From Verrucomicrobiaceae bacterium (lineage in GTDB: Bacteria > Verrucomicrobiota > Verrucomicrobiia > Verrucomicrobiales > Verrucomicrobiaceae): a stretch of DNA of 42,894 nucleotides. The stretch spans positions 1 to 42,894 of the forward strand of contig JARXAL010000111.1 of the NCBI GenBank assembly GCA_029865835.1, given 5' to 3'. Positions 1-42,894 of this stretch are shown here, in pieces. The notes beneath the pieces were generated by a model, which did no database searches, was not told where the DNA came from, and saw only the letters and a program-made list of their open reading frames with translations. How positions within the stretch are numbered: the stretch's first letter is position 1; the number at the start of each line of letters is the position of its first letter. The translations under genes were made by a program, and so were the position numbers.

Positions 1-18
1 TTCCAAGGCAGCGGCTGA

Positions 19-519
19 TTGAAGGCCTGCGCAAAATTAAACATGCCACTCATGTCCTTTACGCGGCTGGTATTCCAAGGCAGCGGCCCCTGCCGAAATG
101 AAGCCCAAGCCCTCGCCTCCCAACTTGGCTTGAAAAATTGCCTCTGGCAGCCCTACGCTCCATCAGACCAATTGCTACCCAGCCTCCTCGCCGCCGACGT
201 CCTCATCGCCAGCCAAAAAGAGTCCCTCCAGGGCCTCCTCTGGCCCTCGAAATTGGCCCTGATGACCCTGACGGCCCGGCCCATTCTTTGGCTTGGCCCC
301 ACCCAAGGTCAAATCGCCACAGATCTCGCCGCGGCCTCACCCCTCAATGGCCTTTTCAGCCCCGGCCACCCCGAGGCAATCGCCCACTGGCTCTCCTCCC
401 TACCACCAAAAGATTCCGCAAACCTCCCCACCCAAGAATCCATCCAATCGCGCGCCAACCATCTCCGCATCCAAGGCCTCAACCTATGGGCCAACCACCT
501 CCTCCATTCCCCAAAATGA
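19..519 (+). CDS. Glycosyltransferase, C-terminal part (5' incomplete)
   Basis: The frame encodes the C-terminal half of a GT-B-type glycosyltransferase like the WcaI group that decorates exopolysaccharide or O-antigen. The block beginning VFQGSGPCRNEA, the WQPYAPSD segment and the LLAADVLIASQ segment look like the nucleotide-sugar binding half. The ORF track starts at a TTG at base 19, but this is only the first possible start after an in-frame TGA at 16-18, so the real gene should begin upstream of the window. Frame 3 over bases 3-70 reads RLIEGLRKIKHA, which would fit the segment expected just before VFQGSGP, so a frameshift near base 70 or an assembly error at the edge is possible. It is followed by two other surface polysaccharide genes on the same strand. 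Confidence 0.6.
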   Translation: MKACAKLNMPLMSFTRLVFQGSGPCRNEAQALASQLGLKNCLWQPYAPSDQLLPSLLAADVLIASQKESLQGLLWPSKLALMTLTARPILWLGPTQGQIATDLAAASPLNGLFSPGHPEAIAHWLSSLPPKDSANLPTQESIQSRANHLRIQGLNLWANHLLHSPK

Positions 520-573
520 ACCACGCTCTCCAAAACAAAAAATCTCCAAACCAGCCCCCCCCTCGAACCGCGC

Positions 574-613
574 CCACTGACCACTGACCACTGATTACTG
601 ATTACTGATTACC
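574..613. repeat. Heptanucleotide tandem repeat (CCACTGA x3, TTACTGA x2)
   Basis: Three perfect CCACTGA units at 574-594 are followed by two TTACTGA units at 595-608 and a partial TTAC. The array lies 49 bases before the ATG of the WecA-like gene. A second heptamer array with a different unit lies just before thiC. Confidence 0.85.
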
Positions 614-661
614 GCTCACTAACAACTTCCCCCTCCGCGCCTTAGCGCACCCCTTCCCACC

Positions 662-2080
662 ATGTGGAGCACCACAACTCTCATCCTTCAATTCCTCGGA
701 GCCCTCATCCTCTCCGCCTTCGTGACCTACCTGCTCGTTCGGCACCGGGGCCAAATCGGCAAAGACGCCCCTGACGAACACCGCAAACAACACGCCGTTC
801 CCATCTCGCGTCTCGGCGGCGTTGCCGTCTTCATCTCCCTCGCCTTCGGCTTCTTCGTCCTCGCCATTCGCCTCCCCAATTTCATCAACGCGTGGTATCC
901 CATCATCATCGCTAACACCCTCATGTTCAGCATCGGCTTCCTGGATGACCTCCGCCCCATGGGAGCTAAGGTCAAACTCATCGGTCAAATCGGATGCGCT
1001 TTGGTTCTCTATTCCATGGGCGTCTCCATTGACATCCTTAGCAATCCTTTCGGCTCCGGTGGCCTGCACCTCGGTTGGTGGAGCCTCCCCGTCACTCTCC
1101 TCTGGCTCATCGCCATCCCTAACATCATCAATCTCATCGATGGCATGGACGGTCTCGCCACAGGCTTCGGCATGTTCCTCTGCCTCACCCTCGCCTTCGT
1201 CGGTCACTTCGCTCAAAAACCTGATGTCGTTCTCGTCGCCATGGTCATGGGCGGTGCCCTCTCGGGTTTCCTCATCTTCAATTTCCCCCCAGCCAAAATC
1301 TTCCTCGGCGATGGCGGCGCCTATCTCATCGGCTTCTTCGTCGCTTCCGTCTCCCTGATGAGCAACAACAAAGGCTCCATCATCGCGTCCCTCCTCGTCA
1401 TCCTCGTCGCCCTCGGCATTCCTATCCTCGACACCACCTTCGCCATCATTCGCCGCGCCATCCGCGGCATGCCCATTTTCCGCGCCGACGCAGAACACAT
1501 CCATCACCGCCTCATCACCTTGGGCTATTCCAAAGCCCAGGCCCTGGGTGCGATGTACGCCGTCTGCCTCGTGCTCAGCTTGGCCGGCCTCAGCATCATG
1601 TTCACCCGGGGTCTGGCTATTCCAATCGTGGCCGCTCTCGCCTTCTTGCTCGCCCTTGCCACCGCCCGCTACCTGGGCTACATCCGAACCTGGCGCGACC
1701 TCCGCCACCAGGTAAATTCAACTCTCGACCGCCGCCGTCAACGCGAATACGTCCGCGCTCACAGCACCCTTCTCGAGATGGAAGTCGAACACTGCCAGGA
1801 CGCCGCAACCTTTGCGGCTTTGCTTCAAACTTCCCTAAATCGCCTCGGCTTGTCCGCAACACCCGGCCCCGACCTAACCCCCTTGCGCTTACGCTGCATT
1901 CCCTCTGGAATCGTCACCCTCTACCGCTCGGCCGACGAGGCGTTGCGAGAGGAATGGCAGTTTCGCGGCGAACTGCTGGAACCCGCCCTCTCAGCCGCAC
2001 TCGATCGTTGGCAGACCCTCCCAGGACTGCAACTCGAACTCCCAGACGCTCCGATCAAAGGCAGCCTCAACCCTGCCTAG
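662..2080 (+). CDS. Undecaprenyl-phosphate sugar-1-phosphate transferase (MraY/WecA/TagO family)
   Basis: This integral membrane enzyme of glycosyltransferase family 4 would transfer a HexNAc-1-phosphate (WecA-type) onto undecaprenyl phosphate, the first step of O-antigen or exopolysaccharide synthesis. Family motifs are present in order: the DD pair at residues 95-96, NLIDGMDG at 157-164, LGDGG at 215-219 and the cytoplasmic HIHH motif at 279-282, with about ten hydrophobic segments between residues 5 and 340. The last 110 residues or so are a soluble extension after the final membrane segment that I do not recognise. The ATG at 662 is well placed for the first membrane helix. Neighbours are a glycosyltransferase upstream and an O-antigen ligase-like gene 18 bases downstream, which suggests a polysaccharide operon. 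WecA-like rather than MraY is inferred from the HIHH motif and the context. Confidence 0.85.
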   Translation: MWSTTTLILQFLGALILSAFVTYLLVRHRGQIGKDAPDEHRKQHAVPISRLGGVAVFISLAFGFFVLAIRLPNFINAWYPIIIANTLMFSIGFLDDLRPMGAKVKLIGQIGCALVLYSMGVSIDILSNPFGSGGLHLGWWSLPVTLLWLIAIPNIINLIDGMDGLATGFGMFLCLTLAFVGHFAQKPDVVLVAMVMGGALSGFLIFNFPPAKIFLGDGGAYLIGFFVASVSLMSNNKGSIIASLLVILVALGIPILDTTFAIIRRAIRGMPIFRADAEHIHHRLITLGYSKAQALGAMYAVCLVLSLAGLSIMFTRGLAIPIVAALAFLLALATARYLGYIRTWRDLRHQVNSTLDRRRQREYVRAHSTLLEMEVEHCQDAATFAALLQTSLNRLGLSATPGPDLTPLRLRCIPSGIVTLYRSADEALREEWQFRGELLEPALSAALDRWQTLPGLQLELPDAPIKGSLNPA

Positions 2081-2098
2081 CACCCAACCTCCTCTGCA

Positions 2099-4513
2099 TT
2101 GACTGACACAGTTTCAGTGGATTCTACTTCCGAGTCTCAAGACGAACTGGCCGCGCCATCAGTCTCAACCTCCTGGGTCGGCCCAACCGCTGCGGTGATC
2201 GCCATCGCCGCCTGCATGCTGAATGCCGGCTCCGCCATCTCCCTTGCCCTGCTGACACTTTTCACAGGCCTTGGACTCGTACTCGCTCCCCCAAAATGCC
2301 AACTCCCCTCCTTTCTTCGTTGGTGCTTTTTCCTCTGCATCGTCACCTCCGCTTTTTCCCTCCTACCCGCCAACTGGTTCGGCGAACTCCCCAAGTGGCG
2401 CCGTAGCCTGGTCGCCGATTGGGGCATTCCTCTGCCTGACTCGTTGTCTCCCCAACCAGCCCTATCACTCGGCGGCCTTTTGACCTTCGCCACGGCCGGA
2501 TGGTGGTTCATTCTCATCCTTGGCAGCAGAATGAATGAGTCCTCTCGCAGACTCACCCTTCGAGGAATTACCCTCGGCATCTACCTGATCGCGGCACTGG
2601 CCCTGGCTCAAAAATTCGGCTGGCTAAACCTCCACTGGCCTCTCGGCAGCACGCCGAACTCAACCGATCTTGGCCCCTTCTCCAATCGCAATCACTTCTC
2701 CAGCCTCTGCGCCATCGGCTGCGTCCTGGGCGCAGGCATGGCACACGATGCCTTCGGCCAAAAATCCCGCACCTTCCTCCTCTATGCCGCTGGCATCCTG
2801 ATCCCATTCACTGGCATCGTCATCAATTCCTCACGCGCTGGCCTCCTCCTCTTCTTCGTCGGACTTACCCTCTGGCTTACCACTGGCTCTGTTCGCCGCG
2901 GCTTCTTCCGCAAACTCGCCGTCACCGCATCACTCGTCTTCGGTGCCGCCTCCATCTTGATTGTTTTCGGTGGCGGCTCTGGCGCTCGATTAGCCGAAGT
3001 CGGGTTCGACCAAGAAACCTTGGGTGGCCGTTGGCCAATCTTCTGCCAGTCTTTTGCCTTAGCATCGCAGGCCCCCTTAACCGGCATTGGCCTGGGAAAC
3101 TTCAATTCGGTTTTTGCACTCACCCACACCCTTCCCATCAGCACGGCCCGCTTCGTTCACCCCGAAAGTGATTGGCTCTGGTGTTGGATTGAACTCGGGC
3201 TGGTCGGCCTGCTACCTCTCGCTCTCGCTCTGCTCTGGTTGCTCTTTGTCAGTTTCCCCTCATCAGACTCCCACAAGCAACGCCGCCACCATGTCCACGA
3301 CCGCCGCCTCCGCACGGTCGCCTGCATCGGCCTCCTGCTCGCTGTTCTTCATGGTCTGGTCGATGTCCCCCTTCATCGCTTCGGCTTCTCCGCCATTGTC
3401 CTCGTCCTCGCCGCGTGCGCCATTCCAGGTCGTAAACTCAAAACCGATTCCCACCTGGCAAGCCGGCTAGCGTACCGGGCAATCGGCCTCTGCCTCCTCG
3501 CCCTCGGGTCGACCCAGGTCATGGCCCTGCGCGACCAACCCCTCTTCACCAACGAATCCTCCACCTCAATTCGCAAAACACAAATCCAAGCCCTCGTCTC
3601 TTCCGGCAAACACTTCGAAGCCCTTCAAGCCTGCAACCGAGCCCTTCACTTTACCCCTCTCGATTGGTCTCTCTATTTCCAGCGCGGCTTCCTCAAACTC
3701 CAACTCCGCAAACCCAGCGCCGATGCGCTGGACGACTTCAACCGCGCTAGAGCGCTAGAACCCAAAAACATCAACCTCTGCCAGGAAGAGGCCGCCTTTT
3801 GGCTGAAGTTTGAACCCAGCATGGCCATCGTTCCCTGGCGCAGTCTATTGGAACGAACCAACAACGCCGCCTTCTTTGGCTCCATGCTCCATCTCGCGCG
3901 CCCGCATCCCACTCTCGCCATCAATGTCCAAAAACTAGCAACCACTCCAGCCATGCTGGCTACCATCCTTTCGACGACACAACCTGGACCCGACTGGGCC
4001 ATAGCTCTGAAAGCCCTCCTCGACCTTGATCCCAACCTTAGCAAAATCGACCTCGAACAAAGAAAACAGGTTCTCTCCCTCTGGCAGGGTCGTGGCGACC
4101 GCGACCAACTCGTCACACTCCTCGAAAGCCACCCCGAATGGCACACCGACTCCTGGCCGCTACTAGCCGAAGAATACGCCCGCAAAACCGAATTCGAAAA
4201 AGCCTGGCACCTGCAGCGTAAGTTCGCTTATGCCTCCAGTCCTCAAGAAGTGAGCAGCGACGCCTTGTTCGAAAACCTAGAGCGCAACTTCGCCCTCAAA
4301 CCAACGGATGCCCGTCTTGGCGTCGATCTCTATTTCGCACAGAAAAAGCGAGGCCTTCTCGATGCAGCCTCTCGCACCCTGGATCGCCTTCAAGCACTCC
4401 CCGATCCCCCCTCGTTCCTGAATCTGGAAAAAGCTGCTCTCTTCGCCGAACGGAAAGACTTTCGCCGCGCCTACGAAACCATGAAAGGCGCGCTGGCAGC
4501 AAAACCCAAATAG
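2099..4513 (+). CDS. O-antigen ligase/polymerase-like membrane protein with C-terminal TPR region
   Basis: The N-terminal 450 residues or so hold about a dozen hydrophobic helices and the Wzy_C (O-antigen ligase WaaL/Wzy) signature: NRNHFSSLCAIG, then SSRAGLLLF, then the periplasmic-loop region with HPESDWLWCWIELGLVG. These enzymes join or polymerise lipid-linked glycans at the periplasmic face. The remaining 350 residues or so are soluble and TPR-like (for example ALHFTPLDWSLYFQRGF). The only candidate start near the frame opening is TTG at 2099, with no ribosome binding site; a start slightly downstream cannot be excluded. It lies 18 bases after the WecA-like gene and is probably cotranscribed with it. 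Ligase versus polymerase cannot be settled from sequence alone. Confidence 0.8.
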   Translation: MTDTVSVDSTSESQDELAAPSVSTSWVGPTAAVIAIAACMLNAGSAISLALLTLFTGLGLVLAPPKCQLPSFLRWCFFLCIVTSAFSLLPANWFGELPKWRRSLVADWGIPLPDSLSPQPALSLGGLLTFATAGWWFILILGSRMNESSRRLTLRGITLGIYLIAALALAQKFGWLNLHWPLGSTPNSTDLGPFSNRNHFSSLCAIGCVLGAGMAHDAFGQKSRTFLLYAAGILIPFTGIVINSSRAGLLLFFVGLTLWLTTGSVRRGFFRKLAVTASLVFGAASILIVFGGGSGARLAEVGFDQETLGGRWPIFCQSFALASQAPLTGIGLGNFNSVFALTHTLPISTARFVHPESDWLWCWIELGLVGLLPLALALLWLLFVSFPSSDSHKQRRHHVHDRRLRTVACIGLLLAVLHGLVDVPLHRFGFSAIVLVLAACAIPGRKLKTDSHLASRLAYRAIGLCLLALGSTQVMALRDQPLFTNESSTSIRKTQIQALVSSGKHFEALQACNRALHFTPLDWSLYFQRGFLKLQLRKPSADALDDFNRARALEPKNINLCQEEAAFWLKFEPSMAIVPWRSLLERTNNAAFFGSMLHLARPHPTLAINVQKLATTPAMLATILSTTQPGPDWAIALKALLDLDPNLSKIDLEQRKQVLSLWQGRGDRDQLVTLLESHPEWHTDSWPLLAEEYARKTEFEKAWHLQRKFAYASSPQEVSSDALFENLERNFALKPTDARLGVDLYFAQKKRGLLDAASRTLDRLQALPDPPSFLNLEKAALFAERKDFRRAYETMKGALAAKPK

Positions 4514-4766
4514 ACCGTCTTTCGAAAAGAAGATCATTTTGAACCAGCGAATCCTGAAGCCTGAGCACAGCCCGCTCCGCTGTCAAAACCATGACAGACA
4601 AGAGGCCGGATCAACGCCACAGCGGGAACTAATGACCGCAAATCTCCCCAAAAGAACAATCCCAAAACTCCAACCCAGCCTTGTCACAAATCAGTAGAAG
4701 GCTCCATGACTCAATCCACCTAGCACCCCACCTTCTCCTCCGCGATACCGTTGTCGCTTCTGAGTT

Positions 4767-4823
4767 AAGAGCCCCCGAAATTCGATCAATTTTGAGAAAG
4801 TTGATTGACGCTCGGGGGCTCTT
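4767..4823 (+). promoter_or_regulatory. 12-bp perfect inverted repeat overlapping a promoter
   Basis: AAGAGCCCCCGA at 4767-4778 pairs exactly with TCGGGGGCTCTT at 4812-4823, and ATCAA/TTGAT inside the loop can add a second short stem. The right arm falls in the spacer of the candidate promoter for the response regulator. It could be an operator, a weak terminator for the upstream operon (it is followed by CATTTATTTTG), or both. The preceding stretch from 4514 to 4766 shows nothing I can name apart from a small CTGTCA/TGACAG dyad at 4580-4597. Confidence 0.6.
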
Positions 4824-4833
4824 CATTTATTTT
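4805..4833 (+). promoter_or_regulatory. Candidate sigma70-type promoter for the response regulator
   Basis: TTGACG at 4805-4810 matches the -35 consensus at five of six positions. A 17-base spacer separates it from TATTTT at 4828-4833, a four-of-six match to the -10 box. Transcription would start near 4840, about 40 bases before the ATG at 4880. Confidence 0.4.
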
Positions 4834-4870
4834 GCATCTGCTAACAATCAATTTTGCATCTCAGCAATCA
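4829..4870 (+). repeat. Imperfect direct repeat before the regulator start
   Basis: ATTTTGCATCT occurs at 4829-4839 and again at 4851-4861, 22 bases apart, and each copy is followed by a CAATCA at 4845-4850 and 4865-4870. Two sites two helical turns apart directly upstream of a DNA-binding regulator are compatible with autoregulation, which is inference. Confidence 0.55.
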
Positions 4871-4879
4871 CTCTGCATT

Positions 4880-6247
4880 ATGGCTAAAATAGTAATCATA
4901 GACGACGAGGCCGCCATTCTGGAGCTCATGAGCAAGCTTTGCAGAGCCTCTGGGCACACCGTCCTGAGCTTCCAAACCGGTGCCGAAGGCCTCACCGCCG
5001 TTCGCTCCGAGAAACCCAATCTTGTCATCGTCGACCTTCGCATAGGCGACATCAACGGCCTCGACCTGATCCGCGCCATCCGGGAGGAATTCCCGGAAAC
5101 CGCCGTCATCATGGTCACCGGACATGGCACCGTCGAAACCGCCGTCGAAGCCATGCGCCTGGGCGCTTTCGACTACTTGACCAAACCTTTCGACCTCGGC
5201 GATCTCATCAAAACCGTCGACCAATCTCTCGGCCGCAAATCAGGGGGCAGCGCCGCCGATCTCCCACCTGTCGCCGCCGCCCGCACCTCGACTTCCTCCA
5301 AACTCATCGGACACAGCGATGCGATCCAACGCATCTTCGAAATCGCCCGTCGCGTCGCTGATACCGACAGCACAGTCCTCTTGGAAGGCGAATTTGGCGT
5401 CGGCAAGCACATGGTCGCCCGCGCCCTCCATGATGCAGGACGCCGCAGTGCCGCCCCCTTCAAAGAACTTCAATGCAGCGCCATGCCTGAGGCCGTCCTC
5501 GAGACCGAACTCTTCGGCCACGGTGGCAATGCATCCAGCGGCATCTTCGGTCGCGCCCAAGGCGGTACCATCCACTTGGCAGAAGTCCACCAGCTCCCGG
5601 TCCGGATCCAGGCTCAACTGAATACCTTCCTGGACGAATGCCAATCACGCAAAGGCTCCTGGGGCACCTCAAGCGCACCCGATTTCCGCTTGGTCACCTC
5701 CACCACCGCCTCTCTCGAAGAAGCCACCAAACAAGGCAAGTTTCGCGAGGACCTCTATTACAAGATCTCCGTCGTCCCCATCAAAATCCCGCCACTCCGG
5801 GAACGCCGTGAGGACATTCGTCCCTTGGTCGATCACTTCCTGAAAGACCTGGCCGAGCGCATGGGCGGCAAAGGCAAGACCATCTCCGAAAATGCCCTCG
5901 ACTTCCTCCAGAAGTATCCTTGGCCCGGAAATATCAGCGAACTGCGCAACGCCGTTGAACGCGCCTGCGCCTTCGCCGAACTCGACCGCGTCGAACCCTC
6001 AGACCTGCCATCCAAGGTCAGCCAGCAAATCGAAGTCCCCTCCCCCGAGGGAACAGGAGCTACCCAACAACTTCCCATCGGTTCGACGCTTGACGACTTC
6101 ATCAAAGCCCAGGAGCGCCTCTTCATCCAGGAGACCCTCAAATACAACAGCGGCTCCCGCGAGAAAACCGCCAGCATGCTCGGTGTCAGTATCGCCACCC
6201 TCTACCGAAAAATGGATCTCAATTCCGAACGAAAAACCACCGCATAA
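4880..6247 (+). CDS. NtrC-family response regulator with degenerate AAA+ domain
   Basis: 455 residues from the ATG at 4880; the track's TTG at 4805 would put 25 extra residues before the receiver domain. Domains: receiver at 1-120 with acidic D8/D9, phosphoacceptor D52, T80 and K102; AAA+ domain at about 142-375; Fis-type helix-turn-helix at about 408-450. Walker A is present (GEFGVGKH, 170-177) and the arginine-finger region FREDLYY is intact. The GAFTGA loop that contacts sigma54 is replaced by GNASSGIFG, the Walker B DE pair reads AE (IHLAE, 231-235), and the sensor II motif GN-x-RE reads GNISE. It is therefore probably a DNA-binding response regulator that does not activate sigma54 promoters. 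No kinase gene is adjacent. A strong terminator follows. Confidence 0.85.
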   Translation: MAKIVIIDDEAAILELMSKLCRASGHTVLSFQTGAEGLTAVRSEKPNLVIVDLRIGDINGLDLIRAIREEFPETAVIMVTGHGTVETAVEAMRLGAFDYLTKPFDLGDLIKTVDQSLGRKSGGSAADLPPVAAARTSTSSKLIGHSDAIQRIFEIARRVADTDSTVLLEGEFGVGKHMVARALHDAGRRSAAPFKELQCSAMPEAVLETELFGHGGNASSGIFGRAQGGTIHLAEVHQLPVRIQAQLNTFLDECQSRKGSWGTSSAPDFRLVTSTTASLEEATKQGKFREDLYYKISVVPIKIPPLRERREDIRPLVDHFLKDLAERMGGKGKTISENALDFLQKYPWPGNISELRNAVERACAFAELDRVEPSDLPSKVSQQIEVPSPEGTGATQQLPIGSTLDDFIKAQERLFIQETLKYNSGSREKTASMLGVSIATLYRKMDLNSERKTTA

Positions 6248-6287
6248 CGCATCCTCACTCAGTGCTTGGCAAAATCGGCCACCTCAC

Positions 6288-6315
6288 AAAAGCCCTCCAA
6301 TCAGGAGGGCTTTTT
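6288..6315. terminator. Bidirectional rho-independent terminator
   Basis: AAAAGCCCTCC at 6288-6298 and GGAGGGCTTTT at 6304-6314 form a perfect 11-bp stem with a 5-nt loop, flanked by A and T tracts. It sits between the convergent response regulator and ribonuclease D genes and can serve both. Confidence 0.9.
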
Positions 6316-6320
6316 CGTTA

Positions 6321-7493
6321 TCAAATACCCGCGCCACTCTGCACCCAACTCAGCGGCTCCTTCATCAGCTCTTTCTGCCACCCCATCATCAACCCTTCAG
6401 CCGACTTCGCCGCCACCACTTGTTCCAACGTTCCACGCGAACCCAACAATGAGGATTCAATCTCCAGTCCGTTCGCGACTTGGTCCCTGGCGCCACAAAG
6501 CCGATCCACCAAAGCCCGTTCCTCCTCACCAAATCGACTCTTAGGCCGCTTCATCCTTGGAGGACACTCTCCAATCGGCAAAGCCTGCGCCTCCTTCAAT
6601 ACCTCTGAGAAGGCTTTTTTCCAACGCGGCCTCCAGCCCGCCGGCGCCGAAACCTCCACCCCACGCTCGAAATCCTCTGCATACGCCAGCATCTGTTTGT
6701 TCGACATCACTCGGAAACAGGGCAAATCCCGCTCTTCGGCAATGCTCTCCCGCCAAATCCACGCCTCCCGCAAAAAGGCCAGCCCCCTCGGTTGCAGCCT
6801 CCCGGACCCCTGAACTCGCCAAGGTTCCTCCTTCGGCGCCACCAGACGCTCCGCCACATCCGCCTGCAAATCCAAACAACTCTCCACAAACCACTCTTCC
6901 CGATTCTGCGCCCTCAACTCTCCCAACAAACGATCTGCAATAAAAAGCAGGTAACGCACATCATCAACGGCATAGCGCAGCATCACATCCGGAAGTGGTC
7001 GCCGACTCCAGTCTGCCTTCTGCGAAGCCTTCGACAACTCAATCCCCACCATGTCCTTCACCAACGCCGCCAGCCCAAAGTGCCGATGCCCCACCAGCCG
7101 CGCAGCAATCTGAGTATCACGCATCTTCAGAGGCTTCCACCCGTAAGTCCGCTGCAGCAAAGTCAAATCGTAGTCAGCCCCATGAAACCATAACTCACCC
7201 AGATTCAGCAAATCAAGCAGCGGCGTCATGTCGCTAATCGCCAACGGATCAACCAATGCGAAATGCCCGGCACAAGCCACTTGCAGCAAACAAACCTTCT
7301 CTCGGAAGTGGTGCAAACTGTCTGCTTCAGTGTCTAGGCAGCACCGCTTGTCCTCATGAGCTTCCAACTCAACCCTCATCCGGGCTGTCCAATTCACCAG
7401 CGCCTCCGCCGTGTCGATGAAGACAAAATCATCCGGTTCCACTCGCGGCGCGGTAGCCACCCCTCCTTCATCCTGTAACGCGGGAAGGCTCAT
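6321..7493 (-). CDS. rnd: Ribonuclease D
   Basis: A 3'-5' exoribonuclease of the DEDDy type that trims tRNA and other stable RNA precursors in the cytoplasm. Exonuclease motif I is LDTEADSLH (D54, E56), motif II is HGADYDL, and motif III is YAVDDVRYL with the Y-x3-D spacing. A C-terminal HRDC-like domain follows, around FLREAWIWRESIAEE. The length of 390 residues is normal. The ATG at 7493-7491 overlaps the TGA of rho (ATGA), so translation is probably coupled, and the gene is last in a coaE-rho-rnd operon. Confidence 0.9.
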   Translation of the reverse strand: MSLPALQDEGGVATAPRVEPDDFVFIDTAEALVNWTARMRVELEAHEDKRCCLDTEADSLHHFREKVCLLQVACAGHFALVDPLAISDMTPLLDLLNLGELWFHGADYDLTLLQRTYGWKPLKMRDTQIAARLVGHRHFGLAALVKDMVGIELSKASQKADWSRRPLPDVMLRYAVDDVRYLLFIADRLLGELRAQNREEWFVESCLDLQADVAERLVAPKEEPWRVQGSGRLQPRGLAFLREAWIWRESIAEERDLPCFRVMSNKQMLAYAEDFERGVEVSAPAGWRPRWKKAFSEVLKEAQALPIGECPPRMKRPKSRFGEEERALVDRLCGARDQVANGLEIESSLLGSRGTLEQVVAAKSAEGLMMGWQKELMKEPLSWVQSGAGI

Positions 7494-8926
7494 TTCAAAC
7501 CAGTGAGCAAAACCTCCGCATTGTTGCGGGTGCGGTTGATGTTCTTGATCAAAAGCTCAATCGCCTCCACCGCCGGGACCGCCGCCAATTGCTTCCGCAC
7601 TTGAGTCACCCGACGGAACTCATCCGGGTGATAAAGCAAATCATCCCGTCGAGTGCCCGACTTCAGCACGTGAATCGCAGGGTAAATCCGGCGTTCCGAA
7701 ATCTCGCGGTCAAGCGTGATGTCCAAATTGCCTGTTCCCTTAAACTCTTCGAAAATCACTTCATCCATCCGGCTCTCCGTCTCAATCAAAGCCGTCGCCA
7801 GAATCGTCAGACTCCCTCCCTCCTCCACATTCCGTGCGGCCCCAAAGAATTTCTTCGGCTTGGCCATCGCTTTCGCATCCATACCACCCGACATCGTCCG
7901 CCCCTTGCCACCCGCCAGCGCGTTGTAACCCCGGGCCAAACGCGTCAAACTGTCCAAAAGAATCACCACGTCCTTACCGGACTCAACCAATCGCTTGGCA
8001 CGCTCGATGACCAACTCAGCCAGTTGCGAATGCCTCTTCGGGCTCTCGTCAAAAGTCGAGGCGTAAATCTGTCCGCCAGCAACCGTTTCCTCAAAATCCG
8101 TCACCTCCTCAGGCCGCTCGTCCAACAACAAAATCAGCAACTCGATCTCCTTGTGATTCACAATGATCGATTTCGCAATCTCCTTGAGCAACATCGTCTT
8201 GCCCGAACGTGGCGATGCACAGATCAATCCTCTCTGCCCTTTGCCTAACGGTGCCACCAAATCCACCACCCGAGCGCTCATGGAAGCATCCTTGGGAGTT
8301 TCCAAAATGATTCGCTCATTCGGAAACATCGCCGTGAGCTTGTCAAAATGAGTCGGGGTCTGCCACTTATCAATCTCCACATCTTCAACACAGAGAATGC
8401 GCTCAATCGCCAGGAACTTGTCGCGATCACGTGGGGGCCGCGCAAGCCCTTTGATTTTTTGACCGCTCCGCAGATCAAACTTCCGGACCAAAAACAAAGG
8501 AACAAAAATGTCCTCCGGTAAGGGCGTCGCACTGAATCTCGGATAGCGCACCAGACCAAAATGGTCAGCCCCAATTTCCAATACCCCCTCAACGACTAAC
8601 TGGGTGCCATGATACGACAACCATCCCGCCAGATCATAAATCAACTGATGCTTGGATCGACTCGCGTTCACGCGCCAACCAGTCTTCTCCGCAATCGCAT
8701 GCAACTCTGCAAAGGACGCCGTTTGCAAAGCGTCCATTTCAATCATCTCAGGAAATCCAGCCGGAACCTTCGGACGCTCCTCTTCACTCGCAGTCGGAAG
8801 CGCTGCGGTGTCAGGTTCGCTCGATTCGGTCATCGCAACCACCGGCTCAACGGTGACAGCTTCGGTTGGCAACTCAGGCAACTCCGATGTCGTTTCGGAA
8901 TCAGAGGTTAATGGGGATTCGGTCAT
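7490..8926 (-). CDS. rho: Transcription termination factor Rho
   Basis: Hexameric RNA-dependent ATPase that releases RNA polymerase. Visible parts: an acidic N-terminal extension of about 55 residues rich in E, T and S; a Rho N-terminal helical domain; the RNA-binding cold-shock-like domain beginning [14 protein letters not shown]; Walker A ASPRSGKT at 237-244 (canonical Rho has a lysine/alanine pair in this loop); [13 protein letters not shown]; and the Q-loop/R-loop region with GGMDAKAM and KKFFGAARN. The 478 residues include every Rho landmark. ATG at 8926. The coaE stop and this start overlap as TAATG, and the rho stop overlaps the rnd start. Confidence 0.97.
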
Positions 8927-9528
8927 TATGGGTCAAAAGCAGAAAGCAGGATGGAAACTTGGTCGTCCAGGGCCTCCTCGGATCCGTCATTCCAGATCAC
9001 TTTGGTTGCCTTGTTCGCCTTTTCCAGGACAGGCCACTGCGCGCCCACCATGGACTCGCTGCGGGCCTTGTCCAGCCCTCGGTAGTGCATCAGACGCCGG
9101 ACCTGCTGGTCCAGACTACTGGCCACCACAATCACATGGTCGGCAGCCACCGTACCTCCAATCTCATAGTGGAGAGGCACCTCCGCAACAAAAAGATTCA
9201 CCGTTCCAGCCTCTCGCGCCGCCTCCCTCGCACCCTCCAAGGCTGCTAATACGGGCGGATGCAGAATCGCCTCTAACTCCCTTCTTGCCTTTAAATCCTC
9301 AAACACAAGCTTCCCCAGCTGTTCACGATTCACCTCTCCATTTTCCACAACTCCAGGCCCGATCCTCACCTTGATCGCCTCTTGAATGGCCACCAGACCC
9401 AAAAGCCGTCGAACCTCTTCATCACAAGAATAAATGGCGAGCTTCTCCGCCCCAAGAGACTCTTTCACCCTCGAAAGCACGGTCGACTTGCCACAGGCAA
9501 TCCCCCCGGTGACTACCCAGGATTGCAT
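8926..9528 (-). CDS. coaE: Dephospho-CoA kinase
   Basis: Phosphorylates the 3'-hydroxyl of dephospho-CoA, the last step of CoA synthesis. The P-loop TGGIACGKST lies close to the N-terminus; the family D is in YSCDEEVRRLL, and ILHPPV and VPLHYEIG are typical of the CoaE substrate region. I chose the ATG at 9528 (MQSWVVTGG) because CoaE proteins normally begin a few residues before the P-loop; the track starts nine codons earlier at a GTG (9555). Neither has a Shine-Dalgarno sequence. It is the first gene of the coaE-rho-rnd operon, overlapping rho by one base. Confidence 0.9.
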   Translation of the reverse strand: MQSWVVTGGIACGKSTVLSRVKESLGAEKLAIYSCDEEVRRLLGLVAIQEAIKVRIGPGVVENGEVNREQLGKLVFEDLKARRELEAILHPPVLAALEGAREAAREAGTVNLFVAEVPLHYEIGGTVAADHVIVVASSLDQQVRRLMHYRGLDKARSESMVGAQWPVLEKANKATKVIWNDGSEEALDDQVSILLSAFDP

Positions 9529-9810
9529 ATCGGACGGCGTTGGAGATGGGATCACGGTGTGAACTCAATTTTGACCGGTTTCAAATAGGCCGCCTATTCC
9601 CGGGTCCTACGATTCGAGGTGACTCAAACATTGCAGCGCCAGCGATTCCAAGAATTTGCAGCTCGCAGTCCCTGCACAAAGGCGATCCCGGGCAACATCA
9701 ACGGAACCTTTGAACCTCAACGGGAGTGGCGGATGGGCTGCTTGCAATCGCGGAGTTCGGGTTAACTTCATCTTTGGAGTTTGGGCTTATATTACAAGTG
9801 GTGTTCGTCC
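9529..9810. other. Non-coding interval between coaE and the pilus operon terminator
   Basis: This stretch holds the presumed coaE promoter region on the minus strand. Short track ORFs on the + strand (9656-9886 and 9726-9914) run into the terminator and the neighbouring gene and resemble nothing. I see no tRNA or other RNA gene. Confidence 0.4.
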
Positions 9811-9848
9811 AACAAAACAAACAGGCACCACCTCTCGGCGGTGCCTGT
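9811..9848 (-). terminator. Rho-independent terminator of the pilus-like operon
   Basis: ACAGGCACC at 9821-9829 and GGTGCCTGT at 9840-9848 form a perfect 9-bp stem with a 10-nt loop. Read on the minus strand the stem is followed by TTTGTTTTGTT, a T-rich tail, 31 bases beyond the secretin stop codon. Confidence 0.8.
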
Positions 9849-9879
9849 CTAAATCTAGCGATCCAAAGTCAACCTGGGA

Positions 9880-12414
9880 CTACTGACCGCCCACAGCTGG
9901 GAGTAACGGGTTAGGACCCGTACCCATTCCGCCACCACCGATTGCGTCAGCCCCAGGCAAGGTGGCATCCGTGCTGGTCGTCTGCTGGCGTACTTTCTGA
10001 CCGGATGGGTCAATGACGCTCGCCGTCACAAAGATCATCAAGTTCCGCTTGAAGTGGTCTTCCGCTTTGGTCTTGAACAGCCGTCCCAAGATCGGAATGT
10101 CACCCAACACCGGAATCTTATCTTCCACGTTTTGAACGTCTTCACGAATCAGACCACCCATCGCAACCGTTTGACCATCCCAGATCGTCACCGCCGTCGT
10201 GACCTTCCGCGAGGAGAACACAGGCTGGTTGATGATGTTCGGAGTCAACACATTGGGAACTGACTGCCCAAGCGCGTTCACGCTTGTTGTCTGGATCGGA
10301 CTACCATAGTTGATGAACCCTTCGAATTCCGTCACCTCAGGTGCCAGATTCAGATCGATCGTGTAGCCGTCCGCACCCAAAACCGGATCAACTTCCATCC
10401 GCACACCCACTGGCCGCATTTCGAACGTCGTCGGTGTGGTTGGGGTCACAGGGAACGAACCAGACTGAGTTCCTCCAAGTCCGCCACCCAGAGTTGTTTG
10501 TCCAATAGCACCAAACTGCTGGGGAATTTCTGGTGGATCAAACTCAGTAGGATACAGGAACTCGCGCACCACCTCGACTGTCGCGCGTTGCCCGCTCTTG
10601 GTCGTCACGCTCGGAGCGCTCATCAGATCCACACCTTTTTTCTGGTTCAAAGCGCGAATGACGACTTGGAATTGTGGGTCGGTAAACACGCCAGTGATGG
10701 CTGCGATCCCTGGGGACAACGAGGATACCGCCTGAGAGGTCGAGATAAGCCCGTCAATCGAGTCAGCCGAAATCGCATTGCCCCCGAAACGCATCCCCCG
10801 ACTGATCGGATTCTGCCCAACAGGCACGCTGCCCGCCCCTGGGAAAGTCGTCGGAAAATCACTCGAATTCAATGGCCCTGATGAAGAATTGCCAACTGTG
10901 CCGCCACTTCCAAACACACCATCACTTCCAGGCACATTGAAAGCCCCTAGCAACCAATCAAAGCCAAGCTCATCTGTGTTCTTCTGCGACACCTCAACGA
11001 ACTTGGTCGTGATGTAAATCTGCTTCGGAATGTTGCCAATGGTCGAATCGACAAATTGTTCGACGAGATCCAGCATCGGTTGAGTGTTCCGAACGATCAA
11101 CTGCGAGGTCGTTTTGTTGAATACCGCAGTAGCACCGTCGCCGAAAGTGATCCCTTGCTCCTTCAAGATATCGAGCGCGGTCTTCCGAGTAATGAGTGCT
11201 GAGCCCCCTCCCGCAGCAGCAGCTGGCGCAAACGGATCAGCAGGTGCCGCTGCAGGTGCTGCACCACCAGCGTCGCCGCCCATGCTAAGGAAATCGGGAC
11301 CCACCCGGAAAATGCGCTGATACATTTCCGTCGAGGTCTCGGAAATCGGAACCACCAAGACGGCATACGAATCAACCTTGAACTTCATGCCCGCCAATTC
11401 AGTGATGTAGCGAAGAGCCTCAGACATCGGAACATCCGTGAGGTCAATGCTAATGGTGGTGGTGATCGGCGTGTCACCGGTCTTCAAGATAATGTTCACA
11501 CCCTTCCTCGCAGGATCAGACTCCTGATCGTCCAAATCACGGCTCTTGACCCGAAGGAACTCAATCGCTTCCTCAAGTGAAGCACCCGCAAACTGGACGG
11601 AGGGGAACCGAATGCGATTCATTTTCTCGGTGATGTAAGCCGACTGCGTCTTGGTGGTAGGCCCAAGGGTATCTGTCTGAATAACCTGAACCGGCACCGT
11701 ATCCTCCCATGCCTTATTGACTTCATTCAGCATCTTCGCCCGTGTGTGGTCACGAGCGCTATTGAAATACTCTGCGCGCTTCTGCTCTGCCCTCTCCATG
11801 CCACGGCGAGCTGCGGTGTTGTAGGGGTCCTTCCTCAGGACGTCGAGATAGTCCTCACGTGCGAGGTCATAATTACCCAATTCGTAGTTGCTCCGGCCCT
11901 GGAGAAGCCCCCGCTCCACTTCCTGCACCTTAACGACGTGCTCTGGAGTCAAAGCCACCGGCCAGCGCTCTGGATCGTCCAACTGTTTGCCAAACGCAAC
12001 AGCTCCCGCGTGCCCTGGAACTGCAACCAACGCCCCATCAAGCAACTCACGCGCTTCCTTGTAGCGCCCGTTCTTTGCCCGCTCCCGAGCCAAAACGACA
12101 CTGCAATCCGCAAACTTGGCCTTGGCATACTCACTCCACTCAGAGGTGATCGCCGCATTAGGAAGTGCATCCATCGCCGCTTTGTACTGACCCAAAGCAC
12201 CTTCGGTATCACCCTCCGCCATCAACTTGTCCCCTTGCTCGATCGCAATCCTTGCATCTTGAACACGACCCATTCGACGCGCGATCTCGCGCTCGGCAAG
12301 ACCAGGAAGACTTCCCCCGCCAGTGCCTGCCTGCGCAGCATTTGCAAGGGATAATGCCGCCAAAGCAGCAGACAGACAGCGATTTTTAAACACTTTTCGG
12401 GAGAGACGAGTCAT
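9880..12414 (-). CDS. Amuc_1098-family type IV pilus-like secretin (PilQ-like)
   Basis: Outer-membrane secretin expected to form the exit pore of the pilus-like system. From the ATG at 12414 (the track's TTG at 12432 adds six residues) it has a signal-peptide-like start ending near NAAQA, a TPR-rich N-terminal third with EGALGQYKAAM and YELGNYDLAREDY units, an STN-like domain around ISIDLTDVPMSEALRYI, an N-type repeat around TSQLIVRNTQPMLD, and the secretin core with SAPSVTTKSGQ and the ending VTTAVTIWDGQTVAMGGL followed by PVLGDIPILGRLF. TPR units fused before the secretin core are how I recall the Amuc_1098 family, unlike proteobacterial PilQ. Last gene of the five-gene operon, with a terminator directly after it. 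Confidence 0.9.
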   Translation of the reverse strand: MTRLSRKVFKNRCLSAALAALSLANAAQAGTGGGSLPGLAEREIARRMGRVQDARIAIEQGDKLMAEGDTEGALGQYKAAMDALPNAAITSEWSEYAKAKFADCSVVLARERAKNGRYKEARELLDGALVAVPGHAGAVAFGKQLDDPERWPVALTPEHVVKVQEVERGLLQGRSNYELGNYDLAREDYLDVLRKDPYNTAARRGMERAEQKRAEYFNSARDHTRAKMLNEVNKAWEDTVPVQVIQTDTLGPTTKTQSAYITEKMNRIRFPSVQFAGASLEEAIEFLRVKSRDLDDQESDPARKGVNIILKTGDTPITTTISIDLTDVPMSEALRYITELAGMKFKVDSYAVLVVPISETSTEMYQRIFRVGPDFLSMGGDAGGAAPAAAPADPFAPAAAAGGGSALITRKTALDILKEQGITFGDGATAVFNKTTSQLIVRNTQPMLDLVEQFVDSTIGNIPKQIYITTKFVEVSQKNTDELGFDWLLGAFNVPGSDGVFGSGGTVGNSSSGPLNSSDFPTTFPGAGSVPVGQNPISRGMRFGGNAISADSIDGLISTSQAVSSLSPGIAAITGVFTDPQFQVVIRALNQKKGVDLMSAPSVTTKSGQRATVEVVREFLYPTEFDPPEIPQQFGAIGQTTLGGGLGGTQSGSFPVTPTTPTTFEMRPVGVRMEVDPVLGADGYTIDLNLAPEVTEFEGFINYGSPIQTTSVNALGQSVPNVLTPNIINQPVFSSRKVTTAVTIWDGQTVAMGGLIREDVQNVEDKIPVLGDIPILGRLFKTKAEDHFKRNLMIFVTASVIDPSGQKVRQQTTSTDATLPGADAIGGGGMGTGPNPLLPAVGGQ

Positions 12415-12508
12415 ACGAGGTATCGGAAGCAATTTTGCAATGGGAGGATAGTGAATAGCAGGTTTAACCCTGTTTTGGCTAGGTATTTCTGTGTATCAGG
12501 TGTTTTTT

Positions 12509-13474
12509 TTAGCGCATTGAAATCTTGAGGGGTTCACTTTGGCGACCCGAAGCGTCGAGCTTAGCGATTGAAGCCTCACTTTCAAGCACATCCAAGACCA
12601 AATAAGTGTCTCCTGTTCCGGGAAGTTGAAAACGCTCACCCTTTTTCACAGTGAATTCTTTGACCCCATCAAGCAGGTATTCAAATTTGGCCTCATATTC
12701 GGCAAGATTCAGGTCTTCTCCCCGAATCAAGACCACTTCTTTGTTCGTGGCTGTGTCCAGAACCTTCAATTCAGAAACGTCTTTTTCGCCAGTCTTTGGA
12801 TCGGGTACGACCTTTTTCTCGAAAGCAATGGCCTTAAACCGAACCGCCCCCGCATCAAATCCGAATTCCTTCCCTGGTGTGACAAAGACACTCTTCTTCG
12901 GTTCAGGCGCGATCCGCTGCACTTGCACCGGCATCGTGCTGCTTTTCAAGTGCACGATGTAGTCGTTTGTGATCCGTTCCTTCAAGTAGAGCTTGTTGGT
13001 CGCCGTTGGCTTACTGGCAGCGTCCTTCGGATTGGTCTTCGACATGAATTCCTCTTCATTGGTAAACCCATCTTCGTCAGGGTCCAACTCTCCCACATTG
13101 GCGTGCAGAATATCGGGCAAATCATTGCTCACCAGGAAGTCATTGGTCATCGGCGCTCTCAAAGTCGGATTGGGCACGAACAGATCGAAAAGCTGATCGT
13201 CCTTCACCACCAAAAGGATCGATTTATTCAGTGGCACCGACTTACCTGCCAGGAAAGGAGCTTTCCAGTCGAACACCGTGCTCAACCGAGTGATGGCCTC
13301 CTCAGCCTTCGCTACAGGAATCTCCCCCAACTCGTCTTTCGGTGTCACCTTTTTGAGCACCAGGGTGTCAGGCAACCCGTTACTCTGCCAAACAAGCAAT
13401 CCAGCCACGGTGATTGCCAGTAAGGCCATCGCGACCAGCAGTTTCTTTTCAAAGTTCCCTTTTCGTTGATTCAT
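12509..13474 (-). CDS. Amuc_1099-like pilus-system membrane protein
   Basis: 321 residues starting at ATG 13474. A short positively charged N-terminus precedes one hydrophobic helix at about 11-29, so the protein is probably anchored in the inner membrane with a periplasmic body. Residues 131-151 read DPDEDGFTNEEEF and onward, an EF-hand or thrombospondin-type-3-like calcium-binding loop. The C-terminal half is beta-rich and ends with a segment resembling a PilP-like periplasmic domain (an analogy only). Position between the Amuc_1100-like and secretin genes matches the Akkermansia locus. The assignment rests mainly on synteny and general architecture. Confidence 0.75.
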   Translation of the reverse strand: MNQRKGNFEKKLLVAMALLAITVAGLLVWQSNGLPDTLVLKKVTPKDELGEIPVAKAEEAITRLSTVFDWKAPFLAGKSVPLNKSILLVVKDDQLFDLFVPNPTLRAPMTNDFLVSNDLPDILHANVGELDPDEDGFTNEEEFMSKTNPKDAASKPTATNKLYLKERITNDYIVHLKSSTMPVQVQRIAPEPKKSVFVTPGKEFGFDAGAVRFKAIAFEKKVVPDPKTGEKDVSELKVLDTATNKEVVLIRGEDLNLAEYEAKFEYLLDGVKEFTVKKGERFQLPGTGDTYLVLDVLESEASIAKLDASGRQSEPLKISMR

Positions 13475-13528
13475 GAATGCAGTTCCAAATGGTGTTTGAG
13501 GAGTGGTTGTCGATCGTTTGATCCGTGT

Positions 13529-14599
13529 CTAGTTCGCTGCATCGGCCACTTGCTTTGCAGGATCAATGAACTTGATCAGATCGATCTCCATGTAGACCTT
13601 GAGTTTCTCCTGCCCCATGACGCCAACAGCATCCTTGATGCCAGGCTTCGCAGGTCCGGTGGCCTGAGGCGCCGCTTCAGCCGCTGCGGCTGGAAGCCCG
13701 TCAGTTCCGATGACAACTTGCTCTTGGGGCACCTCAGCAGCAGCAGCATCGACCGCAGCCGACTTGTTCTTGTTTAACTCCAAAGTCACCGCCGCCCGTA
13801 GCGGCCCCTCATTCTTTTCGTTCTCAACCCTCAACAGCCGAACCGCGGCAAAATAAGGCATTTCAGAAGGACTCGCCAATCGATTCAATACCTTCTGCAA
13901 TGGCCCTTGATCACAAGTCAGCGTGAAAGTCAAAGTGCGGCGCTCAACCATTTCTGCCACCGCTTTGGTCGCGACAGGAGCCTTTCCTTTACCGGCTACC
14001 CCGACTTTCCCGGCCTTAGGCGGCGCTACCGGCGCCGAAGGCGCTGCTGCCGTTTCACCTTTCTCCGAAGCCAATAGGCTCCGCTCAAACGTATCAACCG
14101 ACTCCACTCCAGAGTCGATGAACACCCGGACGACGGCTTCAGTAGCATCCACATACTCCGAAAGTTCCTGTGCAATGGCTGCAGATTTGGGCAGACTCGA
14201 GGTGTAGTCCGCAAAACCCAATGAAGATTCACTCGGGAGTTTTGTCGGTTTGCCTGAAATCGAACGTACTTCGGCAATTTTTGCCTTCAATTTGGCCTGG
14301 AAATCAGTCTCGCTGATCGGCTCAACAGCTGGCTGCAGACTCAGCAATACCTTGCTCAAAGTCGTCACCTTCTTTTCGTAATCCTCAACCGCCGACTTTT
14401 TCTTTTCCAAATTCTCAGGACTTGGATAGAGATTCGCCGATTTCATCGTCGCCAAGGCATTGTTGGCGGCAATGAATCGATCATTTGACGCCCCAAAAGA
14501 TGACCATGCATTGATGACCAAAAAGCCAAGTGCTGCAGCCAGCGCAAGGAACACCCCCATGATTGAGGCCAACGTTTTGTTTTCGCGGATCCAGTCCAT
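13529..14599 (-). CDS. Amuc_1100-like pilus-associated membrane protein
   Basis: 356 residues from ATG 14599. There is one transmembrane helix at about 11-30, then a coiled-coil-like stretch (LEKKKSAVEDYEKKVTTLSKVL), a middle domain, an A/P/G-rich linker around APSAPVAPPKAGK and a second compact domain; a further A/P-rich segment follows near the C-terminus. This is the layout of Amuc_1100 of Akkermansia muciniphila, known for signalling to the host through TLR2, and resembles a PilN/PilO-type stalk protein. It begins two bases after the PilM-like stop codon, so translation is probably coupled. Whether this homologue has any host effect cannot be told from the sequence. Confidence 0.8.
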   Translation of the reverse strand: MDWIRENKTLASIMGVFLALAAALGFLVINAWSSFGASNDRFIAANNALATMKSANLYPSPENLEKKKSAVEDYEKKVTTLSKVLLSLQPAVEPISETDFQAKLKAKIAEVRSISGKPTKLPSESSLGFADYTSSLPKSAAIAQELSEYVDATEAVVRVFIDSGVESVDTFERSLLASEKGETAAAPSAPVAPPKAGKVGVAGKGKAPVATKAVAEMVERRTLTFTLTCDQGPLQKVLNRLASPSEMPYFAAVRLLRVENEKNEGPLRAAVTLELNKNKSAAVDAAAAEVPQEQVVIGTDGLPAAAAEAAPQATGPAKPGIKDAVGVMGQEKLKVYMEIDLIKFIDPAKQVADAAN

Positions 14600-14601
14600 G
14601 C

Positions 14602-16362
14602 TCAGTTTTTAAATTCAATTTTCTGTTTCAGAGGAAGGCGGATGTCAAACTTGTATGCATACCGGTCCTCTTCGATTCCGGTCTCAGCCTTGACAATTTC
14701 ATTCAATTTCTTCTCGATATCCTGCACATCAAACCAGTCGCTCCCCGCAAGAGCGCGCACATAGCGATAAACCACTTCTTGGCCTTCGTCATTTTTTCGA
14801 TACAACCCTTGGATGTGCAATTCATGCGCAGACTGGGTTGACACAGCCTTGTCAGCCGCCACCCCTAACGCTGGTGCCGCAGCTTGATCCGCAGCACTTG
14901 ACCCAGCCGCACCCAGCGACGGCGTCAACGAGTTGCCATTCGCCACTGGCTCTACCAGAGTGATCCAGATCAGATCGTTGTCGAATTTGGAGTTTAACTC
15001 CTGAAGCAGGCGAACCCAATACGACCGAGTGTTAACTGCAGACTCAATCTGCCCACTCTGTGTGCGCAAACTCTCGAGCCGTTCATCCAAGCTCAACAGT
15101 TCATTCGCTATCCCCTTCAAACTGCTCTGTTCAGCTTCCATTCCAGCAACCTTGTCCTGAACAACTGCATCCGCCTTTTTGAAATAGAGCAAAGTCGCTA
15201 AAAGCGTCGCCAGAAGACACATTCCTGCCATGATGACCGCAGGTGCTCGGCGAGCAGAGTCTCTCGCCGCAGCAAGTGTTTCCGGCACCAACTCGACCTC
15301 CGCTGGGCAAGCTCCAAAATACCTCAGCGCAAGGCCTGACATCTCTCCAAAACAAGGCCCTTCAGCTTGGACGGATGCCTCATCAACTCCCCGATCCATC
15401 CTTACCCCCCGAAGACCATTGAAGATTTCAGCCGGAATCTTCAATTTCTCTTGGAAGAAGTCCGTTGCATATCCCATGCTTGCTCCACCGCCACACAAAA
15501 ACGCACGCTGAGGCGCCGCTCCACCCTGCTGGCTGCGGTAATAGTTGACGGTCCGCATCACCTCACCATGCAGGCGGGTCATAGCGTTCCGCATCACCTT
15601 TGACAGAGCCGCAACTTCAGGATCTGGATGAGATTCAACCGCACCACCCAAGGCCACGAACCCATTTGTCACTTTTTGAGCCTCGGCATCCCCAAAACCC
15701 AGCCCGAACTCCTTGCTAATCGCAGCCGTCACCGACGCGCCACCTACCAGAATATTCCGGGTGAAAAAGCGATCGTCCTCTACGAAAACAACATTCGTGG
15801 AACGCGCCCCAAGATCGATGAGAACCACCGGCTCGGTCACATCCGGGTAGCTATACTTGAAAGCATTATAAAGAGCCAATGGCGCCAAATCGACCCCGAT
15901 GGTGTTGATCCGATTCTCAATCACCTGCTCGTTGATCTCATTCAACGAATCAGATTTCATGGCGACCAATACCACTTCCGTTTCACCCAAAGGCTCCCCA
16001 ACCACCTCGTAATCCCAGACCACCTCATCAATTGGAAAAGGCACATTTTGCCGAGCTTCAAACTCCACAATCTGGTCCATCCTCTCTCCTTGAACCGGGG
16101 GCAACTTGACGAAGCGAGTGAAAACGGTGTGGCCCGCTACCGCATACCAAACATCTTGCTTAGCCAGACCCAGTTTGTCAGCCAACTCAGCAATGCCAAC
16201 TTTCAGCTGAGGGAGCCGCGAGACATCAACCGTTGGGTCGCCAGACAGTTCGACAAATTCGTACTTCTTGAGAACGAGCTCTCCTCCCGCCTGACCATAA
16301 ATCGCACCGCCAAGCCTTTGTGAGCCCAGGTTGATGACGGCTATTTGTTTCTTGTCTGCCAT
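14602..16362 (-). CDS. Amuc_1101-like PilM-PilN fusion protein
   Basis: 586 residues from ATG 16362. Residues 1-350 are a PilM/FtsA-like actin-fold ATPase: AVINLGSQRLGGAI near the start, LPPVQGERMDQIVEFEA, the second phosphate-loop region VVLIDLGARSTNVVF at 179-193 and the GGGASM adenosine motif at 291-296. Residues 374-394 form a hydrophobic helix, followed by a coiled-coil and a PilN-like periplasmic domain. In proteobacteria PilM and PilN are separate proteins that bind each other; here they are one chain. It would link a cytoplasmic ring to the inner-membrane stalk of the pilus-like machine. A small AAGTTC/GAACTT dyad at 16420-16434 lies in the 109-base gap after the Amuc_1102-like gene. 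Confidence 0.85.
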   Translation of the reverse strand: MADKKQIAVINLGSQRLGGAIYGQAGGELVLKKYEFVELSGDPTVDVSRLPQLKVGIAELADKLGLAKQDVWYAVAGHTVFTRFVKLPPVQGERMDQIVEFEARQNVPFPIDEVVWDYEVVGEPLGETEVVLVAMKSDSLNEINEQVIENRINTIGVDLAPLALYNAFKYSYPDVTEPVVLIDLGARSTNVVFVEDDRFFTRNILVGGASVTAAISKEFGLGFGDAEAQKVTNGFVALGGAVESHPDPEVAALSKVMRNAMTRLHGEVMRTVNYYRSQQGGAAPQRAFLCGGGASMGYATDFFQEKLKIPAEIFNGLRGVRMDRGVDEASVQAEGPCFGEMSGLALRYFGACPAEVELVPETLAAARDSARRAPAVIMAGMCLLATLLATLLYFKKADAVVQDKVAGMEAEQSSLKGIANELLSLDERLESLRTQSGQIESAVNTRSYWVRLLQELNSKFDNDLIWITLVEPVANGNSLTPSLGAAGSSAADQAAAPALGVAADKAVSTQSAHELHIQGLYRKNDEGQEVVYRYVRALAGSDWFDVQDIEKKLNEIVKAETGIEEDRYAYKFDIRLPLKQKIEFKN

Positions 16363-16471
16363 GAGATGAATAAAGTTTTCGGGATCAGTGATTGTGAGTT
16401 CTATCGCCAGGGCTCAGACAAGTTCAACGAACTTCTTGCCCAATTCGGCTTTCAAAGATTCGCGGCACATT

Positions 16472-17101
16472 TTACTGGGCCGACACGGGAAGGTCATAGT
16501 CACCCCAAAACGGTGCGAATGGTGTCTTTGATTTGGGCAACACAGCCCCGTCTTCAAACGCAAACTTGTCCGACAGCCCTTGGGTGTTTGCATCAAACCA
16601 CCAAGGCGACCCAGTGCTCGACCCCGACGCTACTCGCTTGCCTCCCACCAGAACTTCTACACCATGGGCTACCACGTCACCCTTTCCTGCATTGTCCTTC
16701 TGCAAAATGCGCTTCAAAGTCGAGGGTGAAACAAATGCCAGTCCGAAGCACGCCGTGTCTGCCGGCACATCCTTGTAACTCATCGTTCCACTCAATACGA
16801 CGTTCTTCCCGTCCTCGCTCTTTTGATTCAGACCGATAAAATACTTCACATCCATGGCACCCAAACTCCCTGAGCGCCCCCCGGCATCACGAGCCAGCTT
16901 GATGTCAAACGCCACCTCGATTTCCAGCCAGTTCTTCGGCTTCCACTTCTTGTCCACAATGTTCAACGCCTGCACCTGCGGTGTTTGCTGCTGCTCAACC
17001 TTGACGCCTTTCACTTCCACTTTGACTTGAGTGGCATCTTGCGCACCAACCCAAGGGGTCGCTAGCACCAGGATCGTTAGAGCAATTTTCTGTAGTTTCA
17101 T
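16472..17101 (-). CDS. Amuc_1102-like secreted/pilus-associated protein
   Basis: 209 residues from the ATG at 17101, which gives a clean signal peptide (MKLQKIALTILVLA to WVGAQ). The track's longer start at 17284 adds 61 residues without character and is rejected. The mature protein is soluble, beta-rich and carries repeated VEVKGVKVEQQ-like strands near the start. It is the first gene of the operon, as in the Amuc_1098-1102 locus, and has its own candidate promoter. I see no catalytic motif; function is unknown beyond association with the pilus-like system. Confidence 0.75.
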   Translation of the reverse strand: MKLQKIALTILVLATPWVGAQDATQVKVEVKGVKVEQQQTPQVQALNIVDKKWKPKNWLEIEVAFDIKLARDAGGRSGSLGAMDVKYFIGLNQKSEDGKNVVLSGTMSYKDVPADTACFGLAFVSPSTLKRILQKDNAGKGDVVAHGVEVLVGGKRVASGSSTGSPWWFDANTQGLSDKFAFEDGAVLPKSKTPFAPFWGDYDLPVSAQ

Positions 17102-17139
17102 GATAACAAAAATAAGAGCGTAGAAGTTGGATCGGATTT

Positions 17140-17160
17140 CTGGCGAATTTTCGTCGCCAG
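17140..17160 (-). promoter_or_regulatory. Leader hairpin of the pilus-like operon
   Basis: CTGGCGA at 17140-17146 and TCGCCAG at 17154-17160 form a perfect 7-bp stem with a 7-nt loop, 38 bases upstream of the first start codon and right at the predicted transcription start, so it would be the 5' end of the mRNA or an operator. Confidence 0.45.
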
Positions 17161-17166
17161 CACTCA

Positions 17167-17196
17167 ATTTTAACAGGTAAGGTGACGAATCATCAA
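17167..17196 (-). promoter_or_regulatory. Candidate promoter of the pilus-like operon
   Basis: On the minus strand TTGATG (17196-17191) and TAAAAT (17172-17167) are separated by 18 bases, matching the -35 and -10 boxes at four and five of six positions. This is the best such pair upstream of the operon. Confidence 0.45.
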
Positions 17197-17507
17197 GAAG
17201 CGATTGCAGGAAAGTCGCAAAAAGAAGCTTTGATGTGTCCAATTTCGTCCCGCAGACCACAATTTTCTCCCTCCCAACCATCACTCAACTGCCCAACACG
17301 AGCCGAATACGCAGTGAGTAGGCTGCGCCGAATGGCTAACCTTTGGTTTCGGATTCTAGAAAATTGTGGCATTTCCGAAGGCACTCTGAGGTGAAAACAA
17401 AGAACCCGCAAGCAAAAGCCTGTCCATCCTCCAAGTTACAATGAGTCTCTTGACCCGTGTTGAGTCTCGCTTGTCTTTCACTCGAACCATGTCTCTTTAA
17501 AAACTCC
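17197..17507. other. Divergent intergenic region
   Basis: About 310 bases between the pilus-operon promoter and the lipoprotein gene. It should carry the promoter of the rightward gene, but I could not find a convincing -35/-10 pair. The short track ORFs here (such as 17182-17394) look like chance. Confidence 0.4.
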
Positions 17508-18554
17508 ATGTCACTTTTTCGCTGTCGCCTGCGGTCCTCCATTCTTGCCTTACTGGTTACATGGTGCGCTACAGCCTGCCTACCAGATGGAGCCAGCACA
17601 GTACCGCTTTCCCCGCATCAAGCAAAGAAACAGACTCGACGCGTGGTTTGCCTCTTTTCAGACGCCCGAATGCCTTTCCAAAGAGCCCAAGCCCAATTCT
17701 TGAACCTGCTCGACGCTCAAGATGCCGATCACGAACTCGTTATGGAGGACGCCCAGGGAAGCTCCAGCCACCAATTCAATCAGATCGAAGCACTCCTGGC
17801 GGCACCTCCAGCCGTTCTTTTGCTCCAACCAACCGATCTCCAGTCAATTTCCCCTTCTCTGACCAATCTCAAAAACGCCGGAACTCGCATCATCATCGTC
17901 GACCCGCCATCCAAAGTGAAATCTTCGTCGGAAATCGAAGCCATCTTTGCCTGCGACCCCAGAGAAATCGGGCGCACCGCCGCAAAAATCGCGCTGAATG
18001 CCCTCTCAAAGCGGGCTGGCGATCGCGGCGACTCCATCCCAAAGGGTAGAATTCTAGAAATTCGGGGAACCGATGAGTCAGCGTGGTCTTCCGCAGTTCA
18101 TGCCGGATTCGCCGAAGGGCTAACGCCAAACACTTCGATCATTCTCGTCCACGATACCCCCGCAGACTGGACCTCCGCCAACGTCCAACCTCGATACGCA
18201 GAGGCGCTTCGCCTCCAAAAATCCATCGATGTGGTCTTCGCCCACGACGACTTTCTAGCCCAGGCCGCCCATCTTGCGGCAACTGCGGCCGGCACACGAG
18301 ATGACACTCTAATCATCGGCATCAACGGATTTGCAGGCGCTGAAGGCGGTTTGGAAATGATGCGACGCAATGAAATTGACGCCACCATCCAACGTCCCTT
18401 CCTCGTCGACGCAGCCTGGCAGCACCTTCGGCAACCACCAACTTCCAACCCCACCACCGAAGCCCAAGTTAAACCACGCGCCATCGTCCCATCCGATTTG
18501 GATCAATCCGCAGTTCTTGACTCGAACCAATCGAAAAATTCCCCAGACAAGTAG
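17508..18554 (+). CDS. Periplasmic sugar-binding-like lipoprotein (Peripla_BP_4 type)
   Basis: 348 residues from ATG 17508; the track's TTG at 17457 would place 17 extra residues before the signal peptide. The N-terminus is basic, then hydrophobic, then ends in TWCATAC, a probable lipobox, so the protein is likely a lipoprotein. The rest follows the type I periplasmic binding fold of ribose-binding proteins and LacI: VVCLFSDARMPFQRAQ at the start, AAPPAVLLLQPTD, TRIIIVDPPS, GRILEIRGTDESAWSSAVHAGFAEGL, DVVFAHDDFLAQAA and LIIGINGFAGAEGGLEMM. No ABC permease or ATPase is nearby, so it may serve a distant transporter or act as a sensor. The ligand is unknown. Confidence 0.75.
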   Translation: MSLFRCRLRSSILALLVTWCATACLPDGASTVPLSPHQAKKQTRRVVCLFSDARMPFQRAQAQFLNLLDAQDADHELVMEDAQGSSSHQFNQIEALLAAPPAVLLLQPTDLQSISPSLTNLKNAGTRIIIVDPPSKVKSSSEIEAIFACDPREIGRTAAKIALNALSKRAGDRGDSIPKGRILEIRGTDESAWSSAVHAGFAEGLTPNTSIILVHDTPADWTSANVQPRYAEALRLQKSIDVVFAHDDFLAQAAHLAATAAGTRDDTLIIGINGFAGAEGGLEMMRRNEIDATIQRPFLVDAAWQHLRQPPTSNPTTEAQVKPRAIVPSDLDQSAVLDSNQSKNSPDK

Positions 18555-18772
18555 CGCCTTGTCCAAATCAGTCGCGAAACCAGCGCGCTGTCTCCCTGAT
18601 TCCAACTGGTCTCCCTCGGAGAGGCGCTCGCCTCATCCAACTCGAACCAGATGACATTATTCTGACACTTACATGACTTTATTATTACAAAAGTGAGACT
18701 CAGATTCTCAATTCTGAATTGATCGAAACCTTCGATAGGTTTATTCTTTCCATAACTTTCACATTTTTGGTT

Positions 18773-19384
18773 ATGTGCCTTCCCTCTCACCTCCCAAACA
18801 TTCTCTCGTTCGCGGGTGTGGTGGTTTGCTCATTCAGCCTCGCCTCCCCTTGGGCGACCGCCCAATCCTTCGCTACACCCCTGCCTCGCAATGCAGTTTA
18901 TCAAGGACGCCCCACTCCAAATCAGTTGAGACCGCAGTCCGCTCCCGTCCAACACTCCTCCCAAGCCCCCCCCTACGCCCTCCGCTTCGACGGGCGCTAC
19001 GCCGAAGTTCCCATCACCTTTCCCCGTCCCATTCTTCACGCGGTTTATGCCGCCAACACCCTCCAAGGCAAGCCCTACAGAATGGGCGGCGGACACTCTC
19101 GCCTTTACGATTCGGCCTACGACTGCTCTGGCTCAATTTCATACATTCTCTTCCACTCCGGCCTTTTGCGCTCCCCCCTGAGTTCAAAAGAATTCGCCAA
19201 CTATGGCCAGCCCGGACCTGGCCGATTCATCACGATCTATGTCAAACCAGGCGACCACGTCTTCCTTACCATTTGTGGCCTCCGACTCGACACAACAGGT
19301 GGTCGGGAAGGCGAAGGACCTCGCTGGAGACCCAAACCGCGTTCCACCGACGGTTTCATTACCCGACATCCCCCTGGACTGTAA
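18773..19384 (+). CDS. NlpC/P60-like cell-wall peptidase, exported
   Basis: 203 residues from ATG 18773, which leads straight into a signal peptide ending near WATAQS; the track's TTG at 18719 adds 18 residues. A proline-rich linker follows. The catalytic region contains YDCSGSISYILFHSGLL, where the cysteine before SGS fits the NlpC/P60 nucleophile, and GDHVFLTI, where the histidine fits the second catalytic residue. The C-terminal block GPRWRPKPRSTDGFITRHP is typical of a subgroup of these hydrolases. It probably cleaves peptidoglycan stem peptides in the periplasm. It is monocistronic as far as can be seen. Confidence 0.7.
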   Translation: MCLPSHLPNILSFAGVVVCSFSLASPWATAQSFATPLPRNAVYQGRPTPNQLRPQSAPVQHSSQAPPYALRFDGRYAEVPITFPRPILHAVYAANTLQGKPYRMGGGHSRLYDSAYDCSGSISYILFHSGLLRSPLSSKEFANYGQPGPGRFITIYVKPGDHVFLTICGLRLDTTGGREGEGPRWRPKPRSTDGFITRHPPGL

Positions 19385-19666
19385 TCCTCCGACCCCGCAA
19401 TCGAGCCACCTCCAAAGTCCCTTTCCCAAAACTGTTTTTAACGCATGAAAAAGATCTCCCCCTCATCTTCCTCGATCAGATCGGAAAACATCGCCTTTCC
19501 TGGACTGCTCAAAAGCCGACTGCCTGCCTTTGGGACGGGTTACAGACAGTTCGCCAGCGGAAGCATCGACCTGAACCCTACCCCACGGCCCGCTCACTGC
19601 CACCCACTTCGTGAACCGCAACACCCGCCGCAGCCATAGACCGAAAAACTTCTGCTTCACCAGCAA
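19385..19666. other. Intergenic region, no supported gene
   Basis: Two track ORFs of 64 (+, 19445-19639) and 67 (-, 19463-19666) residues cover the interval on opposite strands. The minus one opens right after the stop of the GT81-like gene, but neither has a recognisable motif or a ribosome binding site. I leave both out. Confidence 0.4.
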
Positions 19667-20884
19667 TCAAAGAACAATCGCCGCTCCCCGCAACCGCTCC
19701 CTCAATTCAGGCGACTTCTCCAGTAGCCCCCTCACCGCAGGCCGCATCCCCGGAACTTCGACCGCCCCGGTTGCCTGATGCCCCAAAACCAACCTCTCAA
19801 GTGCCTCCGAAAACGCCGTCACCGCCGCTTGCTCTTCCGCGCGATCATAAACCAGCCCGTTGATCAAACTCACGTGCTCATACCGCCGCAACCACTCCTG
19901 CGCCCGCTCTTGATAGCGCGGCAACACCACTCTCATCAGCGCCTCTCCACCTCGCGAATCCGCATGCTTAAGCACCTGATAGACCATGCAACGCGCCACT
20001 TCCATCGCGGCTGAGATCAGCCCCTCCTCACGCTCGCCCGGTTCCATCCTCCGATGCCGATGCTCAAAATGAAACCCCATGTCCACCTGACACATCCGCT
20101 CGACAGGCAAAATCCGATGGGCCTCCGCTAAAATCGCAATTTCCAATCCCCATCCCGACGGTATCTCAAACGCTCCCAACGTCTTCATATCCCCACCGAA
20201 CTCTCCGGACAGCGGATATCGAAACGATTGCAGGTGCTCAATCAATGGCTGCAACCCAAGCACATCCGCGAACGCCTGGATTAACGGAAAACACAACAGT
20301 CGAGTCACACGCCCGTAAAGCCGGTCCGACACCCGACTGTAGTATCCCTTTGCGAATCGATACCCCATCTGTGGATGCAGCAACGGCAGACACAACTTCC
20401 ACAGCAGCCCTCTCGTGTAATTCAAAATATCAGTGTCATGGCTAACCACCAAACCCTCATGCCCACTCGCCTCCAACCACGCCAATCCCATCCAAATGTT
20501 TGACCCCTTCCCCTCCATGTAAGCAGGGCATCCCAAAGCCTCCATTTCCCTCCAAATGTCAAGCAACTCCGGCCCATCATTCCATAGCAAACAGGCAGGC
20601 TTACCCCGCAAATGACGCTTCAGAAACTCAATCGCTACCTCGCACTCCGCACCCCTCATTTGATTCATCGTAACGACCACCTGTCCCACATACTCCACCT
20701 GCGATACCTCTTCCAAGATCTGCGGGAAAGCCGGCCGTTCACACTCGATAAAAAGCGCAGGCAACAATAGCGCCACAGGCTTCTCCTTCGCCCAGTTCAC
20801 CAAGTTCACATCCGCCACACCGTCCTGAGCCGATGCCAAGTGATGCAAAGTCGGTAACTTAGGATGTTGATGAAAATCTGCCAT
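19667..20884 (-). CDS. GT81-like glycosyltransferase (glucosyl-3-phosphoglycerate synthase type)
   Basis: 405 residues from ATG 20884. The nucleotide-sugar fold is marked by VVSHDTDI, where DTD at 150-152 is the metal-binding DxD motif. The later block PLSGEFGGDMKTLGAFEIPSG followed by WGLEIAIL is the pattern seen in GpgS-type enzymes of family GT81, which make glucosyl-3-phosphoglycerate. The typical family member is shorter (about 320-340), so the C-terminal 80 residues here are an extension. The product could be a compatible-solute precursor or another glycolipid head group; the acceptor is not determined. PssA lies upstream on the same strand with a 77-base gap. Confidence 0.65.
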   Translation of the reverse strand: MADFHQHPKLPTLHHLASAQDGVADVNLVNWAKEKPVALLLPALFIECERPAFPQILEEVSQVEYVGQVVVTMNQMRGAECEVAIEFLKRHLRGKPACLLWNDGPELLDIWREMEALGCPAYMEGKGSNIWMGLAWLEASGHEGLVVSHDTDILNYTRGLLWKLCLPLLHPQMGYRFAKGYYSRVSDRLYGRVTRLLCFPLIQAFADVLGLQPLIEHLQSFRYPLSGEFGGDMKTLGAFEIPSGWGLEIAILAEAHRILPVERMCQVDMGFHFEHRHRRMEPGEREEGLISAAMEVARCMVYQVLKHADSRGGEALMRVVLPRYQERAQEWLRRYEHVSLINGLVYDRAEEQAAVTAFSEALERLVLGHQATGAVEVPGMRPAVRGLLEKSPELRERLRGAAIVL

Positions 20885-20961
20885 GAATTCAATCCCAACT
20901 CACCACAGTTCCACCTCTCTTGGCAAGCATTGACATTTCATTCCTCAATCCACGCCACTTC

Positions 20962-21822
20962 TTACAATCCCGCACTCACCCTGGCCTGTTCTTCCGGCTC
21001 CATTTTTTCAACCGTCCCCTCAGCAATTCTCTCCTCTTCCGGCTCCTCCAACTCAATCTCAATTTGCTGCCGCATCCGCCTCGAAACCCAGGGCCGGACC
21101 AAACCATAAAGCAGATAACTCACAAAAAACACCGCCGGTGTCCACTGCCAGTTGTTCACCGAAAACCACACCACCAAAATCGTCACAATCACCGCCGGAA
21201 GCGACCGCCGAGTCCTCCAGTTCACAGACTTGAAACTCGGATACTCAATATCGCTCACCATCAAAAACGACAGCATCACCATCAGCACCGCCAATCCATA
21301 CTTCCACGGCCCCAATTCCTTGTTCCCCTCCTCCATCCACAACAACAAAAGGGTAATCGACGAAATCACCCCCGCCGCTGCCGGTATCGGACATCCCCGG
21401 AAACTCTTCGAACTGCTGTGCTCATCCATCGCCGCCAAACAATTGAACCGAGCCAATCGAACCGCTCCACACACCAAGTAGGCCGCCGCAATCAAAGACC
21501 CCACTCCAGCAGGCTTCGTGATCCCGGAAAGCACAATGTCATGCACCAACAATGCAGGAGCGATCCCAAATGAAACAATGTCTGCCAGCGAGTCCAGCTC
21601 CCGCCCGAACGGACTCTCCTGCCCGCCCAATCGCGCCAGTCGTCCATCCAACACATCAAACAAACACGCCGCCAGGATCGCAAGAATGGCGTAATGATAG
21701 TGAATCGTCACCTCCCCCGCTCGACCTTGAAAAATCTGCAATATCGCCACAAAGCCAGCCAAAATATTGCCCGCCGTCATCATTGTCGGCAGCAGGTAAA
21801 TGCGGGGTTCTCGAAAAGCCAT
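20962..21822 (-). CDS. pssA: CDP-diacylglycerol-serine O-phosphatidyltransferase
   Basis: Integral membrane CDP-alcohol phosphatidyltransferase that makes phosphatidylserine, the precursor of phosphatidylethanolamine. The family motif D-x2-DG-x2-AR-x8-G-x3-D-x3-D is complete from D56 to D81 (DVLDGRLAR, then GRELDSLAD). About seven hydrophobic segments follow, and the opening LLPTMMTAGNILAG is characteristic of the PssA subgroup. The C-terminus is an acidic tail (ELEEPEEE). ATG at 21822. The M3 peptidase is divergently transcribed from 145 bases away. Confidence 0.88.
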   Translation of the reverse strand: MAFREPRIYLLPTMMTAGNILAGFVAILQIFQGRAGEVTIHYHYAILAILAACLFDVLDGRLARLGGQESPFGRELDSLADIVSFGIAPALLVHDIVLSGITKPAGVGSLIAAAYLVCGAVRLARFNCLAAMDEHSSSKSFRGCPIPAAAGVISSITLLLLWMEEGNKELGPWKYGLAVLMVMLSFLMVSDIEYPSFKSVNWRTRRSLPAVIVTILVVWFSVNNWQWTPAVFFVSYLLYGLVRPWVSRRMRQQIEIELEEPEEERIAEGTVEKMEPEEQARVSAGL

Positions 21823-21966
21823 GGACGATCAGTATAAGTGCCTTCTCGGAAAACGGAAGTCCGGAAATCCATTCTCTCCCAATCCGACTTTCCCCTTTCC
21901 ACCGCCCTCGAAACCGCCATCTTGCCGAACCCACTCGATTTGTTTCGCCAGACACACCCCCCTCAC

Positions 21967-24087
21967 ATGACGCATCCGTTCCTCACCTCCGACTTCCAAA
22001 TCCGCTGGTCCACTCTCAAAGCTGACGCCATCCAGTCCGATATCTCGTCTGCTCTAGGGCAAGCCACCGCCGCGATCGACTCGTTTTTGACCCAGGACCG
22101 TGGCCGCATGACCTTCGAAAGCGTTGTCCTGGCCCTCGACGAAACCACTCGCCCCCTCAATGAAGCTTGGGGTCTGGTCAACCACCTCGATGCCCTCTGC
22201 AATAACCCCGCCCTGCGCGAGGCCCAGAACGCCATGCTCCCGGCCGTCTCTGCCTTTTTTGCGAAAATCCCCCTCAACCCCCACATCTGGGACCTCCTCC
22301 TCACCTACAGCAAAACAGACGAAGCCAAAGCCCTCACCGGTATCCGCCGCCGCGCCCTCGACGAAACCATGGAAAGCTTCCGCCAGCATGGCGCGGAGCT
22401 CCATCCCGATAAAAAGTCTCGCCTCGAACAAATCGAATCCGAACTCTCAAAAATCACCCAAAAGTACTCCGAGAACGTCCTCGATTCCACCAACGCCTGG
22501 GATCTGATCATCGACGACCCCACACGCCTCAAGGGCCTCCCCCAAAGCGCCATCGATGCCGCCCGTCAGGGGGCAGAAGCCAAAAACCTAGGCACCCCGG
22601 AAGCCCCCCAATTCCGCTTCACCCTCAAAGCCCCCTCGCTCATCCCCGTTCTCGAATACCTCGAAGACGAAGACATCCGCCAGCAAGTCTGGCAGGCCTC
22701 CACCCGCATCGGCAACAGCGAAACCCACGACAATACCCCTCTCGTTTGGCAGATCCTCGCTCTCCGACACGAAAAAGCCCGCCTCCTAGGCCAGGAGCAT
22801 TTCGCAGATCAAGTCCTCCAACAGCGCATGGCGCGCACCGGTCGCGCCGCTCTGAAATTCATCGACGACCTCCACGAACGCATCCGCCCAGCCTTCGAAA
22901 AAGAAACCATTCAACTCCAGGAGTTCCGCGCCGATGCCCAACACCGCGCTCCAGACCTCTTCGAACCTTGGCAACTGGCCTTCTGGGCCGAAAAACAACG
23001 CCGCGCCGAATACGACTTCGACCCCGAAGAACTCCGCCCCTGGTTCCCCCTTGATCAAGTCCTCGCTGGCATGTTCCACCTCGCCGAGCGCGTCTTCAAT
23101 CTTTCCATCACCCCCCGTGATACCGTTTTCATCTCCCCCGAAACCGATTCCCCTCCCACCGTCAGCACTCGCCCAAATGACGAAGGCCCCGTCGAGGTCT
23201 GGCACCCCTCCGTCAAACTTTACGAAGTCCGGAACGAAAAAGGCACCCACATCGGCTCCTTCTACGCCGACTGGCATCCGCGCGACTCCAAACGCGGCGG
23301 TGCCTGGATGAACTACCTCAAAATGGGCCTTCCTCCCGCCAATGGCGAGGATCGCCGCCTCCACCTCGGCCTCATCTGCGGCAACATGACTCCGCCGCTC
23401 GATGGCAAACCCGCTCTTCTCACCCACGATGAAGTCTGCACCGTGTTTCATGAATTCGGCCACCTCCTTCACCAACTCTGTGGTAACGTCGAAATTCCAT
23501 CACTCAATGGCGTCAGCGTCTATTGGGACTTCGTCGAACTTCCCTCCCAAATCATGGAGAACTTCTGCTGGGAACGCGAAAGCCTGGACCTCTTCGCTCG
23601 CCATTTCGAATCCGGCGATCCAGTTCCAAGTCGTCTCTTCAAAAAACTCATCGCAGCCCGGAACTTCCGCTCTGCCAGCGCCATGATGCGCCAACTCGCC
23701 TTCGGCAAGCTCGACCTCGAACTGCACATGAATCCGCCTTCCGAGGCCAACCAGGATCTCGACGCCCTATCCCGCCGCCTTCTCTCCGGCTACCTCATGC
23801 CCTTGAAGACCGAGCCTCCAACGCTCCTCCGCCGCTTCGGTCACCTGTTCAGCAATCCCGTCGGTTACGCAGCCGGTTACTACAGCTACAAATGGGCCGA
23901 AGTGCTTGATGCCGACGCCTTCACTCGATTCCAAAAAGAAGGCGTTCTCAACCCTCAAGTCGGCCGCGACTTCCGGGACAAAATCCTCTCCCGGGGCAAT
24001 TCCGAAGACCCCGCCCAACTGTTCCGCGACTTCATGGGCAGAGATCCCGAACCCCTCGCCCTTCTGATCCGCAGCGGCCTCGCTTAG
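21967..24087 (+). CDS. M3-family oligopeptidase (oligopeptidase A-like)
   Basis: 706 residues from ATG 21967; the track's start at 21838 adds 43 residues lying in the intergenic region. A zinc metallopeptidase of the thimet/oligopeptidase A family that degrades short peptides in the cytoplasm. The zinc motif HEFGH is at 495-499 within FHEFGHLLHQL, with the downstream glutamate region DFVELPSQIMENF and the late GYYSYKWAEVLDADAF block conserved in the family. No signal peptide. Length is normal for PrlC/OpdA (about 680). Confidence 0.9.
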   Translation: MTHPFLTSDFQIRWSTLKADAIQSDISSALGQATAAIDSFLTQDRGRMTFESVVLALDETTRPLNEAWGLVNHLDALCNNPALREAQNAMLPAVSAFFAKIPLNPHIWDLLLTYSKTDEAKALTGIRRRALDETMESFRQHGAELHPDKKSRLEQIESELSKITQKYSENVLDSTNAWDLIIDDPTRLKGLPQSAIDAARQGAEAKNLGTPEAPQFRFTLKAPSLIPVLEYLEDEDIRQQVWQASTRIGNSETHDNTPLVWQILALRHEKARLLGQEHFADQVLQQRMARTGRAALKFIDDLHERIRPAFEKETIQLQEFRADAQHRAPDLFEPWQLAFWAEKQRRAEYDFDPEELRPWFPLDQVLAGMFHLAERVFNLSITPRDTVFISPETDSPPTVSTRPNDEGPVEVWHPSVKLYEVRNEKGTHIGSFYADWHPRDSKRGGAWMNYLKMGLPPANGEDRRLHLGLICGNMTPPLDGKPALLTHDEVCTVFHEFGHLLHQLCGNVEIPSLNGVSVYWDFVELPSQIMENFCWERESLDLFARHFESGDPVPSRLFKKLIAARNFRSASAMMRQLAFGKLDLELHMNPPSEANQDLDALSRRLLSGYLMPLKTEPPTLLRRFGHLFSNPVGYAAGYYSYKWAEVLDADAFTRFQKEGVLNPQVGRDFRDKILSRGNSEDPAQLFRDFMGRDPEPLALLIRSGLA

Positions 24088-24121
24088 TCCCAATTTCCTA
24101 AGCGTCCCTTATGTGACAAAT

Positions 24122-24142
24122 GTGACGAAATTGAAACGTCAC
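24122..24142. promoter_or_regulatory. GTGACG/CGTCAC dyad upstream of the histone-like gene
   Basis: GTGACG at 24122-24127 and CGTCAC at 24137-24142 are perfect inverted repeats separated by AAATTGAAA. An extra half-site-like TGTGACA lies just upstream. The shape fits a dimeric repressor or activator site 57 bases before the ATG at 24199. Confidence 0.4.
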
Positions 24143-24198
24143 TTGACCTTGACAGGCTTCCCAGCCCACCATGGCGTCGAAATCAACCGACACACGCC

Positions 24199-24576
24199 AT
24201 GGAAATTCACCTCGATAAAGCACGCAAGCTCATTGACCAGCTTGAAAAGACCCTCAACGAAACTGCAAGCCAAACCAATTCCGCGCGCGAGTTGCTAGGC
24301 CAATGGCTCACTAAAGGCGAAGCCACTCTCCGCACCAAAAGCGCTGCCGCTCTCAAACAAGTTCGCAAACGCGCCGACCGCTTCACCGAAGCGCTGACCG
24401 AACTCGAAAAAAACATCAGCAAGTCTCTCGACAAACTGACCGAACAAGTCGCCGGCAAGCCAACCCCTGCTCCAAAAAAGCTCGCCATCAAAAAACCCGC
24501 CAAAAAGGCCACCAAAAAAGCCGCTAAACCTGCTCCCAAACCCGCAGCGAAGAAAGCGCCCGCCAAAAAGAAGTAA
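24199..24576 (+). CDS. Histone H1-like / AlgP-type lysine-rich protein
   Basis: 125 residues. The first 85 form amphipathic, coiled-coil-prone helix (LDKARKLIDQLEKTL, LTELEKNISKSLDKL). The last 40 are a disordered basic tail built from KKPAKK, KKAAKP and KPAAKK units. Such tails are known from bacterial histone H1-like and AlgP proteins that bind DNA nonspecifically. A nucleoid role is inferred from composition; a phasin-like or polyphosphate-binding role is possible. ATG at 24199. Confidence 0.65.
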   Translation: MEIHLDKARKLIDQLEKTLNETASQTNSARELLGQWLTKGEATLRTKSAAALKQVRKRADRFTEALTELEKNISKSLDKLTEQVAGKPTPAPKKLAIKKPAKKATKKAAKPAPKPAAKKAPAKKK

Positions 24577-24843
24577 CCTGTGCACACTTCCGGGAAAGAT
24601 CGCTCCGTCGGGACAAGAAGGAGCCGTAAGGCAAGGTTGAGAAAATGGACAAAGGACCATCTGCCTTCCGAATGGCTCTCGCCACGCCCTTGACTCGTTC
24701 CAGCGCCCATCGGTAGCATTCCCGTAAACGGATCCAGCTCGGATCAGGAGAACTTCGGTTTTCAGGTTGCAAGCTGCCTTTTTCAAAGGCAAAACTCCCA
24801 TCGCGAACTTCAACGGACGTTTCGCCCCTCACCCCGGCACCTC

Positions 24844-25566
24844 ATGCAATTTGTTTTTCCTACAAACCTAGACCTAGGCCACGAACACAGCGAAGGGTTC
24901 CACCAAGACCTCCTCCGCGGCCTCACCCACAAGTTAAACAATCTCCTCGCCGTCATCCAAGGCTTCAGCAGTCTGATCCTCATGACCGATGATCTTGACG
25001 CCGGCGTCGCTGAGAACATGCAGCACATCCGCGAGGCCTCCGTAGGTGTCTCCGGCCTCAGCGAACGCATCCGGGCAGCCGGCGGTTGCGCCAAAGTCTC
25101 CCCCCAATCTCTCAACCTGAACGAATACCTCGGTATGGTCGAGACAAGCCTCGCCGAACCTTTCAACAAAGCCGGTGTCTCATTCGAAATGGACATCCAA
25201 CCTGGCCTCCCGCTTGTCCACGTTGACCCCGCTCGACTCAAAGAAATCCTCATAGAACTCCTTCGCAACGCTGCTGAAGCATGTCAAAAGACCGGCGGCC
25301 GCGCCATGCTCAAAGTCTGCGGCCCCGGCGTCATCACTCCAGAATCCGAGCGCAGAGTCGACATCCTCGTCAGCAATACCGGCTCTCAAATCCCCCAAGA
25401 AAAACTCGCCGAAGTCTTCCGCCCCTTCCACGGCACCAAAAACAGCAACCACCTCGGACTCGGTCTCACGATCGCGACCATGCTCGCCCATCAACTCAAG
25501 ATTCAGGTCGGCGTCGCCTCGGAAAACAACACCACCACTTTCTGGTTGAGTTGCCCAGCCGCTTAG
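24844..25566 (+). CDS. Soluble NtrB-like histidine kinase without sensor domain
   Basis: 240 residues with no membrane segment and no PAS or other input domain. The H-box GLTHKLNNLLAVIQGF carries the phosphorylatable H29 in the HxxNN context of NtrB-like kinases. The ATP-binding domain has an N-box LIELLRNAAEAC (N142) and a G2 box HLGLGLTIA (205-208). The G1 box reads SNTGSQIP at 177-184, with N where most kinases have D. No response regulator is adjacent; the nearest is the NtrC-type protein at 4880, itself without a partner. The gap before zwf (169 bases) makes a shared operon uncertain. Confidence 0.75.
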   Translation: MQFVFPTNLDLGHEHSEGFHQDLLRGLTHKLNNLLAVIQGFSSLILMTDDLDAGVAENMQHIREASVGVSGLSERIRAAGGCAKVSPQSLNLNEYLGMVETSLAEPFNKAGVSFEMDIQPGLPLVHVDPARLKEILIELLRNAAEACQKTGGRAMLKVCGPGVITPESERRVDILVSNTGSQIPQEKLAEVFRPFHGTKNSNHLGLGLTIATMLAHQLKIQVGVASENNTTTFWLSCPAA

Positions 25567-25591
25567 CAGAGCGGCCAGCCACTTCCCAATA

Positions 25592-25637
25592 CTTCGTTGA
25601 ACGAAGGCCTTCGCGAATTCATCTCACGGATGAATTC
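25592..25637. repeat. Cluster of palindromes between kinase and zwf
   Basis: CTTCG/CGAAG at 25592-25606, the palindrome CGAAGGCCTTCG at 25602-25613 and the perfect 9-bp inverted repeat GAATTCATC/GATGAATTC at 25615-25637 follow each other without gap. It could fold as an RNA hairpin array or bind regulators upstream of zwf. Confidence 0.55.
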
Positions 25638-25735
25638 TCCTCATCATCTCGACCGCTGCCGCCCTTGCTTCGTAAGGCAATGCCAGTATCCTGAACGCAC
25701 CCCGCAGTTCAAAATCCCCAAATAGAAAAACTCTC

Positions 25736-27268
25736 ATGGAAAACCCCTTCCAGGAAACCCTCATCCAGAAGAACCGTGCTGAACCCTGCTCCGTCGTCAT
25801 CTTTGGTGCCACGGGCGATCTCACTCACCGCAAACTCATCCCCGCCCTCTACAACATCGCAGCCTGCGGAGACCTCCCTCCCCAGTTCAAGGTAGTCGGC
25901 TTCGCTCGTCGTGAAAAAAGCGACGACGTCTTCCGCTCCGAACTCGAAACTGCCAATAAAAAACATTCCCGCCAAGCCCACACCCAAGAACTCTGGTCAG
26001 GTTTCTCTCAGTCCATTCACTACCATCAAAGCGAGTTCCAGGATGTCGAAGGCTACAAAGCCCTGGGCCGTCTCCTCGACCAGTTCGATGTCGAACGTGG
26101 CACCACCGCCAACCGACTCTTCTACCTCGCCTCCGCCCCCGAATTCTTCAAACCCATCCTCGAACACCTCAAAGCCGCCGGCCTTCACGTGCCTCCCCAA
26201 GGCAAATGGGCCCGCGTCGTCTGCGAAAAACCCTTCGGCAAAGACCTCGCCACCGCCCGCGGCCTCAACGAAGCCGTCGCCAACACCTTCGCCGAAAAAG
26301 ACACCTACCGCATCGACCACTATTTGGGCAAAGAAACCGCCCAAAATATCATGGTCCTGCGCTTCGCCAACTCCATCTTCGAACCCAACTGGAATTCCCG
26401 CTACATCGATCACATCCAGATCACCTGCGCGGAAAATCTCGGAATGGAAGGCGGCCGCGGTGGCTACTACGACACCGCCGGTGCCCTGCGTGACATGGTT
26501 CAAAACCACCTCTTCCAACTCCTCAGCCTTGTCGCCATGGAACCCCCAACCGACTTGGGTGCCGATGCCGTTCGCGATGAAAAAGTCAAGGTCATCCGTT
26601 CCCTTCGACCACTCATCGGCCCACACGCCGTCGGCCAAAACGTCATCCGTGCTCAATACACCACCGGCTCTGTCGATGGCGTCGCCCGCCCCGGCTACCG
26701 CCAGGAAGACCGAGTCAATCCAGAATCCCAAACCGAAGCCTACGTCGCCCTCCGTCTCTTCGTCGACACCTGGCGCTGGCAGGGCGTCCCTTTCTACATC
26801 CGCGTCGGCAAACAACTCCCCAAAAAGGCCACCGAAATCTCCGTCCACTTCAAACGCCCCCCTCAAGTCCCCTTCGCCACCAGCAAACTCATCGACAACA
26901 GCGAAAACACCCTCGTCATCCGCATCCAGCCTGACGAAGGCATGGCCCTCCGCATCCTCTGCAAACAACCCGGCCAGGCCCTCTCCATGCAACCCGTGAA
27001 GATGGATTTTCGCTACTCCTCCAGCTTCGGCAAAGCCAGCCCGGAAGCCTACGAGCGCCTCCTCCTCGACGCCATGGCCGGTGACGCCACCCTCTTCGCC
27101 CGTCGTGACGAAGTCGAAAACGCCTGGAAGTTCATCGACGAAATCCAAGCCGCCTGGCACAAATCCGACACCCCACCTCCCATGTGCGAATACCCCGCCG
27201 GCTCCTGGGGCCCCAAAGAAGCCGACCAACTCCTCGCCCAAAACGGCCACGAGTGGCGCCTGCTTTGA
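25736..27268 (+). CDS. zwf: Glucose-6-phosphate 1-dehydrogenase
   Basis: Oxidises glucose-6-phosphate to 6-phosphogluconolactone with NAD(P), the entry to the oxidative pentose phosphate pathway. The dinucleotide-binding loop GATGDL is at 24-29, the substrate and catalytic motif RIDHYLGKE at 192-200, and the C-terminal half has the usual VARPGYRQE and RIQPDEGM segments. The 510 residues are full length. ATG at 25736. OpcA, its activating partner, is encoded 762 bases downstream on the same strand. Confidence 0.97.
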   Translation: MENPFQETLIQKNRAEPCSVVIFGATGDLTHRKLIPALYNIAACGDLPPQFKVVGFARREKSDDVFRSELETANKKHSRQAHTQELWSGFSQSIHYHQSEFQDVEGYKALGRLLDQFDVERGTTANRLFYLASAPEFFKPILEHLKAAGLHVPPQGKWARVVCEKPFGKDLATARGLNEAVANTFAEKDTYRIDHYLGKETAQNIMVLRFANSIFEPNWNSRYIDHIQITCAENLGMEGGRGGYYDTAGALRDMVQNHLFQLLSLVAMEPPTDLGADAVRDEKVKVIRSLRPLIGPHAVGQNVIRAQYTTGSVDGVARPGYRQEDRVNPESQTEAYVALRLFVDTWRWQGVPFYIRVGKQLPKKATEISVHFKRPPQVPFATSKLIDNSENTLVIRIQPDEGMALRILCKQPGQALSMQPVKMDFRYSSSFGKASPEAYERLLLDAMAGDATLFARRDEVENAWKFIDEIQAAWHKSDTPPPMCEYPAGSWGPKEADQLLAQNGHEWRLL

Positions 27269-27304
27269 TTGCCTTATCGGACGTCATCATTCATACTCTC
27301 AGAC

Positions 27305-27526
27305 ATGGATACTCTGCTTCCACTCGATCAAATGTCGCGAGCAGACAAGTCCCGCGCCATCGACGTACTCTGGAACGAATTCCAGCCCAACAAAGAGACC
27401 ATGGATTCGCCTGAATGGCACCTCACCGCCCTCAAGGAGACTCAAAAACGCTATGAAGACGGCCTCGAAATTCCCATGGATCTCGACGAAGCCGAGCACC
27501 AACTGCGCACTCGCCTAAATCCATGA
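27305..27526 (+). CDS. Addiction-module antitoxin-like protein (TIGR02574 type), orphan
   Basis: 73 residues from the ATG at 27305; the track start at 27269 is a TTG. The opening helix LPLDQMSRADKSRAIDVLWNEF and the ending KRYEDGLEIPMDLDEAEHQLRTRL follow the small acidic antitoxin pattern of the putative addiction module component family, whose members are normally followed by a RelE/ParE-type toxin. No toxin of normal length follows; only a 17-codon ORF overlaps the stop as ATGA. It lies 36 bases after zwf. Confidence 0.65.
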   Translation: MDTLLPLDQMSRADKSRAIDVLWNEFQPNKETMDSPEWHLTALKETQKRYEDGLEIPMDLDEAEHQLRTRLNP

Positions 27527-27576
27527 AAAACCGCATCGATCCCGCCAGATTGCATCTCACGCCAAAGCAGCAGTGA
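27523..27576 (+). pseudogene. Possible toxin-gene relic (17 codons)
   Basis: The ATGA overlap with the antitoxin stop is how antitoxin-toxin pairs are often coupled. The ORF MKNRIDPARLHLTPKQQ ends at TGA 27574-27576. Its first residues vaguely recall the start of ParE/RelE toxins, but the body is missing and I found no continuation in the other frames. Very tentative. Confidence 0.15.
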
Positions 27577-27592
27577 CCATTCTTAACCTGCC

Positions 27593-27997
27593 ATGAAAAA
27601 TCTGGATTCGAGGGCGAATGGAGCCAACTCAACACCTTCCAAAAGCTCACCTATGAAACAAAGTGCTGATTGGTTTGCATGGATTCTTCAGTTCTTCTTT
27701 GGACTTTTCATTGGCCATACCCTCGGCAGTGCACTTGCTCTCCTTTTCCTCGGAGGGGATCACTTGCCCGCGCAGGACTCTTTTCTCGCTTGGGGTGTGG
27801 GTCTCATCGGTGCCGGACTTGGGTCTTATTTTGGCGACCGACTCTGGCTGAGCCTGTCCAAACACGTCATCCCGCCCGACCGCGTCACTCAAACCGGCCC
27901 TAGCCGATTTCTTTCCCTCTGCACAGGAACATTGGGCAGCCTCCTCCTCGTCGCGGCCCTCTTGCGGACGTTCGGCGTTTTTGGCGAGAATTCCTGA
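27593..27997 (+). CDS. Small membrane protein of unknown function
   Basis: 134 residues from ATG 27593; an alternative ATG at 27653 would remove a polar 20-residue lead. Three hydrophobic segments are visible: WFAWILQFFFGLFIGHTLG, FLAWGVGLIGAGLGSYFG and LGSLLLVAALLRTFG. Glycine-rich helices resemble small bacterial inner-membrane proteins, but no family is recognised. It is placed between the antitoxin-like gene and opcA. Confidence 0.6.
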   Translation: MKNLDSRANGANSTPSKSSPMKQSADWFAWILQFFFGLFIGHTLGSALALLFLGGDHLPAQDSFLAWGVGLIGAGLGSYFGDRLWLSLSKHVIPPDRVTQTGPSRFLSLCTGTLGSLLLVAALLRTFGVFGENS

Positions 27998-28029
27998 TAC
28001 ATCCTCACCACAAATCAAGCCCACCCACC

Positions 28030-29082
28030 ATGCCCTTCCCCGCCCTCTCCGAAAATGACCTCGCACGCCTCGGCATGGAGGTCCCTCTCGCCCGCGTCGA
28101 CAAATCCCTCGCCGAACTCTGGGAAAACGACAGCGCCAAAACCCGCGCCTCCCTCATCAACTTCGCCATCTACACCGAGAGTGCCTCCGACCTCTCCCGA
28201 AACATGGAGTTGCTCGAAGCCATCACCGCCGAGCACGCCTGCCGCGCGCTCCTTATCCTCAACCTCCCGGACGCCCCCGCCCCAAACGCCCGCGCCTTCA
28301 TCAACGCCCTTTGCCGCCCCTACCAGGGCCAGCAGGTCGTCTGCTCCGAGCAGGTCGCCTTCATCCTCGAACAGGCCACTCCACAGGCCGTGCAAAACAT
28401 CGTCTTCGCCCATCTCGACTCCGACCTCCCCCTCATCGTCCTCTGGCAAGGCACCCTCACCCGCAACTTCGACGAACGCCTCTACTCCCACATCGACACC
28501 CTCATCGTCGACAGCTCCCTCTGGCAAAACCCCGCCATCGAGCTTTCCGCCCTCACCACCGCCCTCGAAAGTGAAACCGCAGACTTTGACGTCCGTGACC
28601 TCAGTTGGACCCGCTCCCACTTCCTCCGCACCTCCCTCGCCACCTGCTTCCAGGACGCCCGCGCCCTCGAACACCTCCCTGCCATCACCCAGATCGAAAT
28701 CACCCACGCCTCCGAGCACCGCATGGCCGCGCTCCTCCTCGGTGCCTGGATCGCCCAACGCCTCGGCGGCACCCCCTCCTCAAACCTCACCTTCCCACGC
28801 GCAAACGGCCCTTCCATCCAAATCACCCTCACCTCTGTCTCAACCGGCCCCTCCCTCCAAAAACTCCACCTCACCGGTCACAACGTCCAAATCCAAATCA
28901 GCCGCCACTCCGACTCTCGCTTCGTCCAGGTCTGCACCTCCTGTCCCAATCACAAAACACAGGAAATCTATCCCGCCGATGTCGAAACCGATGCCGAACT
29001 CATCGGCGAGCAACTCTCCCGAGCCGGTGGCCGCACCCTCTACTCCAGCCTCATCCCACAGCTCCGCGAGTTGCTCAAGTAA
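28030..29082 (+). CDS. opcA: Glucose-6-phosphate dehydrogenase assembly protein OpcA
   Basis: 350 residues. OpcA binds and activates G6PDH in cyanobacteria and actinobacteria. The recognisable segments are RASLINFAIYT near residue 40, HACRALLILNLPD around 75, ICSEQV-like VCSEQVAFIL around 113, and the conserved DLPLIVLWQG and LIVDSS blocks in the middle. The C-terminal half, after RMAALLLGAWIAQRLG, is also typical. With zwf it forms the oxidative pentose phosphate module, here interrupted by two small genes. Confidence 0.85.
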   Translation: MPFPALSENDLARLGMEVPLARVDKSLAELWENDSAKTRASLINFAIYTESASDLSRNMELLEAITAEHACRALLILNLPDAPAPNARAFINALCRPYQGQQVVCSEQVAFILEQATPQAVQNIVFAHLDSDLPLIVLWQGTLTRNFDERLYSHIDTLIVDSSLWQNPAIELSALTTALESETADFDVRDLSWTRSHFLRTSLATCFQDARALEHLPAITQIEITHASEHRMAALLLGAWIAQRLGGTPSSNLTFPRANGPSIQITLTSVSTGPSLQKLHLTGHNVQIQISRHSDSRFVQVCTSCPNHKTQEIYPADVETDAELIGEQLSRAGGRTLYSSLIPQLRELLK

Positions 29083-29098
29083 CGAAGCCAAAGCTGGC

Positions 29099-29881
29099 TC
29101 ACTTCTTGAACAAATCCGCCAACGCCTTCAATCCCGAAGCGTCCGCTGGCTTCATCGCCGAGGCTATCACCGCCTCCTGCAGCGCCACCAACTCGGCAAC
29201 CCCCTTCTTCCCGAACACCAGCATCGCCTCCAAATCACCGGGCGAAAAAGTCGACTCCTCACCGCTCCCCTGCACCTCCACAAACTGACCCGCCTCCGTC
29301 ATCACAATGTTGCTGTCCACATCCGCCTTCGCGTCTTCCTCATAGCAGAGATCCAGCAAACATTCCCCCTTCACCATCCCCACACTCACCGCCGCCACCT
29401 TGCTCTTCAGCGGATTCCGCGTCAACTTGCCCGCCTCCAATAGCCGGTTGAAAGCAATCGCCGAAGCCACACACGCCCCGGTAATTGACGCCGTCCGCGT
29501 CCCTCCATCCGCCTGCAGCACATCGCAATCAATCCACAACGTCCGCGCCCCAAGCTTCTCCAAATCCACCACCGCCCGCAGACTCCGCCCAATCAACCGC
29601 TGAATCTCCGTGCTCCGACCATCCACCTTCCCTCTAGAACTATCCCGATCCTTCCTCTGGTGTGTCGAATACGGCAGCATTGCATACTCCGCCGTCAGCC
29701 AGCCCCCCTTCACATTCTGGCGCTTCATCCACATCGGCACCTCATCCTGAATCGTCGCCGCGCAAATCACCCGCGTGTTCCCAAAACTCATCAATACCGA
29801 CGCCGTCGCATGCGGCGCCACATCCGTGATGAAGCTGATTTCCCTCAACTGATCCGCTGTTCTTCCGTCGATTCTAGGCAT
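29099..29881 (-). CDS. rph: Ribonuclease PH
   Basis: Phosphorolytic 3'-5' exoribonuclease that trims tRNA 3' ends, usually a hexamer. Landmarks: RIDGRTADQLREI at the N-terminus, VSFGNT-like VLMSFGNTRVICAAT, WLTAEYAMLP, the phosphate-site region GRSTEIQRLIGRSLRAV and the QADGGTRTASITGA block. 260 residues from ATG 29881; the track's TTG at 29902 adds seven residues. The gene ends 16 bases from the convergent opcA stop and starts 33 bases after the cysteine desulfurase stop. Confidence 0.95.
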   Translation of the reverse strand: MPRIDGRTADQLREISFITDVAPHATASVLMSFGNTRVICAATIQDEVPMWMKRQNVKGGWLTAEYAMLPYSTHQRKDRDSSRGKVDGRSTEIQRLIGRSLRAVVDLEKLGARTLWIDCDVLQADGGTRTASITGACVASAIAFNRLLEAGKLTRNPLKSKVAAVSVGMVKGECLLDLCYEEDAKADVDSNIVMTEAGQFVEVQGSGEESTFSPGDLEAMLVFGKKGVAELVALQEAVIASAMKPADASGLKALADLFKK

Positions 29882-29914
29882 ACCCGCACTTAACACACCC
29901 AACGCCCCTGTCCA

Positions 29915-31072
29915 TCACCAACCCGCCACCGCACCACTCCGACCCGCATCCAAATCCGCCCCCACCTGCTCAAACGCCTCCGCCAATCGCACCCAGTCCT
30001 CCACCTCGTGCACCCAGCCCCCACTTACCCGCACCACCCGCCTCAACTCCTCCTCCGTCGCCCCCAACGCTCGCACCACCACTGACGCCCCCTCCTTCCC
30101 CGAACTGCACGCCGACCCCGTCGAAATCGCAAACCCCGCCTGCGACAACCTCGTCAACCACTTCAAATTCGAATGCCTCGGCATCACCAAAAGCGACGTA
30201 TTCCACAGCCTCTTCCCACCACCCCCAATCACCCTCACCTCCGGAAAAATCTCCTTCATCCGCCCCTCAAACACATCCCGCCCCTCCGGCGACCCCGCCT
30301 TCGCACACGCTTCCAGCGCCGTCACCATCGACTCCACCCCCGCATAGTCCTCCGTCCCCGCCCGTCGTCCCTCCTCCTGCGGCCCGCCAAAAAGCAAACG
30401 CCACCGCCCCTCCTCCCCCTCCGGCAAGACGACAAACCCCACCCCCTTCGGCCCGCCAAACTTGTGCCCCGACCCCGAAACCAAATCACAATCCCCCAGC
30501 CTCTCCGCCCCCATCTTCCCCACCCACTGCGCCGCATCGCAGTGAAACCTTACCCCCTCCTCGCGACACAGCGCCGCCGCCTCCCACCACGGTTGCAACG
30601 CCCCACTCTCATTGTTCGCCGCCATCAACGAAACCAGCGCCGCCCGCCCCCGATTCTCCTCCAGCCACCTCGCCACCTCCGCCACCTCCACCACACCCTC
30701 ATCCGAAACCGGCAGTTCATCCACCCGACCCCCTCCCAGCCAATGCCGCGCCGCCTCCCTCACACTCGGATGCTCCACCGCCGAGATCGCCACCCGATCC
30801 CCTTCCCCCATCCGCCGCGCCAAACTCGCAAACACCAGATTATTTCCCTCCGTCGCCCCCCCCGTAAAAACCAACCGCTCCGGCTCACAACTCAGCACAT
30901 CCCCCATCCGCTCCCTTGCCATCTCCAGCGCCTGACTCGCCAACCCCGCATCCCGATACAAACTCGACGGATTCTGCCAGTGCCGCCCCACCGCCCCGAT
31001 CCACGCCCCTTGCGCCGCCGCACTCAACGGCGTCGTCGCATTGAAATCAAAATACCGCCTCAGCACCTCCAT
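29915..31072 (-). CDS. Cysteine desulfurase (NifS/IscS-like)
   Basis: PLP-dependent enzyme that takes sulfur from cysteine for Fe-S clusters or thiolation. The N-terminus FDFNATTPL, the ATEGNN motif, HCDAAQWVGK, the PLP lysine in SGHKFGGPKG and the persulfide-forming cysteine in STGSACSSGK are all present. 385 residues from ATG 31072; the track begins five codons earlier at a TTG. No IscU or other assembly gene is adjacent, so its target is unclear; it lies between an ABC exporter and rph. Confidence 0.88.
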   Translation of the reverse strand: MEVLRRYFDFNATTPLSAAAQGAWIGAVGRHWQNPSSLYRDAGLASQALEMARERMGDVLSCEPERLVFTGGATEGNNLVFASLARRMGEGDRVAISAVEHPSVREAARHWLGGGRVDELPVSDEGVVEVAEVARWLEENRGRAALVSLMAANNESGALQPWWEAAALCREEGVRFHCDAAQWVGKMGAERLGDCDLVSGSGHKFGGPKGVGFVVLPEGEEGRWRLLFGGPQEEGRRAGTEDYAGVESMVTALEACAKAGSPEGRDVFEGRMKEIFPEVRVIGGGGKRLWNTSLLVMPRHSNLKWLTRLSQAGFAISTGSACSSGKEGASVVVRALGATEEELRRVVRVSGGWVHEVEDWVRLAEAFEQVGADLDAGRSGAVAGW

Positions 31073-31115
31073 AGCCACATCAAGCAATCATCACCCCACG
31101 GAGGCAACCTCGATT

Positions 31116-32816
31116 TCACTCCATCCCGATCAAAGACGTCCGGCACAGCGACGCATACAACCCGTCATGCGCCACCAACTCCTCATGCGTCCCAGACTCC
31201 TTCACCCGCCCGCGCTCAATCACATAAATCCGGTCCGCATGCCGCACCGTCGAAAGCCGGTGCGCAATCACAAAACTCGTCCGCTCCTTCATCAACCGAT
31301 CCAGCGCCTCCTGGATCAACCGCTCCGTCTCCGTATCCACACTCGCCGTCGCCTCATCCAAGAGCAAAATCGGCGGGTTCCTCAGCAACGCCCTCGCAAT
31401 CGACACCCGCTGCTTCTCACCCACACTCAACTTCACCCCGCGCTCACCCACCTTCGTGTCCAGTCCCTCCGGCAACCGCTCCACAAACCCCTTCGCATTC
31501 GCACTCTCCAGCACCTCCCACAGCATCGCCTCCGTCGCATCCCGCCGTCCAATAATGAGGTTCTCCCGCACCGTCCCGTTAAACAAAAAACTCTCCTGCG
31601 TCACATAACCAATCTTCGACCTCAACTCACGCTTGTTCATCTCATGCACCGGCGTCCCGTCGATCGTGATCACCCCATGGTCATACTCATAAAACCGCGT
31701 CAGCAGATTGATCAACGTGCTCTTCCCCGCCCCCGTCGGCCCCACCAAAGCAATTGTCTCACCCGGCTTCGCTCGCAAATCAATCCCCTCCACCGTCGGC
31801 ATCTGCCCCGTGTAAGAAAAGCCCACCCCCTCAAACACCACCTCACCGCGAATCCCATCCAACACCACCCCCGCAGAAGCCGCCACATCCCTCTCCGGTT
31901 CCGAGTCCAAAATATCAAACACCCGCTCCCCTGCTGCCCGCCCGCTTTGCAGGATCTGATTCAACTGATGCAGACTCTCAATCGGCGAATAAAAGAAATT
32001 CAACAGCACCAAAAACGCCGTCAACTCCCCCACCTGAATCCGCTCCTCCATCAGCGCCCGCGCCCCCACCCACAGCACCAGCACCAACCCGCAACTCGTC
32101 AAAAAGTTCATCCCCGGGCGATACATCGACCACACCTTCATCAGGTGCATCGTCGCCGATTTCACCTCCGCGCTCGCTCGATTGAACCTCGCCAGCTCCT
32201 CGTTCTCAATCGCATACGCCTTGATCTGCCGCATCCCCGCCACGTTATCGTGCAGCAGCGAATTCATCGCACTCGTCGCCCGCCGCACCTTCCGATGCCG
32301 ATCCCGCGCGCTCTTCGTGTACCAAACCGCTCCCGCCATCAAAAACGGCACCGGCACCAGCGCCACCAGCGCCAGTTTCGCATCCGCCTGAAACATGAAC
32401 GCCCCCACCACCACAATCTGAATCACCGAAACCAACCCCTGCTCAATGCCATCGATCAACACCCGCTCCACCGACGGCACATCCTCCGAGACCGTCGTCA
32501 TGATGTCCCCCGTCGGTCGGTTATCAAACCACCGCAGCGGCAGCCACTGCAACCGCTCATACAGATCACTCCTCAAATCATAAATCACCTTCTGCTCAAA
32601 CCCGTTGTTCAACCGAATCCGCAACCCATTGAACAAGTGCTGGCAAAAATACGCCCCCAAAGCCGTGAAAATCAGCGGCACCAGCCGATCCCATTCCTTG
32701 TTCGGCACCACCTGGTCCATCACCTCCCGCGTCACCGCCGGAAACACCACCACCATCAGCGTCCCCCCCACCGCACACACCAACTGCGCCACCGCCATCG
32801 CTGGATAGCGCTTCAA
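31116..32816 (-). CDS. ABC exporter (MsbA/lipid-type), fused permease and ATPase
   Basis: 566 residues as tracked. Six transmembrane helices in residues 1-300 form the exporter permease, followed by the ATPase with Walker A GPTGAGKST, Q-loop GYVTQESF, signature LSVGEKQR, Walker B ILLLDEATASVD and H-loop IAHRLSTVRHADR. The substrate may be lipid A or another lipid, by similarity to MsbA. The start is unclear: 32816 is a TTG, yet the frame stays protein-like upstream (VPFYPLVLKTILRVFAYL) as far as an ACG at 32873, with no ATG, GTG or TTG before the TGA at 32879-32877. The palindromic element begins 17 bases beyond that stop. Confidence 0.88.
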   Translation of the reverse strand: MKRYPAMAVAQLVCAVGGTLMVVVFPAVTREVMDQVVPNKEWDRLVPLIFTALGAYFCQHLFNGLRIRLNNGFEQKVIYDLRSDLYERLQWLPLRWFDNRPTGDIMTTVSEDVPSVERVLIDGIEQGLVSVIQIVVVGAFMFQADAKLALVALVPVPFLMAGAVWYTKSARDRHRKVRRATSAMNSLLHDNVAGMRQIKAYAIENEELARFNRASAEVKSATMHLMKVWSMYRPGMNFLTSCGLVLVLWVGARALMEERIQVGELTAFLVLLNFFYSPIESLHQLNQILQSGRAAGERVFDILDSEPERDVAASAGVVLDGIRGEVVFEGVGFSYTGQMPTVEGIDLRAKPGETIALVGPTGAGKSTLINLLTRFYEYDHGVITIDGTPVHEMNKRELRSKIGYVTQESFLFNGTVRENLIIGRRDATEAMLWEVLESANAKGFVERLPEGLDTKVGERGVKLSVGEKQRVSIARALLRNPPILLLDEATASVDTETERLIQEALDRLMKERTSFVIAHRLSTVRHADRIYVIERGRVKESGTHEELVAHDGLYASLCRTSLIGME

Positions 32817-32895
32817 ATAAGCAAAGACTCGGAGAATGGTTTTCAGAACAAGAGGATAGAAAGGAACATACGTCCGTCAATGCGCCTCAGGCGCG

Positions 32896-33074
32896 AACCT
32901 GACCTATTCATGAAAGTCGTCGCGAGACGCCGCGAAAACTCGCATTGGCAAGGCGGGTGCAGTTTTGAAAGGCTAAGTGCATTTGTAAATGCTCGATGCC
33001 TTTCAAAACCAGCCCAACGCCGCCAATGTGGGCTTGCAGCAAGTCGCAGTAGAGTTTCATGAATAGGTCAGGTT
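32896..33074. repeat. 179-bp palindromic element with perfect 20-bp terminal inverted repeats (MITE-like)
   Basis: AACCTGACCTATTCATGAAA at 32896-32915 is repeated in exact inverted form at 33055-33074. Farther in, GTTTTGAAAGGC at 32962-32973 pairs perfectly with 32998-33009, CATTGGC occurs in both arms, and the centre is GCATTT-GT-AAATGC at 32979-32992. The whole element can therefore fold as one long hairpin with a looser middle section. There is no ORF of note inside and no obvious target-site duplication. It is placed between the divergent-side starts and ends of two minus-strand genes and could be a nonautonomous mobile element or a structured RNA. Confidence 0.8.
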
Positions 33075-33285
33075 AGAGCAAAGTGCTGTCATCCGCCTTC
33101 TCCAACCGCCCAATCTTCTTCTTGATGATCTCCAACTGAATCGTCAGCTCATACCCCGCCTTGATGCAGTCCGACTGCGTCTCCGCGTCCCCGAGCTTGT
33201 GAATCGCGGGCGAAATCTTCATCATCTGAAGGGCAATGTTCTTGCAGGCTTCACGAATTTGCAAAATAGCGGCGACTCGATCCAT
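33073..33285 (-). CDS. Small hypothetical protein, alpha-helical
   Basis: 70 residues from ATG 33285, helical and charged (LQIREACKNIALQMM, YELTIQLEIIKKKIGRLEKAD). I do not recognise a family. The TAA stop (33075-33073) takes its last two bases from the end of the palindromic element, so the element may have replaced the original C-terminus. It is divergent from the beta-propeller gene 66 bases away. Confidence 0.5.
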   Translation of the reverse strand: MDRVAAILQIREACKNIALQMMKISPAIHKLGDAETQSDCIKAGYELTIQLEIIKKKIGRLEKADDSTLL

Positions 33286-33351
33286 AACCTCGACTCTAAA
33301 TCGGAAGCATCACTTCGCAACCTTTGCCCCCCAGCCGTGTTCCACCTCCCC

Positions 33352-34635
33352 ATGAAGGCACCCTTCCTCACTCTCCTGTTCCTTGCCACCGCCGCTTCCC
33401 ACGCCTCCGACTGGCCCCGCTTCCTCGGCCCCAAGGGCGACTCCACCGCCCCCGAAGCCAAAATCCCCCTTACCTGGTCCCCCAAAGAAAACATCCTCTG
33501 GCGCGCCCCCATCCCCGGCCCCGGCTCCTCCAGCCCCATCGTCTGGGGAGACAAAGTCTACCTCACTTGCTGGACCGGCTACGGCACCGCCGACATGGGC
33601 AGTGACATCACCAAACTCACCCGCCACCTCCTCTGCTACAGCCTCAAAGACGGCAAAAAACTCTGGCAAGCCGATGTCCCTTCCGAGCAACCCGAAGACC
33701 CTTATCAAGGCTTCATCACCGAGCACGGTTACGCCACCCACACCCCCGTCACCGACGGCAAGCACATCTACGTCTTCTTCGGCAAATCCGGCGCCCTCGC
33801 CTTCGACATGTCCGGCAAAAAACTCTGGCAGACCAATCTCGGCAAATCCTCCTCCTCCAAGCGCTGGGGCTCCGCTGCCAGCCCCATCCTCCACGACGGC
33901 AAACTCATCGTCAACGCCTCCGACGAAGGCCGCGCCCTCGTCGCACTCGACATCGAATCCGGCTCCATCCTCTGGAAAGCCGAAGGCGACAACCTCGACT
34001 CCGCCTACGGCACCCCCGCCATCATCAAACGCGCCGACACCCTCGATCTCGTCCTCGCCGTCCCCCAGGAACTCTGGGGTATCAATCCTGACACCGGCAA
34101 ACTCCGCTGGTTCGCCAACCACAGCCTCCCCGGCAACGTCTCCCCCTCCATCATCAACGGCGGCGACAAACTCTTCGTCTTCGGCGGCTACCCCACCACC
34201 GGCAGCGCCGCCTTCAAAATCGGCGGCACCGGTGACCTCACGGAATCCAACAAACTCTGGCACACCAACACCAGCTCCTACGTCCCCACCCCCGTCCTCC
34301 ACGACGGCCACCTCTACGTCATCAACGACCAAGGCTTCGCCACCTGCCTGAACGCCGAAACCGGCGAGGACGTCTACCGCGAGCGCGCCATCCAGGACGG
34401 CCCCCGTGGCCGTGGCAAACCCTTCTACGCCTCCCCCGTCCTCATCGGCGACCGCCTCTACTGCGTCTCCCGCAAGTCCGGCACCTTCGTCCTCGCCGCC
34501 AAACCCAAGTTCGAAGAACTCGCCCGCAATGTCATCGACACCGATGACTCCCAGTTCAACGCCACCCCCGCCGTCTCAGGCAACACCCTCCTCCTCCGCT
34601 CCGACAAGTTCCTCTACGCCATCGGCACCAAATAG
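33352..34635 (+). CDS. Exported PQQ-like beta-propeller repeat protein
   Basis: 427 residues from ATG 33352; the track's start at 33199 adds 51 residues that overlap the divergent small gene. A signal peptide (MKAPFLTLLFLATAASHAS) leads into repeated blades with W and G pairs such as DWPRFLGPKGD, DGKKLWQADVP, SGKKLWQTNLG, ESGSILWKAEG and DTGKLRWFANH. This is the PQQ_2-like outer-membrane-assembly/alcohol-dehydrogenase type propeller abundant in Verrucomicrobiota and Planctomycetota; no catalytic residues can be assigned. The next gene, a Gfo/Idh/MocA protein, is 49 bases away and also exported. Confidence 0.8.
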   Translation: MKAPFLTLLFLATAASHASDWPRFLGPKGDSTAPEAKIPLTWSPKENILWRAPIPGPGSSSPIVWGDKVYLTCWTGYGTADMGSDITKLTRHLLCYSLKDGKKLWQADVPSEQPEDPYQGFITEHGYATHTPVTDGKHIYVFFGKSGALAFDMSGKKLWQTNLGKSSSSKRWGSAASPILHDGKLIVNASDEGRALVALDIESGSILWKAEGDNLDSAYGTPAIIKRADTLDLVLAVPQELWGINPDTGKLRWFANHSLPGNVSPSIINGGDKLFVFGGYPTTGSAAFKIGGTGDLTESNKLWHTNTSSYVPTPVLHDGHLYVINDQGFATCLNAETGEDVYRERAIQDGPRGRGKPFYASPVLIGDRLYCVSRKSGTFVLAAKPKFEELARNVIDTDDSQFNATPAVSGNTLLLRSDKFLYAIGTK

Positions 34636-34655
34636 CACCGTGCACGCTGCAAACC

Positions 34656-34682
34656 CTGACCCATTCTCAGCGTATGGGTCAG
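34656..34682 (+). promoter_or_regulatory. 9-bp dyad touching the start codon of the oxidoreductase gene
   Basis: CTGACCCAT at 34656-34664 and ATGGGTCAG at 34674-34682 are perfect inverted repeats with a 9-nt loop. The ATG begins at 34685, two bases after the stem. In RNA the hairpin would occupy the ribosome-binding region; in DNA it would suit a dimeric regulator. Confidence 0.5.
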
Positions 34683-34684
34683 TC

Positions 34685-35689
34685 ATGTTCCGTTCTCTCT
34701 TCATCGCCCTCGTCGCCGCCGCGCTCACCCCCGCCCTCACTCAAGCCCAAAACATTCGCGCCGGCATCATCGGCCTCGATACATCCCACGCCATCGCGTT
34801 CACCAAACTCCTCAACGCCAAAACCCCTCAGCCCCCGGAACTCATGGGCGTCCGCGTCGTCGCCGCTTATCCCCAGGGCAGCAAAGACATCGAATCCAGC
34901 ACCAAACGCGTCCCCGAACTCACCCAGCAAGTCAAAGACCAGGGCGTCGAAATCGTCTCCTCCATCTCCGACCTCCTCGACAAAGTCGACGTCGTCTTCC
35001 TCGAGTCCAACGACGGCCGCCCTCACCTAGAACAAGTCCTCCCCTGCCTCGAAGCCGGCAAACCCACCTTCATTGACAAACCCATCGCTGGCACCCTCGC
35101 CGACGCCATTCGCATCTTCGAAGCCGCCGCCAAAACACGCACTCCCATCTTCTCCTCCTCCTCACTTCGCTTCGGCAAAAACACCCAGGCCGTGCGCCAG
35201 GGCAGCATCGGCAAAGTCATCACCGCAGACACCCGCAGTCCCGCCTCCCTCGAACCCACCCATCCAGACCTCTTCTGGTACGGCATCCACGGCGTCGAAT
35301 CCCTCTTCACCACCATGGGCACCGGCTGCCTCTCCGTCAAACGCGGCACCACCGACGATGGCAAAATCCAAGTCACCGGCACCTGGGACGGCAATCGCAC
35401 CGGCATCTTCCGCGAATCCAGCGACACCCGCAAAGGCTACGCCGGCACCGCCACCAACGCCGAAGGCAAGTCCGCTGAAGTCGGTGGCTTCGATGGCTAC
35501 CAACCTCTGCTCAACCAAATCATCCACTTCTTCCGCACCGGCGTCGCCCCAGTCACCCCGGAAGAAACCCTCGAAATCTACGCCTTCATGGAAGCCGCCG
35601 ACGAAAGCAAACGCCGCAATGGCGCCGAAGTCTCCCTCGCCGAAGTCATGGCCAAAGCCAAAAAAGAAATGGCCGCCAGCGCCCAGTAG
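34685..35689 (+). CDS. Exported Gfo/Idh/MocA-family oxidoreductase
   Basis: 334 residues from ATG 34685, which gives a signal peptide (MFRSLFIALVAAALTPALTQAQ); the longer track start overlaps the previous gene. The Rossmann part begins IRAGIIGLDTSHAIAF, with the usual second part VDVVFLESNDGRPHLEQVLPCLEAGKPTFIDKP, the family's EKP-like DKP site. The first glycine motif is GLDTSH rather than GxGxxG, seen in a subgroup of exported Verrucomicrobiota/Planctomycetota members. The substrate is probably a sugar or cyclitol derivative. It ends 207 bases before the DegP-like gene. Confidence 0.78.
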   Translation: MFRSLFIALVAAALTPALTQAQNIRAGIIGLDTSHAIAFTKLLNAKTPQPPELMGVRVVAAYPQGSKDIESSTKRVPELTQQVKDQGVEIVSSISDLLDKVDVVFLESNDGRPHLEQVLPCLEAGKPTFIDKPIAGTLADAIRIFEAAAKTRTPIFSSSSLRFGKNTQAVRQGSIGKVITADTRSPASLEPTHPDLFWYGIHGVESLFTTMGTGCLSVKRGTTDDGKIQVTGTWDGNRTGIFRESSDTRKGYAGTATNAEGKSAEVGGFDGYQPLLNQIIHFFRTGVAPVTPEETLEIYAFMEAADESKRRNGAEVSLAEVMAKAKKEMAASAQ

Positions 35690-35737
35690 TTCGCGTCTTC
35701 CACTCGAACCACCCACTCACGCTCCGCCCCACCTCGT

Positions 35738-35760
35738 GGTGCGACCCACTCGGTCGCACC
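35738..35760. repeat. 9-bp hairpin (GGTGCGACC / GGTCGCACC)
   Basis: GGTGCGACC at 35738-35746 and GGTCGCACC at 35752-35760 form a perfect 9-bp stem with loop CACTC. No T tract follows, so it is not a standard terminator. It may be a REP-like palindrome or an operator before the DegP-like gene. Confidence 0.5.
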
Positions 35761-35896
35761 CAACCCCAGTCTCTTCTTCCATACACAGAGATTCATCTCA
35801 GCGACGTTACGCCATGGAATGAATCAAACGCGCTCCCAGTGCGTCCCATCGCAAACCGCTCCCCGCGCGTATTCAATCCACAAATCCAACCAGACC

Positions 35897-37525
35897 ATGA
35901 AAAACAAACCCACCAAAATCATTTCCACCCTCGCCGTCGCCGCCCTCGGCGTCACCGCGTTCACCTCCGCTCAGGACAACGCCAAAGACGACAACAAACC
36001 AAAAGCCAGCAACCCCACCGAACTCGGCTCCCTCCTCAAGCGCGACGAAAGCGCTCTGCCCGCCAATGGTCAGCTCCAGATGAGTTACGCCACCGTCGTC
36101 GAAAACATCCTCCCCAGCGTCGTCACCATCTTCCCCTCCTCTCCCGCAGAAGGCGCCGGCGAAGACTTCGATCCCAAAGACCTCGAGCAAATCCCTCCCG
36201 CTCTCCGCCCCTTCTTCTATCGGCACTTCGGCATCCCCGAAGAAAGTGATCCCTTCGAAAAACAAGACCCCCGCCGCCGCAACCAACCCGCCCCCACACC
36301 TCGCGAAGACGCTCCCCGCCAGCGCGGCGTCGGCTCCGGCGTTATCATCACCGCCGACGGCTACATCCTCACCAACAACCACGTCGTTGAAGGCGCCGAC
36401 GACATTGAAGTCTCTGTCGAATCCAACGGCTCACGCAAAACCTACAAAGCCGAAGTCATCGGCACCGATCCCCTCACCGACGTCGGCCTCATCAAAATCG
36501 ACGCCTCCGGCCTAACCCCCGCCACCATCGGCAACAGCAAAGCCCTCCGTGTCGGTGACGTCGTCCTCGCCGCTGGCGCCCCCATGCAGCTCAACCTCTC
36601 CGTCACTCAGGGCATCGTCAGTGCCCTCGGACGCAGCGGCATGAACGTTGTCGGCAACGGTCGCATGGCTGGCTACGAAGACTTCATCCAAACCGACGCC
36701 GCCATCAACCCCGGCAACTCCGGCGGCCCTCTCGTCGACGCCCTCGGCCGCGTCATCGGCATCAACACCGCCATCCTCTCGCGCACCGGCATGAACGGCG
36801 GCATCGGCTTCGCCATCCCCATCCACATGGCCCTCAACATCGTCGACGACCTCCTCGATGACGGCGAAGTACAGCGCGGCTACCTCGGCGTTCAAATCAC
36901 CGACCTCGACCTCGAAAAATCCGAAGCCCTCGGCCTCAAGGATCAAGGCGGCGCCCTCGTCACCATGGTCGGTGGCGAATCCCCTGCCGAAAAAGCCGGC
37001 ATCGAACCCGGTGACGTCATCGTCAATGCCGACGGCTCACGAGTCGACAGCAGCGGCCGCCTGCGCCTCATGATCAGCGCCATCAAACCCGGCAAAGCCG
37101 TCCCACTCGAAATCCTTCGCAACGGCGAGCGCATCACCCTCAACGCCACCCTCGACGAACTCCCCGCCGAAGCCCTCGCCTCCAATAGCCCCGCCACCAT
37201 GCCCCGTGGCAAAGGCCCCGCCAAAAACACCGAAATCATCCCCGGCCTCATCGCCAAAGAACTCACCCCCCAACTCCGCAAACAATCCAAAGTCCCCGAT
37301 GAGATCGAAGGCCTCCTCGTCGAAGAAGTCGATCCCCAAAGCCGCGCCGCCTCCATGGGCATCCAAAAAGGTGACGTCATTCAGGAAATCAACCGCACCC
37401 CGGTTGAAAACCTGACCGACGCCAAAGAACTCGTCGCCGGCACCCAGCGCACCGCCCTCCTCCGCGTCTTCCGGGATGGCGACTCCATGCTCGTCATGGT
37501 CGGCCTCGACCGCAAAGCCAAGTAA
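35897..37525 (+). CDS. DegP/HtrA-family periplasmic serine protease
   Basis: 542 residues from ATG 35897; the track begins 26 codons earlier in a poor context. A signal peptide (MKNKPTKIISTLAVAALGVTAFTSAQ) is followed by a trypsin-like domain with catalytic H162 (TNNHVV), D195 (DPLTDVGLI) and S275 (NPGNSGGP). Two PDZ domains follow, the first starting near RGYLGVQI and the second near LLVEEVDPQS. A charged linker of about 70 residues sits before the protease domain (residues 80-145), longer than usual. It should degrade or refold damaged periplasmic proteins. A terminator follows. Confidence 0.93.
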   Translation: MKNKPTKIISTLAVAALGVTAFTSAQDNAKDDNKPKASNPTELGSLLKRDESALPANGQLQMSYATVVENILPSVVTIFPSSPAEGAGEDFDPKDLEQIPPALRPFFYRHFGIPEESDPFEKQDPRRRNQPAPTPREDAPRQRGVGSGVIITADGYILTNNHVVEGADDIEVSVESNGSRKTYKAEVIGTDPLTDVGLIKIDASGLTPATIGNSKALRVGDVVLAAGAPMQLNLSVTQGIVSALGRSGMNVVGNGRMAGYEDFIQTDAAINPGNSGGPLVDALGRVIGINTAILSRTGMNGGIGFAIPIHMALNIVDDLLDDGEVQRGYLGVQITDLDLEKSEALGLKDQGGALVTMVGGESPAEKAGIEPGDVIVNADGSRVDSSGRLRLMISAIKPGKAVPLEILRNGERITLNATLDELPAEALASNSPATMPRGKGPAKNTEIIPGLIAKELTPQLRKQSKVPDEIEGLLVEEVDPQSRAASMGIQKGDVIQEINRTPVENLTDAKELVAGTQRTALLRVFRDGDSMLVMVGLDRKAK

Positions 37526-37547
37526 TCCTCGCCCACCTCCTCCTCAC

Positions 37548-37584
37548 ACCGCCGCACGCTTCAACGCCTGCGGCGGTTTTTTTT
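37548..37584. terminator. Rho-independent terminator after the DegP-like gene
   Basis: ACCGCCGCA at 37548-37556 and TGCGGCGGT at 37569-37577 form a perfect 9-bp stem with a 12-nt loop, followed by eight T residues up to 37584. The T tract overlaps the stop codon of the convergent LptF/LptG gene. Confidence 0.9.
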
Positions 37585-38713
37585 ACCTCCGACTCAACCG
37601 ATAAAACAACACCCCGCCAATCGCCAAAAACAGCACATTCGGCACCCACATCAACAGGTGCGGATACGACCCCGGCTGGTCGCTCAAAATATCCCCCACC
37701 AAGATGAACACCATGTAAACCAGCGCCGTCACCAAACTCAGCGCAAATCCCGCCGATGTCTCCCGCCGCTGCGCCGTCACCCCCAGCGGAATCCCCACCA
37801 AAGCAAACGTCAAACACGCAAGCGGAAAACTGTAGCGCTTGTTCAACTCCGTCTTCGACGAACTGAACTGCTTCTTGTCCATCGCCACCTTCGTCACACT
37901 GTCCTCCCGCGTCTGCATCTCCTGCCACAACTGCTCCGTGCTCTTCATGCTCGCATTCACCCGCTCCGTCCGGTCCCTCAATCGCGAAAGCTCGATCGTC
38001 AGCGCCGTCTCATCAAAGTGGATGAAGTCCACATTCTCAATGTTGCTCTCCGGATCCAGATGCACCGACTCCACATCCGCATCCTCCAACTTCAAAACAA
38101 AATCCAAAACCCCCGGCGTGATCTCCAACCGCGCTTTGTCCGCCCGAATCGTCCGCTTCACCCTCCCACCTTCAATCTCCAAAATCGTCAAGTCCTTCAA
38201 CGTATCGCCATCCCGTCCCCCGGTGTAAATCCGATACCCCGGCAGCTTGTCCAACACCCGGTTCTCCTGAAACAACGCCGCCGGATCCTCCGTCGCCACC
38301 TGGTAGAACAACATCTTCATCTTGTTCTTCGCCGCCGGTGCCACATCCACATTCACCCAGTAACACACCCCCGAAAGCACCGCCGCCAGCAGGAACACCG
38401 GCAAACAAATCCGCGCCATCGACATCCCTGTCATCCGCAAAGACACCAACTCGTTGTCCGCAGACATCCGTCCATACACCAGCAAAATCGACGTCAAAAA
38501 CGCCCACGGTATCGTGAAAATCAAAGAGAACGGTATCACCAGCAGCACAAACTGCGCCACCAGCGCCATCGGCAACTCCGTGTTGCCCAGCAGTTGATCC
38601 AGCTTCTTGTAAACATTCCCCAGCACCATCACCCCGCTCAACACCACCACACCCGTCAGCGTCGCCGTCCAAACTTGGCGGCCAATGTAGCGGTCAAAAA
38701 TGCGCGGGAACAT
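37583..38713 (-). CDS. LptF/LptG-family lipopolysaccharide export permease
   Basis: 376 residues from ATG 38713. The YjgP/YjgQ fold is visible: an N-terminal helix set (MFPRIFDRYIGRQVWTATLTG, FVLLVIPFSLIFTIPWAFL), the cytoplasmic loop SADNELVSLRMTGMS with the coupling-helix motif, a beta-rich periplasmic domain at about 140-270, and three C-terminal helices. It would extract LPS from the inner membrane with LptB as ATPase. Only one of the F/G pair is here. It follows eno and ftsB on the same strand. Confidence 0.9.
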   Translation of the reverse strand: MFPRIFDRYIGRQVWTATLTGVVVLSGVMVLGNVYKKLDQLLGNTELPMALVAQFVLLVIPFSLIFTIPWAFLTSILLVYGRMSADNELVSLRMTGMSMARICLPVFLLAAVLSGVCYWVNVDVAPAAKNKMKMLFYQVATEDPAALFQENRVLDKLPGYRIYTGGRDGDTLKDLTILEIEGGRVKRTIRADKARLEITPGVLDFVLKLEDADVESVHLDPESNIENVDFIHFDETALTIELSRLRDRTERVNASMKSTEQLWQEMQTREDSVTKVAMDKKQFSSSKTELNKRYSFPLACLTFALVGIPLGVTAQRRETSAGFALSLVTALVYMVFILVGDILSDQPGSYPHLLMWVPNVLFLAIGGVLFYRLSRR

Positions 38714-38789
38714 GCCTTCAACAGGGCCTTAAGGTGAAACCAGCACTCCGAATGTCGTCTCCAACACCCCAGTCCTCTTTCCCCCATCC

Positions 38790-39125
38790 TCAGTCTTCAA
38801 ACCTCAGCACAAACTCACCCCCCTTTTGCAGGTTCAGGCGGTCTCTCACTTCCAATTCCAAGTAGCCCGTGTCCGTTTGAATCCAGTTCAACCGCCGCAG
38901 CAGCTTGTCCCGATCCTCCCGCAATCCATCAGCTTCTTGCTCCAGCAAGGCCAGCTTCGCCCGCATCGCATTCTGCTCATGCAACGGCTGCTTCACACTC
39001 GCCAGGATCGCCGCAAACACCAGGAGCACCAGGACCCCCTTGCCCAACCGAATCCCCCAGCGCAACCACCTGTCAGTGGCTTGCTCCGGTGTCAATCGAT
39101 GGCCTTGGATTTCCTGGTAACTCAT
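38790..39125 (-). CDS. FtsB/DivIC-family septum formation protein
   Basis: 111 residues from ATG 39125, one of the few genes here with a good Shine-Dalgarno sequence (AAGGAG, 9 bases before the ATG). A cytoplasmic segment of about 28 residues precedes one transmembrane helix (GKGVLVLLVFAAILASV), then a periplasmic coiled coil (AKLALLEQEADGLREDRDKLLRRL) and the typical TGYLELEVRDRLNLQKGGEFVLRF ending. The eno-ftsB order is common in many bacteria and supports the call. It would link with FtsL/FtsQ at the divisome. Confidence 0.82.
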   Translation of the reverse strand: MSYQEIQGHRLTPEQATDRWLRWGIRLGKGVLVLLVFAAILASVKQPLHEQNAMRAKLALLEQEADGLREDRDKLLRRLNWIQTDTGYLELEVRDRLNLQKGGEFVLRFED

Positions 39126-39174
39126 GATGTGCAGCTCCTTTCAATAGTTCGAATGAGGCCTCTCGGCCCGATCT

Positions 39175-40473
<1,299 letters not shown>

Positions 40474-40604
40474 TTAAGTATTGCTAATAATTTGGGGATT
40501 TCAACAACCGGCTTCCGAAAAATCGGTGGCCAGCTCCCTTCCCGATACCCCGATTCCCGCCCCGCACAACTTCCAATCGTCTTTCATCACCTCCCCCGAA
40601 CCAC

Positions 40605-40633
40605 TTGCCAATCCCCCTCCCCGCTCGTATAGC
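40605..40633 (+). promoter_or_regulatory. Candidate thiC promoter
   Basis: TTGCCA at 40605-40610 (five of six matches to -35) and TATAGC at 40628-40633 (four of six to -10) are 17 bases apart. The predicted transcription start near 40640 is right at the 5' edge of the TPP riboswitch. The eno promoter should lie in the rest of this interval, on the minus strand at 40462-40560, but I did not find a convincing pair. Confidence 0.55.
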
Positions 40634-40640
40634 ATCCTGT

Positions 40641-40727
40641 CACGACAGGGGCGTCCCACCGCAGGGACTGAGACGGATCGCATCCGGACCCTCCGAACCT
40701 GATGCGGGTCATGCCGCCGAAGGGAGT
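40641..40727 (+). promoter_or_regulatory. TPP riboswitch (THI element)
   Basis: The aptamer core is unmistakable: GGGACTGAGA at 40664-40673, the ACCC region, then CCGAACCTGATGCGGGTCATGCCGC in parts from 40693, and the closing AAGGGAG near 40721. It controls thiC, 89 bases downstream. TCTCAGTCCC at 40743-40752 is perfectly complementary to GGGACTGAGA inside the aptamer and may form the alternative pairing of the expression platform. No T tract follows the aptamer, so control is likely at translation initiation or through Rho. Confidence 0.93.
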
Positions 40728-40779
40728 TCGCTCGGAGGTTCATCTCAGTCCCGGCCAAACGCCGCCCCCAATCAACTGA

Positions 40780-42783
<2,004 letters not shown>

Positions 42784-42786
42784 TCC

Positions 42787-42894
42787 ATGAAAAAGCCGTC
42801 CGTCTCCAAAAAAGCGACCACCCCGGCCAAAACGAAGCCGGACGGCCTTACCACCCTCCTCACCGAAGTCCGCCAGCTCATCCAGAGCGCCCGG
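42787..42894 (+). CDS. N-terminus of a possible DUF1016/YhcG-type protein (3' incomplete)
   Basis: 36 residues from ATG 42787, three bases after the thiC stop. A lysine/threonine-rich opening is followed by LTTLLTEVRQLIQSAR, a helix that resembles the start of DUF1016 (PDDEXK nuclease-like YhcG) proteins. The gene runs off the window. The call is weak because the informative part is missing. Confidence 0.4.
   Translation, partial: MKKPSVSKKATTPAKTKPDGLTTLLTEVRQLIQSAR

Follow-up and report, generated by a model that had tools for sequence, protein, structure and literature searches.

A gene-less palindromic MITE of freshwater Verrucomicrobiaceae that was recently mobile and is probably moved by IS1380-family transposases

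Introduction

How does a long and almost perfect palindrome come to lie at the stop codon of one gene and close to the start of another, and is it a mobile element or a structured RNA? This question is raised by a 42,894-nt contig of a Verrucomicrobiaceae bacterium (JARXAL010000111.1), which was analyzed over its whole length and is referred to here as the window. A first-pass annotation, made from the sequence alone, had described a 179-bp palindromic element at positions 32896-33074 with perfect 20-bp inverted ends and had proposed an undescribed MITE or a structured RNA. The ends at 32896-32915 and 33055-33074 are indeed exact inverted copies, and the window contains no second perfect inverted pair of at least 20 bp within 400 bp; ten order-1 Markov simulations of the window produced 0 pairs of this kind.

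Results

Structure and edges of the element

The inner blocks named in the annotation (CATTGGC, GCATTT-GT-AAATGC and others) also pair and, in agreement with it, no coding ORF is present inside the palindrome, with a longest stop-to-stop frame of about 58 aa in related 175-bp copies. The length of 179 bp holds for the palindrome, but the element proper, CCTGACCTATTCATGAAA...TTTCATGAATAGGTCAGG, covers 175 bp (32898-33072), as the outer AA and TT are part of flanking 4-bp target copies. These edges follow from about 40 copies, in most of which the sequence identity stops at CCTG...CAGG, and from a precise empty site in a congener. The perfect terminal inverted repeats of 18-20 bp are located at 32898-32915 (plus strand, CCTGACCTATTCATGAAA) and at 33055-33072 (the same sequence in minus-strand reading), and the left repeat is conserved in relatives. 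A conserved inner hairpin core (GTTTTGAAAGGC...GCATTTGTAAATGC...GCCTTTCAAAAC, 32962-33010, plus strand) was delimited by an alignment of 25 copies together with structure counts and is common to both arm subfamilies.

Copies, length variants and distribution

The search for copies suggested by the annotation revealed many copies with the same ends and different flanks in the source genome and in relatives. The source genome, a 4.0 Mb draft with 85.6% completeness, contains about 16 substantial dispersed copies and additional fragments, and the nearest copy is 98% identical. Dozens of copies are present in the congeners G001 and G003 and in G028 and G029, which belong to another genus of the family, whereas matching copies are absent from a third congener (G002) and from most of the Verrucomicrobiaceae searched. 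The element was not found in plasmid and phage collections. Copy length varies, with forms of 85, 175, about 240 and about 300 bp that are distinguished by segments in a single arm or in both; in the 240-bp variants the extra 60-65 bp sits in one arm only.

Several loci showed further arrangements. Two MITE copies are located head to tail with few bases between them at G001:C55:6522-6875 (L084), and the orthologous site in G003:C21 (L072) holds a single copy. Two element pieces 1.3 kb apart in G028:C107 were considered as an autonomous copy and rejected, as the locus encodes a response regulator but lacks a transposase. Another kind of repeat with a length of about 100 bp, GACCGTTTCTCGAAAAGATTGTCATTTTGATCCGGCGAGCGCAGTGGCTTCAGTGGCAAGAAAGTCGCGCAGCCCGCTATTAAATCAATAGCGGGC (L008), lies to the right of the G000:C103 copy, just after position 14016 of C103; it has over 50 matching sites in G001 and G003, at about 89-100% identity, and shows a weak 38-bp partial match at window positions 4513-4550.

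Target duplications and empty sites

Most copies are bounded on both sides by CTAG, TTAA or CTAA, which corresponds to a 4-bp YTAR target. The flanking 4-mers of the window copy are unlike, with CGAA on the left (32894-32897) and TTAG on the right (33073-33076), and can be recognized as CTAA duplicates only via a congener. In G003 (contig C78) the locus is unoccupied and reads ...CTCAGGCG-CTAA-AGCAAAGTGC... (GGCG-CTAA-AGCAAAG around the target), whereas the occupied window locus reads ...GGCG-CGAA-[175 bp]-TTAG-AGCAAAG.... Judged from this comparison, the flanks are a 4-bp CTAA duplication that has since changed at one position on the left and at two on the right. The orthologous locus of the other congener, G001:C2:35206-35963 (L227), carries no MITE but has an additional minus-strand ORF of 252 aa between the two genes.

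To extend this approach, the joined 100-bp flanks of 13 other insertions were searched against four relatives. For nine of them the site was uninterrupted and empty in G001 and/or G003 (C151, C261, C88, C232, C114, C219, C231, C50 and C210), with C261 and C88 being empty in G001 and occupied in G003, while for the remaining four (C103, C167, C125 and C32) every site that could be located was occupied. This mixture of occupied and empty sites indicates that the family moved during the divergence of the genus and that older, fixed copies exist in addition. Many copies with the same ends and varied flanks, empty sites in congeners and 4-bp target duplications all speak for the MITE proposed by the annotation, and with its short length of 175 bp (<600 bp) and without a transposase gene the element is a recently mobile, gene-less MITE of freshwater Verrucomicrobiaceae.

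Gene context and stop codons

The gene context is as annotated: the TTA at 33073-33075 is the minus-strand TAA stop codon of a 70-aa ORF without Pfam match (33285-33073, minus strand), so that this stop codon lies inside the target duplication, and an ABC transporter gene (ABC_membrane and ABC_tran; 31116-32816, minus strand), downstream of the element, starts just to the left at about 32816. In 19 of 38 insertions (50%) the TAG or TAA of the target terminates an open frame with a length of 100 codons or more, compared with 15% of the other YTAR sites at the same loci. With sites inside long frames left out, the ratio is 8 of 14 insertions versus 110 of 827 other sites (p = 2e-4), although these counts are based on small numbers, loci from mixed genomes and uncurated frames. 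Many copies are located on stop codons because the YTAR targets contain TAA or TAG and the duplication restores the stop. An excess of this kind is to be expected if insertions that interrupt genes are eliminated and those at stop codons do no harm.

Ends and targets shared with IS1380 elements

Protein and profile searches for IS1380 elements made use of the family profiles NF033539 and PF13701 (DDE_Tnp_1_4). The closest intact element (L191) has a length of 1683 bp, encodes an intact 454-aa IS1380 transposase (NF033539 E 1.7e-89, PF13701 E 1.2e-102), ends in CCCGGATTATTCATGAA and is flanked by CTAG. Its end agrees with the end of the window copy, CCTGACCTATTCATGAA, at 13 of 17 positions and with a CCTGGAT-type MITE end at 16 of 17 positions, and ends of the latter type are also found on MITE copies of the window element's own family (e.g., C32, C50 and C103). 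A second element (L103, 1582 bp) combines an intact 437-aa transposase (NF033539 E 4.4e-120) with CCCGGAAATTTCATGAA ends and CTAG flanks, and the intact IS1380 elements L104, L106 and L115 have CCCGCATTTCTCATA ends. In general, intact IS1380 members from the same order and phylum begin with CCYG and duplicate CTAG, TTAA or TTAG, and these duplications occur around intact IS1380 genes as well as around the MITEs.

Two truncated IS1380 elements possess an end of the MITE type. L169/L177 is a 650-bp element with an exact CCTGGATTATTCATGAA end and CTAG on both sides around a truncated gene, which corresponds to the N-terminus of an IS1380 transposase (PF13701 E 2.8e-29). In the congener G002 a decayed IS1380 C-terminus (L101) is located between CCTGGATTATTCACGAG and CCGGATCTATTCACGAG and flanked by TTAG, with a PF13701 match (E 1.6e-5) below the curated cut-off of the family. 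The PF13701 matches L099 and L100 (G028 and G001) were rejected as partners due to weak scores, an IS4-like look and the lack of these ends. The profile, protein and end searches returned no intact IS1380 element whose ends are exactly CCTGAYCTATTCATGAAA, and the search of the source genome, an incomplete draft, yielded no IS1380 gene. An intact partner with identical ends in the same genome, which was likewise not found there, would be supporting evidence only, since such a partner could have disappeared from the genome or lie outside the draft sequence.

The annotation knew of no matching family, which is still correct for the interior of the element, for which no family name turned up, but not for its ends and target duplications, which match the IS1380 family. 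The shared target duplication and the near-identical ends make IS1380-family transposases the likely movers, and from these sequence features it is probably such a transposase that moves the MITE.

Same ends in other elements

An exact scan for TAGCCTGAYCTATTCATGAAA in a collection of 85,462 species identified 33 stretches, mostly in Verrucomicrobiaceae MAGs, several of which come from ponds or lakes according to their titles, and including one Prosthecobacter debontii MAG. Single or few matches were found in Kiritimatiellales, Lentisphaerae, Chitinivibrionales, Marinilabilia and Granulosicoccaceae; they were discarded as copies of the same element, as only the ends are shared and the interiors are unrelated, and therefore represent different elements with ends of this kind. 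Three elements of 217-240 bp (L134, L145 from a Kiritimatiellales MAG, and L139) have the same ends, CTAG flanks and unrelated interiors and are, by these features, probably separate IS1380-type MITE families. One such end is also located near the edge of a viral contig (L259, IMGVR_UViG_3300033151_000672, 9209-9229), where it adjoins sequence resembling the Kiritimatiellales MITE.

Hairpin and covariation between the arms

RNA folding confirmed the long hairpin that had been expected: the 179 nt fold over the whole length with an MFE of -99.0 kcal/mol, compared to -51.2 +/- 4.4 kcal/mol for dinucleotide shuffles (z -11.0). In the alignment of 25 copies from two arm subfamilies the predicted hairpin is kept with 96.5% of the cells paired, and conservation is higher in the inner core than in the arms. 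The compensating changes between the arms, which the annotation had named as support for an RNA role, are present: 20 of 59 pairs have changes on both sides. We counted 81 compensated cells versus 21.5 in shuffles, a control that ignores relatedness, and versus 3-11 with partners slid, a control that covers relatedness and favors the true register, as the same sequences were used to derive the structure. This strong compensatory change indicates that the hairpin is maintained by selection or by arm-to-arm copying. Judging from the alignment, the paired changes could stem equally from selection acting on a hairpin of DNA or RNA and from template switching between the arms, and compensatory arm change by itself is no proof that an RNA is made or used.

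Discussion

Taken together, we are highly confident that the window element is a non-autonomous MITE moved in trans by an IS1380-family transposase and inserting at 4-bp YTAR targets, which are duplicated. A transposase encoded outside the MITE would recognize its CCTGNNNNATTCATGAA ends in trans and move it by excision and insertion. Insertion at CTAG, TTAA or CTAA would then lead to the duplicated targets, and the hairpin form may play a part in the transposition cycle or in transcripts.

It is also conceivable, albeit rather doubtful, that the whole-length hairpin is itself functional and selected, either at the DNA level, extruded or single-stranded during the IS1380 transposition cycle, or within transcripts. 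Insertion at stop codons would in this case provide host genes with a harmless and repeatedly acquired 3' tail and an intercistronic hairpin.

A reading as primarily a structured RNA, i.e., a cis-regulatory or RNase III-processed transcript hairpin that owes its dispersal to transposition and its present retention to an RNA role, could account for the strong covariation and the conserved inner core, and the window copy, located between two genes on the same strand, would probably be transcribed. We nevertheless regard it as unlikely, as the empty sites in congeners show that most copies are dispensable and a single fixed RNA architecture is hard to reconcile with lengths that vary from 85 to about 300 bp. 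Furthermore, both strands of a nearly perfect DNA palindrome fold, template switching would also give paired changes, and an Rfam search with the 179-base element returned no match up to E = 1.

The IS5 group of the IS5 family also duplicates YTAR targets, and this similar target sequence would fit a MITE of that group; the ends found here, CCYGNNNNATTCATGAA, occur on IS1380 transposase genes, and we consider an IS5 origin very improbable. A REP/REPIN-type palindrome mobilized by a RAYT (IS200/IS605-like) transposase is more improbable still: Y1 (HUH) elements are not known to make target duplications, so the YTAR duplications refute the membership, and the ends match IS1380, a DDE family. The element is palindromic, intergenic and multicopy and GTAG-type REPs were reported in a verrucomicrobium (PMC3733652), but REPs are palindromes of 20-40 bp (PMC3733652) with a GTAG-type tag, whereas the element has 175 bp, 18-bp perfect ends and duplicated 4-bp targets.

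The assignment to a miniature transposon tied to IS1380 and recently active explains a striking palindrome and provides a clean marker for insertions by which related freshwater genomes have recently come to differ. Stop-containing targets are a simple reason for the harmless build-up of such elements at gene ends, and the covariation of the arms poses the testable question why some bacterial MITEs keep a full-length hairpin.

In comparison with known systems, the IS1380 family shares with the MITE the 4-bp CTAG/TTAA/YTAR duplication and the ends CCYGG...ATTCATGAA, which are up to 16/17 identical to the MITE ends, but its members have a length of 1.5-1.8 kb and carry a gene for a transposase of 430-460 aa, while the window element is gene-less. 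GTAG/CGTC REPs and REPINs are likewise palindromic intergenic repeats reported in Verrucomicrobia, but are only 20-40 bp long, linked to RAYTs and without DDE-type target duplications. The literature searched contained no previous report of a MITE derived from IS1380 in Verrucomicrobia; the MITE belongs to a known class of elements and is new as a family, as far as this literature shows. NEMIS/Correia, ERIC, RUP, Nezha and MITEAba12 resemble it in their length of 70-300 bp, inverted ends and missing coding capacity and differ in ends, targets and parent IS. Such long-hairpin MITEs of bacteria are moved in trans and are able to fold in transcripts (PMC3733652, PMC6382973), and what sets the family of the window element apart from the other long-hairpin MITEs is that the arm-to-arm covariation was measured over the full length.
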